From Crocinitomicaceae bacterium (lineage in GTDB: Bacteria > Bacteroidota > Bacteroidia > Flavobacteriales_D > Sanyastnellaceae), in NCBI GenBank assembly GCA_002722795.1, contig PBMY01000014.1, positions 124,001-188,000 of the forward strand: 64,000 nt of DNA, written 5' to 3'. Below, piece after piece: positions 1-64,000 of the stretch; the first letter of the stretch is position 1; every line of letters starts with the position of its first letter. A program made the translations under genes and the position numbers. Under the pieces are notes generated by a model, which was not told where the DNA came from, ran no database searches, and worked only from the letters and a program-made list of their open reading frames with translations.

Positions 1-882
1 GCACTAGACCAAAATGTAGATTGGATAGGTCTTTCCTTCGTTCGAAATCCCAACGACATCCTTCAACTAAGGGAAAAAATTAAGGCGGAACAAAAGCACA
101 CTAGAATTGTTGCGAAGATTGAAAAGCCTGAGGCTTTAGCAAATCTAGATGAGATCATAGGGGTGACTGATGCGGTTATGATTGCTAGGGGTGATTTAGG
201 CGTCGAGATTCCAATGGAAGAGGTGCCTCATATTCAGAGAGAAATAATAGAAAAATGTCTTTCAGCATCTAGACCAGTCATTGTTGCTACACAAATGATG
301 GAGTCAATGATAGAAAGCTCAACTCCTACGAGAGCAGAAGTTAATGATGTTGCTTCAGCGGTTTTTGAAGGAACTGACGCTGTTATGCTTTCAGCTGAGA
401 CTAGTGTAGGGAAATTCCCTGTACACACAGTGCAGGCGATGTGTCAAATCATCAAAACAGCGGAAGCAAATAACGAAAAGGCATTCAATGAGCGTCCTCC
501 ATATAATCCTGATGACGATAGATTCATAACGGATTCTATTTGTTACAACGCATGTAGGCTTGCGAGAAGAACTAAGGCTTCAGCTATTGTAACTATGACA
601 TATTCAGGGTATACAGCAATGAAGGTTAGCTCTCAAAGGCCCAAGGCTCATATATTTATGTTTACCTCAAACAAGCAGGTTTTAAGCCAAATGAGCCTAG
701 TTTGGGGTGTAGAGGCCATCTATTATTCTAAGATGGTTAGTACAGACCACACTATTGCAGATATAAAGTACATTCTATTCAAGGATGGCAAGGTGAAAGA
801 CAAGGATTTTGTTGTTCATATGGCATCAATGCCAATTAAGGATGCTGGCATGACAAATATGCTTAAACTCAGTAGGGTATAA
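1..882 (+). CDS. pyk: Pyruvate kinase, 5'-truncated by the window edge
   Basis: Frame is open from base 1 (ALDQNVDWIGLSFVRNP...). Contains the pyruvate kinase motif MIARGDLGVEIP and VIVATQMMESMI..PTRAEVNDVA..GTDAVMLSAET. Confidence 0.97.
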   Translation, partial: ALDQNVDWIGLSFVRNPNDILQLREKIKAEQKHTRIVAKIEKPEALANLDEIIGVTDAVMIARGDLGVEIPMEEVPHIQREIIEKCLSASRPVIVATQMMESMIESSTPTRAEVNDVASAVFEGTDAVMLSAETSVGKFPVHTVQAMCQIIKTAEANNEKAFNERPPYNPDDDRFITDSICYNACRLARRTKASAIVTMTYSGYTAMKVSSQRPKAHIFMFTSNKQVLSQMSLVWGVEAIYYSKMVSTDHTIADIKYILFKDGKVKDKDFVVHMASMPIKDAGMTNMLKLSRV

Positions 883-895
883 TTATCTTCGCGTC

Positions 896-3800
896 ATGGC
901 AAAAGGATTTCCTGAAAGAGGATCGCTGCACTTATCGAGGACGGCGAAAGAAATGTTGGATGTTTGGAAGAAGGAGAAAACGTTTCAGGCAAGCATTGAT
1001 TTACGTTCCGAGGACAAACCATATGTCTTTTACGAAGGCCCCCCTTCAGCAAATGGCATGCCCGGCATTCACCACGTTATGGGACGTACGATTAAAGACA
1101 TTTTCTGTCGTTTTGCTACTCTTAACGGAAAACGTGTTGAAAGGAAAGCAGGTTGGGACACACACGGACTTCCAGTTGAGCTTGGTGTAGAGAAAGAGTT
1201 AGGAATTACCAAAGAAGACATTGGCACAAAAATCACGGTTGAAGAATACAATCAGGCTTGCAGAAAAGCTGTTATGAAGTATACTAGTGTTTGGAATAAC
1301 CTAACTCGTCAAATGGGATATTGGGTGGATATGGAATCACCCTATGTCACTTACGAAAACAAATACATTGAGTCAGTTTGGTGGCTATTAGGCCAACTAT
1401 ACAAGAAGAATTTAATCTATAAGGGTTACACTATTCAGCCCTACAGTCCTATGGCAGGAACAGGGTTAAGTTCTCACGAACTCAACCAACCTGGAACATA
1501 TAGAGATGTAAAGGATACTACAATTGTTGCTCAGTTTAGAGTTACTTCAGAAGGAGCAACAACTGTAAGAGGATTTTGTTCAGATGATAGCGACCTACCA
1601 ATAGATTTGCTTGCATGGACAACAACGCCATGGACTCTTCCTTCAAATACGGCATTGACTGTTGGCAACAATATTGACTACGCTATAGTCAAAACTACAA
1701 ACAGATATACTGAGGAGCCTTGTATTGTAGTTCTTGCTGAAGCACTTATTGAAAAGCAATTTGACAAAAAGGCGCCTCAACATGAAGTAATTGGTAGATG
1801 TAAGGGTTCTGATCTAGTTGGTGTGACATATCATCAACTTATTGACTGGGCTCAGCCAATGGAGGAGCCTGAAGAAGCATTTAGGGTAATTCCAGGGTCG
1901 TTTGTGACTACTGAAGATGGAACCGGCATTGTTCATACAGCACCAACTTTTGGTGCTGATGACGCCTTAGTTGCTAAGGAGGCTGGAGTGCCACCAATGC
2001 TAGTAGATGACGGAAATGGTCATGGTGTTCCCTTAGTTGACCTTCAAGGAAGACTTCGAGAAGGATATGGACCATTTGCAGGATTCTACGTTAAAAACGA
2101 ATACTACCCTGCTGGAGAGGCTCCTGAAAAATCATTAGACGTAGAAATCGCGATTGACTTAAAGACTAGAGGCCAAGCTTTCAAGGTTGAGAAATACCAG
2201 CACAGCTATCCACATTGCTGGAGAACTGATAAACCCATCCTATATTACCCATTAGATTCTTGGTTTATCAAAGCAACAGCTATGAAGGACAGAATGGCTC
2301 AGCTAAATAAAACCATAAATTGGAAGCCGGAAAGTACAGGTATTGGGCGATTTGGAAAATGGTTAGAAAACCTAAATGATTGGAACCTTAGCAGATCTAG
2401 ATTTTGGGGGATTCCAATTCCGATTTGGAGAACAGATGACGGTTTAGAGGAAAGGTGTATTAGTTCAGTAGAGGAACTTTCAGACGCATGTCGCGAAGCA
2501 GTATCATCAGGCCTTATGGGGACTAATCCACTTGACAAATTCAAGGCAGGGGATATGTCAGAAGAGAATTATAATACATTTGATTTACACAAACACGTAG
2601 TAGATGATATTGTTTTAAAGTCGTCAAATGGTGAGCCGATGAGGCGTGAAACAGATCTTATTGATGTCTGGTTTGATTCAGGATCTATGCCTTATGCGCA
2701 GTGGCATTACCCTTTTGAAAACAAGGAAAAAGTTGATTTTGGGGGTGCTTACCCTGCTGATTTTATTGCTGAAGGTGTAGACCAAACAAGAGGGTGGTTC
2801 TATACCCTTCACGCCATTTCAACCATGGTTTTTGATAAGGTAGCATACAAAAATGTTGTTTCAAATGGCCTTGTACTCGATAAGCATGGAGTAAAGATGT
2901 CGAAGAGACTTAACAATGCCATCGATCCATTCACGACATTAGACCAATACGGTGCTGATGCCACTCGTTGGTATATGATAAGTAATGCTCAGCCATGGGA
3001 TAATCTTAAATTTGATCTTGACGGAGTTGGTGAGGTGACTAGGAAATTTTTTGGCACACTACACAACACTTATAACTTCTTTGCTCTTTACGCTAACATA
3101 GATGGATACACAGGATTAGAGGAAGAATTGGCATATGAAAATAGGCCTGAAATTGACAGATGGATTCTGTCTAGAATGCACACCATTGCAGGTGAAATGC
3201 ATTCAGCATTTGAGGACCTTGAAACAACAAAAGCAGCGAGATTACTTCAAAACTTTGTGACGGATGAATTGAGCAATTGGTATGTTAGACTGAACCGCCA
3301 AAGATTTTGGAAGGGGGATTTGAATGAGGATAAGATTAGCGCATACCAAACACTAGCTACTTGTCTTAAGACTTGTGCTATCCTAGGTTCTCCAATCGCA
3401 CCGTTCTTTATGGACAGACTTTACAGAGATATAAATGAGGGCCTTGGAGTTAATAGAGATGGCGCGGAAAATTCAGTTCATCTAGCAGATTTCCCAATTG
3501 CTGATAAGAGCATAGTCGACAAGGAACTAGAAAAAAGAATGGAATTAGCGCGAAAGCTAAGTTCACAGGTACTAAGCTTGAGAAAGCGTGAAATGATACG
3601 AGTACGTCAGCCACTAAGAAAAATTATGGTTCCAATGCTTGACGATGCAAACGCTGAAAGACTAGCTGCTGTTGAGGATCTTATTAGGACTGAGGTAAAC
3701 GTAAAAGAAGTTCAAGTAATCAGAGACGGTGGAGGGATTGTAAAATCTATCAAGCCTGATTTTAAAGCTTTGGGTCCACGATATGGCAAAAGGATGAAAG

Positions 3801-4267
3801 CAATTGCTAGTGCTGTTAAAGGTTTGGATTCAGAAGATGCAGAAAAATTAGAAGCTGAAAGCAAGCTTATTCTAAGTCCGGCAGATGGTTTGGGCGATGT
3901 TGAATTACTCCTTTCTGATGTGACAATTTCAACAGAGGATATACCAGGTTGGTTAGTATCAAGTGAAGGAGGTCTTACTGTTGCTCTAGACATTACAATT
4001 GACGATGAACTCATGGCAGAGGGTCTTTCTAGAGAACTTGTCAATAGAGTCCAAAACCTTAGAAAAGATTCAGGTTTAGAAGTAGTTGATAGGATTACCC
4101 TAATTATTGATGCAAATGATGAACTAAAGGGTAGGTTGGTAGAAAATTTAGACTATATTCGAACTCAAACCCTTGCTGAACAGGTAAAATGGCAGGAAGA
4201 TGCAGGGGCAACAGAAATTGAACTTGACGAAAACAATATTGCAAGGGTTCAAGTTGTTAAATATTAA
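896..4267 (+). CDS. ileS: Isoleucyl-tRNA synthetase
   Basis: 1123 aa; HGLPVELGVEKELGI, editing-domain TTTPWTLPSNTAL, KMSKR motif (VKMSKRLNNAIDP). Confidence 0.97.
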   Translation: MAKGFPERGSLHLSRTAKEMLDVWKKEKTFQASIDLRSEDKPYVFYEGPPSANGMPGIHHVMGRTIKDIFCRFATLNGKRVERKAGWDTHGLPVELGVEKELGITKEDIGTKITVEEYNQACRKAVMKYTSVWNNLTRQMGYWVDMESPYVTYENKYIESVWWLLGQLYKKNLIYKGYTIQPYSPMAGTGLSSHELNQPGTYRDVKDTTIVAQFRVTSEGATTVRGFCSDDSDLPIDLLAWTTTPWTLPSNTALTVGNNIDYAIVKTTNRYTEEPCIVVLAEALIEKQFDKKAPQHEVIGRCKGSDLVGVTYHQLIDWAQPMEEPEEAFRVIPGSFVTTEDGTGIVHTAPTFGADDALVAKEAGVPPMLVDDGNGHGVPLVDLQGRLREGYGPFAGFYVKNEYYPAGEAPEKSLDVEIAIDLKTRGQAFKVEKYQHSYPHCWRTDKPILYYPLDSWFIKATAMKDRMAQLNKTINWKPESTGIGRFGKWLENLNDWNLSRSRFWGIPIPIWRTDDGLEERCISSVEELSDACREAVSSGLMGTNPLDKFKAGDMSEENYNTFDLHKHVVDDIVLKSSNGEPMRRETDLIDVWFDSGSMPYAQWHYPFENKEKVDFGGAYPADFIAEGVDQTRGWFYTLHAISTMVFDKVAYKNVVSNGLVLDKHGVKMSKRLNNAIDPFTTLDQYGADATRWYMISNAQPWDNLKFDLDGVGEVTRKFFGTLHNTYNFFALYANIDGYTGLEEELAYENRPEIDRWILSRMHTIAGEMHSAFEDLETTKAARLLQNFVTDELSNWYVRLNRQRFWKGDLNEDKISAYQTLATCLKTCAILGSPIAPFFMDRLYRDINEGLGVNRDGAENSVHLADFPIADKSIVDKELEKRMELARKLSSQVLSLRKREMIRVRQPLRKIMVPMLDDANAERLAAVEDLIRTEVNVKEVQVIRDGGGIVKSIKPDFKALGPRYGKRMKAIASAVKGLDSEDAEKLEAESKLILSPADGLGDVELLLSDVTISTEDIPGWLVSSEGGLTVALDITIDDELMAEGLSRELVNRVQNLRKDSGLEVVDRITLIIDANDELKGRLVENLDYIRTQTLAEQVKWQEDAGATEIELDENNIARVQVVKY

Positions 4268-4278
4268 AGCTTTTAACC

Positions 4279-4650
4279 ATGGCAGAAATTAGATACTCAA
4301 AATCGGAACTTGATGAATTCAAGGCACTAATAGAGAAAAAGCTAGAGCTAGCAAGAGAGGATTTATCTCAATTACGTTCTTCTATGTCACATAAGGATGA
4401 TAATTCAACTGAGGACACTTCGCCTACTTTTAAGATGATGGAGGATGGATCTGAAACTATGAGTCGTGAGGAGACTGCAGCGCTTGCATCACGTCAAGAA
4501 AAATTCATTGTAAATCTTGAAAACGCTTTACTTAGAATTAAAAATAAGACTTACGGCATTTGCAGAGTAACAGGAAAGCTTATTCCTAAGGAGAGACTTA
4601 AACTTGTACCTCACGCAACTCTTTCAATGGAGGCCAAGCAGCGTCAATAA
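4279..4650 (+). CDS. TraR/DksA-family regulator
   Basis: 123 aa with coiled-coil N-terminus and YGICRVTGKLIPKERLKLVPHATLSMEAK, typical of Bacteroidota DksA-like proteins; lies between ileS and lspA. Confidence 0.85.
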   Translation: MAEIRYSKSELDEFKALIEKKLELAREDLSQLRSSMSHKDDNSTEDTSPTFKMMEDGSETMSREETAALASRQEKFIVNLENALLRIKNKTYGICRVTGKLIPKERLKLVPHATLSMEAKQRQ

Positions 4651-4677
4651 ATTCAATACTTCTAGCGTTTTACTGAA

Positions 4678-7095
4678 ATGCGTAGACTGATTTTAGGTTG
4701 GTTATTGCCACTGCTAGTAGCAGATCAGGCGCTGAAGTTTTACATAAAGCTCAATTTTACTATTGGCGAGAAGTCGGAGTTTATTCCAGGCATTCTCGAA
4801 TTGCAATTTTTGGAAAATGAAGGGATGGCTTTTGGATGGGCCTTACCAGGTGTTGTTGGGAAATTGCTTCTGACATCTTTTAGGCTTCTAGCATCTATTG
4901 CTATTGGTTATTATTTGACCAAAATTGTAAAGGATGGTGCTCATAAGGGTTTATTGGTCTGTGTGACAATGATTTGGGCTGGAGCTATTGGAAACATAAT
5001 TGATGGCGCTTTCTACGGATTGATTTTCACTCAATCAGGATGGGCAACTATGGCTACTTTAACTACTGAAGGTTATGCTCCTCTGTTTATGGCAAACGTT
5101 GTGGACATGTTTCATTTTGTTGTAAGATGGCCATCATGGATGCCTATGGGTCTAGGGGGTAATGAGATATTCCCTCCAATTTGGAATATTGCAGACGCAG
5201 CTATTTCTGTTAGCGTGATCTGGATTTTAATCAGACAAAGGGTTTTTTTTGCAGGGTTAGGTGATATCGATGGGACGAGAAAGGTAAAGGTGGGATCAAC
5301 AACTATTGGTGGCGATGCACCTGTGAGGATTCAGTCAATGACAACAACTGACACCCGCGATATCGAAGCAAGCATAGCCCAATCCATTAGCCTAATAGAA
5401 GCTGGATCAGAATTAGTCCGTTTAACTGCACCGAGTATCAAAGATGCAGATGCACTTGAATCGATAGTAGCTGGCGTAAGGGCTGCAGGACACGAAACAC
5501 CTATTGTTGCAGACATTCACTTTACTCCCAACGCTGCATTTAGAGCAGCAGATTTTGTAGAGAAAATCAGAATCAACCCCGGGAATTTCGCAGACAAAAA
5601 GAAGTTTATCAATCACGATTATACTGACGCAAGCTATGCCGAGGAGCTAGTTAGAATTCGCGAAAAGTTCACTCCCCTTGTCCTAAAATGCAAGGAACTA
5701 GGAAGAGCTATGAGGATAGGGACCAACCACGGCTCTCTATCAGATAGAATTACTTCAAGGTTTGGCGACACACCTCTAGGAATGGTTGAGAGTGCTTTGG
5801 AGTTCATCATAATATGTAGGGAGAATGACTATCATTCACTCGTTATTTCTATGAAATCGTCAAACACAAATGTGATGGTGGATGCCTATAGGCTTTTAGT
5901 TACAAGGATGGAAGAAGAAGGGATGAATTACCCAATTCATTTGGGTGTTACTGAGGCTGGTGATGGCGAAGACGGAAGAGTGAAATCAGCAATTGGAATT
6001 GGGACTTTGCTCGAAGAGGGGATAGGGGATACAGTCAGAGTAAGTTTAACTGAGAAACCTGAGGCAGAGCTACCAGTTGCTCGCACATTAGTGGATAGAT
6101 ATGTAGGACACAATGGAGTTAGATCAGAGTTAAATCCTGAAAAGAGGATGTCGGGAACACCAATTGTAATTCAAAGTATTGAACAGTTTGGCGATGTCAC
6201 ACACGCTAATCTTATCGACGTTGGGTATAGATATTCAGTTACTGATGATAAGTGGTGGATCGGTGACCAAGCTGCTGACTTGATATATACTAGTTCAAGG
6301 CCTGTTGATTTCAAACTGCCAGGAACTTTGAGGGTTCTTGTAAATGGTTCTAGTTGGTCTGAGACGCTTGAAGGACATGATCCGCTTTGGTCTTTAGAAG
6401 AATACAGAGAATTAGACGCCCAAGCCGCAAGCGTAGGCACTCACTATATCGCTTTAAATACCTCAGACGCTAGCAAACTAGGAAAAGAATTTAGAAATAG
6501 AGACAACCTAGTTATTGTCCTTAGCTCAGAAAGCGAAATGCCAGTTAGCGAGTACAGACAGGCAATCGCTTCAATCGAGTCCGGAGGTTGGAGAATTATT
6601 TTAAGGAATAACTGCTCTGCTGAAATAGAAAATTTCACCCTTTACTCTAGCATAGATGTTGGAGCTCTATTGATTGATAAAAAGATTGATGGTATTTGGC
6701 TCGAAGGTGAGAAAGTAAGTTTGGTTGAGCGAAATAGATTGAGCTTTGGGATACTTCAGGCAACACGTACTCGAATTTCTAAGACTGAGTATATTTCTTG
6801 CCCAAGTTGTGGGAGAACACTTTTTGATCTAGAAGAGACTACAGCTAAGATTAGAGAGGCGACAAACCATTTGAAGGGTGTCAAGATTGGTATCATGGGA
6901 TGCATTGTGAATGGACCTGGTGAGATGGCGGACGCAGATTTTGGATACGTTGGAACAGGTCCGGGCAAAATCACACTTTACAAGGAAAAGGAAGTTGTAC
7001 AGAAGAATATTCCTGAGGAGCAAGGAGTTGCAGCTTTGATTGAGTTGATTAAGAGTGCAGGGTGCTGGGTTGAGCCAAACACCGAAAAAGAGTAA
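4678..7095 (+). CDS. lspA-ispG: Single ORF fusing lipoprotein signal peptidase (LspA, about residues 1-195) to 4-hydroxy-3-methylbut-2-enyl diphosphate synthase (IspG/GcpE, remainder)
   Basis: N-terminal part has LspA TM segments and catalytic Asp motifs (GNIIDG, NIADAAIS). It continues in frame into IspG (KVKVGSTTIGGDAPVRIQSMTTTDTRD; Fe-S Cys motifs CPSCGRTLFD and GCIVNGPGE) with the long Bacteroidota/plant-type insert. Confidence 0.85.
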   Translation: MRRLILGWLLPLLVADQALKFYIKLNFTIGEKSEFIPGILELQFLENEGMAFGWALPGVVGKLLLTSFRLLASIAIGYYLTKIVKDGAHKGLLVCVTMIWAGAIGNIIDGAFYGLIFTQSGWATMATLTTEGYAPLFMANVVDMFHFVVRWPSWMPMGLGGNEIFPPIWNIADAAISVSVIWILIRQRVFFAGLGDIDGTRKVKVGSTTIGGDAPVRIQSMTTTDTRDIEASIAQSISLIEAGSELVRLTAPSIKDADALESIVAGVRAAGHETPIVADIHFTPNAAFRAADFVEKIRINPGNFADKKKFINHDYTDASYAEELVRIREKFTPLVLKCKELGRAMRIGTNHGSLSDRITSRFGDTPLGMVESALEFIIICRENDYHSLVISMKSSNTNVMVDAYRLLVTRMEEEGMNYPIHLGVTEAGDGEDGRVKSAIGIGTLLEEGIGDTVRVSLTEKPEAELPVARTLVDRYVGHNGVRSELNPEKRMSGTPIVIQSIEQFGDVTHANLIDVGYRYSVTDDKWWIGDQAADLIYTSSRPVDFKLPGTLRVLVNGSSWSETLEGHDPLWSLEEYRELDAQAASVGTHYIALNTSDASKLGKEFRNRDNLVIVLSSESEMPVSEYRQAIASIESGGWRIILRNNCSAEIENFTLYSSIDVGALLIDKKIDGIWLEGEKVSLVERNRLSFGILQATRTRISKTEYISCPSCGRTLFDLEETTAKIREATNHLKGVKIGIMGCIVNGPGEMADADFGYVGTGPGKITLYKEKEVVQKNIPEEQGVAALIELIKSAGCWVEPNTEKE

Positions 7096-7099
7096 TCCT

Positions 7100-7819
7100 A
7101 TGTTAGTTCCATCCCTCAAAGCAATTGTGATTGGAGCTATCTCATATTCTGATTCAAGTAAAGTTGTAAAAGTGCTGACTCAAGAGTACGGGATTTTGCC
7201 TGTATTTGTTAGAGTAAGTAAAAAGACAAGCGTGCTTTGGCATCCACTTGCTACCCTTGAGCTTTCAGAGGTAAAACGTAAAAATTCAAATTCACTTGCA
7301 ACTTTTAAAGGGGTTGAAAGGGCATCATCTGCTATTGAAACATTGCGTGATCCCAAACGCACAGCTTTGGCTTTTTTCCTTTCTGAGTTTCTAGAAAAAT
7401 CAGTTCCTGAGGGCACCCATATTGATGGTGTTTTTGACGTTATTGAAGAAGCAGTTTGCCTTTTAGAGAACGATAAACACGTTGCTAATCTTCACTTTTA
7501 TGCTATTGCAAAAGTGATTCTTGCTCTAGGATTAATGCCTGAAAATACTGGAGATTCTAGTCATAGCTTACACCTTGAAACAGGAGAGTGGCACGATGTT
7601 AAGCCACTACTTTCTAAGACTTCTTATCTACTTAAATATGATCTTGCAGAATTGATGATTAAAATTCCGGGCATGGATTTTGTTAACATTCGAAACCTAA
7701 GACTAAATCAAAACGAACGTAAGGAACTTTTGCTTGCTATGGTAATGTTCATTCAACTGCATCATGCGGGATTAAGAGAGATAAAAAGTTATGAAGTCCT
7801 CGAGACAATATTTGACTAA
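7100..7819 (+). CDS. recO: DNA repair protein RecO (start at 7100 rather than the ORF-track start 7055)
   Basis: MLVPSLKAIVIGAISYSDSSKVVKVLTQEYGILPVFVRV is a RecO N-terminal OB fold; start at 7100 avoids overlap with ispG. Confidence 0.85.
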   Translation: MLVPSLKAIVIGAISYSDSSKVVKVLTQEYGILPVFVRVSKKTSVLWHPLATLELSEVKRKNSNSLATFKGVERASSAIETLRDPKRTALAFFLSEFLEKSVPEGTHIDGVFDVIEEAVCLLENDKHVANLHFYAIAKVILALGLMPENTGDSSHSLHLETGEWHDVKPLLSKTSYLLKYDLAELMIKIPGMDFVNIRNLRLNQNERKELLLAMVMFIQLHHAGLREIKSYEVLETIFD

Positions 7820-10238
7820 CCTCATTCTATTAAAGACAGCTTTAGTACTCTGCTTTGCTTTTGCATCTTACGATACGTTTGCCCAAGATTCTTCAGAAAG
7901 TACTGAGACAGTTAGAGTAGTTGTGGGATCGATGCCAATCCCATTTGCTGTTTGCACTAACCTGACTACAAATGAAACTTCAGTTTCTGATGTAAATGGC
8001 ATTTTGATTTTGCCCAAAAGAAATGTTGAAGACTCTCTTGAATTTAGATCGTTAGGATTTGAGTCGCTTGTGGTGTTGCCTACCGAAAAAATTAGTAATG
8101 AGATAAGGCTAAACGAAAGTCCTGTAGGCCTTGATGCAGTTCTTATCAGCTCGAATATCAGTCCAGCCCAAGTCCAAAGAGACGACCTCAAGGTAGTAGA
8201 TAACCTCCAAGTAACATCAGTTGTTTCTACTAGTGCTCCAAGCAAATCAACGGATCTACTAATGAACACAGGTCAAGTGATGGTGCAACAGAGTCAACAG
8301 GGAGGAGGTTCGCCAATTATAAGAGGATTCGAAGCAAATAGAATTCTACTTGTAATTGATGGTGTAAGGATGAATAACGCCATCTATAGATCGGGACATC
8401 TACAAAACGCAATTACTGTTGACCCAAATTCATTAGAGCAAGTTCAAATAGTAATGGGTCCAAGCTCTGTAAAATACGGAAGCGACGCACTTGGTGGAGT
8501 GGTCCACTTTCAGACTCATAGACCTAGGTTTAGGAGGGATGGATCAGAGGATATTTGGTCTGGTTTTGCTTCAGTCCAAACTCTTTCAAATAATAATTCT
8601 TCAGTTTTGAGCGCAATGGTTGAAGGAGGTGGCGAGAAGTGGGCTTCACTTGTTTCGATAAGTAAAAGCGAATATGGTGATTTAAGGATGGGTGAGAATA
8701 GGATGCATGGAGACTCAGCTTGGGGTTTAGCAACAGATTACATTGATACCATCGATGGATTAGATGTAGTATTAGAAAACTCAGATCCAAATTTGCAAGT
8801 GGGCACAGGGTATGAACAAACTGATTTTATGCATAAGCTGCGTTTTGCAATACCTGGTGGTGCTCTTCAGACAAATGTTCAGTATAGCATTAGTTCTAAT
8901 ATTCCTCGATACGACAAGATCAATAACATTAGTGATGGAACTTATAGCCCCAAGTGGGCAGAGTGGAATTACGGCCCTCAAAAAAGACTTATGACAGCTT
9001 TAAGTTGGGAGCAGTTTTTAAGAATTCCTGGGTCGATTTATACAACACTAGCATACCAAAACATACAGGAGTCTAGGCTTAAACGAAGGCTAGGATTTGA
9101 CATACGAGAAGAACAATACGAGGATTTAGATGTAATCTCGCTTTCATCTATTTGGAGGTCTTCGCCTTTTAAAGGGAATGGATGGGGTTATGAAATGGGT
9201 GTTGATGGTCAATTTAATGGATTAGAATCTACTTCTAATACTCCAGAAGTTTTTACTCGATACGCAAACGATGGTTCAAAAATGCTGACTCTTGGAGCTT
9301 TTGCTTCAGCTAAAAGGACTAATGAGGATAGAGTCTTGTACGCCGGTATTAGATATAATTACTCAGCTATTGAAGCGAATTATGATCTAAGCTCATATGC
9401 ATTCGGAGGTTTGGGATTTGATAATGTAAGCTTGAAAAATGCAGCAATTACGGGGAGTTTGGGCTATGAAGCCCCTGTAGGAAGAAAAATCAAAAGCCAT
9501 TCATCTTTCTCTACAGGTTTTAGGAATCCAAACATCGATGACGCAACAAAGATTCGCGAGAAGAATGGGGTTCTATTGATTCCAAACAACGAAATAAATC
9601 CAGAATATATCTATTCTCTTGACCAAAGCATCAGCTTAAGTCCCTTTGAGAAGAGGTCCAAACTTAATATTACAGTAGCTGGATTCTTTAGCCTTTGGGC
9701 AGATGCAATAGTTCCATTTCCAACAACTTTTAATGGCAATTCGGTTATTGAATTCGATGGAGAACCTGTTTTTGTTTATATGAATAACAACCTTGAAAAT
9801 TCATTTATTTATGGAGCAAGATGTGAGATTCAATCTCAATTTGCTGATAACATGTCATTCAATGGGACGGTAAATTACACTCGTGGTCACACTATTGTTG
9901 GAGGGACGCCATTGAGTCATATTCCGCCGATTTTTGGGCGAGTTGGACTATTGAAAAATAGCTCTAGTTGGAGTTTTGAGACTTATATTTTATTCAATGG
10001 ATCTAAGAAATTTGACCTATATGGTGACGCAGCAACAGATAATTTAGTCGAGGCTCTCGATGGGACTCATACACCTGCATGGTGGACATGGAATATTGAA
10101 ACTACTTATGATATTTCATCTGATCTGCACCTTCAAGCTGGAGTGCAAAACATTCTAGACGTTCACTACAAACCTTTTGCTTCTGGTATTTCTGCTCCTG
10201 GACTTGGATTTTATATAGCGTTGAACACTAACTTCTGA
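7791..10238 (+). CDS. TonB-dependent outer-membrane receptor with N-terminal carboxypeptidase-regulatory-like domain (haem/siderophore type)
   Basis: Signal peptide ending AFASYDTFAQ, plug domain (QQGGGSPIIRGFEANRILLVIDGVRMNNAIYRSGHLQNAITVDPNSLEQVQIVMGPSSVKYGSDALGGVV), SSNIPRYDKI..AEWNYGPQKRL. Confidence 0.9.
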   Translation: MKSSRQYLTNLILLKTALVLCFAFASYDTFAQDSSESTETVRVVVGSMPIPFAVCTNLTTNETSVSDVNGILILPKRNVEDSLEFRSLGFESLVVLPTEKISNEIRLNESPVGLDAVLISSNISPAQVQRDDLKVVDNLQVTSVVSTSAPSKSTDLLMNTGQVMVQQSQQGGGSPIIRGFEANRILLVIDGVRMNNAIYRSGHLQNAITVDPNSLEQVQIVMGPSSVKYGSDALGGVVHFQTHRPRFRRDGSEDIWSGFASVQTLSNNNSSVLSAMVEGGGEKWASLVSISKSEYGDLRMGENRMHGDSAWGLATDYIDTIDGLDVVLENSDPNLQVGTGYEQTDFMHKLRFAIPGGALQTNVQYSISSNIPRYDKINNISDGTYSPKWAEWNYGPQKRLMTALSWEQFLRIPGSIYTTLAYQNIQESRLKRRLGFDIREEQYEDLDVISLSSIWRSSPFKGNGWGYEMGVDGQFNGLESTSNTPEVFTRYANDGSKMLTLGAFASAKRTNEDRVLYAGIRYNYSAIEANYDLSSYAFGGLGFDNVSLKNAAITGSLGYEAPVGRKIKSHSSFSTGFRNPNIDDATKIREKNGVLLIPNNEINPEYIYSLDQSISLSPFEKRSKLNITVAGFFSLWADAIVPFPTTFNGNSVIEFDGEPVFVYMNNNLENSFIYGARCEIQSQFADNMSFNGTVNYTRGHTIVGGTPLSHIPPIFGRVGLLKNSSSWSFETYILFNGSKKFDLYGDAATDNLVEALDGTHTPAWWTWNIETTYDISSDLHLQAGVQNILDVHYKPFASGISAPGLGFYIALNTNF

Positions 10239-10250
10239 TTAAATTAGCAG

Positions 10251-11381
10251 ATGCTGTTTTCAGATGTTGTAGCCCAAACCACTTTATCAAATCGATTCAG
10301 AGAGTGCATTAAGTCAGGCAACGTTGCACACGCACAGCTATTAGATGGTGCTGAAGGATCAGGTGCTCTTGCACTTGCTAGAGCATATGCTCAATATCTG
10401 CATTGTACAGATAGGACTGAAGAAGATTCTTGTGGGAAATGCACATCCTGTGTAGCACATTCAAAACTTCAGCATCCAGATCTTCATTGGGCGTTCCCAT
10501 TTTTCAAAAAGGATAGCTCAGGAAGGTCTATCTCAGCCCCATTCCAAACAGCCTGGCGTGAAGTAATGCTAGACAGTGCTTACATAGGCCAAGAGGAGTG
10601 GCTTGCCAAAATTGGAGCAGATAAAAAGCAGTTGTTTATTTCAGTGGACGAAGCTCTTGAAATAAATAGGAAGCTTAGACTAAAGGCATTCCATAGTGGA
10701 TACAAGGTGCTTATTTTTTGGCTTCCTGAAACCATGAGAGTTGATACGGCTAACAAGCTTTTAAAACTAATTGAAGAGCCTACCGACAATACAGTAATAC
10801 TATTTGTGTCTCAAAATTCAGATAAACTTCTAGCTACGATTTTATCAAGGCTTCAAAGATTTAAAGTCCCTCGCTTAAGCGATGAAGATGCCGCTTCAGG
10901 CCTTGCTAAGATTGCAGGACTAACCTTAGAACAAGCAATGGGGTTGGTGCACGTAACAGAAGGGAATATTACTGCAGCTAAAAGGCTTGCCAAAGCGAGT
11001 TCAGAAACTCCTGATTTAGAACTTTTCTCAGCTTGGATGAGGGCTTGTTGGGCACGTAACGCTGAGTCCATGATGATGCAGGCAAATGATTTTGCAGCAC
11101 AAGGAAGAGAAGCCCAAAAAAGCTTCATAACATATGCTCTACATATGGTTCGTCAATGTATCGTTGGCAATTATGGTGCGACATCACTAGTACGACTCAC
11201 CTCAGGAGAAGCAGTTTTTTTATCGAAGTTTCAAAAATTCATTCATCATCAAAACGTGGTGAAAATCACCTCTCTACTTGAAGCGGCACACAAGGATATT
11301 ACAGGAAATGTTAACTCAAAAATTGTGTTCATGGACTTAAGCGTTCAGATACACATGTTATTGAGGAAAGAAGCAGCCTAA
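10251..11381 (+). CDS. holB: DNA polymerase III delta' subunit
   Basis: AAA+ clamp-loader-like protein with Cys zinc motif CGKCTSCVAHSKLQHPDLHW, NKLLKLIEEPTDNTVILFVSQ, ILSRLQRF. Confidence 0.85.
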   Translation: MLFSDVVAQTTLSNRFRECIKSGNVAHAQLLDGAEGSGALALARAYAQYLHCTDRTEEDSCGKCTSCVAHSKLQHPDLHWAFPFFKKDSSGRSISAPFQTAWREVMLDSAYIGQEEWLAKIGADKKQLFISVDEALEINRKLRLKAFHSGYKVLIFWLPETMRVDTANKLLKLIEEPTDNTVILFVSQNSDKLLATILSRLQRFKVPRLSDEDAASGLAKIAGLTLEQAMGLVHVTEGNITAAKRLAKASSETPDLELFSAWMRACWARNAESMMMQANDFAAQGREAQKSFITYALHMVRQCIVGNYGATSLVRLTSGEAVFLSKFQKFIHHQNVVKITSLLEAAHKDITGNVNSKIVFMDLSVQIHMLLRKEAA

Positions 11382-11398
11382 TCTTTTTATATTCGTAG

Positions 11399-12583
11399 AT
11401 GATGGGATGTAGCAGTTGCAGCATAGGATTAGATGGACAACCAAGAGGATGTCGTAACAACGGGCGTTGTGGTTCGTGTGGATGCGGCTCTAAAACAGTT
11501 TTTGACTGGCTTGAAGGTATTGCTATACCCAATGGCTCTAAAGCATTTGATATTGTTGAAGTGCGCTTTAAGAACAATAGAAAGGGATTTTATAGAGCTA
11601 GGCCTGGTTCAAAATTCTATGTTGGTGATGTAGTGACTTTAAACCTAAATCCAGGAGTTGATGTTGGTGTAGTTTCACTTACTGGTGAGCTTGTTAAAAG
11701 TCAAATGTCAGCCCGAAAGGTTCGTGACGATCACGAAATCAAGAAGGTGATGCATAAGGCTACAAAAGAAGAAATTGAGGTTTGGCATAAAGCAAGGCAA
11801 AGAGAAGACACAACAAGATTAGAAGCTCGTGAAATCATAAAGAGATTAGGAATTCCTATGAAATTGACAGATGTTGAATTCCAAGGTGATAACAAAAAGG
11901 CGACCTTTTTCTACATAGCGGATGATAGAGTAGATTTTAGAGAATTGGTACGAGAACTTGCTGGAAAGTTTGGCATTAGGATAGACATGCGTCAGATTGG
12001 CGCACGTCAGGAAGCTGCTAGAGTAGGAGGTATAGGATCTTGTGGGCGAGAATTGTGCTGTTCGGTTTGGCTTTCAGATTTTAGATCAGTTTCAACCGGC
12101 GCTGCTAGATACCAGCAACTAGCTCTAGACCCCATCAAATTAGCCGGCCAATGCGGGAAGTTAAAATGCTGTCTCAATTTTGAGCTCGACCAATATGTTG
12201 AATCAGTAAAAGAATTCCCGTCTCCACATGCCAAAATTTTCACTCAAAAAGGAAAGGCTGTTGTGTTCAAAATGGACATATTCAAGCGTATTGTTTACTT
12301 TCTACAACTCGGAGATTATGGAGGTGGACCAATAGCACTGCCTGTAGAAGAGGCTAACAAACTAATTGCTAAATCCCAAGGTGGAGAAAAAATCGCATCT
12401 ATTTCTGAATTTGCAATACCTGAGGATGTAGAAGAAATTGATCACACTTACAGCAATGTAGTAGGTCAGGATGATCTTACAAGATTTGATAATTTAAAGG
12501 GAGGAAGGCGCAAAAACATACGCAACAAACGCAAAGGTTGGGGCGGAAACAGGAATAAGAAACAAGCATCTGCAAGATCATGA
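11399..12583 (+). CDS. ricT: PSP1 domain protein (RicT/YaaT-like)
   Basis: Cys-rich N-terminus; ELVRELAGKFGIRIDMRQIGARQEAARVGGIGSCGRELCCSVWLSDF...GQCGKLKCCLNFE is diagnostic of PSP1/RicT. Confidence 0.9.
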   Translation: MMGCSSCSIGLDGQPRGCRNNGRCGSCGCGSKTVFDWLEGIAIPNGSKAFDIVEVRFKNNRKGFYRARPGSKFYVGDVVTLNLNPGVDVGVVSLTGELVKSQMSARKVRDDHEIKKVMHKATKEEIEVWHKARQREDTTRLEAREIIKRLGIPMKLTDVEFQGDNKKATFFYIADDRVDFRELVRELAGKFGIRIDMRQIGARQEAARVGGIGSCGRELCCSVWLSDFRSVSTGAARYQQLALDPIKLAGQCGKLKCCLNFELDQYVESVKEFPSPHAKIFTQKGKAVVFKMDIFKRIVYFLQLGDYGGGPIALPVEEANKLIAKSQGGEKIASISEFAIPEDVEEIDHTYSNVVGQDDLTRFDNLKGGRRKNIRNKRKGWGGNRNKKQASARS

Positions 12584-13041
12584 GGTTTATAGCTATTCTA
12601 TTGGTTGTTTGTGCAATCACTTCGTGTTTTGATATACCGTTTTACTCGAAGTCAAGGACTGTTGATGCGCACGGCTGGTATTCTTCAGATACTCTAAAGT
12701 TCGAATTTAATATCTCCGATTCTACTACTAGATTTAATTCTCATGTTGACCTTAGTCACACAGCTAGTTATCCATATTCAAACATTTTTCTATTTATTGA
12801 TATCACCTATCCAAATGCTAAACACAGAGTGGATATACTTGAATGTGTTTTGGCTGATAATAGGGGGAATTGGTATGGTTCAGGATTGGGGGATATGGTA
12901 AATCACCGTATTGAATACTTCAACGATATTGCTTTTCCTCTCAGTGGTAAATATGAGTTGGGGATAACCCATGGAATGAGGAGTGAACCACTAGAAGAGA
13001 TCACTGACTTAGGGTTAAGGCTTGAGAGTGTATCTTTGTAG
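12580..13041 (+). CDS. gldH: Gliding motility lipoprotein GldH
   Basis: Lipobox-like ITSC, then FDIPFYSKSRTVDAHGWYSSDTLKFEFNISDS...YSNIFLFIDITYP; follows ricT with an ATGA overlap, as expected for Bacteroidota. Confidence 0.85.
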   Translation: MRFIAILLVVCAITSCFDIPFYSKSRTVDAHGWYSSDTLKFEFNISDSTTRFNSHVDLSHTASYPYSNIFLFIDITYPNAKHRVDILECVLADNRGNWYGSGLGDMVNHRIEYFNDIAFPLSGKYELGITHGMRSEPLEEITDLGLRLESVSL

Positions 13042-13059
13042 TCCTCAAGAAATTAAAAC

Positions 13060-15171
13060 ATGTTGCAAGTCTTTAGTAAATCAGTATTGCTGAGTGTAAT
13101 CACCTTATTCTCAATTGTTAGTACAGTATTTGCTCAGCACGATGAACCGTGCGGAATTTACAATTCTACTGTCAGAATGTTTGGTCTTACACCAGATGAA
13201 ATTGAAGCTATTTCTCCAGGTTCACATCAGCTTGAAATAGATACGAAAACAGCTCTTTTAGGTGGCGAGCAACGTGCGGAGTTAATTGTTATTCCAATAG
13301 TTTTTCATATCATCCATTTTAATGGAGTTGAGAACATTGAAGATTCTCAAATCCACGATGCTGTTGAAGTACTCAATAGAGATTTTAGGGCATTAAATGA
13401 TGACTTAGATGATGTGATAAGCGCTTTTGAGGGAATAGTTGGTGACGTTGAAATTGAGTTTAGATTAGCTAAAAAAGACCCTGACGGTTTTTGTCATTCA
13501 GGAATAACTCGTACAGTTAGTACAATGACATTTGAGGGTGAAGATGAAGTGAAGGAATTAATTAGCTGGCCTAGAAACAAGTATTTAAATGTTTGGGTTT
13601 GTGAGGAAGCTGCAGGAGCGGCTGGATATGCATATCTCCCCGGATCTGTTGACGGATGGGGCAACTCTTGGCTTGACGGAATTGTAATCCAAAACTCTTA
13701 TACGGGTTCTATCGGAACTTCTAATACATTTCGTTCTAGAACTCTTACACACGAAGTGGGGCATTGGCTGAACCTTCGTCATCTATGGGGTGGTTCTAAC
13801 ACTCCGGGTGAATTAGACAATTGCGATATGGACGATAATGTTGCCGATACGCCTACTACTCTTGGTTGGACTACTTGTAATCTTGCTGGGGAATCTTGTG
13901 GGTCTTTGGATAACGTCCAAAATTTCTTAGAATATTCTTACTGTGGAAGGATGTTTACGGAAGGCCAAAAAACAAGAATGCGCACAGCCGCCCTCTCTTC
14001 TGTAGCCCAAAGAAATCAGCTTTCTACAGATGCAAACCTTATTGCCACTGGAGTAGAAGGCGCTCCACTTCTTTGTGAAGTCACATTCGAAGCTGACAAA
14101 GACGTAGTTTGCGTAGGTGACGGAGTTCAATTCACAGACTATAGTTATCACGACGTAGAAAACTGGACTTGGAATTTTGGTGACGGGACAGTTCTTGAAG
14201 GCTCAAATTACGAAGATCACTCAGCGCCTTATCACGTATTCAACGAAGCAGGCACCTACGAGGTGATTCTTACAGCAAGTAACAGTGCTTCTGAAATGAG
14301 TTCTGAGCCAATTTTGATTAATGTACTGCCAGGCGGAGCGATGGCTTCACCAACTATTCAAGGATTTGAACCTAGTGATTATCCAAGCGAACATTGGTTT
14401 ATACATGATCCGCTTGGTGATGGGTCATGGCAGATAAATAATGAGGTTTCATACAACGGGAGTAGATCACTACATATTGAAAACTGGCAAAACAACCTAG
14501 AATTCAACAAAGATTACCTTACTTCTAGCACAATGGATCTCTCAAATGGAATTGATGAGGTTAGGATTAGTTATAAGTGGGCTTACTGCTTTAAAGGAAC
14601 TAATGACGATGACGAAACAGACGACAGACTTAAGGTTAGTGTAACTGGTGATTGTGGAGCTGATTGGGACCTAAGAAAAATGCATAGAGGGTTTACGGAT
14701 CTTCCATCTGCTGAGCCGCATTACTATCCTTTTGCGCCTTCGGACCAAACAGAGTGGAATGAATACACTCTAACACTAGATCAAGAAATTTACCTTACTC
14801 CATATTTCAGAGTGATGTTCGAATTTGAATCTAGATTGGGCAATGACATTTTCTTGGACGACATAAACATTACTGCATACGACAATAATATGATTGTTGT
14901 TGAGGAATGGAAAGTAGGGCCAAATTGGAGTCTATACCCAAATCCATCGGAAGGAGTTTCAGAGTTAAGTTGCACCATAGTAAATGATCACGATGCTGTA
15001 ATAACTCTTTTTGACGCTTCAGGCAGATTCGTTGAAACTATTTACAGCGGCCATCTACAGGCTAGTACACATAGCTTTTCAATTTCTTCAGCAGATAGGA
15101 GCCGAGGAACTTACTTTGTAGTAATTGAACTGGACGGAACATCTAAGGCACTTTCTTGGGTAATAAAGTAA
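13060..15171 (+). CDS. Secreted M43 (pappalysin-like) zinc metalloprotease with PKD domain and T9SS type A C-terminal sorting domain
   Basis: Signal peptide (SIVSTVFAQ), Zn site HEVGHWLNLRHLWGG, PKD stretch NWTWNFGDGTV..YHVFNEAGTYEVILTASN, C-terminal LYPNPSEGVSELS...GTYFVVIELDGTSKALSWVIK. Confidence 0.9.
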   Translation: MLQVFSKSVLLSVITLFSIVSTVFAQHDEPCGIYNSTVRMFGLTPDEIEAISPGSHQLEIDTKTALLGGEQRAELIVIPIVFHIIHFNGVENIEDSQIHDAVEVLNRDFRALNDDLDDVISAFEGIVGDVEIEFRLAKKDPDGFCHSGITRTVSTMTFEGEDEVKELISWPRNKYLNVWVCEEAAGAAGYAYLPGSVDGWGNSWLDGIVIQNSYTGSIGTSNTFRSRTLTHEVGHWLNLRHLWGGSNTPGELDNCDMDDNVADTPTTLGWTTCNLAGESCGSLDNVQNFLEYSYCGRMFTEGQKTRMRTAALSSVAQRNQLSTDANLIATGVEGAPLLCEVTFEADKDVVCVGDGVQFTDYSYHDVENWTWNFGDGTVLEGSNYEDHSAPYHVFNEAGTYEVILTASNSASEMSSEPILINVLPGGAMASPTIQGFEPSDYPSEHWFIHDPLGDGSWQINNEVSYNGSRSLHIENWQNNLEFNKDYLTSSTMDLSNGIDEVRISYKWAYCFKGTNDDDETDDRLKVSVTGDCGADWDLRKMHRGFTDLPSAEPHYYPFAPSDQTEWNEYTLTLDQEIYLTPYFRVMFEFESRLGNDIFLDDINITAYDNNMIVVEEWKVGPNWSLYPNPSEGVSELSCTIVNDHDAVITLFDASGRFVETIYSGHLQASTHSFSISSADRSRGTYFVVIELDGTSKALSWVIK

Positions 15172-15185
15172 GTGGTTTTTGAGCT

Positions 15186-17984
15186 TTAGTGAGCTTCTAA
15201 CCAATCATTACCCGAACTCATATCGACATCAAGAGGCACGCTGATTTCGATGGCTTCTTCCATGCATTTTTTCACAATTGGCTTTAATACCTCGAGCTCG
15301 TCTTTGTGTACATCAAATACTAGTTCGTCGTGAACTTGCATTATCATTTGGGCTTTGAGGCCGCTTTCTTTTAAGGCCTTAGAAATCCTAACCATTGCCA
15401 CCTTAATTATATCTGCCGCTGATCCTTGAATTGGTGCGTTTACGGCATTACGCTCCGCAAAAGCCTTTACCATCCCATTGTTAGAATTTATGTCCGGAAG
15501 CTTCCTCCTACGACCAAGAATAGTTTCAGCATATTCTACCTCTCTCGCCTTTTCTACACACTCTCTAGTAAAGCTTTCAAGGGATTTAAACTGCTCGTTA
15601 TAGCTTGTAATAATTTCTTTTGCTTCACGTCTTTTGATCCCCAATTCTTCTGCTAAACCAAACGCCCCTTGACCGTACAATATCCCAAAATTTACAGCCT
15701 TTGCCTGTGATCTTTGAGTTCTATCCACTTCATCTATTTCAACGCCAAACACTTTTGCTGCCGTTGCAGTATGGATGTCTATACCTTCTTTAAACGCCTC
15801 AACTAATCCAGGATCTCCACTCATTGCTGCAGCAACTCTAAGCTCTACCTGACTGTAATCTGCTGCTAATAGAATATGATTTGCATCAGCTGGGATAAAC
15901 GCCTTTCTAATTTCTCTCCCCGCTTCAGTCCTTACTGGAATGTTTTGCAAGTTGGGGTCCTTAGAGCTAAGCCTGCCTGTAGAAGCAACAGTTTGCATAT
16001 AAGAAGTATGAACTCTTCCCGTCTTTTCATTTACTAGTTTAGGAAGTGGCTCTACATATGTACTAAGGAGCTTTTTCAATTTCCTATACTCTAGGACTTG
16101 ATTTACAATTGGATGCGTGTATTTAAGCTTTTTGAGGACATCTTCTCCAGTTTGGTATTGACCAGTTTTAGTTTTCTTTGCTTTTTCTGATAGTTGTAAA
16201 TTATCAAATAACACTTCACCAAGTTGTCGGGGTGAATCAACATTAAAATCAGTTCCTGCTGATTCAAGAATGGATTTTCGAAGAGTGTCTATTTGGCCTG
16301 AAAGCTGAACGCTGTAATCCTTAAGCATAGCTGTATCAAGATTTACTCCGGCAAGTTCTATATCAACAAGAATTCCGGCTAGAGGAAGTTCAACTTCTTC
16401 TAACAACTTTACCATGTTTTGGTCTTCTATATGCTTATGTAGAACTTTAGATAGCCTCATAACCATGTCTGCAGATTCACACGCGTAATCACAAACAATA
16501 TCAAGTTTGATATCTCTGAAAGATTTGATAGCGCGACCCTTGCCAATTATTTTTTCAAGCGAGCGAGGCTGCTCATTTACATATGTGACTACCATCTGAT
16601 CCAACCTGTGATTAGAATCTGGATCTATCAGATAATGTGCAATCATACAATCGTAAATATTCTTTGAAATATCTAGACCACTCATTGCGAAAACTTTTGC
16701 AGCAAATTTGTAGTTCGTAGCAACTATCGTTTTGCCATTATCACTGAGGACGTTGCTAAATTCATCAAGAACACCCTCTTCAAGGGGTACATAAGTTGCG
16801 CTACCTTCTTCAGTACAAATTGCAAAACCTAGTAGTTCATCAAGCATTGGGTTGAAGCCAGAAGTAATGGGGTGTAAGCCAAATCTATCTGACTGTTCAA
16901 TCTTCTGAAGTAATTCCGTTCTACTTGAAGGACTATCTGCAATTTTATAATTACCTAGTGGCTTATGTGCTACCTCCTCCTCTTTTTCTTTTTTCACCTC
17001 GTCATCGACCGCAAACATGTCGAGTTGTGGATCTAATGAATTTGGAATAGAGATTTGTGGTTTTGCATCCTTTGGTTTGCTAGGCGCCGATGGTGAAGCA
17101 TTGGGCATAATTCTATGCATCAAAGTTCTGAACTCAAGTTCTTCTAAAATTTCTTGAAGCTTAACCGTGTTTGGCTCTTCCAAAAGCATTTTGTCAAAGT
17201 CATTATCTGTATCAATATCAACTACAATAGTTGCCAACTGTTTAGATAAAAGTGCCTTATCGTGATTTGCCTCTACCTTTTCCTTTAACTTACCCTTGAG
17301 TTGGTCAGTATTTTCATAAAGCCCCTCAATACTTCCAAATTCTGTCAATAATTTTGACGCAGTCTTCGCACCCACTCCTGGTACTCCAGGGATATTGTCA
17401 GAAGCATCACCCATGAGACCTAGGTAGTCAATCACTTGCTCTGTGTTCTGTAGTCCAAACTTTTTACACACATCTTCTGGCCCCCATATTTCAGCTGGAT
17501 TCTTTCCCCTACCGGGCCTGTACATCCTAACTCTGTCTGAAACCAGTTGCCCAAAATCTTTATCCGGCGTCATCATGTACACATCGAAACCTTCGGCTTC
17601 GGCTCTTTTGGCTAGACAACCAATTAGATCGTCAGCCTCGAATCCAGGCTCAATTCTAATAGGAATGTTCATTGCTTCAAGAACCTTGTGAATTAAAGGA
17701 ATACTATGTTTTATGTCTTCGGGAGTTTCATCTCTGTTTGCCTTATATTCTTCAAACACCTCTGTCCTAAACGATCCGTTAGGAGGGTCAAACACTACAG
17801 CAATGTGTGTTGGTTTTTCATTTCGTATCACCTCAAGTAACGCGTTTGTAAACCCAAAAACTGCAGATGTGTTGATCCCTTTTGAATTGATTCTAGGGTT
17901 TTTAATAAAGGCATAATATGCTCGAAAAATCAGTGCATATGCATCTATTAAAAAGAGCTTTTTGTCTGATTCTTTACTGAGCAT
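15186..17984 (-). CDS. polA: DNA polymerase I (start at 17984, MLSKESDKKLFLIDAYALIFRAYYAF)
   Basis: 5' nuclease domain (TPDKDFGQLV, DNIPGVPGVGAKTASKLL) and family A polymerase motifs (DYSQVELRVAA, RSQAKAVNFGILYG, MQVHDELVFDV). Confidence 0.96.
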   Translation of the reverse strand: MLSKESDKKLFLIDAYALIFRAYYAFIKNPRINSKGINTSAVFGFTNALLEVIRNEKPTHIAVVFDPPNGSFRTEVFEEYKANRDETPEDIKHSIPLIHKVLEAMNIPIRIEPGFEADDLIGCLAKRAEAEGFDVYMMTPDKDFGQLVSDRVRMYRPGRGKNPAEIWGPEDVCKKFGLQNTEQVIDYLGLMGDASDNIPGVPGVGAKTASKLLTEFGSIEGLYENTDQLKGKLKEKVEANHDKALLSKQLATIVVDIDTDNDFDKMLLEEPNTVKLQEILEELEFRTLMHRIMPNASPSAPSKPKDAKPQISIPNSLDPQLDMFAVDDEVKKEKEEEVAHKPLGNYKIADSPSSRTELLQKIEQSDRFGLHPITSGFNPMLDELLGFAICTEEGSATYVPLEEGVLDEFSNVLSDNGKTIVATNYKFAAKVFAMSGLDISKNIYDCMIAHYLIDPDSNHRLDQMVVTYVNEQPRSLEKIIGKGRAIKSFRDIKLDIVCDYACESADMVMRLSKVLHKHIEDQNMVKLLEEVELPLAGILVDIELAGVNLDTAMLKDYSVQLSGQIDTLRKSILESAGTDFNVDSPRQLGEVLFDNLQLSEKAKKTKTGQYQTGEDVLKKLKYTHPIVNQVLEYRKLKKLLSTYVEPLPKLVNEKTGRVHTSYMQTVASTGRLSSKDPNLQNIPVRTEAGREIRKAFIPADANHILLAADYSQVELRVAAAMSGDPGLVEAFKEGIDIHTATAAKVFGVEIDEVDRTQRSQAKAVNFGILYGQGAFGLAEELGIKRREAKEIITSYNEQFKSLESFTRECVEKAREVEYAETILGRRRKLPDINSNNGMVKAFAERNAVNAPIQGSAADIIKVAMVRISKALKESGLKAQMIMQVHDELVFDVHKDELEVLKPIVKKCMEEAIEISVPLDVDMSSGNDWLEAH

Positions 17985-18516
17985 TACTTTTTTTAAATAC
18001 AGGCACGGTACTACATGCTTCACCAAACATGATTGACTTAACGACAGGTTGTAGTTTGGTCTGAAACAAAAGCAATCCTTCAGGACCAGATGCAGAATCG
18101 CACCCTCTTACTATTACTCTTTTGTCTTTATAGTTGTCAAGATTGATATTGTCGATTCCACGTCTAAGCGCTTCACTTTTTGCACCTTGTATTCCTCCAA
18201 CGACTACAAATTCGGCACTCTCAAGTCTAGATGTAATTACCATCCAAGCCCAATCTGGTACAATTGCTTCGCCACCAACTTTAAGACCAATACCCTTGCC
18301 TTTATATGATTCAACATTAAGTTTGCTCACCTCGTTTCTAAAATCTTTTTCAATTAAAACTAGGCCTTCTTGGAGCCAAGAAGTGAAGTCAATCTCCATA
18401 CAATCAATTGATATCAATTCCGAAAGTTCGAGCTGAATAAGCCCACTTTCCGCCACTCTATTTCTAATTGGTTCTTCCACTTCAGCTAAGTTAAGCTGAA
18501 GCACGTGCACTTCCAC
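17974..18516 (-). CDS. DUF2480 family protein; alternative GTG start at 18480 would avoid overlap with dxs
   Basis: IRNRVAESGLIQLEL..., LVLIEKDFRNEV, AIVPDWAWMVITSRLE resemble the Bacteroidota DUF2480 family. Confidence 0.75.
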   Translation of the reverse strand: MEVHVLQLNLAEVEEPIRNRVAESGLIQLELSELISIDCMEIDFTSWLQEGLVLIEKDFRNEVSKLNVESYKGKGIGLKVGGEAIVPDWAWMVITSRLESAEFVVVGGIQGAKSEALRRGIDNINLDNYKDKRVIVRGCDSASGPEGLLLFQTKLQPVVKSIMFGEACSTVPVFKKSNAQ

Positions 18517-20440
18517 TTGGTGCTTCTAAAGATGTAACAAGTTCTAATACAGCTTCTTCAATTGCCGCAACATCATATCCACATTCTTGGTAAAGTTCAG
18601 CCTGAGTTCCATGCTCAATCCATCTATCAGGGACACCAAGTCTTTTCACTATTGATAAATAACCTTGATCTGACATCCATTCAAGTACTGCAGATCCAAA
18701 CCCTCCTTGAACACACCCATCCTCAACCGTTACCACAATTTTATATTTTGAGAACACCTCGTGTAACAGCAAATCATCTAGTGGTTTCACAAATCTCATA
18801 TCATAATGACCAGCCTTTACACCCTTTTTTTCAAGTCTTTCAACAGCCTTTTCAGCCTCAGTCCCAATAGCTCCAATGCTAAGAACAGCAACATCCTCGC
18901 CATTTTTCAATCTTCTACCAGTTCCAACATCCATTTTCTCAAATGGAACTTGCCAATCTACAACTGACCCTGTACCTCTAGGATATCTAATAGTGAAGGG
19001 CCCCTTGTACTCCATCGACGCGGTGTACATCATGTGCCTTAATTCTGGCTCATTCATAGGCGCACCAACAACCATATTTGGAAGTGTCCTCATATAGGCC
19101 AAATCAAAAACTCCGTGATGTGTTGGGCCATCAGCTCCTACTAATCCTCCTCGATCTAAACAGAAAACGACATGCAAATTTTGCAACGTTACATCGTGTA
19201 TCACTTGGTCATAAGCTCTTTGCATAAAGCTTGAATAGATGTTACAAAACGGGATTAATCCTTCTGTTGCCATACCCGCACTGAATGTCACTGCGTGTTG
19301 TTCGGCAATACCTACGTCAAAAGTTCTCTCGGGCATAACCTCCATCATCATACCCAAGCTACTTCCTGTAAGCATGGCAGGAGTAACACCAACAATCCTA
19401 TTGTCAGCTTTAGCTAATTCGATAATACTTTTCCCAAATACATCTTGGAACTTAGGAGGCTTAGGGTCATTATCTGACGAAGCCATTTGAGCACCAGTTT
19501 CCTTATCAAAAAGACCAGGGGCGTGCCACTTAGTTGCGCTACCAACTTCTGCAGGTTCGTATCCTGCACCTTTACGAGTAACAACGTGTAGTAGTTTAGG
19601 CCCTTTTATATCCTTTAGGTCCCTCAATACCTTTTGAAGGTATTCCACGTCGTGTCCATCTACAGGCCCAAAATATCTGAAGTTCAGCGATTCAAACAAG
19701 TTACTTTGGTTGATAACAGCTGATTTAATTGCTTTTTCTACTTTTTGAACAATACTCTGGGCGTTGGGGCCAAATTTTGACATCTGTCCTAGTAAATCCC
19801 AAACCTGGTCCTTAACCTTATTATAAGTATGAGAAGTAGTAATGTCAGTTAGATATTCTTTCAATGCCCCAACGGGTGGGTCAATACTCATGCAATTGTC
19901 ATTGAGGATGACGAGCATATTGCTGTCTTCAATTCCTGCGTGGTTAAGCCCCTCGAAGGCCATTCCAGCTGTCATTGCTCCATCTCCAATAATTGCTACA
20001 TTGTGTTTTTCATCTTCTTTATTTAGCCTGCTGCCTACTGCCATTCCAAGCCCTGCTGACACACTTGTTGAACTGTGCCCAACTCCAAATGTGTCGTACT
20101 CGCTCTCAGCTCTTTTAGGAAATCCGCTAAGGCCTTTGTATTTTCTGTTTGTATGGAACTGCGCTCTTCTTCCAGTTAGTATTTTGTGTCCGTATGCTTG
20201 GTGCCCTACATCCCAAACAAGATTATCATAGGGTGTATTAAACACGTAATGCAGCGCTACAGTTAGTTCAACAACTCCAAGACTAGCTCCAAAGTGGCCT
20301 CCTTTTTCTGATACTACATCAATAATGTACTGCCTTAATTCATCACAAACCTGCTTTAATTCATACGGTTGAAATTTCTCGCGTAAATCTGCGGGAATCT
20401 CAATCTTCTCAAGAAAGGGGCCAGCTGAATAGGGGTTCAT
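18491..20440 (-). CDS. dxs: 1-deoxy-D-xylulose-5-phosphate synthase
   Basis: GGHFGASLGVVELTVALHYVFNTPYDNLVWDVGHQAYGHKILTGR, AIIGDGAMTAGMAFEGLNHAG, FDVGIAEQHAVTFSAGMA. Confidence 0.96.
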   Translation of the reverse strand: MNPYSAGPFLEKIEIPADLREKFQPYELKQVCDELRQYIIDVVSEKGGHFGASLGVVELTVALHYVFNTPYDNLVWDVGHQAYGHKILTGRRAQFHTNRKYKGLSGFPKRAESEYDTFGVGHSSTSVSAGLGMAVGSRLNKEDEKHNVAIIGDGAMTAGMAFEGLNHAGIEDSNMLVILNDNCMSIDPPVGALKEYLTDITTSHTYNKVKDQVWDLLGQMSKFGPNAQSIVQKVEKAIKSAVINQSNLFESLNFRYFGPVDGHDVEYLQKVLRDLKDIKGPKLLHVVTRKGAGYEPAEVGSATKWHAPGLFDKETGAQMASSDNDPKPPKFQDVFGKSIIELAKADNRIVGVTPAMLTGSSLGMMMEVMPERTFDVGIAEQHAVTFSAGMATEGLIPFCNIYSSFMQRAYDQVIHDVTLQNLHVVFCLDRGGLVGADGPTHHGVFDLAYMRTLPNMVVGAPMNEPELRHMMYTASMEYKGPFTIRYPRGTGSVVDWQVPFEKMDVGTGRRLKNGEDVAVLSIGAIGTEAEKAVERLEKKGVKAGHYDMRFVKPLDDLLLHEVFSKYKIVVTVEDGCVQGGFGSAVLEWMSDQGYLSIVKRLGVPDRWIEHGTQAELYQECGYDVAAIEEAVLELVTSLEAPSGSARASA

Positions 20441-20441
20441 T

Positions 20442-21137
20442 TTATGCTAATTCTACAACTTCTAAAAGACCACGTAAGATGTTAATACCATCAGTGTTAC
20501 CTAAATCATCGGAGCAAGCTCTTTCAGGGTGAGGCATCATTCCGAATACATTCTTATTATCGTTGCAAACACCTGCAATATTGTTTTTAGATCCGTTAGG
20601 GTTAGCTGCAGAGTTTACGGTCCCTTGTTCGTCACTATATCTAAAAATTACTTGGCCATTTGCTTCAAGTGCTTCTAGTTCAGCATCAGGCAGAAAGTAG
20701 TTTCCCTCTCCGTGAGCGATTGGAATTTTAAGAGGAGCTTTAGGATCTAAATTAGCTGTAATTGACGCAGTTCTAGAAACGGGAACCACGTGTACATTTT
20801 TGCAAATAAATTTTTTAGACTCATTGTGCATAAGAGTTCCAGGAAGTAAGCCAGCTTCACAAAGAATTTGGAATCCATTGCAAATACCTAAAACTTTACC
20901 GCCATTTCCGGCAAACTTGACAACTTCTTCCATAATGTTTGAGAAACGAGCGATGGCTCCACTTCTCAAGTAATCTCCATAGCTAAAGCCACCAGGCAAA
21001 ATCACAGCGTCAACTCCTTGAAGGTCTGAGTCTTTATGCCAAAGTTCAACAACAACGTATCCGAGTTCATTTTTGAGCGCATGGACCATGTCCATATTGC
21101 AATTTGATCCAGGGAAGGTTACTACTCCAATTTTCAT
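20442..21137 (-). CDS. purQ: Phosphoribosylformylglycinamidine synthase subunit PurQ
   Basis: MKIGVVTFPGSNCNMDM, ILPGGFSYGDYLRSGAIA, VLGICNGFQILCEAGLLPG, MMPHPERA. Confidence 0.95.
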   Translation of the reverse strand: MKIGVVTFPGSNCNMDMVHALKNELGYVVVELWHKDSDLQGVDAVILPGGFSYGDYLRSGAIARFSNIMEEVVKFAGNGGKVLGICNGFQILCEAGLLPGTLMHNESKKFICKNVHVVPVSRTASITANLDPKAPLKIPIAHGEGNYFLPDAELEALEANGQVIFRYSDEQGTVNSAANPNGSKNNIAGVCNDNKNVFGMMPHPERACSDDLGNTDGINILRGLLEVVELA

Positions 21138-21207
21138 GGGTACAAAGTTCGATATATTTAAGTAATTCCTATTAAATTTACCCTCAAATATTGAACACCT
21201 TTCTCAC

Positions 21208-21396
21208 ATGAACACACAAGACATCATCACACCACTTGGTAAGTTTATAGAATGGTCATTTGAAACAATTTTAGTCCCTATGGCAGACCCACTAAATCTA
21301 GGTGTTGTTTTATTATGTGTTGTTGGAGGAGTATATTGGCTATACCTTCAAAAGAAGTACACAAAGCAGGCTGAGGAGGACGGTACTATCGTCTAA
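21208..21396 (+). CDS. Conserved small single-pass membrane protein (62 aa)
   Basis: One predicted TM helix (NLGVVLLCVVGGVYWLYLQ) followed by a charged tail; resembles a small protein seen in other Flavobacteriales. Confidence 0.6.
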   Translation: MNTQDIITPLGKFIEWSFETILVPMADPLNLGVVLLCVVGGVYWLYLQKKYTKQAEEDGTIV

Positions 21397-21416
21397 ATTT
21401 CGTTTTTTTTAAGTCT

Positions 21417-22721
21417 TTACTCTTCTTTTGCGATAACATCTTGTCCAATATCCTTTCTGTATTGTTTTTTTCCGAAGTCTATTGAATCTGCAATTTTGTA
21501 ACTCCTTTCTAGGGCTTTTTCTAGGTTTGCACCTAATCCAGTACATGCAATTACCCTTCCACCATTTGTTTGGACTTTACCTCTAGAGGTTTTAGTTCCA
21601 GCATGGAACACTATTCCTTCTTTAGCATCAGGAGTTTTATCCAAACCTGTTATAGTGATGCCTTTGTCATAAGCACCAGGGTATCCACCTGAAGTTAGAA
21701 TTACAGTTGTAGCTGCTCTTTCGTCAATCTGAAGGTCGTACTCGCTCAGCATTCCAGAGCCTAGTGCGTCAAACATATGAAGTAGGTCGCTCTTAACTCT
21801 TGGGAGAATAACCTCAGTTTCAGGATCACCAAGTCTAGTATTGTACTCTATAACATAGGGGTCACTACCAACTTTCATAAGACCTATGAAGATGAATCCG
21901 TTGAATGGAATTTCATCTTCCTTAAGGCCTTTGATTGTAGGAATTATGATTTGGTTTAGTGTCTTAGTGTGGAACTCAGCATCGACAAATGGTACTGGGC
22001 TGACAGCGCCCATGCCACCCGTGTTTGGGCCTGTATCTCCATCTCCGGCTCTCTTGTAATCCTTTGCAGATGGAAGAATGCGATAAGCGTCTCCGTCGGT
22101 AACAACAAAATAGCTCACCTCTATTCCCTCCATAAACTGTTCAATTACAACTTGTGATCCTGCATCGCCAAATTGATTACCGACTAAAATATCGTCTAGA
22201 GTTGCTTTAGCTTCAGCGCGATCAGAAGTAATAATTACACCCTTGCCTGCTGCCAAGCCATCTGCCTTAATAACATATGGAGGAGTTATTTCATCAATAA
22301 AAACCTTAGCTGCATCGATGTCATTGTTTGTAAAGGTTGCGTAATCCGCTGTTGGGATATCATGTCTTACCATAAATGCCTTTGCAAAATCTTTTGATCC
22401 CTCTAACATTGCGCCAGCTTTTCTAGGACCAATTGTAACAAGTCCTTCGAATTTATCAGAATCTTGGAAGAAATCTATAATGCCTTCAACAAGTGGAGCC
22501 TCGGGCCCTACAATTAGCATATTAATGTCATGCTTTCGTACGAACCTTCCAATTGAAGGAAAATCCATAATATCTATGTCGACATTTGTCGCTATAGAAT
22601 CTGTTCCTGCATTTCCAGGAGCTACGTAAAGATTTGACAATAAGGAGCTTTGGGTTAGTTTCCAAGCTATCGCGTGTTCGCAACCTCCAGAGCCGAGTAG
22701 TAGGACATTCATAGTTGACAA
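21417..22721 (-). CDS. purD: Phosphoribosylamine-glycine ligase
   Basis: MNVLLLGSGGCEHAIAWKLTQS, VGPEAPLVEGI, PYVIKADGLAAGKGVIIT, NTGGMGAVSP, EYNTRLGDPETEVILPR. Confidence 0.96.
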   Translation of the reverse strand: MSTMNVLLLGSGGCEHAIAWKLTQSSLLSNLYVAPGNAGTDSIATNVDIDIMDFPSIGRFVRKHDINMLIVGPEAPLVEGIIDFFQDSDKFEGLVTIGPRKAGAMLEGSKDFAKAFMVRHDIPTADYATFTNNDIDAAKVFIDEITPPYVIKADGLAAGKGVIITSDRAEAKATLDDILVGNQFGDAGSQVVIEQFMEGIEVSYFVVTDGDAYRILPSAKDYKRAGDGDTGPNTGGMGAVSPVPFVDAEFHTKTLNQIIIPTIKGLKEDEIPFNGFIFIGLMKVGSDPYVIEYNTRLGDPETEVILPRVKSDLLHMFDALGSGMLSEYDLQIDERAATTVILTSGGYPGAYDKGITITGLDKTPDAKEGIVFHAGTKTSRGKVQTNGGRVIACTGLGANLEKALERSYKIADSIDFGKKQYRKDIGQDVIAKEE

Positions 22722-22773
22722 ATCTACAGGCTTACGATAAGCCTACCAATCTAGGTTTTCCACACATTACCAA

Positions 22774-23532
22774 CTACTTCTCACGATTTTTCCTCATTTC
22801 ACGTAGGTAATAGTATCTCATTTTGACGGCGTTTGCTTGATACTTGGAAATTATGAAGCCCACATAACCGTCAAATATGCCAAGCTGGAAAATGAAGTGC
22901 TTTAAAAATCGCACTGCTGGTTTGAATAAAGTGTGGTAAATAGTGATGGTGCCTGTTTTTGAATCGTAATCGTTTGCTTGCCATCTAGCATACCTTATGA
23001 GCTTTTGTTGGAATTCCTCTCTGCTGACAAAGGTGTTGTGCATCAGTTTTTGCTTGAGAGCTCCAATTTTTCCTTTAGATATAATCTCAGCATGGACTTG
23101 CAATGGCTCGTAACTACACTCATCTCTTTTAAAAAGTCTGACTACTCTGTCTCTTCTCCATCCACTAAAACGAATTCGCTTACCCATGAAGTGATTGATT
23201 CGTCCTATCCAAAAACCGCTTTCGCTTGGGGTTGAATTCAATTTTTCTATGACTTCTTCTTTGAGTTCAGTTGGAACTCTTTCGTCTGCGTCTAGTAGTA
23301 ATATCCATTTGTATTTTGCTTGAGGAATGGCCCAATTTTTTTGGGATGCGGAGTTCTCATATTCTCTTTGGATAATTTTAGTTGCAAGAGGAGTTGCTAG
23401 TTCAACTGTTTTATCTGTGCTGAAAGAATCTACTACGATTATTTCATCTGCAAAATCCACTGCTTTAATTGCATCAACGATGTTGTGCTCTTCGTTGAAT
23501 GTTGGGATAATGGCAGTGAGCTTTTCCATCAA
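22774..23532 (-). CDS. Glycosyltransferase family 2 (LPS core WaaE/KdtX-like)
   Basis: LTAIIPTFNEEHNIVDAIKAVDFADEIIVVDSFSTDKTVELA...SASQKNWAIPQAKYKWILLLDADERV. Confidence 0.85.
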   Translation of the reverse strand: MMEKLTAIIPTFNEEHNIVDAIKAVDFADEIIVVDSFSTDKTVELATPLATKIIQREYENSASQKNWAIPQAKYKWILLLDADERVPTELKEEVIEKLNSTPSESGFWIGRINHFMGKRIRFSGWRRDRVVRLFKRDECSYEPLQVHAEIISKGKIGALKQKLMHNTFVSREEFQQKLIRYARWQANDYDSKTGTITIYHTLFKPAVRFLKHFIFQLGIFDGYVGFIISKYQANAVKMRYYYLREMRKNREK

Positions 23533-25004
23533 TTTCTCTTAGTTGGTACTAGCGTAAATATCGTTATAGCAAGTGCAGCAAAGGTAACACCGGCTTGTGT
23601 TTCAAGCGTGTCTTCAGCTAGGCATGATATTGCGACTATCCACCATGCAAGTTTTAGCGAGCCCTCAATTGAATTCCAACTTGCTAGTAGTACGACTAAC
23701 CATAAAGTCAATCCAATTAATCCGCATTCTATCCACCATGCCAAATATTGATTATGAGTTCGCTTCCAAAATTTCTCATGTAATCTCGATTCTGTTTCTA
23801 CATAAGCGCGATTTAGTGAACTAGTAAGATCTCCGGTTCCTTTACCAAACAGTAGGGTTATAAGTCCGCCCTTTTTTAGAACATAAGTACCAGCCTTGAA
23901 GGACTCAAGGCGCATGGTGACAGAATTGCCGTTGGGGTTGCCGCCGTCGAGGTAGTTGCCAAGTTCAAATTTAAGTTCGTCAATACGTAGGCTTAGGCCG
24001 GAATGAGTTGATATTCGGACTGAGGTGTGACCAGATTCTATGTTGGATATGTCTTTATGTGATAGGCTAGCGATTTGGGCTCCGTTTTTTGGCTTGCCCT
24101 GAGAAGTAAGATATCTAGTCAGAGTTGATTTAAGTGGAAATCCGTTTGCGTCTAACGAATCGAATGGAACTAAGCTGACTTTGTTCCACTCAGGTCTCAT
24201 TTCGTCTATAGCAAGGTTGATGTATACTTTATGCCCGTTTTCTTCTAAGTGTCTTTCAGGATAGTGGGTATACTCATTACCCCATGGAGTGTGTGTTTCT
24301 AATTCTCCTGAATAAGTGTTAGGCATCATTGAGAATAAAATAATTCCGCCCGTAATTATGCAAGTTAAAAGTGCTGTTACTGTGGTTTGGACTCTATACA
24401 TAGCCCAAGAAAGAGCGACTGAAGTGTAGAATAAAGTGAATGCTATCATACATACTCCTGTTAATGATTGTGTATGCCAAACAGACAAAAGCGCCACCAC
24501 TCCAAAAACTGCAGTAAAAGTCCATTTCTTTTCTAGTACCGCAAGACCTAGACAAAGAGCAAGCAATAGCCCCATCCTGATATGTGAGATGTAAGGAGAG
24601 TAATTTCCAGGCTCAATAAAACCTCCGTAAATCAGCCCAGCAATCGCAGCAAAAAGAGTAGAAATTATTAGTGTTTTGACTGCGATTTTTAAAGTCAAAG
24701 GATCCCTCTTCACATAGAAAAGAGACAGCGGGACGATTAAAAGGGGCAGCTTTATTTTGACCGCAGCTAACCCCTCAACAATATTTTCGCTCCATAATAA
24801 TCCTAATGAATACCATGCAAAACAAGCTATAAGAGCAATAGCTAAAAGCTTACTCTCAGGCTTGATGGTTGCTTTTATTGCAACAGCAACTATCCAGCTT
24901 AAAGCAAGTAGCCCCATTCCTAAACTAGTACCAAACGGCGACCATGGGAGTGCGGCTGTTGTAATTACAAGCCCGGCTAATTGTATTTTACTTGGCAGGC
25001 CCAA
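23529..25004 (-). CDS. O-antigen ligase family membrane protein
   Basis: About ten hydrophobic segments with a large periplasmic insert; motif KFWKRTHNQYLAWWIECGLIGLTLWL typical of Wzy/WaaL proteins. Confidence 0.75.
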   Translation of the reverse strand: MGLPSKIQLAGLVITTAALPWSPFGTSLGMGLLALSWIVAVAIKATIKPESKLLAIALIACFAWYSLGLLWSENIVEGLAAVKIKLPLLIVPLSLFYVKRDPLTLKIAVKTLIISTLFAAIAGLIYGGFIEPGNYSPYISHIRMGLLLALCLGLAVLEKKWTFTAVFGVVALLSVWHTQSLTGVCMIAFTLFYTSVALSWAMYRVQTTVTALLTCIITGGIILFSMMPNTYSGELETHTPWGNEYTHYPERHLEENGHKVYINLAIDEMRPEWNKVSLVPFDSLDANGFPLKSTLTRYLTSQGKPKNGAQIASLSHKDISNIESGHTSVRISTHSGLSLRIDELKFELGNYLDGGNPNGNSVTMRLESFKAGTYVLKKGGLITLLFGKGTGDLTSSLNRAYVETESRLHEKFWKRTHNQYLAWWIECGLIGLTLWLVVLLASWNSIEGSLKLAWWIVAISCLAEDTLETQAGVTFAALAITIFTLVPTKRN

Positions 25005-26667
25005 GAAGTAAGTTTTTGTATTCGCCCGATTCTAAAAGCTCAATTGCTTTTTGAGTGTTTGGATCTCTTGGAAGTTGGTATTCAAAAAGCCCGGAAGTGT
25101 TTGTTTTGTGAAATACAATTTCTTCTTCAAGAGCCTTTCTTATTTCTTCTTCATTCCTTCTGATGTCTTCTTCAATTTTAGGTAAAACAGCATTTTGCAA
25201 TGAATCAACTATTGCACCACTTTCACCTAATAAACCATCTTCTTCAAGAGCTGTTTCTAAAACTTCAATGAGTTCAACTGAAACTGCTTGATATGGTTTT
25301 CCTCGGTTTTCTTTCATAAACTCTTCTTCAACAAAGACGATAAAATCCTCCCAATCTTGATCTGATAAAACATACTTACTAGGGTTGTCAACATTAAAAT
25401 CTCTACTTATGGCGAAATCAAATAATACGTTATTATCCATAAGCCCATCTAATACATAACCAATGTATTGAGGCTTGATTTCTACATCGGGGAAAACTCC
25501 ACGCCCCTCTATTATGGGCCTTCCATTTGAAGTGTAAAAAATTTTCAGTGTTGAATCTGCTGCTACAGTTGCTTCTCCGTTATCATCTCTATCTCCGTAG
25601 TGTAATCTTTGGACGCACCTCCCGCTTGGCGTGTAGTACTTAGCTACAGTTATTTTCATTCTTGATCCATATGCCAAATCTTTAGTTTGCTGAACTAACC
25701 CTTTGCCAAAACTTTCCCTGCCAACAATTATACCCCTATCCAATTCTTGTATTGCTCCGGACACAATTTCTGAAGCAGACGCACTTCTATCATCGATCAA
25801 AACTGCAAGTGGGATGTCCTTTAGAATAGGTCTTCTAAGAGCGGAATAACTCTTGTTCCACGCCTCTGTTTTGCCACGCATATCAACGATACCTGTGCCT
25901 TTAGGGACAAAAAAGTTTACAATATTTACAGCCTCTCTCAACAGTCCGCCTCCATTTCCTCTTAGGTCAAGAATAATATTTTCAGCTCCAAGTGAATCAG
26001 TTAAGTATACGAGTGATTTTCTCACTTCCGAAGAAGCTGTTTTTGTGAATTTACTCAAGATTATATATCCAGTTTTATCACTTACCATACCACGATATGG
26101 GATGTCTGGTTTTTTAATTTTAGCTCTCTTCAGAGTTATTGATGTTGTTTTTGAATCCCCATATTTAACAATGCCGATGTCAATTTCTGTACCTGTCGTT
26201 CCTTTGATTTGGTCTGAGATAACTTCGATACTCTCACCCCGAATATTCATTCCTTTTACACTCACAATTTCATCTCCAATTTCCACACCTGCATTCTCTG
26301 CAGGGCCTCCTTCTACTATGTCTGCAACGATATGTTTTCCTTCCCAATTTTCGTTTAGAGATATACCTATCCCACCATATTCACCAGTCGAAATAAATCT
26401 AACATCCTCCATCTTTTCCTCAGGGTAGTATACTGTGTATGGGTCTAGAGATTCTAACATAGCATCAATAGCCTTATGGACAAGTTCGCCGGGAGATAGA
26501 GGGTCAACATAGTAAATGTTTAATTCTCTAAATGTTGAAGTCATAATTTCGAGTTGTTTTGACATCTCGAAAAAATCCTGCTTGGTAACTGTTGTTAACG
26601 AAACACTAGTAATTCCTAATATAGCGATAACCCAAATAAACAGTTTAGAATTCTTAATTGATTTCAT
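24988..26667 (-). CDS. S41 family C-terminal processing peptidase
   Basis: PDZ domain (GIGISL...GGPAENAGVEIGDEIVSVKG), NIILDLRGNGGGLLREAVNI, VLIDDRSASASEIVSGAIQELDRGIIVGRESFGKGLVQ. Confidence 0.92.
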   Translation of the reverse strand: MKSIKNSKLFIWVIAILGITSVSLTTVTKQDFFEMSKQLEIMTSTFRELNIYYVDPLSPGELVHKAIDAMLESLDPYTVYYPEEKMEDVRFISTGEYGGIGISLNENWEGKHIVADIVEGGPAENAGVEIGDEIVSVKGMNIRGESIEVISDQIKGTTGTEIDIGIVKYGDSKTTSITLKRAKIKKPDIPYRGMVSDKTGYIILSKFTKTASSEVRKSLVYLTDSLGAENIILDLRGNGGGLLREAVNIVNFFVPKGTGIVDMRGKTEAWNKSYSALRRPILKDIPLAVLIDDRSASASEIVSGAIQELDRGIIVGRESFGKGLVQQTKDLAYGSRMKITVAKYYTPSGRCVQRLHYGDRDDNGEATVAADSTLKIFYTSNGRPIIEGRGVFPDVEIKPQYIGYVLDGLMDNNVLFDFAISRDFNVDNPSKYVLSDQDWEDFIVFVEEEFMKENRGKPYQAVSVELIEVLETALEEDGLLGESGAIVDSLQNAVLPKIEEDIRRNEEEIRKALEEEIVFHKTNTSGLFEYQLPRDPNTQKAIELLESGEYKNLLLGPAK

Positions 26668-27059
26668 TGATTCTCTTTCTTCTCGAGGAGAACGTCAACG
26701 ATCTTTCTAATCGTATCTGCACAATTCTCAAAAGTGGGGATTTCATGCCCCACATATATTAATATTAAAGCACCCTGAGGATCGCCCTTAGTCCAATCAG
26801 TTTCTAACCGGTGTTTTTCCAATCGCCAAGCCTCACGCATAAGCCTTTTAATGCGATTTCTTGATACGGCCTTCCTAAATCTTCTTTTACTAACAGTTGT
26901 TGCAACTTGAAAAGGCACATTAGCATCAAAAGTACTGGTTGTATGGCGTGCAAGAATAGGGAAAGCTTTAATTTTTTCGCCTCTAGTAAATACTTGGTCA
27001 AAAATTAGAACGCTTTTGAGCCTTTGATCTTTTCCGTAAGTGTGTTTGCAATGCGCCAT
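26664..27059 (-). CDS. rnpA: Ribonuclease P protein component
   Basis: FQVATTVSKRRFRKAVSRNRIKRLMREAWRLEK matches the RnpA signature (K-x-x-x-K-A-V-x-R-N-x-x-K-R). Confidence 0.92.
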   Translation of the reverse strand: MAHCKHTYGKDQRLKSVLIFDQVFTRGEKIKAFPILARHTTSTFDANVPFQVATTVSKRRFRKAVSRNRIKRLMREAWRLEKHRLETDWTKGDPQGALILIYVGHEIPTFENCADTIRKIVDVLLEKKENQ

Positions 27060-27076
27060 CTAAAGCGCAAGATAAA

Positions 27077-27823
27077 CTAGGAGTTCGATTTGATGTGCTG
27101 TTCAATGGCCATTGTCATCGATGGCGCATTCTTTGAAGGAGCGTTGATGTCAATTTTAAGACCAGCAGCCTCCGCAGCCTTTGCTGTTGTTGGGCCAAAA
27201 GTAGCGATCTGAGTATCACCCTGAGAAAAATTAGGGAAATTCTTGAATAACGACTCTATACCACTTGGGCTGAAGAATACAAGGCAGTCGTATTGCACAT
27301 CGCTTAAATCACTTAAATCTGAACATACAGTCTTATACATTACAGCCTTTGTATAGTCGATAGCGATTTCATCAAGAGCAGCAGGTATTGATGGCTTCAG
27401 CAAGTCTGAACAAGGAAGTAAGAATTTCTCTTTCTTGTGCTTTTTGATGATAGTTATCAATTCCGGTATTCTCACTTGACCATGGAAAATCTTTCTTTTA
27501 CGATACACGACGTATTTTTGTAGATAGAAAGCAGTGCTTTCGCTCAAACAGAAGTACTTCATATCTGTAGGAACTTCGAATCGCATTTCCTTAGCCATTC
27601 GGAAGTAATGGTCAACTGCCATTCTTGATGTTAAGATTACAGCTGTAAATTTTGATAGATCTACCTTTTGAGTTCGGAAATCCTTTACATCTACCTCCTC
27701 GACATGTATAAATGGACGAAAATCAATCTTCAATTTCAACTTTTCTGCTAAGTCGAAATATGGGCTCTTCTCTGAAGCCGGTTTGGGCTGTGAGATGAGT
27801 ATAGTTTTAATCTTCTTTGCCAT
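27077..27823 (-). CDS. hemD: Uroporphyrinogen-III synthase
   Basis: ILISQPKPASEKSPYFDLAEKLKLKIDFRPFIHVEEVD...AVILTSRMAVDHYFR...CLVFFSPSGIESLF...IATFGPTTAKAAEAAGL. Confidence 0.85.
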   Translation of the reverse strand: MAKKIKTILISQPKPASEKSPYFDLAEKLKLKIDFRPFIHVEEVDVKDFRTQKVDLSKFTAVILTSRMAVDHYFRMAKEMRFEVPTDMKYFCLSESTAFYLQKYVVYRKRKIFHGQVRIPELITIIKKHKKEKFLLPCSDLLKPSIPAALDEIAIDYTKAVMYKTVCSDLSDLSDVQYDCLVFFSPSGIESLFKNFPNFSQGDTQIATFGPTTAKAAEAAGLKIDINAPSKNAPSMTMAIEQHIKSNS

Positions 27824-27835
27824 GCGCTCTTTTCT

Positions 27836-28477
27836 CTAAATCCACATTTTAGACTCTTTCACTAAAACGATGAAAGCTAATACGGGTAAGATTTCAAGGG
27901 TGCAAAGATACAAAAAACTATAGAAAATGCTATTTAACCTTCTATTTGCGGATTCAAACACTCTGTACCACCTAAATAGTACAGACCACCCCCAAACAGC
28001 TGAAAACAAGATTAGTGGGTTGTAATTTTCGGGTGAAGGAACGAGTGAAAACACTAATGCGAGTAAACCAATCCCTGCACTCATCCATAATCTTGTGAGT
28101 CTATCGACAATACTGTGCTCATTACTGAGCTGAGATATTTTAGGGATTAAGCTTAATATCCAAAACATTATCTGTTTCGATATTACGACAACTGCACCTA
28201 CAGAAATTCCAATATAAATAGGCCAATCAAACCAAGCAATTGTACCTAAAGCTATAATTCCACATAGATGATTTACTAATATTCCTTCAGCTTGAGGAAC
28301 CTCGTCTGCTCCTCTTTGCCATATCCGATTAATATTATTGATAATCCAATCTGCTAGTCTCCACTCTTTTAAGAAGCCCTGTCTTATGCATACCAATAAA
28401 CCAAGGGTTACAAGTGAAATAACAAAGAGATAAATATCTGGCGCATCGTGACGAACAATTGGGGTTCCTTCAAACAT
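27836..28477 (-). CDS. DUF4271-type integral membrane protein
   Basis: Multi-TM protein immediately upstream of hemD, a conserved Bacteroidota arrangement; C-terminus LYLCTLEILPVLAFIVLVK. Confidence 0.7.
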   Translation of the reverse strand: MFEGTPIVRHDAPDIYLFVISLVTLGLLVCIRQGFLKEWRLADWIINNINRIWQRGADEVPQAEGILVNHLCGIIALGTIAWFDWPIYIGISVGAVVVISKQIMFWILSLIPKISQLSNEHSIVDRLTRLWMSAGIGLLALVFSLVPSPENYNPLILFSAVWGWSVLFRWYRVFESANRRLNSIFYSFLYLCTLEILPVLAFIVLVKESKMWI

Positions 28478-28486
28478 TAGTGCAAT

Positions 28487-28760
28487 TTAGTCAGCGACTA
28501 CAATTAATATCCGATCAGATACTATTTTTCCATCAGGATTTTCTCCACGAAGAATCCCAACATAATTGTCCTTTTCAACTCCGCGACCATTCCAAATTAA
28601 ATGGTCATTTAAACTTAATATTTCACTTATACACATGAACCTACTATTCAACTCGAATACAAGGATTTCGACTAATCCAACTACATGTATTCTATCGACA
28701 AACGACTAATTCCATTGTTGGTCACGTGTTGATCTTGAAATGTTTGTTGATCAAGCATAA
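28487..28760 (-). pseudogene. Degraded C-terminal remnant of a secreted lamin-tail/FlgD-like (T9SS-type) protein
   Basis: Minus strand, open frame 28487-28705: FVDRIHVVGLVEILVFELNSRFMCISEILSLNDHLIWNGRGVEKDNYVGILRGENPDGKIVSDRILIVVAD*. In another frame just upstream: TFQDQHVTNNGISRLSIEYM*. No start codon; at least one frameshift. Confidence 0.55.
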
Positions 28761-28865
28761 AACAAGTTTTTTGACTAGGCGGCATTTGGTTTGAGTTTTC
28801 AATTCTAGGGATACGACAAAACCGATTGTAGATTGTAAAACACAAGGCCATGATCGTGAAATCCT

Positions 28866-28873
28866 TACCTTTG
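28866..28873 (+). promoter_or_regulatory. Candidate Bacteroidota -7 element TACCTTTG upstream of asd
   Basis: Matches TAnnTTTG 16 nt before the asd ATG; no well-spaced -33 TTTG/TTG element seen, so tentative. Confidence 0.3.
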
Positions 28874-28889
28874 TATCAAATTTATTTCT

Positions 28890-29861
28890 ATGAAATCGTT
28901 AACTGTAGCTATAGTTGGAGCAACTGGAATGGTTGGAAGAACTATGCTTGAAGTTTTGAAACAAAGAAATTTTCCAATTGCAAGATTAATTCCAATTGCA
29001 TCTGAAAAATCAGTTGGTTTGACAGTTAAGTTTAATGGAGAAAGTTTCGAAATAATAAGTCTTCAAGATGCTCTGAATATAGATATTGACGTTGCACTTT
29101 TTTCTGCTGGTGGAGAAATCAGTAAAGAATGGGCACCAAGATTTGCTGAAAAAGGTATTGTCGTGATTGACAATAGTTCAGCCTTTAGAATGGCTGAAGG
29201 ACATAAGCTTATCATACCTGAAATTAATGGGGATTTGCTAGGTTATGAAGATATGATTATTGCAAATCCTAACTGCTCAACAACGCAGCTTCTAATGGTA
29301 CTAAAGCCTTTACACGATAATTATAAAATCATAAGTGGAGTAGTTAGCACATATCAAAGTGTAACAGGAACGGGTGCAGCCGCGTTGCATCAACTTGATT
29401 CAGAACGAAGAGGTGAGGATTCTCAAAAGGTTTATCCTCATAAAATTGATATGAACTGTCTTCCACATTGCGATGATTTTCAGGAAAATGGATATACTCG
29501 TGAGGAGATGAAGGTGTACTTCGAGACAAAAAAAATCATGGGTGATGAATCTATTGACCTAAGCTGTACCGCAGTAAGAGTGCCTGTCGCTGTTGGTCAT
29601 AGTGAGACTGTTTATCTTGAATTACAAAACGATTTTACACTATCAGATGTCAGGCTTGTTCTTGATGAATTTCCAGGTGTAATAGTTCAAGATGATCCCT
29701 TCAACAATGTGTACCCAATGCCTATTACTTGTGAAGGCATGGATGAGGTTTTTGTTGGTAGAATTAGGCGAGACCTGAGCAATTCAAAGGGACTACACCT
29801 ATGGGTTGTAAGTGACAACTTGCGTAAAGGTGCAGCTACAAACACGATTCAAATTGCTTAG
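28890..29861 (+). CDS. asd: Aspartate-semialdehyde dehydrogenase
   Basis: VAIVGATGMVGRTMLEVLKQRNFP, IANPNCSTTQLLMVLKPL, YQSVTGTGAAALHQL, VRVPVAVGHSETVYLE. Confidence 0.96.
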   Translation: MKSLTVAIVGATGMVGRTMLEVLKQRNFPIARLIPIASEKSVGLTVKFNGESFEIISLQDALNIDIDVALFSAGGEISKEWAPRFAEKGIVVIDNSSAFRMAEGHKLIIPEINGDLLGYEDMIIANPNCSTTQLLMVLKPLHDNYKIISGVVSTYQSVTGTGAAALHQLDSERRGEDSQKVYPHKIDMNCLPHCDDFQENGYTREEMKVYFETKKIMGDESIDLSCTAVRVPVAVGHSETVYLELQNDFTLSDVRLVLDEFPGVIVQDDPFNNVYPMPITCEGMDEVFVGRIRRDLSNSKGLHLWVVSDNLRKGAATNTIQIA

Positions 29862-29920
29862 TATTTGAATTCACAGGGACGTTGGGCTTAAATTACGCAT
29901 TAACCTAATTTTCTTCCTTT

Positions 29921-30100
29921 ACAAAGATTCTCCATTTTTTGCCCGCTTTTTTATTATTTCTTTTTTCTGCTGACGCTTTAGCCCAAACTGTAATACGAGG
30001 GTGAGGAGTAGACAAAAACACTAGCAATGGAACTGTAGGTGAATCTGTATATATTTTGGCTCTTAACTCACTTATCGAAGGTTTTAGGGTGCTTGTCTAA
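29921..30100 (+). pseudogene. Degraded N-terminal remnant of an exported protein with carboxypeptidase-regulatory-like domain (TonB-receptor type)
   Basis: Plus frame: TKILHFLPAFLLFLFSADALAQTVIRG*GVDKNTSNGTVGESVYILALNSLIEGFRVLV*. Signal peptide ending ALAQ, then a TVIRG-x-VVDKNT-like domain start, with an internal TGA (30002-30004) and no ATG (ACA-AAG at the expected start). Confidence 0.6.
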
Positions 30101-30134
30101 AAATTTCGTATTTTTACATCTTAAATGTTTTGAA

Positions 30135-31379
30135 ATGAGATTATCAATACTAATAGCATTAATTTTAAGTGGGAGCACTTTAATTGCACAGGGTCCAGAC
30201 GAGTATTGGATAGGCCTTGAGGAATACGCGGTTCATACCGAGGGGAACTTAGCCGGCATGACTACATACAGAATGTACTTAAATATGCTAAACCCAACAG
30301 ATTACCTAAGCGCATGTTCTGGTAGTGAGGATAATCCATTTATACTTAATTCATCATCTTCACCTTCTTGGTACAATCATCCAACAGCATCTCAAGGATT
30401 TGCTAGTGCTATAAACGAAGCATTTTTCGATGCGTTTCCAGATTTAGAGTATGATAGTTGGTTGACAATAGGAGCTTCTAGTTCTGATGACGGGATGGAC
30501 ATTTCTAGTGTTGCTGACCCGTTTTACGACGCATTCACCGCATTTGAAAATGGTGAAAACATAATTTCAGACACTCAAATTGGCAACCTTTGGTTTACAC
30601 TATATCCTGGAATTGAGGGGCTTGATAATATGGGTTTTGCAGGAGACGATTTAAAAGTTTTAATAGGCCAAATCACCACCAATGGGACTCTGTCAGGCTC
30701 TGTTTACGTTCAGATTTTCCCTGAAGGAATACAAGATCCAGATATCCGTTTACATTTGCCAATCTTATACGCTCCAGACCAGTGTATGGATGAAGATGCA
30801 TGTAACTACAGCCCTGATGCATGGTTAGATACTGAATGTGAATACGGTCCTATTGCAGGAGAAATTGCAGGAGAAATTGCAGTTATACTTCAAGAAGGCC
30901 AAACCGAATGGACTTACTCTTGCGAGGCCGGTGCATCTTCTTATTCATGGGAAGTTGGTAATGGTGCGACTATCGTAAGTGGTCAAGGCACGAATACTAT
31001 CATTATCGATTGGGGGACTGAGGTGGTTTCTGGTACAAATATTACAGTTACTGCATCAAACGAGGATGGATGTGAAGGAGAAGAAAGTTCACTACACGTT
31101 GAATTTTCTGTTGGGATCAGCGAAATGGACTTTTTAAGTAATCTAATTGTATTCCCAAGTCCGGCAATTTCAGAAGTACAAATCAACTTCGAAAGCGATT
31201 TAAATTCTAGTCTTGTTGATTGCCAAATGAGATCACTCACTGGCCAACTAGTTCACTCGTTCGTTATTACTAACGGGTTTGCAACTCTTGATGTAAGCGA
31301 TCTAGCTAGCGGTACATACTTGCTAAGTCTTCAAACTGAACGAGGTTTAGTAAGAGAGTCCTTAGTGGTAAGTCACTAA
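30135..31379 (+). CDS. Secreted protein with T9SS type A sorting domain (start at 30135, not the ORF-track start 30039)
   Basis: Signal peptide MRLSILIALILSGSTLIAQ; LEEYAVHTEGNLAGMTTYRMYLNMLNPTDYLSA module; CMDEDACNYSPDAWLDTECEY motif; C-terminal NLIVFPSPAISEVQINFES...LASGTYLLSLQTERGLVRESLVVSH. Confidence 0.85.
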   Translation: MRLSILIALILSGSTLIAQGPDEYWIGLEEYAVHTEGNLAGMTTYRMYLNMLNPTDYLSACSGSEDNPFILNSSSSPSWYNHPTASQGFASAINEAFFDAFPDLEYDSWLTIGASSSDDGMDISSVADPFYDAFTAFENGENIISDTQIGNLWFTLYPGIEGLDNMGFAGDDLKVLIGQITTNGTLSGSVYVQIFPEGIQDPDIRLHLPILYAPDQCMDEDACNYSPDAWLDTECEYGPIAGEIAGEIAVILQEGQTEWTYSCEAGASSYSWEVGNGATIVSGQGTNTIIIDWGTEVVSGTNITVTASNEDGCEGEESSLHVEFSVGISEMDFLSNLIVFPSPAISEVQINFESDLNSSLVDCQMRSLTGQLVHSFVITNGFATLDVSDLASGTYLLSLQTERGLVRESLVVSH

Positions 31380-31386
31380 AAGCACT

Positions 31387-31536
31387 TTACGGGAACACCT
31401 TGTAGATACCGTTGTGCTTTACAAAGCGTGCAATATTGAATTGGCTTTCTTTTTTACGGAGTATCCTATTTTGTAGGCACCTACTCTTACCCTGAATACT
31501 TAAGGGTGTCCCTTCATCTTCACAAGAAGTTTTTAA
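31387..31536 (-). pseudogene. Frame-broken remnant possibly containing a SPOR-like segment
   Basis: Minus strand open frame ends ...RKKESQFNIARFVKHNGIYKVFP* (stop at 31387). An adjacent frame upstream reads VFRVRVGAYKIGYSVKK, resembling SPOR 'YRVQVGAY'. The frames join near an A6 run; no start codon. Confidence 0.4.
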
Positions 31537-31569
31537 TTAAATACGTCATGTATATTAGGAGAAGATTAA

Positions 31570-33648
31570 TTAACTGATCACATCCCCAGGGTTTACGCCT
31601 TCTTCTGGTGTGATAAATCTAAGGCCACCATCTGCATTTGTGGCCATGAGCACCATACCTTGACTTTCTACACCTCTGATTTTTCTTGGCTCTAGATTCG
31701 CTAGTAGCACCACTCTACGACCTATAACATCCTCTGGCTTGAAGTGCTCAGCAATTCCTGAGACAACGGTTCTAACGTCTAATCCGGTATCCAAAGTTAA
31801 CTGAAGTAATTTGTCAGCTTTCTTTACAGGGACACACTCAGTTACTGTTGCAACTCTAAGATCCATTTGAGTGAAATTGTCAAATGTTGTTGGGTCCTTT
31901 TGAGGCATGATATTAGGGTTTGTGTTAGACGAGTTATTTCCAAGTTTTGCCACTTGTTCTTCGAGGAACTCGTCGTCAATTTTTGCAAAAAGTATTGGCA
32001 GTTCACCAAGCTTAGTGCCACCAGCAACAATACCAGTTGATGCATCAGTCCACTTTTTCTCAGCGATTCCCATAGCTTTAGAAATCTTTTCGGCAGTCCT
32101 AGGAAGGAATGGCTCGAGAAGCACTCCCAAATTTCCAACCACTTGTGAAGCTATTTGCATAATGGTTTCTACCCTAGCAGGGTCAGTCTTCATCAGCTTC
32201 CAAGGCTCCTCTTCTGTGAGATACTTGTTTCCAAGCCTAGCAACATTCATTGCTTCAAGCTGGGCTTCTCTATATCTGTGGCGTTCAATTAAATCTGCGA
32301 TCTTGCCAGGGGCTTCAGTTAGTGATGCAAGTACTTTTTTATCTACTTTAGATAGGGCGTCATCGGAAGGGGCGTTTGGCACTACACCTTCGTAATATTT
32401 TCTAGTGAGAACCAAAACCCTGTTTACAAAGTTGCCCAGTACATCTGCAAGCTCATTGTTCACTCTGTCTCGGAAGTCAGTCCAAGTAAATTCACTATCT
32501 CTCTGCTCAGGCATGATAGAAGCTAGTACGTATCTCATCACGTCAGATCCATCTGGATTTTCTCCGCAATACTCCTTCACCCAAACCGCCCAATTCCTCG
32601 ATGTGCTAATCTTGTCTCCTTCGAGATTCATGAATTCATTCGCTGGCACCTGATGAGGCAGGATGTAATCGCCGTGCTCCTTAAGTAAAATTGGGAAGAT
32701 GATGCAATGGAATACGATGTTGTCTTTCCCAATGAAATGCAAGAGTTCTGTGTCTGGGTTCTGCCACCAGTCTCTCCAATCCTCTCCATTTTTTTCAGCC
32801 CACTCCATGGTAGACGTGATATATCCTATAGGTGCGTCGAGCCAAACATAGAGCACCTTTCCTTCTGCTCCTTCTACGGGAACTGGCACACCCCATTTGA
32901 GGTCGCGAGTCATTGCTCTTGATTGAAGACCTCCGTCAATCCATGACTTGCATTGGCCTATTACGTGACTCTTCCAAGCTTTAGCATCATGGTGTTGAGC
33001 CCCGTCTAATTCACCCTTTTCAATGTAGTCTTTAAGCCAATCCTCGTGTCGCCCCATAGGTAAGTACCACAAAGTTGTTGGCTTTAAAACCGGTTCAGAA
33101 CCGCTCAGTGTTGATTTGGGGTTTATTAATTCGGTAGGTGAAAGAGTGCTTCCACATTTCTCACATTGGTCGCCGTATGCGTTTTCAGCTTCACACTTGG
33201 GACAGGTTCCAGTTATGTATCTGTCGGCTAGAAATTGATCTTCCTCAGTGTCGTAATACTGCTCTTCAGTCTTCACCTCAAAACTGCCATTTTCTAAAAG
33301 TTTGAGAAAGAAATCCTGTGCAACCTTGTGATGACGCGCGCTAGAAGTACGACTGTAATGATCGAAACTGATGTCAAGACCACTGAATGCTTCTTGCATT
33401 TCTACGTGATACTTGTCTACAATTTCTTGAGGGGTAGTTTTGTCTTTTTTTGCTCTAAGAGTGATGGCCGCTCCGTGCTCATCACTTCCACAAACCCAAA
33501 CTACATTCTCACCTACGCTCCTCAAGTATCTCACGTAGATATCAGCGGGAAGATATGCTCCCGCAATGTGACCTAAGTGAATGTGTCCATTTGCATAGGG
33601 GAGTGCAGAAGTTATTAATCTGCGTTTTTTGTTTGTGGTTACGCTCAT
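31570..33648 (-). CDS. metG: Methionyl-tRNA synthetase with C-terminal tRNA-binding (EMAP-like) domain
   Basis: RRLITSALPYANGHIHLGHIAGAYLPADIYVRY, CPKCEAENAYGDQCEKCG, KISTSRNWAVWVKEY, C-terminal FTQMDLRVATVTECVPVKKADKLLQLTLDTG. Confidence 0.97.
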   Translation of the reverse strand: MSVTTNKKRRLITSALPYANGHIHLGHIAGAYLPADIYVRYLRSVGENVVWVCGSDEHGAAITLRAKKDKTTPQEIVDKYHVEMQEAFSGLDISFDHYSRTSSARHHKVAQDFFLKLLENGSFEVKTEEQYYDTEEDQFLADRYITGTCPKCEAENAYGDQCEKCGSTLSPTELINPKSTLSGSEPVLKPTTLWYLPMGRHEDWLKDYIEKGELDGAQHHDAKAWKSHVIGQCKSWIDGGLQSRAMTRDLKWGVPVPVEGAEGKVLYVWLDAPIGYITSTMEWAEKNGEDWRDWWQNPDTELLHFIGKDNIVFHCIIFPILLKEHGDYILPHQVPANEFMNLEGDKISTSRNWAVWVKEYCGENPDGSDVMRYVLASIMPEQRDSEFTWTDFRDRVNNELADVLGNFVNRVLVLTRKYYEGVVPNAPSDDALSKVDKKVLASLTEAPGKIADLIERHRYREAQLEAMNVARLGNKYLTEEEPWKLMKTDPARVETIMQIASQVVGNLGVLLEPFLPRTAEKISKAMGIAEKKWTDASTGIVAGGTKLGELPILFAKIDDEFLEEQVAKLGNNSSNTNPNIMPQKDPTTFDNFTQMDLRVATVTECVPVKKADKLLQLTLDTGLDVRTVVSGIAEHFKPEDVIGRRVVLLANLEPRKIRGVESQGMVLMATNADGGLRFITPEEGVNPGDVIS

Positions 33649-33703
33649 TTTACGGTGTAAAAATACCGCAGTTAAGGCCTACTGCCTACCTTCACGATAA
33701 TTA

Positions 33704-34567
33704 ATGACTAACAACACTAGCATAACAAATAGGGTATCTCCTAAGCCTTTGAAAAAGGGAGATAAAATTGCTCTTGTTGCACCTGCAAGATTTGCGTCAA
33801 AAAAACTAATAAATGAGGCTTCCGAGCTAATTGAAAAAGCAGGATTTACGCCTATTGTTTTTGACGGTCTTGATTCAAGGTCAAACCAATTTGGTGGTGA
33901 TGATGAGCACAGAGCTTCTCTTCTAAACCAGGCATTTTGTGACACATCTATTAGAGCAGCGCTAGCTTTGAGAGGTGGTTACGGTTCATCGCGATTGCTA
34001 TCACTTTTAGATGTAGAAGCATACTTAAAAGACCCAACTTGGATCGTTGGCTTTTCAGATATCACTGCCCTTCATGCTTGGTCGAATAATTTAGGTATAG
34101 CGTCTCTACATGCGCCAGTTGCTTCGACGATGAAGTCAACTAATGAAGAGGATGTTCAGTGGATTTGGGATACTTTAAGTGGGAATCCGCCTCGAGTTTT
34201 TGATGGAACAATTGTAGGAGGTAATCTTAGCGTCCTATACTCTCTTTTGGGAACGTCATATTTTCCTGATTGTACAGATTCATACCTTTTCATCGAAGAC
34301 TTGGATGAATTTTTATATCACATCGATAGGATGATGGTTTCTTTAAAACTTGCTGGAGTTTTCGAGCAGGCTCGAGGTTTAATTGTGGGTAGTTTTACTG
34401 ATCTAAAGGATAATACAAAGGAGTATGGTCAAAGTATCGATAATCCCTTTGGCTTAAACTATAAAGAGATTATAAATAACCATGTTCCTGAAGGGTATTT
34501 AGTTAGGTTTGATATGCCTATGGGACATGGAGAAAGAAACTACCCAATTATCTTGGGCGCACCTTAA
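33704..34567 (+). CDS. S66 family LD-carboxypeptidase
   Basis: PLKKGDKIALVAPARFASKKLI, ALRGGYGSSRLLSLLD, VGFSDITALHAW, YLFIEDLDEFLYHIDRMMVSLKLAGVF. Confidence 0.92.
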   Translation: MTNNTSITNRVSPKPLKKGDKIALVAPARFASKKLINEASELIEKAGFTPIVFDGLDSRSNQFGGDDEHRASLLNQAFCDTSIRAALALRGGYGSSRLLSLLDVEAYLKDPTWIVGFSDITALHAWSNNLGIASLHAPVASTMKSTNEEDVQWIWDTLSGNPPRVFDGTIVGGNLSVLYSLLGTSYFPDCTDSYLFIEDLDEFLYHIDRMMVSLKLAGVFEQARGLIVGSFTDLKDNTKEYGQSIDNPFGLNYKEIINNHVPEGYLVRFDMPMGHGERNYPIILGAP

Positions 34568-34576
34568 ATTCGCAAC

Positions 34577-35773
34577 ATGTACGGAAAGATTAAAGATCAT
34601 TTACAGACGGAACTCGCGTCGATTGAAGAGACGGGATTATATAAAAGCGAGAGAATTATTGCAACATCTCAGGATGCGGTTATAAAGCTGACCGATGGTT
34701 CGGAGGTTATCAATTTTTGCGCAAATAACTACCTTGGACTTAGTAATAATTCGAGGGTTTGTGAAGCTGCGAAAAGGGCTGTTGACTCCCATGGATTTGG
34801 AATGAGTTCTGTGAGATTTATATGTGGAACTCAAGACATTCACAAGGAACTTGAGAGCACAATTGCAAAGTTTCACCACACTGATGACACTATTCTTTAT
34901 GCAGCTGCTTTTGATGCAAATGGCGGGGTTTTTGAGCCCCTTCTTACAAAAGAGGACGCGATTATTTCAGACTCTTTGAATCACGCTTCTATTATAGATG
35001 GAGTTCGTCTTTGTAAGGCTATGCGTTTCAGGTATGCAAACAACGACATGGCGGATTTAGAGAAACAACTTCAGGCAGCAAATGATGCGGGAGCGCGTTT
35101 CAAGATCATAGTGACCGATGGAGTTTTCTCTATGGATGGATATGTTGCAGAGATAGGCCAAATCTGTGATCTAGCAGATAAATACGACGCTCTTGTTATG
35201 GTAGATGAATGCCACGCTACGGGCTTCATAGGCAAAACCGGTCGTGGATCTGTTGAGCTTCGAGACGCACTTGGCCGAGTGGATATCATCACCGGCACTC
35301 TAGGCAAAGCCCTAGGAGGAGCAATGGGTGGTTTCACTACAGGAAGAAAAGAAATTATCGAAATGCTTCGCCAGCGTTCTCGTCCATATTTATTCTCTAA
35401 TTCACTTGCGCCAAACATAGTTGGTGCTTCATTAGAAGTATTCAAAATGCTAGACGAAAGCACTGAACTTCGAGATCGTCTAGAGGAAAACACAAAGTAC
35501 TTTAAAGAGGGGCTCAGAAAAGCAGGTCTTCCATTTAACGACGGCGAATCTGCAATTGTTCCAGTAATGCTAGGTGATGCTAAGCTCTCTCAAGTGATGG
35601 CTAACAAATTACTTGATGATGGGATCTACGTTATAGGATTCTTTTATCCAGTTGTACCTCAAGGCCAAGCCCGAATCAGAGTTCAACTTTCTGCTGCTCA
35701 TACAAAAGAACACTTAGACACTGCTCTTGCAGCATTCGAGAAAGTAGCCCGCGAGTTAGAAGTAATCGACTAA
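34577..35773 (+). CDS. kbl: Glycine C-acetyltransferase (2-amino-3-ketobutyrate CoA ligase)
   Basis: [73 protein letters not shown]. Confidence 0.93.
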
Positions 35774-35778
35774 AGATT

Positions 35779-36753
35779 ATGCTAAGTAAAACCCTAATAG
35801 TAGGAGGTGGCCTTGCAGGTACTCTTACTGCTTGGGCTTTGCATAAGCGTCAAGAAGCCTTTTCAGTTTACGATAATGGCAGTGCTTCTGCATCCAAGGT
35901 GGCTGCAGGAATGTATAATCCTGTTTCTTTTAAACGTGTTGTAGAGGTTTGGAATGCTGAGGAACATATGAGGGTGATGCTCGAAACGTATTCGGAGATA
36001 GAGAAAGCGATTGGTGTAAAGATTTTAAATCGTCTTCCAATTTTGAGGATTTTCCCAAACGAACAGTACAGGGATCATTGGTCAAGTAGAATGAATCACG
36101 AAGTTGGCAAATGGATTTCGCCAGTGAGGGAAGATGTGCCTGAAGGAGTAGTTGCACCAAATGGGTTTGGTATAGTTGAAGAAGCAGGATGGGTAAACCT
36201 TCAAGAAATGATTAATGGAGTACGATGCCTCTTTCCAGAAAAGTATGAGCAAAAATCATGGTCGATTTCAGACGGCATTCCTGATGGATTCGATAGAGTA
36301 ATAGATTGTAGGGGAGTGGGTGCAAAGGATGAGTTAAATGAGTTAGGCTATAAACTAGCATCAGATCATGGTGAGATTCTTACTTTGAAATCAAACACTC
36401 TAGAAACTCAGGACATGATAATTAATAAGGTCAAGTGGCTTATGCCTTTTTCTAAAGACACTTATAAGCTAGGAGCCACTTATGAGTGGGGAGTAGAAAA
36501 TAGCAAGCCTACAGATGAAGGCCAAAACGAACTGCTAGAGGCAATTAAACCTGCAATAAATCCATCGATTTCAGAAAGCTTTGAAATAATAAATCACGAA
36601 AGTGGACTAAGGCCAACATCTCATGATCGGCGACCATACGCGTGTGAATTAAATAGTCATCCAGGGATTTACGTATTAAATGGTCTTGGAACAAGGGGAG
36701 TTCTTGTTGCACCAGCAATAGTGAGAAAGATTATTAGTGAAATCCTCAATTAA
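35779..36753 (+). CDS. FAD-dependent oxidoreductase (DAO family)
   Basis: LIVGGGLAGTLTAWALHKR dinucleotide fold, AAGMYNPVSFKRVV, C-terminal SGLRPTSHDRRPYACELNSHPGIYVLNGLGTRGVLVAP. Confidence 0.85.
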   Translation: MLSKTLIVGGGLAGTLTAWALHKRQEAFSVYDNGSASASKVAAGMYNPVSFKRVVEVWNAEEHMRVMLETYSEIEKAIGVKILNRLPILRIFPNEQYRDHWSSRMNHEVGKWISPVREDVPEGVVAPNGFGIVEEAGWVNLQEMINGVRCLFPEKYEQKSWSISDGIPDGFDRVIDCRGVGAKDELNELGYKLASDHGEILTLKSNTLETQDMIINKVKWLMPFSKDTYKLGATYEWGVENSKPTDEGQNELLEAIKPAINPSISESFEIINHESGLRPTSHDRRPYACELNSHPGIYVLNGLGTRGVLVAPAIVRKIISEILN

Positions 36754-36777
36754 AGTTATTCCATTTACCTTCGTTAA

Positions 36778-38610
36778 GTGAGCGCCTTAACTAGCATAAT
36801 GAAGAAAATTTGGGCATGGCTCTGGCGAGTTATACTGTCAGATTTGTGGGACAAGTTTTGGGTATTTATGAGGTCAGACAGAGCAGTACTTGTATGGGCG
36901 AGTGCTGTAGGAATGCTCGCTGGATTAGTTGCCGTTTTATTAAAAAATGGAGTAGCTCTTATTCGCACTGGATTCTTTGGAGCCCAAAGTTTTACTGGAT
37001 GGCAATGGATTTTAGGTCTAGGCCCGATTCTGGGTCTTACTCTCACTTACCTTTTCATTAAACGAGTGCTTGGTGGGGATCATCCAGGTGGAGGAATACC
37101 TGCTACTCTTCACGCACTATCTACAAGAAAAGGCGCACTCAAACGGACTTGGCTTTTTGCACCCGTTGTGACTTCTATATTATCTGTTGGTTTTGGAGGT
37201 TCAGGAGGATTGGAGGCACCTGCTGTACAATCTAGTGCAACTATTGGCTCTGAAATCGCCTCTCGTACAAAACGAAATTTTAGAAGGAGAAGATTGCTTA
37301 TTGCATGTGCTGCCGCTGCATCATTATCTGCAATGTTTAAAGCTCCAATTGCAGCTATAATTTTTGCAGTCGAGGTAATCATGATAGATTTGACAGCTGC
37401 ATCATTAGTGCCATTGATTTTTGCATCACTCGCATCACTCCTAACTGCTTTCTTTCTAATCGAGGGTGAGGACATTTTGAGTGTTACTGATCTTGCTCCA
37501 TTTGCAGTTTCTAGATTGCCATATTACATATTGCTAGGGCTTATCGCTGGAGTAGGTTCAGTGATCTTTACGAAGTTTTATATGGGATCATCTAGGCTTG
37601 TTTCAAGGTTTAAGAATCCCAAAACAAAAATTGCTCTTTCGGGTATTATTGTAGGCGTGGCCGTAATAACATTCCCCTCTCTATATGGTGAGGGTTATGA
37701 GGTAATCAACTCATTGTTTAGAGGTTATTCGGAGGAACTCTCAAATGACTTGAGTTCCCTTTTGACGAAGGATGGAAAGGGTATTGCCCTAATCGGAATC
37801 TTATTATTTGCTTGGGCACTAAAACCAATTCTTACTGGACTAACCGTTGGAGCAGGAGGAGTTGGTGGTGTTTTTGCCCCTTCACTTTTTGGTGGAGCAC
37901 TACTAGGTTTCATTTTTGGTAACGGTATAAACATGCTTATGGGACCTGGAACAATTCCTGTTGGAAACGCTGTTCTAATTGGATTAGGGGGGATGATGTC
38001 AGGAGTACTTCACGCTCCTTTAACTGCTATTTTCTTAGCGACAGAAATAAGTGGTGGTTATGGATTATTTGTGCCTTTGATGCTAAGCTCTGCATTGAGT
38101 TATGTGATAGCAAGAAAGCTAGCTAAATACAGTATTTACACAAAGGAACTTGCAGCAAGAGGTGAACTTTTGACACATGATAAAGACAGAAGTGTTCTTA
38201 CCCTTATGAGTCTAAAGGATGAAATTGAAACAGACTTTATACCTGTAGGATCTGAGGATAATCTCAGGTCTCTTGTGAAAATTATAAGCAAATCTTCAAG
38301 AAACATAAATCCAGTAATAGATCCTGATGGTGTTTTGATTGGATTAATAGACCTTCAGGACATAAGGGAGATAATGTTCGAGACTGATAGATATGATACT
38401 ACATCAGTGAGTGATCTAATGTCTAATTTGGATTTCACTGTAGTCCAAACTTCAAAAATGGAGGATGTAATGGATCTATTTGAAGTAAGTGGCGCTTGGA
38501 ATCTGCCAGTTGTGGACGTGAGTGGTGTATATGTTGGTTTTGTCTCTCGATCAAGACTCTTTACAGCATACAGAAGATGGTTGAAGGAAACTAGTGACGA
38601 GTTAGCTTAA
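36778..38610 (+). CDS. ClC-family chloride channel/antiporter with C-terminal CBS domains (GTG start 36778 or ATG 36799)
   Basis: HPGGGIPATLHALS, GFGGSGGLEAPAVQSSATIGS, FKAPIAAIIFAVEVI, GAGGVGGVFAPSLFGGALLG; CBS pair at C-terminus. Confidence 0.92.
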   Translation: MSALTSIMKKIWAWLWRVILSDLWDKFWVFMRSDRAVLVWASAVGMLAGLVAVLLKNGVALIRTGFFGAQSFTGWQWILGLGPILGLTLTYLFIKRVLGGDHPGGGIPATLHALSTRKGALKRTWLFAPVVTSILSVGFGGSGGLEAPAVQSSATIGSEIASRTKRNFRRRRLLIACAAAASLSAMFKAPIAAIIFAVEVIMIDLTAASLVPLIFASLASLLTAFFLIEGEDILSVTDLAPFAVSRLPYYILLGLIAGVGSVIFTKFYMGSSRLVSRFKNPKTKIALSGIIVGVAVITFPSLYGEGYEVINSLFRGYSEELSNDLSSLLTKDGKGIALIGILLFAWALKPILTGLTVGAGGVGGVFAPSLFGGALLGFIFGNGINMLMGPGTIPVGNAVLIGLGGMMSGVLHAPLTAIFLATEISGGYGLFVPLMLSSALSYVIARKLAKYSIYTKELAARGELLTHDKDRSVLTLMSLKDEIETDFIPVGSEDNLRSLVKIISKSSRNINPVIDPDGVLIGLIDLQDIREIMFETDRYDTTSVSDLMSNLDFTVVQTSKMEDVMDLFEVSGAWNLPVVDVSGVYVGFVSRSRLFTAYRRWLKETSDELA

Positions 38611-39384
38611 AAATTCGTTTGTAATGTCGAAGAATTCATCTGGCTTTTCTGCATGAAGCCAGTGTCCAGCATCTTCAATATCAGCAGTTTCTAGTTGCAC
38701 ATACAAATCCTCAATTCGTTCAAGTTCTTTATCACTTACATAATTTGAATTGCGACCTCTTATAAATAGAGTAGGAATAGTGTTTAAGCTTAGTGTTATT
38801 TCTTCAGTAACACCTCCTAGACTCTTAGCAAGAGTTTCAACATTGAACCTCCAATTGTATCCTCCTTCTTTTACTCGGAACAAACCCTTCATTAAGAATG
38901 GTACTAAAGTAGGTTCATGACCCAACTTAGTTTCAAGAAAATTTTGGACTTCATCTCTGGATTGAGCTGAAGTTGGATTTGTATTTAGTAGTGCGTCAAA
39001 TATGGGACCGTGATGAGGTGTATATGCTTTTGGAGCAATGTCAGCTACTATAAGTTTAGCTACTCTTTCAGGATGCTTTTCAGCAAATGTCATAACAGTT
39101 TTTCCTCCCATGCTATGCCCTAATAAATGGGCTTTAGAAATCTCATTTTGATCTAAATATTCTAACAAATCCTCACACATTAATTCATACGAATGATCTG
39201 TTGAATGAGGACTTCTGCCGTGATTTCTTGCATCAACTAGATGTACTGTAAATTCCTCTGCGTACCTCTTTCCTAGGGTCTGCCAATTATCTGCACTTCC
39301 TAATAATCCATGAAGAATAATTAAGTGCTCTGTGCCTTCTCCAAGCTTTCTGCTAAAAAGGTCTAATCCCATTATTTTAGACAC
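38602..39384 (-). CDS. Alpha/beta hydrolase (YbfF-like)
   Basis: [76 protein letters not shown]. Confidence 0.88.
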
Positions 39385-40109
39385 TCTAGGTATTGTTTTA
39401 CAGTTTCCTCAAGACCTAAGTACAAAGCATCAGAAATAAGTGCATGTCCTATACTCACCTCTGCAAGATGCGGTACGTTTTGAGCAAAATCTCTTAGGTT
39501 AGTCAAGTCCAAATCGTGCCCAGCATTCACTCCCATTCCAAGTGAATGAGCCAAAGTTGCTGCCCTTGCATAAGCTATTGCTGCTTCAGCTCCACTCGAT
39601 TTATGACCTACTGCATATGCTTCTGTATATAGTTCAATACGGTCAGTTCCTGTATTGGCACCTGCGTGTATTTGGTCTTCATCAGTATCCATAAAAATAC
39701 TAGTTCGTATTCCTGCAGATTTAAATCTCGAAATCACCTCTTTTAATAATTCAGCGTTTTCGATAGCATTCCAGCCAGCATTACTAGTCAATACATCAGG
39801 TGGGTCAGGAACGAGAGTTACCTGCTCGGGAACTACTTCAAGAACTAAGTTTATGAAACTATCATTTGGATATCCCTCAATATTAAATTCTGTTTCAACC
39901 ACTTTTTTAAGCCCTCTTACATCTTCGTAAGTAATGTGTCTTGCATCTGGTCTTGGGTGAACTGTAATGCCTTGGGCACCAAATTTTTCAATACGTTCTG
40001 CAGCGAGTAAAACATTTGGAATACTTCCCCCTCGTGCATTTCTTAGCGTTGCAATTTTGTTTACGTTGACGCTGAGTTTTGTGGTATGTAACTTCGCTTT
40101 GTCTGACAC
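39372..40109 (-). CDS. pdxJ: Pyridoxine 5'-phosphate synthase
   Basis: [84 protein letters not shown]. Confidence 0.95.
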
Positions 40110-40136
40110 AGGGCAAAATTACGCACTAATTATATA

Positions 40137-40784
40137 ATGACTGCTGAACAATTATTGACATCTGACATCCCTCTTTTACGTCCTATTGACACTGTTAAGT
40201 GCGCATTAGATATGATGGATGAATTCAAATTAGCACATCTTCCACTTGTTGTGGAGGATCAGTATAAGGGGCTTATATCTGAGGAGGATCTTCTAGAGAA
40301 TGACGAAAGTGCTGTTCTTGCTGAAATTGAATCAAAACCATTGGCTGTTGATCCCAATTTGCACATTTATGAGGTAGTTGCTTCTATGGCAAATGCAGAG
40401 GTTGATTTGTTACCTGTAGTACATAGAGGTGTATACAGGGGAAGTATAGATAGAAGTGCTGTATTGTGTTATTTATCTAGAGCAATAGGATGGGGTGCAG
40501 AGGGTAGTACTTTAGTTTTGGAAATCCCTTCACCAAAATTTTCATTGAATGAAGTTTCAAGGATTATTGAGGAAAATGGTGCTCAAATCTCAAGTTTTAA
40601 TACTTGCTATGAGGACAGTGGAGATATGCTAGTCACATTTAAATTAAACACTGTAGATATTGCCGGAATATTGGATTCACTTAAAAGATTTGACTACAAA
40701 GTTGTCACTTTCTTTGATGCTCCGGACGTTGAGGACGAACTTCGCAGTAAGTTTGATCAGTTCATGAAATATCTTGAACAATAG
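40137..40784 (+). CDS. CBS-domain protein
   Basis: Two CBS-type repeats (TVKCALDMMDEFKLAHLPLVVEDQYKGLISEEDLL; LHIYEVVASMANAEVDLLPVVHRGVYRGSIDRSAVL); conserved between pdxJ and nadK in Bacteroidota. Confidence 0.8.
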   Translation: MTAEQLLTSDIPLLRPIDTVKCALDMMDEFKLAHLPLVVEDQYKGLISEEDLLENDESAVLAEIESKPLAVDPNLHIYEVVASMANAEVDLLPVVHRGVYRGSIDRSAVLCYLSRAIGWGAEGSTLVLEIPSPKFSLNEVSRIIEENGAQISSFNTCYEDSGDMLVTFKLNTVDIAGILDSLKRFDYKVVTFFDAPDVEDELRSKFDQFMKYLEQ

Positions 40785-40793
40785 AGCCTAAAA

Positions 40794-41675
40794 ATGAGTA
40801 TGCACATTGCCCTTTTTGGTAAGCCATTTTACGAGAAACACAAGGACTCGGTAAAGCATGTAATTGAACGTGTTGCAGATATTGATGCAAAAGCTCTTCT
40901 TTTTGATGAATTTAGAGAGGAAATCGAAAAATACATGGAGGCACCAGAGTCTCTAGGTCGATTTTCAAATGCCTCTGACTTAGTGGATGTGGATCTTCTG
41001 ATTACTCTTGGTGGTGATGGCACTTTTTTAGAATCTGTCACCTATGCTTCAGAAAAGGGCATTCCAATTTTAGGAATTAATACTGGCACGTTGGGATTCC
41101 TTTCAAACATCAGTACTGACCATATAAATGAGGCGCTGGATGCGGTTATTACAGGCCAAACTTGGATTGATGAAAGGTCTATTCTTCATGTTGAAGCTGA
41201 AGGAGTTGATCTAGGTGGATTTCCATATGCGTTAAATGAAGCAGCTATTCATAAGCGTAAAACAGCAAGTATGGTTGTAGTTGACGTCTTTAGAGAGGAT
41301 AGGTTTGTAAATACATATTGGGCAGATGGGCTTTTAGTTTCTACAGCTACTGGCTCAACTGCTTATAGTCTAAGTGCAGGTGGCCCCATCGTATCTCCAA
41401 GTTCAGATGTAGCCATTATTACTCCCATTGCGCCTCATAATTTGACTAACAGACCACTTGTTGTTCCACTGAATGGAGAAATCACCCTTGAAGCATCAGG
41501 GAGAGACACGAGTTTTCTGCTTTCATTAGATTCTAGATCCTTCAAATTAAAGCCTAGAGCTAAGGTTAAAATCAAGCCAGCACCGTTCAAGGTGAAACTG
41601 CTGAATTTAGAAGACCAATATTTCTTCAACACCCTTCGCTCTAAAATGCATTGGGGGATGGACCCAAGGGGCTAG
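40794..41675 (+). CDS. nadK: NAD kinase
   Basis: LLITLGGDGTFLESV, ILGINTGTLGFLSNI, NEAAIHK, WADGLLVSTATGSTAYSLSAGGPIVSP. Confidence 0.95.
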   Translation: MSMHIALFGKPFYEKHKDSVKHVIERVADIDAKALLFDEFREEIEKYMEAPESLGRFSNASDLVDVDLLITLGGDGTFLESVTYASEKGIPILGINTGTLGFLSNISTDHINEALDAVITGQTWIDERSILHVEAEGVDLGGFPYALNEAAIHKRKTASMVVVDVFREDRFVNTYWADGLLVSTATGSTAYSLSAGGPIVSPSSDVAIITPIAPHNLTNRPLVVPLNGEITLEASGRDTSFLLSLDSRSFKLKPRAKVKIKPAPFKVKLLNLEDQYFFNTLRSKMHWGMDPRG

Positions 41676-41758
41676 TATTTCAGTTGATAAAGTGAGTTAA
41701 AATAGACCCATTGCTATGGCAATCTCCACTATTTTCGTGCGTTAGGAATTATAGTTTG

Positions 41759-42616
41759 ATGAAACGCTTCAACACCAATCTCTTAAAGTTAGCTATAGCA
41801 CTGTTTGTCATGGCGTTAGGCTTGGACTCCTATGCCCAAGCACATAGAGGTGCATCCCAAGAAATTGGCTATCAAGTCGGAACTAGCTATTACATCGGTG
41901 ATTTAAATCCGGATAATCCGCTTAAATCTAGACCCCACATAACCCAAGGAGGTTTTTACAGGTCAAATTTTAATAGTAGAGTTGGGGTTAGGTTTCAAGT
42001 ATTAAATGGAACAGTAGAGGCTTGGGATGAGGATAGCAATAATAGTTGGGCATTAAATAGAAATCTTCACTTTAGGAACAACATAACAGAGTTTTCTATT
42101 CAAGGAGAGATAAATTATATAGACTATGTTCTTGGTAATCCTGAGCAAAGGTTTACAGCATTCTTAACTTGTGGTGTAGCTTATTTTAATCACGACCCTG
42201 AAGCTCAGGATAGCAATGGGAATTGGCATCCGCTTCAACCTATGGGTACTGAGGGTCAAGGATGGGTGGATGGAATTGACCTATATAGTCTTTCAGGTTT
42301 TGCATTGCCTTATGGTATGGGTTTTAAAGTAAACTTAGGCACTTCTCTATCATTTCAGATGGAGTGGGGAATGCGAAGAACTTGGACAGATTATCTCGAT
42401 GATGTAAGTACTACTTACGTAAATCAATTACAACTTATGCAGGAAAGGGGAGAGCTCTCTGCTGAGTTGGCAGATAGAATCATTGAACTTCCAGATGGAG
42501 TAAATAGTGAGGGATTGCAAAGGGGTGATCCTGGTAGAAACGATAAATACGGATATGTTTTGGCGTCGCTTTCTCTGAGAGTCAGCAAGAAGCCTACTAC
42601 ATGTTGGGAGCAATGA
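41759..42616 (+). CDS. DUF6089-type outer-membrane beta-barrel protein (start at 41759)
   Basis: Signal peptide MKRFNTNLLKLAIALFVMALGLDSYAQ, then QEIGYQVGTSYYIGDLNP...NPEQRFTAFLTCGVAYFNHDPEA; immediately upstream of uppS/bamA. Confidence 0.8.
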   Translation: MKRFNTNLLKLAIALFVMALGLDSYAQAHRGASQEIGYQVGTSYYIGDLNPDNPLKSRPHITQGGFYRSNFNSRVGVRFQVLNGTVEAWDEDSNNSWALNRNLHFRNNITEFSIQGEINYIDYVLGNPEQRFTAFLTCGVAYFNHDPEAQDSNGNWHPLQPMGTEGQGWVDGIDLYSLSGFALPYGMGFKVNLGTSLSFQMEWGMRRTWTDYLDDVSTTYVNQLQLMQERGELSAELADRIIELPDGVNSEGLQRGDPGRNDKYGYVLASLSLRVSKKPTTCWEQ

Positions 42617-43332
42617 GTGAACTCGACACAAATAACATCCCAAATCACGTTGCTATCATAATGGATGGCAATGGCCGTTGGGCTAATAATAGAGGTAAGG
42701 ACAGGGTTTTTGGGCATATGAATGGCGTAGATTCTGTTAGAGCAGCTGTAAAAACAGCAGTTAAGGTTGGAGTAAAAAACCTCACCCTTTACGCTTTCAG
42801 TACTGAGAATTGGATTAGACCCCAAGAAGAGGTAAACGCTCTAATGGATTTACTTATTACAACTCTTGTAAATGAAAGTGAGGAGCTACTTGAACAGGGT
42901 GTTAAACTGAGCACAATAGGGGATCTAAGTGCACTACCTGAAAAATGTCAAACCTCACTCAACAAGGCCGTTTTATCTAATCCTAAAGAGTATAAACTAA
43001 ACTTAACATTGGCCTTAAACTACAGTTCAAAGTGGGAAATCACATCTGCAGTAAAGGCAATTATCGCATCTGGCATGAAGGCTTCTGATGTTACGGAGAA
43101 AGCGATATCTAACCATTTGGCAACTGCAGGCACTCCTGATCCAGAGTTGATGATTCGCACTTCAGGAGAAAATCGCATTAGCAATTTCATGTTATGGCAA
43201 CTTGCCTATGCAGAATTCCACTTCTCGTCAGTACTTTGGCCTGACTTTAGAGAAGAACATTTTATTGAGGCTTTAATCGACTATCAAAATAGAGAAAGAC
43301 GCTTTGGAGGAGTCTCACAACAAGGAAATTAA
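42613..43332 (+). CDS. uppS: Isoprenyl transferase (undecaprenyl diphosphate synthase); start overlaps upstream stop as ATGA
   Basis: HVAIIMDGNGRWANNRGKDRVFGHMNGVDSVRAAVKTA, LTLYAFSTENWIRP, PELMIRTSGENRISNFMLWQLAYAEFHFSSVLWPDF. Confidence 0.95.
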   Translation: MSELDTNNIPNHVAIIMDGNGRWANNRGKDRVFGHMNGVDSVRAAVKTAVKVGVKNLTLYAFSTENWIRPQEEVNALMDLLITTLVNESEELLEQGVKLSTIGDLSALPEKCQTSLNKAVLSNPKEYKLNLTLALNYSSKWEITSAVKAIIASGMKASDVTEKAISNHLATAGTPDPELMIRTSGENRISNFMLWQLAYAEFHFSSVLWPDFREEHFIEALIDYQNRERRFGGVSQQGN

Positions 43333-45869
43333 TGAGGGGAATTAGCTCACATATACAAGTATTTCTGCTAGCACTTTTAGTTGCTCCTTTATTAGGGCAA
43401 TCCCAAACCTCAGAACCCATTTTGGACCTCAGCATTCCTCAAAACTATAGAGTTGCAGGTCTAACAGTACTAGGCGCGGAGTATACTGATGTGCAGGCTG
43501 TAAAGTTATTCAGCGCACTACAGGTTGGCAATACGATTACAATTCCTGGAGAAGAGATTCCACGAGCAATCAGAAATCTTTGGGATCAGGACTTGTTCTC
43601 AGATATTCAAATAGAAGTTGCGGAACTTAGAGAAAGTGACATTTATCTAATTATTAATGTCAAGGAACTTCCAAGGTTAACTCGATATAGTATTTATGGA
43701 GTAAATAGATCTGAGCAAGAGACCATAAGAGAGACAATTGATTTGATGACAGGCAGGATTGTCAATGAAAATGTTGTTGCCACTGCCACTAAAAGAATTA
43801 AAGAATATTATATCGATAAGGGATACCTCGATATAGGTGTAGATATAATCCAAGAATTAGACTCTTCATTTGAAAATGGCACTATAGTTAGAGTTAGAAT
43901 TGACAAGGGAGATAAGGTTAAAATTGGTCAAATCAACCTTGAAGGTGTTACTGCACTTGAACTTAAAAAACTCAAGCGTAAAATGAAGAACACTAAAGAA
44001 AAGAGATGGTGGAGATTTTATAAAAGCTCAAAGTATATAGACGCATCTTTTAAAGAAGATCAGGCTGCTATTATTAGCGAATACAATAGACTTGGCTATA
44101 GAAATGCACGAATTATTCAGGACTCTTTATACAGAACGGAAGAAGGTCTAGTTGGATTAGACATAACAATTGAAGAAGGAAATCAATTCCATTTTGGTGA
44201 AATTTCATTTGCTGGTAATGCTAAATATAGGACGTCATTCTTAGACTCTCTTTTAGGGATTAATAAGGGTGATCTGTACAATTTAGAGCACCTTGAGAAT
44301 CGTGTATTCATGGATCCAAAGGGTTTGGATTTAAGCTCTCTTTATCAAGACGACGGTTATCTAACATTTAGGGCAATGCCTATAGAGAAAAGTGTTGATA
44401 ATGACACAATTGATATTGAGATCAGGATGATGGAGGGGCAGCAGTTTAGGATAGGAAGAGTGAGTGTTCAGGGTAATGTAAAGACTAACGATCACGTTAT
44501 TTATAGAGAGATTAGAACTAGGCCAGGAGAGTTGTTCAGCAGAACAGATGTGATTAGGACTCAGCGTGAGTTAGCACAGTTAAACTACTTTAATCCTGAA
44601 TCGTTTGGGGTAAATCCTATACAAAATCCAGCTGAGGGAACAGTTGATATTGAATATACTTTAGAAGAAAAACCTTCTGACCAAATTGAGGTTAGTGGAG
44701 GTTGGGGTGGAGGCCGTGTAGTGGGATCGCTGAGTTTAAGCTTTACAAATTTCAGTGCTAAAAGAATGTTTGAGAAGGGAGCATGGAAACCCATTCCTAC
44801 TGGAGACGGACAACGCCTCAGCATTATTGCAAGGTCTAATGGACTCTTCTTCCAGAATATAAACCTTGGCTTTACTGAGCCTTGGCTCGGGGGGAAAAAA
44901 CCAAACTCTCTATCTACTCGAATTTGGAAGACAGTGCAATCAAATGGTCAACCAAAGAAGACAGAAGACGGTGAGCCAAATCCAAATAGACAATCATTCA
45001 ATATTATTGGTGCAGAGGTAAGGTTGGGGCAAAGGTTGAAGAAGCCAGATGACTGGTTTTTGTTAAGTACTATGATTTCATATCAGCATTTTGATTTGAA
45101 TGACTACGGACAATTCTTCAGTTTCGACAATGGTCAATCAAATAATTTGGCTGCAGAAGTTAAGCTCTCAAGAAATTCAATCAGCGATCCTATATTCCCT
45201 GTTTGGGGTTCTAATGTTGAGGTGAATATTAAGGCTACTGTGCCTTATAGTTTGTTCAGAGACGATGGCTATTATGATGGCCTTACAGACGAGGAAAGAT
45301 ACAAGTGGCTAGAATATCACAAGTGGAAGTTGAAGGCTGAATGGTATACGCCTCTAACAAGTACTGCAGGTGAAAATCCTAAGAGCTTAGTCCTAAAACT
45401 TGCAGCCGGGATAGGAATTATAGGCCAATATGATAGAGCAGTTGGCCTTAGTCCATTTGAAAGATTTTATATGGGTGGTGTATTCCTAAGTGGATTTGCA
45501 ATGGATGGAAGAGAGATATTGAACCTTAGAGGATATGACGATTTGAGTCTAACAGCTCCTGACCAACAAACCGGCGCCCCAGTTGCAGCTAAGTACACAG
45601 CAGAACTTAGATATCCACTCTCGACTAATCCAAATGCAACAATCTATATGTTAGGATTCCTTGAGGCAGGTAAAACATGGGAAGATTCAAGAGCATTTAA
45701 TCCATTTGAGGTTTACAAATCAGGTGGTGTAGGATTGAGAATATTCTTACCAATGTTTGGCCTTCTTGGACTTGACTATGGATGGAGAATGGATGATGTA
45801 GACGCTTTCCCTAGTATGTCTAGAGGTCAATTCCACTTTAGTATGGGTATGGGCATGGGTGAACTTTAA
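43332..45869 (+). CDS. bamA: Outer membrane protein assembly factor BamA
   Basis: POTRA repeats (e.g. IRVRIDKGDKVKIGQINLEGV, GRVSVQGNVKTNDHVIYREIRTRPGELFS), C-terminal barrel with VRL-type region GGVGLRIFLPMFGLLGLDYGW. Confidence 0.94.
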   Translation: MRGISSHIQVFLLALLVAPLLGQSQTSEPILDLSIPQNYRVAGLTVLGAEYTDVQAVKLFSALQVGNTITIPGEEIPRAIRNLWDQDLFSDIQIEVAELRESDIYLIINVKELPRLTRYSIYGVNRSEQETIRETIDLMTGRIVNENVVATATKRIKEYYIDKGYLDIGVDIIQELDSSFENGTIVRVRIDKGDKVKIGQINLEGVTALELKKLKRKMKNTKEKRWWRFYKSSKYIDASFKEDQAAIISEYNRLGYRNARIIQDSLYRTEEGLVGLDITIEEGNQFHFGEISFAGNAKYRTSFLDSLLGINKGDLYNLEHLENRVFMDPKGLDLSSLYQDDGYLTFRAMPIEKSVDNDTIDIEIRMMEGQQFRIGRVSVQGNVKTNDHVIYREIRTRPGELFSRTDVIRTQRELAQLNYFNPESFGVNPIQNPAEGTVDIEYTLEEKPSDQIEVSGGWGGGRVVGSLSLSFTNFSAKRMFEKGAWKPIPTGDGQRLSIIARSNGLFFQNINLGFTEPWLGGKKPNSLSTRIWKTVQSNGQPKKTEDGEPNPNRQSFNIIGAEVRLGQRLKKPDDWFLLSTMISYQHFDLNDYGQFFSFDNGQSNNLAAEVKLSRNSISDPIFPVWGSNVEVNIKATVPYSLFRDDGYYDGLTDEERYKWLEYHKWKLKAEWYTPLTSTAGENPKSLVLKLAAGIGIIGQYDRAVGLSPFERFYMGGVFLSGFAMDGREILNLRGYDDLSLTAPDQQTGAPVAAKYTAELRYPLSTNPNATIYMLGFLEAGKTWEDSRAFNPFEVYKSGGVGLRIFLPMFGLLGLDYGWRMDDVDAFPSMSRGQFHFSMGMGMGEL

Positions 45870-45890
45870 TATGGTAACTTCGCAGAACGC

Positions 45891-46586
45891 ATGAGAAATC
45901 AAGTAACTATTCAAAATCTAATTGTAGCAGTAGCACTATTGTTTGTAGCAATACCAAACCAAGCGACCGCTCAAAAATTTGCTTACATAGATACAGATTA
46001 CGTGTTATTACACCTCCCTGACTTTGCAGCAGCACAGCAGGAGTTAAATACCTACGCAATAGAGTGGCAGGCTGATATTGAATCCAAGCTAGAGGCAGCC
46101 GATAGATTAGAAGTAGCCTATAGAGCTGAAAGGGTTCTCCTTACAAAAGAAATGCGCCAAAAACGTGAGCAAGAAATCACTGATAAAAGAGCTGAAGCTA
46201 AAGAAATGCAGAAGCAGAAATTTGGAGTTGAGGGAGAGCTTTTCCAAAAGCGTCAAGAACTCATTGAGCCGATACAACAGCAAATCTTTGAGGAACTTAA
46301 AGGCATAGCCAGTGGTTCTGGTTACATGGTAATTTTTGACAAGTCTAACCAAAGCAATATGCTATATACTAACCCTAAATATGATATTTCAGATAGGTTG
46401 ATTAAAAAGCTAGGATATGTTCCTGGAGAAACTATCGAAGTTGAAAAGGACGATAAAGGTGGAAAGGGTGGTACAGGAAAAGGTGGCGATCAAGGAAGGG
46501 GCGGAAAAGGTAATGTTAATACACGAGACAATAATAGAGGAGGAGCATCTAGCCTTCAAAGAACAGGTGGCTCTAGAGTTAAATAA
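45891..46586 (+). CDS. OmpH/Skp-family periplasmic chaperone with Gly/Lys/Arg-rich C-terminal tail
   Basis: Signal peptide, KFAYIDTDYVLLHLPDFAAAQQELN coiled-coil Skp architecture; tail KDDKGGKGGTGKGGDQGRGGKG. Confidence 0.88.
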   Translation: MRNQVTIQNLIVAVALLFVAIPNQATAQKFAYIDTDYVLLHLPDFAAAQQELNTYAIEWQADIESKLEAADRLEVAYRAERVLLTKEMRQKREQEITDKRAEAKEMQKQKFGVEGELFQKRQELIEPIQQQIFEELKGIASGSGYMVIFDKSNQSNMLYTNPKYDISDRLIKKLGYVPGETIEVEKDDKGGKGGTGKGGDQGRGGKGNVNTRDNNRGGASSLQRTGGSRVK

Positions 46587-46600
46587 TCGACAAATAATAC

Positions 46601-47101
46601 ATGAAAATGAAAAATATATTTATTCTAATGGCTCTTTTTATGGGCCTGTCATTTGGAGTACAAGCCCAAAAGTTTGGACACCTTGATGCACAATCACTTT
46701 TGCAGAGTCTTCCTGAGATAGCAGAGATCGAGGTAACTATTCAGGCTACTGCTAATGAGTATAGTTCTGAGATCCAAAAAATGGAAGAGGATCTTTATAA
46801 TAAGCAGGTAGAATATCAATCTAAGGCTGCAACATGGCCAGATGCGATAAGAACTCAAAAAGAGAAGGAGATACAGGCTTTAGGTCAAGGGCTACAAGAA
46901 TTTGGTCAAACTGCTCAACTTGACCTAAGTAAATTGGAAGAAAGCTTATTAACTCCTTTGATTGAACGTGTTACAGTTGCTATTCAAGAAGTAGGTCAAG
47001 AACACGGGTTTACATACATCTTTGATTCAAGTATGCGCGTTACACTTTATAATGGAGGAGAGGATGTAACAGACTTAGTTATGACTAAACTAGGTCTTTA
47101 A
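46601..47101 (+). CDS. OmpH/Skp-family periplasmic chaperone (second tandem copy)
   Basis: Signal peptide, KFGHLDAQSLLQSLPEIAEIEVTIQ..., C-terminal GFTYIFDSSMRVTLYNGGEDVTDLVMTKLGL. Confidence 0.9.
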   Translation: MKMKNIFILMALFMGLSFGVQAQKFGHLDAQSLLQSLPEIAEIEVTIQATANEYSSEIQKMEEDLYNKQVEYQSKAATWPDAIRTQKEKEIQALGQGLQEFGQTAQLDLSKLEESLLTPLIERVTVAIQEVGQEHGFTYIFDSSMRVTLYNGGEDVTDLVMTKLGL

Positions 47102-47113
47102 TTACTACAACAC

Positions 47114-47932
47114 TTGGGGCCCATAGGCATATTCGATTCTGGAATAGGCGGCTTAACAGTTGCTAGAGCAGCCTGTGATTTACTCCCCACTGAAAGCATA
47201 TTATACTTTGGTGACACAGCCCATTTGCCATATGGTGAGAAGTCACCTGAGTTAATCAGAAAATATTCAACAAGGATAGCCTTACATCTCGTTAATAGCG
47301 GGTGTAAGGCTATTGTAGTTGCGTGTAATTCTGCTTCAAGCAATTCCCTAGAACAGGTAAGAGATGTTGTAGGACCAAATATTCCAGTGATAGATATGGT
47401 ACATCCAATTGTTGAGTCTCTTTATAATTCAACTGATGATTTAGGATCAAACAAATCAGTGGGTCTTATTGGCACAAGAGCAACTATTAGTTCAGGTCTT
47501 TACAAAAGTGCAATTGATAGACTTAACGACATTAAAGATGTCAAACTCGAACTTTTATCAAGGCCAACACCACTATTAGCATCTGCTATTGAAGAAGGAT
47601 TTTACAACGACACAATTCCTTCTGCAGTCCTAGATGCGTATTTAGAAGATGGATTTTTTGATAAAGTAGATTCAATGATTTTAGGATGCACCCATTATCC
47701 CCTTGTTAGAAAAGAAGTAATTTCTCTATTGCCTAAATCAGTTGATGTAATCGACCCACCAGCAATTGTAGCTGAAGCTTTAAAACAAAAATTAGAGGCG
47801 CTAGGGATTCTTTCAGACAAGGAAAAAATTCAGAATAGATTCCAGGTAAGTGATCTAACTGAAAACTTTAAGCTAGGCGCACAAAGATTTTTTGGCTCAG
47901 ACATAGATCTAGAGGAAGTTGTATTGAGCTAA
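47114..47932 (+). CDS. murI: Glutamate racemase (TTG start)
   Basis: GPIGIFDSGIGGLTVARAACDLLPTESILYFGDTAHLPYGEKS, AIVVACNSASS, MILGCTHYPLVR. Confidence 0.95.
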   Translation: MGPIGIFDSGIGGLTVARAACDLLPTESILYFGDTAHLPYGEKSPELIRKYSTRIALHLVNSGCKAIVVACNSASSNSLEQVRDVVGPNIPVIDMVHPIVESLYNSTDDLGSNKSVGLIGTRATISSGLYKSAIDRLNDIKDVKLELLSRPTPLLASAIEEGFYNDTIPSAVLDAYLEDGFFDKVDSMILGCTHYPLVRKEVISLLPKSVDVIDPPAIVAEALKQKLEALGILSDKEKIQNRFQVSDLTENFKLGAQRFFGSDIDLEEVVLS

Positions 47933-47951
47933 GAGCCGGGCCCTTCTCTAA

Positions 47952-48491
47952 TTAAATTTCTGACCTGTTAAACCAGCTAGCATATTCTAGATATCTGTCA
48001 GCTGTTTTACAAATGTGGTTTTGAAGGCTTTCTTTCACTTCTCCCCTCGATGTCGCAGGCACTCCAGCAAAAAGTGTCTTTGGTGGAACAATAGTTTCTT
48101 CAAGAACAACAGATCCAGCAGCGACAATAGCACCTTCGCCGATCACAGCGTTATCCATCACAACTGCTCCCATTCCAATTAGAGCACCTTCGCAAACTGT
48201 TGCCCCATGCACTATTGCATTGTGTCCTATACTAACCCTGTTTTCAAGAATGGTTTTAGATTGGCCAAACGTACCATGAATAACAGCTCCATCTTGAATG
48301 TTAACCCTTTCGCCAACTGTTATTGAAGCGACATCTCCTCTTACAACTGCTCCAAACCAAATAGTGCTTTCCTGTCCCACAGTAACTTCTCCTACAACTG
48401 TACAATTTGGTGCAAGCCAAACGCTGCTGTGAAATTCCGGGCTTTTGCCTCTAGCTGATAAAATTATTGGAGGTTGACTTCTTTGATCCAT
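47952..48491 (-). CDS. Gamma carbonic anhydrase family (left-handed beta-helix hexapeptide) protein
   Basis: VWLAPNCTVVGEVTVGQESTIWFGAVVRGDVASITVGERVNIQDGAVIHGTFG...VSIGHNAIVHGATVCEGALIGMGAVVMDNAVIGEGAIVAAGSVV. Confidence 0.92.
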   Translation of the reverse strand: MDQRSQPPIILSARGKSPEFHSSVWLAPNCTVVGEVTVGQESTIWFGAVVRGDVASITVGERVNIQDGAVIHGTFGQSKTILENRVSIGHNAIVHGATVCEGALIGMGAVVMDNAVIGEGAIVAAGSVVLEETIVPPKTLFAGVPATSRGEVKESLQNHICKTADRYLEYASWFNRSEI

Positions 48492-48780
48492 GCGTCGAAT
48501 TTAAGGTAGTCAGTCCCATTGTACTCTAGAATACTAGTTTCATTTATTGCACTTACCCATGATTCTCTATGAAATAGTCTAAATTTTGTAGCTTAAATAA
48601 TATGGTAATATTTTATTACTATGCTGTTATCTATAATTTCCACTGTAGCTGCAACTTCAATAATATTCTTATTTCCTCTTTCTGAAATGTTCCCTAATCC
48701 CATGAATGAATTAAGTCAGCTTCTTGTGTTAGATGTTAAGTTGAGAGTAATTCCCGACAATTTTTAACCGTACCATTATT

Positions 48781-49490
48781 ATTAATTTTTTATACTCAGA
48801 CCAAAAATTTAAACAGGGCTTTAGATTTAGTCAAAATTGATACAAAATCGAGTAAAATTTTAGTTTTTGAGAGCTTTTGAGGTGTTTTGCATCAGTTTTA
48901 ATGGTTTTTAATGTGTTTTGAATGAAAAAAATCATTGCATTTTCGTTGACGTATAAATTCCTTTTTCAATTTTTAATATAATTATTTTATATTTTTCAAT
49001 TAAAATTTTCAAATAATCTTCATAATTAGCAAAAATTCATAGTAAATGTGAAAAAAATGCCTTTTATTACTCAAATTTTTTTATTTCAATAAATTTCGTC
49101 AAAAGCTTCATATAATTCATTAAAATCACTATTAATTTAATTTTTTACTTAAAAAGTTGTCAATAATGATTAAAAATACATTATTAAGCACTTTTTGTAA
49201 ATCACTAATTACCCTTAATATTACTTAATAACCAAATCTTATTTTTTACACATTTTTGAGTAAAATATTGGCATTTTTGATCTAAAAGCGCGTAAAATTT
49301 CATATAATTTGTCAAAATGCGTCTTTTTTCAACTTACTCCTTACAAAACATACAATCTAAATCAATCTATAAAGTCCAACTCTTTCAGAAAGTAAGAAAT
49401 AATATCTACTCTCATCTCTAATTATAACACGTATAAATATCGGTTTGTCAGTAGATCATACAAACTCAAGGTGTTCGATAAATATGTAAT
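48781..49490. other. Strongly AT-rich intergenic block with degenerate internal repeats
   Basis: No sizeable ORF in the supplied track from 48492 to 49495. Hand count of 48961-49320 gives about 65 G/C of 360 (about 18%). TTCATATAATT occurs at 49107-49117 and 49299-49309 within a longer imperfect match. Confidence 0.7.
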
Positions 49491-49495
49491 AGTAT

Positions 49496-50113
49496 TTACA
49501 AACCTTTTTCCTTAAGTTGAGATTCAACGCCTGATATTATGGTGTGAATACACACAATGTGCATTTCCTGAATTCTATCGGCATAATCTTCCCATGGAAT
49601 CCTTATTTCGTGGTCACAAACGTTTGCAAGTTCTCCTCCATCACATCCAGTCATTGCAATTATTATCATATCCTTCTTTTTTGCAGCTTCAACCGCTTTA
49701 AGGATATTGGGACTATTGCCACTAGTAGAAATAGCTAAAAGTATATCGAAGTCTTTACCAAGCGCTTCTACTTGACGTGCAAATACATTTTCAAAACCGT
49801 AGTCGTTTCCAATGCAAGTAAGTGTAGAGGGGTCACTTAATGCAAGTGCAGGGTATGCAGGTCTGTCTTCACGATACTTGCCGCTGAGTTCTTCAGCAAA
49901 GTGCATTGCATCACACATTGAACCACCATTTCCACAAGAAATAATTTTCTTCCCCTTTTCAATAGTCTCAGAGATAATGCGAGAAGCTGCGTCAACAGAA
50001 TTTAAAAATTCTTCATTGTCGATTAAGTTATTAAGGATCGAAAGTGTCTCTTTAAAATGCGATCGAGCTGTTGGTTTCTTATGCATAATGCTTAAGGTAA
50101 GTGGTATTTTCAA
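49496..50113 (-). CDS. gmhA: D-sedoheptulose-7-phosphate isomerase (SIS domain)
   Basis: IISCGNGGSMCDAMHFAEELSGKYREDRPAYPALALSDPSTLTCIGNDYGFENVFARQVEALGKDFDILLAISTSGNSPNILKAVEAAK. Confidence 0.9.
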   Translation of the reverse strand: MKIPLTLSIMHKKPTARSHFKETLSILNNLIDNEEFLNSVDAASRIISETIEKGKKIISCGNGGSMCDAMHFAEELSGKYREDRPAYPALALSDPSTLTCIGNDYGFENVFARQVEALGKDFDILLAISTSGNSPNILKAVEAAKKKDMIIIAMTGCDGGELANVCDHEIRIPWEDYADRIQEMHIVCIHTIISGVESQLKEKGL

Positions 50114-50198
50114 CTTGTCACAAATATCACAATTACATTGAGACTTGTTTTTAGATTTTGCAACCGGAAGTTGAAAATTTACAATTGTTGTTTCTGAA

Positions 50199-52259
50199 TT
50201 AATTAAATGAAATTATTTGAGTTTTGTCTTCTTTAATTTCATTATTTGCTTCAATACCACACTCAAGATATTTAATATATTCTTCAACATTAGGAGTGTA
50301 TCCAATAGGATTACCCAATAATTGACCATCAGGACTTATCATAGCGTAATATGGTTGGCTATTATTCTTAAAATATTTAGTTTGGAATTTTGCCCATTTA
50401 TCTCCTTTAGTTAAAATTTGAGTTTTCATGGTTTCACCATCGTGCTCATATTCATATACACCTTGAAATTCTTCAGGTAATGTAATTTTTTCGTCAACAT
50501 AAAGGGACACAAGTACAAAATCATCATGTAATAATTCCTTTACTTTATCTACTGTCCAAACAGTTTCTTCCATCTGCCTACAGTTTACACAAGCCCATCC
50601 TGTAAAGTCAATTAATAAAGGTTTATTTACATCTATAGCATGAGCGAACGCGGTGTTAAAGTCGTCAAATTCTGAATGGAATGTATCCTTTTCATACCAT
50701 GAGTAGAAAGTTGGAGGCGGAAATCCAGCAAGAAGGTTGTGATTCCAAGGGGAAGAAGATAGAACTCCTGGAGCCAGATAAACAGTAAAGGCAAAAACCA
50801 TTATAGAGAACGAAATTCTATACTTTGAAAACTTTTGAATTTTACTATCGTGAGGGAATCGAATAAACCCAAATAAGTATAGAGTCATCGCTAGACCTAT
50901 TAGAGTCCAAATCAAGAAGAAGGTTTCCCTATGCAAAAATTCCCAATTGTAAACTAGATCAGCATTACTTAAGAATTTGACAGCAAGAGCTAACTCGAGA
51001 AATCCAAGTATAACTTTTACGGTATTCAGCCATCCGCCTGATTGTGGGATACTCATTAATAAAGATGGGAATGCTGCAAAGAATGCAAATGGCAAGCCAA
51101 GAGCAATTCCAAATCCACTCATAGCTGCTGTAATAGGCCATGGTCCATTTTGAAGTGAATTACCTAGGACAGTTCCTAGAATTGGACCTGTACATGAAAA
51201 GCTAACCAATGCTAGAGTTAATGCCATGAAGAATATTCCTATAACACCTCCGATATTCGATGCATTATCTGCTTTATTTAATAGCCCGGATGGCAATGTG
51301 ATTTCGAAATATCCAAAAAATGAAATAGCAAAAACAACAAATATCACAAAGAAGATAATATTCAAAGTAGCTGAAGTAGCTATTTCATTTAGTGCGTCTG
51401 GTTCTATTCCAAAATGGAATGGGATAGATAAAATGGCATAGATTAAAAAGATAAATAATCCGTATAGAAATGCTTTAAAAACACCAGAAATATTATTACC
51501 TCCACTTTTTGTAAAAAAGCTAACAGTAAGCGGTATCATTGGAAATACACAAGGTGTTAGTAATGCTAATAATCCTCCAATAAAGCCAAATAAAAACACC
51601 TTCCAAGTATTATCATATGATTTAACCTCGCCACAGTCTTTCACTGGATTATTTAAATCAATTTTATCTAAGTTTGGGAGTATTTCAGAGATATCTCTTG
51701 CTTCTACGTTTGCATATCCTTCTCTAGAACTTGAACCTGTATTTAGATCAACATTATATTCAATAAATTCAGGTGGCAAACACATTTCATCATTACATAC
51801 CATGAAATAAATACCAGCCTTTATTTCTTTTAAATCACCAGTGACTTTAACCTTTTGTTTGAAAATGGCTACATCATCAAAGAAGGCCAAATCTTTCATA
51901 AAGTTTGGATCGTAGTGAACCTTAGGTTCTCCTTCAATAGTCTCGCCTATTTTTTCATATCCATCAGGAAATTCAAAAGAAAATTCTGTGGGAACAGGCC
52001 CATCATTTGGGTCTAATGTCTGAGAGTAAACATGCCAACCTTCATATAGATAGCATATAACATAAATGCTATGAATATCGCCACCTTCATTATTTGATTT
52101 AACTTCCCACTTAACAGGTTGATGTTCGGTAGTAGTATTCTCGCCAATTTCTATTGGTAATTCGTTAGTGGAATCCTTTCCACAACTCATCAAAGACACT
52201 GAGAATAAAATGAATGAGACAAAGCTTATTAATGATTTACTAAATCTAAAAATCTTCAT
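50199..52259 (-). CDS. dsbD: DsbD-like thiol:disulfide interchange / cytochrome c biogenesis transmembrane protein (start at 52259)
   Basis: N-terminal domain with MVCNDEMCLPPE, central TM domain (LLALLTPCVFPMIPLTVSFF; LVSFSCTGPILGTVLG), C-terminal thioredoxin-like LLIDFTGWACVNCRQMEETVW. Confidence 0.9.
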   Translation of the reverse strand: MKIFRFSKSLISFVSFILFSVSLMSCGKDSTNELPIEIGENTTTEHQPVKWEVKSNNEGGDIHSIYVICYLYEGWHVYSQTLDPNDGPVPTEFSFEFPDGYEKIGETIEGEPKVHYDPNFMKDLAFFDDVAIFKQKVKVTGDLKEIKAGIYFMVCNDEMCLPPEFIEYNVDLNTGSSSREGYANVEARDISEILPNLDKIDLNNPVKDCGEVKSYDNTWKVFLFGFIGGLLALLTPCVFPMIPLTVSFFTKSGGNNISGVFKAFLYGLFIFLIYAILSIPFHFGIEPDALNEIATSATLNIIFFVIFVVFAISFFGYFEITLPSGLLNKADNASNIGGVIGIFFMALTLALVSFSCTGPILGTVLGNSLQNGPWPITAAMSGFGIALGLPFAFFAAFPSLLMSIPQSGGWLNTVKVILGFLELALAVKFLSNADLVYNWEFLHRETFFLIWTLIGLAMTLYLFGFIRFPHDSKIQKFSKYRISFSIMVFAFTVYLAPGVLSSSPWNHNLLAGFPPPTFYSWYEKDTFHSEFDDFNTAFAHAIDVNKPLLIDFTGWACVNCRQMEETVWTVDKVKELLHDDFVLVSLYVDEKITLPEEFQGVYEYEHDGETMKTQILTKGDKWAKFQTKYFKNNSQPYYAMISPDGQLLGNPIGYTPNVEEYIKYLECGIEANNEIKEDKTQIISFN

Positions 52260-52331
52260 AGCAGTTTTATTTGAGCCATAAAGATAACCTCTCATTTGCA
52301 TACAAAATTCACTTTATGATTTATAGGGAAT

Positions 52332-53660
52332 TCAGACTGCTTTAAAAGCCTCGATTGCCCCGCCTAGGTTGACTTTCACGTTTCTAGAAACTCTAGAAAG
52401 AACTGTGTTTTCGAAGGTTATGTATGCCCAAAGAATCTCACCATTTCCATCTACTAAAACATGTGCAGAATCCTTTACACCATTTGGTACTTTCCATTGG
52501 GTAAGAAGGTCACTAATGTTTACACTACCCTCCATTCCTGTTGGATTCAATTTATCTCCATGTTCCCAAGGGCGCCAAATAATTGGTTCAACTAGGTCCT
52601 CGACACCAACCCAAAGAATACTTGGATCGTTTGGGAAATCATGACCGCTTAGATCATCAATAGTTTGTCTTTCTAATTCAAAAGTTTTTGGATATGTCGA
52701 CGCAATCGATAGGCTAATATGAGCTCTTTCTCTTCTTAAAATATCTGTACCATATGAGATTTGGGCGCCTACTGTAGCCCTCTTTAAAATCATTGCTTCT
52801 TCACGAGAACCAATCGGCCAACTTCTTTCAACTAGAAGTCTGTCAAGTACTAAATCACCCCAAATTGAATTGCCCATTGCATGTAAATCTAACTTGCAAA
52901 GAGCACCATCACCACTATCTAAATCGCAGTATTCTACGATATCTCTCGACGCTTCGCTCATAGAATCATTTACTGCATTGGCTTGGACTCTAAGCCTGTT
53001 TGCCCAATCTGCTAGATGCCCAGTAGTTCCTGTTCTAATGTTTTCTAAAAGAGGTAGGACTTCGTGTCTAATTCTATTTCGAGTGTACTTTCCGTCCTTA
53101 TTCGATGAGTCTATACGGTACTCAACTCCATCTTCCTCAAGCCATGCTATAATTTCGTCTCTAGTCCAATTAAGCATTGGTCTGATGACATCGCCGGTTC
53201 TGTTTGGCATACATCCTAAAGCAGAAGGATTTGTAGAACGAATCAAATGAAGAATTAATGTTTCAGCTTGATCGTTTTCATGATGAGCGACAGCTACTGC
53301 GTTTGCATCAATTTGATTTTTCACTTCTTCGAAATATTCGTACCTCAGAACTCTCGCAGCATCTTGAATTCCCTTACCTGTTTTTTCAGCTAGGGCATAA
53401 GCGTCCATAGTTTCACAGTGGAAAGTGACCCTGTTTTCCGAACACCAATTTCTCACAAAAGCTTCATCTTTATCACTTTCTTCACCCCTTAATTTAAAGT
53501 TTACATGTGCAACTTCAAATCTTGCATCAATGCTTTTCAAAGCGTGCAATAGTAGCATAGAATCCGGGCCACCCGAACAAGTAGCTAGGACTAATTCACC
53601 ATCAATTACTCCACACTTCCCAAGCCCCCTTCTAAACCTGTCTCGATTATCTCTACTCAC
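52332..53660 (-). CDS. tilS: tRNA(Ile)-lysidine synthase
   Basis: LVLATCSGGPDSMLLLHAL (SGGxDS P-loop), AVAHHENDQAETLILHLIRS, YTRNRIRHEVLPLLE. Confidence 0.93.
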   Translation of the reverse strand: MSRDNRDRFRRGLGKCGVIDGELVLATCSGGPDSMLLLHALKSIDARFEVAHVNFKLRGEESDKDEAFVRNWCSENRVTFHCETMDAYALAEKTGKGIQDAARVLRYEYFEEVKNQIDANAVAVAHHENDQAETLILHLIRSTNPSALGCMPNRTGDVIRPMLNWTRDEIIAWLEEDGVEYRIDSSNKDGKYTRNRIRHEVLPLLENIRTGTTGHLADWANRLRVQANAVNDSMSEASRDIVEYCDLDSGDGALCKLDLHAMGNSIWGDLVLDRLLVERSWPIGSREEAMILKRATVGAQISYGTDILRRERAHISLSIASTYPKTFELERQTIDDLSGHDFPNDPSILWVGVEDLVEPIIWRPWEHGDKLNPTGMEGSVNISDLLTQWKVPNGVKDSAHVLVDGNGEILWAYITFENTVLSRVSRNVKVNLGGAIEAFKAV

Positions 53661-54900
53661 CGTTTACTGTTTTAATAAGCGCTTCTGCCTTAAGGCCACA
53701 TTCTTTAAATTCGTCTTCTGCATTGCTCAAAGAAGTTATTGCTCCACCTACTGAAGCCTCAATTTTTTCAGTCTCTGCATTGTGAAACAAGCTACGTATA
53801 AGAACGTTTAAGTCAAAGTCGCCATTAGGAGAGATATAACCCACAGAACCTGAATAAATTCCTCTTCCTTTTTGTTCTAACAAATCAATATTTTTCATTG
53901 CTGAAATTTTTGGCGCCCCTGTCATTGAGCCCATAGGGAATGTAGCTCTCAGGATATCGGAAAGACCCTTGTTATGTTCCACTTGACAGTTTATTTCAGT
54001 AATCATTTGATGAACTGTTTCAAATTTGTGAATTCCACATAGGTCTACCACCTCAACAGAGTCTCTTTGCGCCACCCTGCTTAAGTCGTTTCGGACCAAA
54101 TCAGCAATCATTATGTTCTCAGCTCTTTCTTTCTCACTGCTTTTTAGCGCTTCGACAAGTCTTGCGTCATCCTCTTCATCAACACCCCTAGCAATTGTAC
54201 CCTTAATGGGTTGAGAGATAAGTTTGTCACCTGATTTCTTTAAAAATCTTTCTGGGCTTCCGCTCATTACTCTATAGTTTCCACATTGCAAATAAGCGCT
54301 GAAGGGTGCTTTGGTTTTATTGTAGAGATTAGTGAAAAGCCCCCAGCTATTGTGTTCTCGAGCAAAGCTAGTTAGAGTTTGGCACAAATTCAATTCATAA
54401 ACATCACCGTCTTGAATTAGCTCTCTTACTGCATTGTACTTTTCTACGTATTCTTCTTTCCCCCAAGCCCAAACCATCTCAGCAGCATCCACCTCTTCAC
54501 TATCAACTTGTTCATGGATGGCTTTTAAACCCATGTTAGCAAGAGCCGAATAATCATCACCCTGTAAAACTTGGGTTTGGCCTGTAGAATCCCATTTTAT
54601 TACAACCTCAGGCTCCCACCACGACAGATCAGGTAAGCCTAAACCATTCTCTACTTTTGTTTCTAAATTATAAAGTGTGTTTTTTAACTCATAACCCATC
54701 CATCCAAAGGTCCATTTCCCCTGAGAAGTAAATTTTTCTAAAGAAGAAAAAACATCAAGTTCTGAAAGTTGGCCACCAAGCTCAATTGACTTTTTACAAC
54801 CAAGGCCCAAATAGCATGTTCCAGTTACACTCTCGTCATAAAGTAATACCACATGAGAAAGCTCCTGTGTTAGCGACTTGAGATTTGGCAGTGTTGCCAT
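53653..54900 (-). CDS. pabB: Aminodeoxychorismate/anthranilate synthase component I family protein (start at 54900)
   Basis: GDVYELNLCQTLTSF, MSGSPERFLKKSGDKLISQPIKGTIARG, ERAENIMIADLVRNDLSRVA, FPMGSMTGAPKISAM. Confidence 0.88.
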   Translation of the reverse strand: MATLPNLKSLTQELSHVVLLYDESVTGTCYLGLGCKKSIELGGQLSELDVFSSLEKFTSQGKWTFGWMGYELKNTLYNLETKVENGLGLPDLSWWEPEVVIKWDSTGQTQVLQGDDYSALANMGLKAIHEQVDSEEVDAAEMVWAWGKEEYVEKYNAVRELIQDGDVYELNLCQTLTSFAREHNSWGLFTNLYNKTKAPFSAYLQCGNYRVMSGSPERFLKKSGDKLISQPIKGTIARGVDEEDDARLVEALKSSEKERAENIMIADLVRNDLSRVAQRDSVEVVDLCGIHKFETVHQMITEINCQVEHNKGLSDILRATFPMGSMTGAPKISAMKNIDLLEQKGRGIYSGSVGYISPNGDFDLNVLIRSLFHNAETEKIEASVGGAITSLSNAEDEFKECGLKAEALIKTVNGE

Positions 54901-54905
54901 GACTT

Positions 54906-56309
54906 TTACACGTGAAGAGCTCTGTCGCCTGTTGCAGCTAATGCAGCTTCTTTGATTGCCTCGGTAAATGTTGGGTGAGCGTGACACATTCTAGAAATGT
55001 CTTCAGCAGAAGCTCTAAACTCCATTGCAATAACTGCTTCTGCAATCATATCAGCTGCACGCGGCCCTATCATATGAACCCCTAAAATCTCATCTGTCTC
55101 TGCATGAGCCAAAACTTTTACTTGGCCGTCAGTGTCCATACTTGCACGCGCTCGTCCGCTTGCTTTAAATGGGAATGAACCACTCTTGTAATTTATGTTT
55201 TCAGACTTGAGTTGTTCTTCTGTTTTTCCGACAGCAGCAACCTCAGGCCAAGTGTAAACAACACCTGGAATCAAATTATAATCAATGTGAGGATTCTCTC
55301 CATTTATTGTTTCAGCAACAAATACACCTTCTTCTTCTGCCTTGTGTGCAAGCATAGCTCCACGAATCACATCACCAATAGCATAGATGTGTTGTTGTGA
55401 AGTTCGAAGGTTTTCATCAACTGTGATCATACCTCTTTCGTTAGTTGAAATTCCGGCAGCCTCAAGGTTTAGACCTTCAGTAAATGGTTTTCTACCAACA
55501 CTAACTAGACAGTACTCTGCTTTGAAAGTTTGTTCTTCTCCTTTCTTATTATTAGCCTTTATGGTAACACTCTTGCCTGCCGCTTTTACTTCTTTTACAG
55601 AAGTAGAAAGTTGGAACTTGATTCCAAGTTTTTTCAGAGATCGCAATAGTTCCTTACTAAGCATTCTGTCCATTGTAGAAATTAGAGAATCTTTGTATTC
55701 AATAATAGTTACCTCAGTGCCCAAACGAGCGTAAACAGAACCTAATTCAAGTCCAATCACTCCGCCTCCAACTACCATCATTGACTTTGGCAGTTTTGCT
55801 AGGCTAAGAGCTTCAGTTGAAGTGATTACTCGCTTTTTATCTATTTCGATAAAAGGAAGAGAGCTAGGTTTAGAACCTGTTGCTATAATAATGTTCTTAC
55901 CGCTAATCTGCTTAGCATCACCTTTTTTAGGAGTTACTTGAATGGTGTGAGAATCAACAAATGATCCCAAACCCTGGTGAACGTCAATTTCGTTTTTCTT
56001 CATCAAGAAATCGATTCCAGCGGTTGTTGCTGAAACTACATCAGCCTTTCTCGCTACCATTTGTGGGAAATCAAGAGATAGAGAACCTACTCCTATTCCA
56101 TGAGTAGAAAATTGTTCTTTTGCTTGGTGATAATGTTCCGAACTATCTAGTAAAGCTTTTGAAGGAATACACCCAACATTTAAGCAAGTTCCTCCAAGAT
56201 TAGAATACTTTTCAACTAAAGCAGTTTTGTTTCCTAATTGAGCAGCACGGATAGCTGCAACATAACCTCCAGGGCCAGATCCGATTACAATTACGTCGTA
56301 GTTAGACAT
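54906..56309 (-). CDS. lpd: Dihydrolipoyl dehydrogenase
   Basis: DVIVIGSGPGGYVAAIRAAQLGNKTALVEK, GGTCLNVGCIPSKALL, AIGDVIRGAMLAHKAEEEGV, HAHPTFTEAIKEAALA. Confidence 0.96.
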   Translation of the reverse strand: MSNYDVIVIGSGPGGYVAAIRAAQLGNKTALVEKYSNLGGTCLNVGCIPSKALLDSSEHYHQAKEQFSTHGIGVGSLSLDFPQMVARKADVVSATTAGIDFLMKKNEIDVHQGLGSFVDSHTIQVTPKKGDAKQISGKNIIIATGSKPSSLPFIEIDKKRVITSTEALSLAKLPKSMMVVGGGVIGLELGSVYARLGTEVTIIEYKDSLISTMDRMLSKELLRSLKKLGIKFQLSTSVKEVKAAGKSVTIKANNKKGEEQTFKAEYCLVSVGRKPFTEGLNLEAAGISTNERGMITVDENLRTSQQHIYAIGDVIRGAMLAHKAEEEGVFVAETINGENPHIDYNLIPGVVYTWPEVAAVGKTEEQLKSENINYKSGSFPFKASGRARASMDTDGQVKVLAHAETDEILGVHMIGPRAADMIAEAVIAMEFRASAEDISRMCHAHPTFTEAIKEAALAATGDRALHV

Positions 56310-56396
56310 TTCTTGTTAATGAATGAATAATAGGCTACAAAGGTAGCCAAGTCTTCCCCTCCCTGTCGTTACTTTGCCCCTAATTAGGAAAAGTAT

Positions 56397-58856
56397 ATGT
56401 GGTCTAGAGTCGTATCCATTTTATTACGTTACAGAATAGCAGTATTGTTAGTGCTTGGTGCGGTTACTTTTTTTATGGGTTTGCAAATTCCAAATCTTAG
56501 ACTTGTTTATGAGTTTGGAGGCCTTTTGCCTAAAGATCACCCTACAAGATTGGAGTTTGAAGATTTCGTTGAGCACTTTGGTGCTGAGGGGAATATTATG
56601 GTTTTAGGGGTAAATGATTCAAAGCTGTATACACCTGAAGGAATGCAATCTTGGCATGAATTTGCCAATGATATCAAGCAAACGAAGGTTGTTGTAAATG
56701 GTGCTGAAACAGACATAATAGACTCTGTTTTCTGTATCACACACGCATTCACAGTTGAAAAAGATAGCTCTGACAGGTCATTTATAGTTGAACCTATTGC
56801 AAGAGATATCACTGTTGGTGGACCAAATCTTACTCAAGAAAGAGTTGATGAAATTGTATCAAAGGTTAGGTCATTAGACTTCTTTGATGGAGTACTTCAT
56901 AATGATGGTTCTGACGCAACTATTATGATGGTCTTTTTCGAACCTACACTATTTAATTCTAAGGACAGAGGAAACATAATTGAAGACATAACTGCCCTTT
57001 CAAATAAATGGTCTGAGGATGAAGGCATTCAGGTGTATCTGAGTGGCCTGCCATTTATTAGGATTCAAATGACCAATAAGGTCAAAGGTGAATTGGGATA
57101 TTTTGTAGGTGCAGCTCTTTTAGTCACCTTTCTTCTTCTCCTTTTATTCTTTAGGAATTTTACAACTGCTATAGTTTGTCTAAGTGTTGTATTTATTGGT
57201 GTAATAATCTCAATTGGATCAATAGCTGCGTTTGATTATCCCATTACGCTTTTAATGTCTTTGATTCCTCCTTTGATAATTGTAATAGGAGTCCCCAATT
57301 GTATTTATCTGGTCAATAAGTACCATGCGGATTATAAAAAGCATGGTAATAAGGTTAGAGCTCTACAGAGGATGATTACTAAAGTTGGTAATGCCACCTT
57401 GCTTACAAACTTTACTACTGCATTCGGATTTGCCACATTTATGTTTACTCGCACGGATTATCTGCAACATTTTGGCACAATAGCGGCTCTAAATATTATG
57501 GCTGTATTCGTTATCAGCCTTTCGATGATTCCAACCATTTTGTTTTTCCTTCCAAACCCAAGTGAAAAGCAGTTGGTTCATCTTAATAGAATATGGGTCT
57601 TTAGATTGGTTCAAGGTTTCATTGATACTGTTCTACACGAGAGGACTAAGGTTTATGTCATTAGTTCTATTGTGTTAGTTTTCTCTGTAGCAGGATTAGT
57701 CCAAATGACAGCGACAGGTAATATCGTTGACGACCTACCCAAGGATGATAGGGTATTGACAGATTTGGCTTGGGTTGAGAAAAACTTTAATGGAGTAATG
57801 CCATTTGAGGCATTGATTGATTGTGGAGACGAGGGGAAGGCGTTAAGTCTTGCCAACCTTAAGAGAATAGAGCGCTTCCAGCAACTTCTTACTGAATATC
57901 CTGAATTTTCGAGAAGTATGTCTGCAGTTGATGCAACAAAGTTTGCAATGATGGCTCTTAATGATGGTGACTCCTCAGCATATAGGTTGCCAATTGGAAG
58001 AAAGGAAAAGCTAGCTCTTAGGTCTTATATGCGCAATACTGAAAAGAGATCTAAGGATCATGAAAATGCAGTAAGTGTAACTAGAAACTTTGTTGATTCG
58101 ACCAAAACAATTACTCGTATATCAGCCCAAATGGCAGATATAGGCACATATGAGATGGACGATGTTATGGCAGATTTAAGGCCTAGAATTGATTCCATCT
58201 TTCCAAAAGATAAATACAAGGTAACCCTTACTGGTACTAGTTTAATATTTCTAGAAGGCACACACTATTTAGTAAATAACCTTGCTATAAGTATCACTCT
58301 AGCTATTCTAGTTATCGCTCTAATAATGGCTGTGTTATTTACATCTATGAGAATGGTATTTATAGCTCTTATTCCGAATATCATGCCTTTGATATTTACG
58401 GCAGGAGTTATGGGGTGGGCGGGGATTCCAATCAAGCCATCTACTATACTTGTGTTCTCTATAGCATTTGGAATTTCAGTCGATGACACAATACACTTTC
58501 TTGCAAAATACAGGCAAGAGTTATCTAGGCTTAATTGGAATATTAAGCGGGCTGTTATTCTAGCAGTCGAAGAAACAGGAGTCAGTATGATGTACACATC
58601 TATAGTGTTGTTTTGCGGATTTATGATGTTCTCATTGAGTGATTTCGACGGAACTAGATCACTAGGTATTTTAGTAAGTGTTACTTTGTTTGTAGCGATG
58701 TTTGCCAACCTATTATTACTCCCTTCATTATTGATGAATCTGAATAACTACGTTACTACTAAGACATTCCAAGAACCATTTCTTGACATAATTGATGAAG
58801 AAGAGGATATTGATCTTGATGCCTTAAGAGTGGAATACAAGAAGGAAAATCAATAG
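56397..58856 (+). CDS. RND/MMPL-family (patched-like) exporter
   Basis: Two large hydrophobic blocks each following a periplasmic loop; GISVDDTIHFLAKYRQEL and PPLIIVIGVPNCIYLVNKYHADYKKHG motifs. Confidence 0.88.
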   Translation: MWSRVVSILLRYRIAVLLVLGAVTFFMGLQIPNLRLVYEFGGLLPKDHPTRLEFEDFVEHFGAEGNIMVLGVNDSKLYTPEGMQSWHEFANDIKQTKVVVNGAETDIIDSVFCITHAFTVEKDSSDRSFIVEPIARDITVGGPNLTQERVDEIVSKVRSLDFFDGVLHNDGSDATIMMVFFEPTLFNSKDRGNIIEDITALSNKWSEDEGIQVYLSGLPFIRIQMTNKVKGELGYFVGAALLVTFLLLLLFFRNFTTAIVCLSVVFIGVIISIGSIAAFDYPITLLMSLIPPLIIVIGVPNCIYLVNKYHADYKKHGNKVRALQRMITKVGNATLLTNFTTAFGFATFMFTRTDYLQHFGTIAALNIMAVFVISLSMIPTILFFLPNPSEKQLVHLNRIWVFRLVQGFIDTVLHERTKVYVISSIVLVFSVAGLVQMTATGNIVDDLPKDDRVLTDLAWVEKNFNGVMPFEALIDCGDEGKALSLANLKRIERFQQLLTEYPEFSRSMSAVDATKFAMMALNDGDSSAYRLPIGRKEKLALRSYMRNTEKRSKDHENAVSVTRNFVDSTKTITRISAQMADIGTYEMDDVMADLRPRIDSIFPKDKYKVTLTGTSLIFLEGTHYLVNNLAISITLAILVIALIMAVLFTSMRMVFIALIPNIMPLIFTAGVMGWAGIPIKPSTILVFSIAFGISVDDTIHFLAKYRQELSRLNWNIKRAVILAVEETGVSMMYTSIVLFCGFMMFSLSDFDGTRSLGILVSVTLFVAMFANLLLLPSLLMNLNNYVTTKTFQEPFLDIIDEEEDIDLDALRVEYKKENQ

Positions 58857-58868
58857 ATTGCATTTGTA

Positions 58869-59726
58869 ATGAAAGGAATAATTCTAGCTGGAGGATCTGG
58901 AACAAGATTATGGCCACTCACAAAAGCAGTGAGTAAGCAGCTTATGCCTGTGTTCGATAAGCCTATGATTTACTACCCAATATCTACATTGATGTTGGCA
59001 GGGATTAAGGATATTTTGATAATCACAACTCCTGAAGACAGTTCGTCTTTTAAAAACCTGTTGGGAGATGGTTCTCAGTTTGGGTGCTCATTTAACTATG
59101 CAATTCAAGAGGTGCCAAATGGTTTGGCTCAAGCATTTATCATTGGTAAAGAGTTTATTGGAAGCGATAGTGTAGCGCTAGTTCTAGGTGATAATATTTT
59201 CCACGGTAAACATTTTGGGCGTCAACTAAGGGCTGATAAGGAAATTGATGGTGCACTTATATACGCATACCAAGTTCGCGATCCAGAGAGATACGGTGTT
59301 GTTGAATTTGATGAATATGGAAACGCTTTAAGCATTGAGGAAAAACCAGTATCTCCAAAATCTAGATATGCTATACCAGGTCTTTATTTCTACGATAATG
59401 ATGTGGTTGGAATTGCCCAAGGTCTAGAACCTAGTGCACGTGGCGAATACGAGATTACTGATGTAAATAAAGCGTACCTAGAAGCTGGTAAACTAAAGGT
59501 AAGCAGAATGGATAGAGGTATGGCTTGGCTTGATACGGGGACACATGAAAGTCTCATTCAAGCCTCGCAATATGTCCAAATGATTGAACAACGTCAAGGA
59601 ATGAAGGTTGGAAGTATTGAAGAAGTTGCTTGGCGAATGGGCTATATTTCAACTGAACAATTAAAGGCTTTAGCTGAACCACTTCGCAAGAGTGGATATG
59701 GAAACTACTTGTTAGAACAACTATGA
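58869..59726 (+). CDS. rmlA: Glucose-1-phosphate thymidylyltransferase
   Basis: [75 protein letters not shown]. Confidence 0.95.
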
Positions 59727-60673
59727 TTACCACTAAGAAGCTGCAGGAGGACTTTACTTTTGGCTTAAATAACTTTCTTTCTAACTATTCTGATTCCAAT
59801 TTGTTTGGTCCAATTAGATATTTGTTGAGCTTAGGAGGGAAGAGAATCAGGCCCCTTCTTGCACTATCTGTTAGCAATGCTGAGGGCGCAACCTCAGAGG
59901 CGGCTATGCCTGCATCACTTGCTGTAGAGTTGTTCCACAACTTCACTTTGATGCACGACGATATTATGGACAATGCACCCCTTAGAAGAGGTCAACAAAC
60001 AGTTCATGAGAAGTTCAGTGAAAATGCTGCTATCCTAAGTGGTGACGCCTTGTTTACGGCAGCTTATCAGGCTGTTGAACTTGCATCACCAAATGCAATG
60101 CCTAAACTTTTGAAGATTTTAAACAAGACTTCAATGGAGGTGTGTGATGGTCAGCAATTAGACCTAGATTTTGAATCTATAGATTATGTAACTGAAAAGA
60201 TGTATCTCGAAATGATTCGACTTAAAACTTCAGTGCTTCTCGCTGCGTCTTGTTCAATGGGAGCAATTTGTGCTGGTGCTTCACAGAAGAGGGTGGATGC
60301 ATGGTATGATTTTGGGGAGAAGCTTGGTTTGGCTTTTCAAATTCAAGATGATTATTTGGACACTTTTGGCGATGAAAATGCTACTGGGAAAAAGGTTGGT
60401 GGAGATATTATATCAGATAAGAAGACCTTTTTATTCATACATGCATTGTCCGCGGGTGAATTACCCTCAACGGATGGTTGTGATTCTGATGAAGAAAAAA
60501 TCGATGTAATAAAATTAGCGATGCAGTCTAGAGGATCAGACATTGCTGCAAAAAACCTCATGAAGAGATATTCGGATGATGCTGCAAAATCACTTGAGAG
60601 TTTGAACCTTGATTTGTCGACAAAAACTTGGTTCGAAGAGTTGCTTTTTTCGGTGACAGAAAGAGTGTCTTAA
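59723..60673 (+). CDS. Polyprenyl (trans-isoprenyl) diphosphate synthase
   Basis: [47 protein letters not shown] (first Asp-rich motif), [15 protein letters not shown] (second). Confidence 0.94.
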
Positions 60674-60688
60674 TGTAAATTTGGCCCT

Positions 60689-63418
60689 GTGGACCCACTA
60701 TCGTTTTTAAGCAAAGTTGAGTCGAAGACATTGGACGCACTTTACGCCCAATATATCAACAATCCCGAATCTGTAGACCGCTCTTGGCGACTCTTTTTTG
60801 CCGGCTTTGATTTAGCCACATCTCACTACGGTGGAGAGGGAGTCTCTCAAGTAACTTTCAAGGAATTTAAAATTCTTGATTTGATTCACGGTTATAGAAC
60901 AAGAGGTCACCTTTTTACTGCTACCAACCCAGTTAGAGAGAGAAGAACCTATACTCCAACTTTAGAACTAGCAAACTTTGGCCTAAGCAATGAGGATCTT
61001 GAAACGGTATTTGAAGCAGGTACAAAAGTGGGTATTGGCCCAGCTAAACTCAAGGACATTATTGATCACCTTGAGAAAACTTATTGCAGCAGCATAAGTA
61101 TTGAGTATATGTACATCCGCGAACCAGAGCGTGTTGATTGGATTCGTGAGCACATTGAAATTGATAATAGGAAGAAATTTACAAATGAGGACAAGCTTCA
61201 TATTTTAAAGAAGATTAGCCAAGCGACATTGTTCGAGGAATTTCTTCAGAAGAAGTTTGTAGGCCAAAAGAGGTTCTCACTCGAGGGAGGAGAATCACTG
61301 ATTCCCGCTCTTGATGCGATCATTGAGTATGGAACAGAAGTAGGAGTTAGTGAAGTTGTTTTGGGCATGGCTCATAGGGGACGCTTGAGTACTCTAGCAC
61401 ACATTCTAGGCAAAGAATATTCAGACATCTTTAGCGAATTCATTGGAAAGGAGTATGATTCTGAAGACGACATCGAGGGTGATGTAAAATACCATTTAGG
61501 CCATTCAAAAACCCAAACAGCCGATACAGGGAAGGAGGTGTCAATTACACTCGCACCCAATCCTTCACACTTAGAAGCAGTCGACCCAGTGGTGTTGGGA
61601 ATAGCTCGTGCTAGAATTGATGAAAAGAATGGCGATGAAAAATCAGTTCTTCCAATTTTAGTTCACGGTGATGCTGCAATTGCAGGTCAAGGCTTAGTCT
61701 ACGAGGTTACTCAAATGGCTAGTCTTGATGGTTATCGAACTGGAGGCACCGTTCACATTGTAGTAAATAACCAAGTTGGTTTCACTACAAACTATCTTGA
61801 TGCAAGAACATCGACTTATTGCACTGATGTTGGCAAGACAACTCAAAGCCTCATCTTTCATGTCAATTCTGACGACATAGAGGCAGTAGTCCAAGTGATG
61901 AGGATTGCCATCAAGTACAGACAGGAATTTAGCCAAGATGTTTTCATTGATCTACTTGGTTACAGAAAGTACGGACACAATGAGGGTGATGAACCTAAAT
62001 TCACACAGCCCAAACTATACAAGGCAATCGCCGCTCATCCTTCGCCCTACAAAATCTACTTGGATCAACTCGTGGCAGATGGTGTAATTTCTGAGCATGA
62101 TGGTGCTAAATCAAAAGCAGCTCAGTTAGACCAAATGGAAGATGGTTTCGTTACTGCAAAAGAGAAGGAGACAAACTCAATCGCAAATTTCTTAGAGGAT
62201 CTATGGAAAGACTACAGAACAGCTAAAGAAGAAGAACTAACTTCTTCACCTGACACGAGCTACCCTAAAAATAAACTTCTCGATTTAGGGAAGAAAATCA
62301 GCACACTTCCTGAAGACAAAAAGTTTTTCCGTAAAGTGGCCAAACTCATCAAGGATAGGTCAAAGATGCTTGAATCTGACAACCTTGATTGGGGTATGGG
62401 AGAAATGCTTGCCTATGCATCTCTTCTAGCTGAAGGACATCCGGTACGTATTAGCGGACAGGATGTTGAAAGGGGAACTTTCTCGCATAGACATGCTGTT
62501 TTAAAGACTGAGGATAGCGAGGATGAAGTGATTCTACTTAACAATCTGAATAAAAAACAAGCTCAACTGAGTATATACAATTCTCTACTCTCAGAGTATG
62601 CTGTAAGTGGATTTGAGTTTGGATATGCTTATGCTAAACCAAAAGGACTTACTATTTGGGAAGCTCAATTTGGAGATTTCAACAACGGCGCTCAAATTAT
62701 TTGGGACCAATTCCTTTGTGCTACTGAGGACAAGTGGAATGCCATGAACGGTCTTACAATTTTACTCCCTCACGGTTACGAAGGAATGGGAGCAGAGCAT
62801 AGCTCAGGAAGAATGGAAAGATTTCTTTCTCTTTGTGCTGGAGGGAATCTCATTGTAGCAAACTGCACCACGCCTGCTCAGATGTTCCACATTCTAAGAA
62901 GACAAGTTATACGTCCTTTCAGAAAGCCTCTTATAGTATTTACACCTAAGAAACTTCTTAGATACCCTAAGGCAGTTTCGTCAATTTCAGATTTATCAAT
63001 CGGGAAATTCAATGAGGTGATTGACGATCCTAGAATGTCTAAATCTGCATCAGCTAAAAAAGTTGATATTGTAGTTCTTTGCTCAGGCAAAATCTATTAT
63101 GAGGTTTTAGAGCGCTTTGAAAAAGAAGGTAAAGGAACAAACATTGCACTAGTTAGACTCGAGCAAATCCACCCACTTCCCCAAGATGCGCTTGATGTGA
63201 CTATCAAGCGTTATGGGGAAAAAGTAAAGGTAGTTTGGCTTCAAGAAGAGCCAGAAAATATGGGAGCGTGGCCTTTTATCTCTATGAATTTCAAAGGCGA
63301 AATTTCAGACATGATATCACGACCAGCATGTGGAACTACCGCAGCAGGTTCCCCGATTATTTCAGCTAGAAGACACGAAGCCATCATCGAAGCTGTTTTG
63401 AAGTACTCAATTTCTTAA
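60689..63418 (+). CDS. sucA: 2-oxoglutarate dehydrogenase E1 component (GTG start)
   Basis: SYINNP-type N-terminus (YAQYINNPESVDRSWRLFFAGF), VVLGMAHRGRLSTLAHILGKEY, HGDAAIAGQGLVYEVTQM, VNNQVGFTT, YRKYGHNEGDEPKFTQP. Confidence 0.97.
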   Translation: MDPLSFLSKVESKTLDALYAQYINNPESVDRSWRLFFAGFDLATSHYGGEGVSQVTFKEFKILDLIHGYRTRGHLFTATNPVRERRTYTPTLELANFGLSNEDLETVFEAGTKVGIGPAKLKDIIDHLEKTYCSSISIEYMYIREPERVDWIREHIEIDNRKKFTNEDKLHILKKISQATLFEEFLQKKFVGQKRFSLEGGESLIPALDAIIEYGTEVGVSEVVLGMAHRGRLSTLAHILGKEYSDIFSEFIGKEYDSEDDIEGDVKYHLGHSKTQTADTGKEVSITLAPNPSHLEAVDPVVLGIARARIDEKNGDEKSVLPILVHGDAAIAGQGLVYEVTQMASLDGYRTGGTVHIVVNNQVGFTTNYLDARTSTYCTDVGKTTQSLIFHVNSDDIEAVVQVMRIAIKYRQEFSQDVFIDLLGYRKYGHNEGDEPKFTQPKLYKAIAAHPSPYKIYLDQLVADGVISEHDGAKSKAAQLDQMEDGFVTAKEKETNSIANFLEDLWKDYRTAKEEELTSSPDTSYPKNKLLDLGKKISTLPEDKKFFRKVAKLIKDRSKMLESDNLDWGMGEMLAYASLLAEGHPVRISGQDVERGTFSHRHAVLKTEDSEDEVILLNNLNKKQAQLSIYNSLLSEYAVSGFEFGYAYAKPKGLTIWEAQFGDFNNGAQIIWDQFLCATEDKWNAMNGLTILLPHGYEGMGAEHSSGRMERFLSLCAGGNLIVANCTTPAQMFHILRRQVIRPFRKPLIVFTPKKLLRYPKAVSSISDLSIGKFNEVIDDPRMSKSASAKKVDIVVLCSGKIYYEVLERFEKEGKGTNIALVRLEQIHPLPQDALDVTIKRYGEKVKVVWLQEEPENMGAWPFISMNFKGEISDMISRPACGTTAAGSPIISARRHEAIIEAVLKYSIS

Positions 63419-63441
63419 TTTTATCTCAACTAAAAAACATC

Positions 63442-64000
63442 ATGCCAATCCTTGAAATGAAAGTCCCTAGTCCAGGGGAAAGCATCTCAGAAGTGGAAAT
63501 CGCTACTTGGTTAGTTAGCGATGGAGATTACGTTGAGAAAGATCAAGCTATTGCAGAAGTAGATTCTGACAAGGCTACTCTTGAGCTACCTGCAGAAGCC
63601 GATGGAGTTATTACTCTTAAGGCAGAAGAGGGAGACTTGATTGCAGTTGGTGATCTTTGTTGTTTGATTGATACTGATGCTAAACCTCCAAAAGCAACAA
63701 AAAAACCTGCGCTTTCAAAAGTAGAAGAAGAACCACAGGAGACAAAGCCCTCGACAGCAAAGCCTTTAGAAACGCCTTCGATAAACATAGCTTCACCTGC
63801 TCCAACTAATAGTATCGTGAGTGGACATCCATCACCTGCCGCTAAAAAAATGTTAGCAGATAAAGGAATATCTCAAGGCTCAATTGTTGGCACAGGAAGA
63901 GGCGGAAGAGTCTTAAAGCAAGACGTTCTTGAAGCATTGGCTGCAGGGTTTGATCCATCATCAGCGATGGCACAAGGTGGTTGGACTGGATCACGTGAAA
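63442..64000 (+). CDS. sucB: Dihydrolipoyllysine succinyltransferase (2-oxoglutarate dehydrogenase E2), truncated by the window edge
   Basis: Starts MPILEMKVPSPGESISEVEIATWLVSDGDYVEKDQAIAEVDSDKATLELPAEADG (lipoyl domain, DSDKAT), then a linker and an E3-binding-type motif (HPSPAAKKMLADKGISQGSIVGTGRGGRVLKQDVLEAL). Confidence 0.94.
   Translation, partial: MPILEMKVPSPGESISEVEIATWLVSDGDYVEKDQAIAEVDSDKATLELPAEADGVITLKAEEGDLIAVGDLCCLIDTDAKPPKATKKPALSKVEEEPQETKPSTAKPLETPSINIASPAPTNSIVSGHPSPAAKKMLADKGISQGSIVGTGRGGRVLKQDVLEALAAGFDPSSAMAQGGWTGSRE

Follow-up and report, generated by a model that had tools for sequence, protein, structure and literature searches.

In the genome analysed here (G000), the genes for LspA, an enzyme type defined by cleavage of prolipoproteins and inhibition by globomycin, and IspG, a type defined by conversion of MEcPP to HMBPP, form a single open reading frame (ORF) of 805 codons at positions 4678-7095 of the forward strand of the window, i.e., of the whole 64,000-nt stretch of DNA that was analysed, to which coordinates refer unless another locus is named. 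We know of no pathway link between LspA and IspG. On the sequence comparisons presented here the fusion is genuine within the genus, an uncultured one of the Flavobacteriales, and intermediate stages are found in close relatives, so that it probably reflects the chance order of genes rather than a dedicated device. The reading that we consider probable is a near-neutral fusion of two neighbouring genes by frameshifting across an overlap, with both enzymes working and the tethering of IspG being incidental.

The frame runs from ATG to TAA without an internal stop codon. Its LspA half (residues 1-191; 4678..5250, forward strand) matches Peptidase_A8 (PF01252) at residues 11-186 (E = 4e-27, 95.6 bits against a cut-off of 25), while the IspG half (residues 200-805; 5275..7092, forward strand), which is of the three-domain type with an insert, matches GcpE (PF04551) at residues 200-792 (E = 2.7e-120, 401.9 bits, above the cut-off) and the NCBIfam model TIGR00612 (ispG_gcpE; 447 bits against a cut-off of 280). 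The model for the long type of IspG, NF002534, is covered over nearly its whole length at 661.8 bits, which lies below its cut-off of 886. The LspA residues N47, G49, N106, D109, D143, N170 and D173 are unchanged in all 26 aligned LspA rows, among them the catalytic aspartates D143 in VVDM (5104..5106) and D173 in WNIAD (5194..5196), and the IspG cluster ligands C708, C711 and C742 together with E749 (4Fe-4S ligand region, 6799..6924, forward strand) are unchanged in all 35 IspG rows. ORF, Pfam matches and invariant catalytic and ligand residues thus agree with the original prediction of a complete LspA and a complete IspG in one uninterrupted frame. The halves are joined by the linker AGLGDIDG (residues 192-199; 5251..5274), which is poorly conserved in the alignment, and the junction peptide is VFFAGLGDIDGTR. 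In the G000 assembly (1.74 Mb, 33 contigs) lspA and ispG have one match each, both within this ORF, and no second copy of either was found in this 83%-complete genome. Following its first barrel, IspG has a variable segment (6100-6170, about residues 475-495), which in the clade of G000 and G004 is ~10-25 residues shorter than its counterpart in the remaining fused genomes.

In the AlphaFold2 model (mean pLDDT 89.3, pTM 0.80) two confidently predicted folds are connected by what is predicted to be a short flexible linker, with pLDDT below 50 only at residues 194-196 when segments of at least three residues are counted. The LspA half is modelled as four long helices, predicted to lie in the membrane at residues 2-26, 58-85, 90-116 and 171-191, and Foldseek matches this half of the model to 6ryp (TMt 0.72), 5dir (TMt 0.76) and 6ryo and the other half to the IspG structures 3noy, 4mwa and 4g9p. 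The LspA half therefore has the fold, the four membrane helices, both catalytic aspartates and the surrounding motifs of known LspA proteins, but carries a 600-residue enzyme on its C-terminus; the IspG half has the TIM barrel, the insert domain typical of Bacteroidota and the three-Cys 4Fe-4S domain of known three-domain IspG/GcpE, but its N-terminus is shortened and joined directly to a membrane protein, and its own start codon has been lost. Positive charges are found after the last helix of LspA, whose C-terminus is presumably cytoplasmic, as in the known topology of this enzyme; with this C-terminus located after the fourth helix on the positive-residue side, the fusion is topologically possible, as had been proposed. 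The expected product would be an inner-membrane LspA with an active IspG of the three-domain type attached to its cytoplasmic C-terminus through the short flexible linker, each half performing its normal chemistry, and we infer that the full-length polypeptide is made in the cell. Among the other MEP-pathway enzymes, the search covered IspH, which 13 of the 14 genus members have, G000 among them.

Both halves are, to judge from substitution rates, under purifying selection. For the two fused pairs in which dN/dS could be estimated for both halves (G007/G008 and G003/G011) it is 0.05-0.08 for each half at dS >1, and unfused pairs give similar values. Between G000 and its nearest relatives it is 0.1-0.2 for LspA and is given for this half only, because the synonymous sites of IspG are saturated.

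The locus was compared among the 13 genomes of the genus that carry it. In six of these (G000, G003, G004, G007, G008 and G011) one open frame crosses the junction without a stop codon, the five besides G000 being represented by loci L150, L151, L152, L153 and L154. Four of the fused loci correspond to public MAGs of independent projects, namely NORP19 (G007, NVXE01000010.1), SZUA-1298 (G008, DQRJ01000113.1), casp40-mb.172 (G011, JAQCFW010000005.1) and UBA2619 (G003, DDJR01000086.1), and the linker differs in length and sequence between the fused lineages. The LspA half of G004 (L150:7979-8608) has ~60% identity to that of the window and contains inserted residues; its IspG half has 77%. Six further genomes have two separate, overlapping genes: the overlap is 4 nt (ATGA) in G001 (UBA974) and 8 nt (ATGCCTAA) in G002, G005, G010, G012 and G013, where the relative frame differs from that in G001. 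A simple one-base error is unlikely to explain the split in G001, as its junction differs from those of G003 and G011 by several substitutions besides the indel, and it gives a perfect ATGA overlap. A gap in IleS on the G001 contig coincides with a run of N.

The remaining genome, G006 (PBNL01000008.1), is the nearest relative (78% identity), and its frame is continuous but for one TAA exactly at the junction (L149/L068, about 3489-3491), with no ATG, GTG or TTG between this TAA and the conserved start of IspG. The TAA could stem from an error in the consensus, could mark a recent split that left ispG with an unusual start, or may be read through. Decay of this ispG to a pseudogene is ruled out, since just two changes occur at otherwise invariant sites and its divergence is normal. 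The PBNL01000008.1 record (L068) is titled Euryarchaeota archaeon but belongs, by its locus and by genome grouping, to the genus of the window, and it is apparently a mislabelled MAG. The comparison with close relatives is hence mixed for the original prediction: the same fusion is found in independent assemblies, but some relatives have separate lspA and ispG genes at this locus.

The surroundings of the locus point to how the two genes came together. Upstream of the fusion lie ileS (896..4267) and, directly 5' of lspA, a DksA/TraR-type zinc finger gene (4279..4650; Pfam zf-dskA_traR, and synteny), the order ileS-traR-lspA being conserved, and recO (7100..7819; RecO_N, RecO_C) starts 4 nt past the fusion stop, all on the forward strand. 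A TonB-receptor-like ORF (7791-10238) overlaps the end of recO by 29 nt, so that the fusion, recO and this ORF form a very tightly packed gene run. The seven genomes compared from outside the genus but within the family all carry ileS, traR and lspA in forward orientation next to an ispG on the opposite strand that faces lspA, and in most of these loci recO, a TonB-type ORF, holB and PSP1 lie beyond ispG in forward orientation again. Within the genus only the orientation of ispG is flipped relative to these outgroups, and inversion of ispG alone therefore placed it directly 3' of lspA on the same strand. In the outgroups, IspG is extended at its N-terminus, and the extension closes with a DWFNYRRRTSR-like motif, which the overlapping genomes retain as SPFAYLRRCSR; the G008 fusion keeps a part of it (FAYKRR, SNSFAYKRRVSR), and still less, or nothing, is left in the remaining fusions, so that fusion was accompanied by erosion of the IspG N-terminus. 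The route would thus have begun with an in-place inversion of ispG, as the synteny indicates, and have passed through abutting genes with an overlap of 4 or 8 nt, as seen in extant genomes, to small frame-changing indels across the overlap, which, to judge from the junctions, probably removed the lspA stop and the ispG start. The switch also appears to run in reverse. Fusion and fission of adjacent genes in bacteria have the same origin, in that stop and start are lost between co-directional neighbours, but what differs here is that a single genus displays every stage, from inversion and overlap to fusion and apparent splitting.

In a genus tree built from six flanking proteins, G000, G006 and G004 group as a clade beside three more well supported lineages, namely G007 with G008, the five genomes with the 8-nt overlap, and G003 with the pair of G011 and G001; the branching order of these three lineages is weak (40). 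The fused G011 and the overlapping G001 form a fully supported sister pair. Fused and unfused genomes are intermixed on the tree and parsimony gives three changes (one fusion, two splits), rising to four when G006 is coded as split; on this tree at least three switches of state, in whichever order, are therefore needed. By likelihood, the probability that the ancestor of the genus was fused ranges from 0.50 to 0.95 depending on tree, model and the coding of G006, and the fact that the overlapping genomes have kept the old N-terminus of IspG points somewhat against a fused ancestor.

Outside the genus, none of the matches listed spans the junction in samples of 114 genomes from the family, 399 from the order and 396 from the phylum. 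Three candidates with long open frames or matches extending past the junction (G468, G562 and L142) proved to be stand-alone ispG or lspA genes with unrelated extensions. In one sister genus (L162, L165 and L081; G094, G087 and a relative), ispG lies inside a much longer stop-to-stop frame, which runs upstream of its likely ATG to up to 1076 codons; no relation to LspA was found in the upstream part. The open-licence full texts searched contained no LspA-IspG fusion, and the main text of a survey of metabolic gene fusions mentions neither ispG nor a signal peptidase; within the reach of this search the fusion is undescribed. In Bacteroidota, IspG is usually of the three-domain type (PMC10663253), and bifunctional IspDF fusions are known in the MEP pathway (PMC10663253, PMC13001223). 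IspDF likewise contains an MEP enzyme within a fused bifunctional polypeptide, but IspD and IspF share one pathway, whereas LspA and IspG do not.

A fused ORF could still yield separate proteins, if translation of IspG started separately within the linker or if a protease cut there, which we regard as unlikely. The predicted flexibility of the linker would suit this reading, as would the TAA at the G006 junction and the candidate starts in some fused genomes, i.e., an in-frame ATG shortly 5' of the conserved part of IspG in G003, an ATG in RKVMVG in G007 and a GTG in RKVKVG in G000. However, initiation at the G007 and G000 codons would cut into the conserved IspG N-terminus, and ATG, GTG and TTG are all absent from this region in G011 and from the sequence past the last helix in G004. 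In G000 itself, GTG is the only one of these three codons that occurs from the last LspA helix to the conserved GGD, and the GTG near the junction, at residue 205, falls within RKVKVG, so that the earlier statement that no good stand-alone ispG start is visible was essentially right.

A selected function, by which the fusion would place IspG at the inner membrane near electron donors or prenyl-lipid enzymes or fix a 1:1 ratio, appears improbable. The topology, with positive residues past the last LspA helix, permits it and the modelled linker flexibility is compatible with it, and the fused state has lasted over dS >1 in two pairs, so that selection could also maintain the fusion. On the other hand, linker length and sequence are unconserved, half of the genus has lost or lacks the fusion, which is also absent outside the genus among the matches listed, and the enzymes are without a known pathway link. 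Tethering or enforced co-expression as the purpose of the fusion, as first suggested, finds no backing: six genomes of the genus have overlapping, presumably coupled, separate genes instead, a stop breaks the fusion in the nearest relative, and co-expression was already supplied by the gene order. Nothing tested gave a sign of selection for one polypeptide. It is a speculative and doubtful extension that LspA-tethered IspG is functional and selected in part of the genus and ties an oxygen-sensitive step of isoprenoid synthesis to the inner membrane, with sister species pairing the two enzymes through overlapping, translationally coupled genes; if so, a single constraint would be answered equally well by overlap or by fusion.

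An assembly or sequencing artefact at the T8 homopolymer immediately 5' of the junction (5243..5250, forward strand) is close to refuted and very improbable: the position of the run, the MAG source of the data and the stop in G006 would fit it, but the in-frame fusion recurs in five more genomes of the genus, in several independent assemblies and without the T8 run, and a variant with 7 or 9 T, computed to end LspA at codon 194 or 196, would deprive ispG of a usable start, leaving the GTG inside RKVKVG as the only one in its frame. The run is not conserved among the other fused genomes, the junctions of which have no homopolymer in common, and slippage at T8 as a regulated switch is thereby ruled out. 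In the window, three runs of 8 T, this one among them, are observed against ~18 expected, so that such runs are rare here.

Near-neutral fusion of neighbouring genes is therefore the best reading, because the fusion is labile within the genus, its linker is unconserved and it originated from an inverted, overlapping neighbour, although the nearest relative, with its junction TAA and no canonical ispG start after it, counts against it. The fusion is most likely tolerated and not required, with membrane tethering and 1:1 stoichiometry as by-products. For annotation pipelines this is a caution, as an LspA-IspG fusion is no ground for inferring a pathway link. The locus serves as a small natural experiment that asks if gene fusions in bacteria mark functional association (the 'Rosetta stone' assumption) or only gene order, and the successive steps in the merging of two housekeeping genes from unrelated pathways, from single-gene inversion through overlap to fusion and apparent re-splitting, are preserved within the genus.
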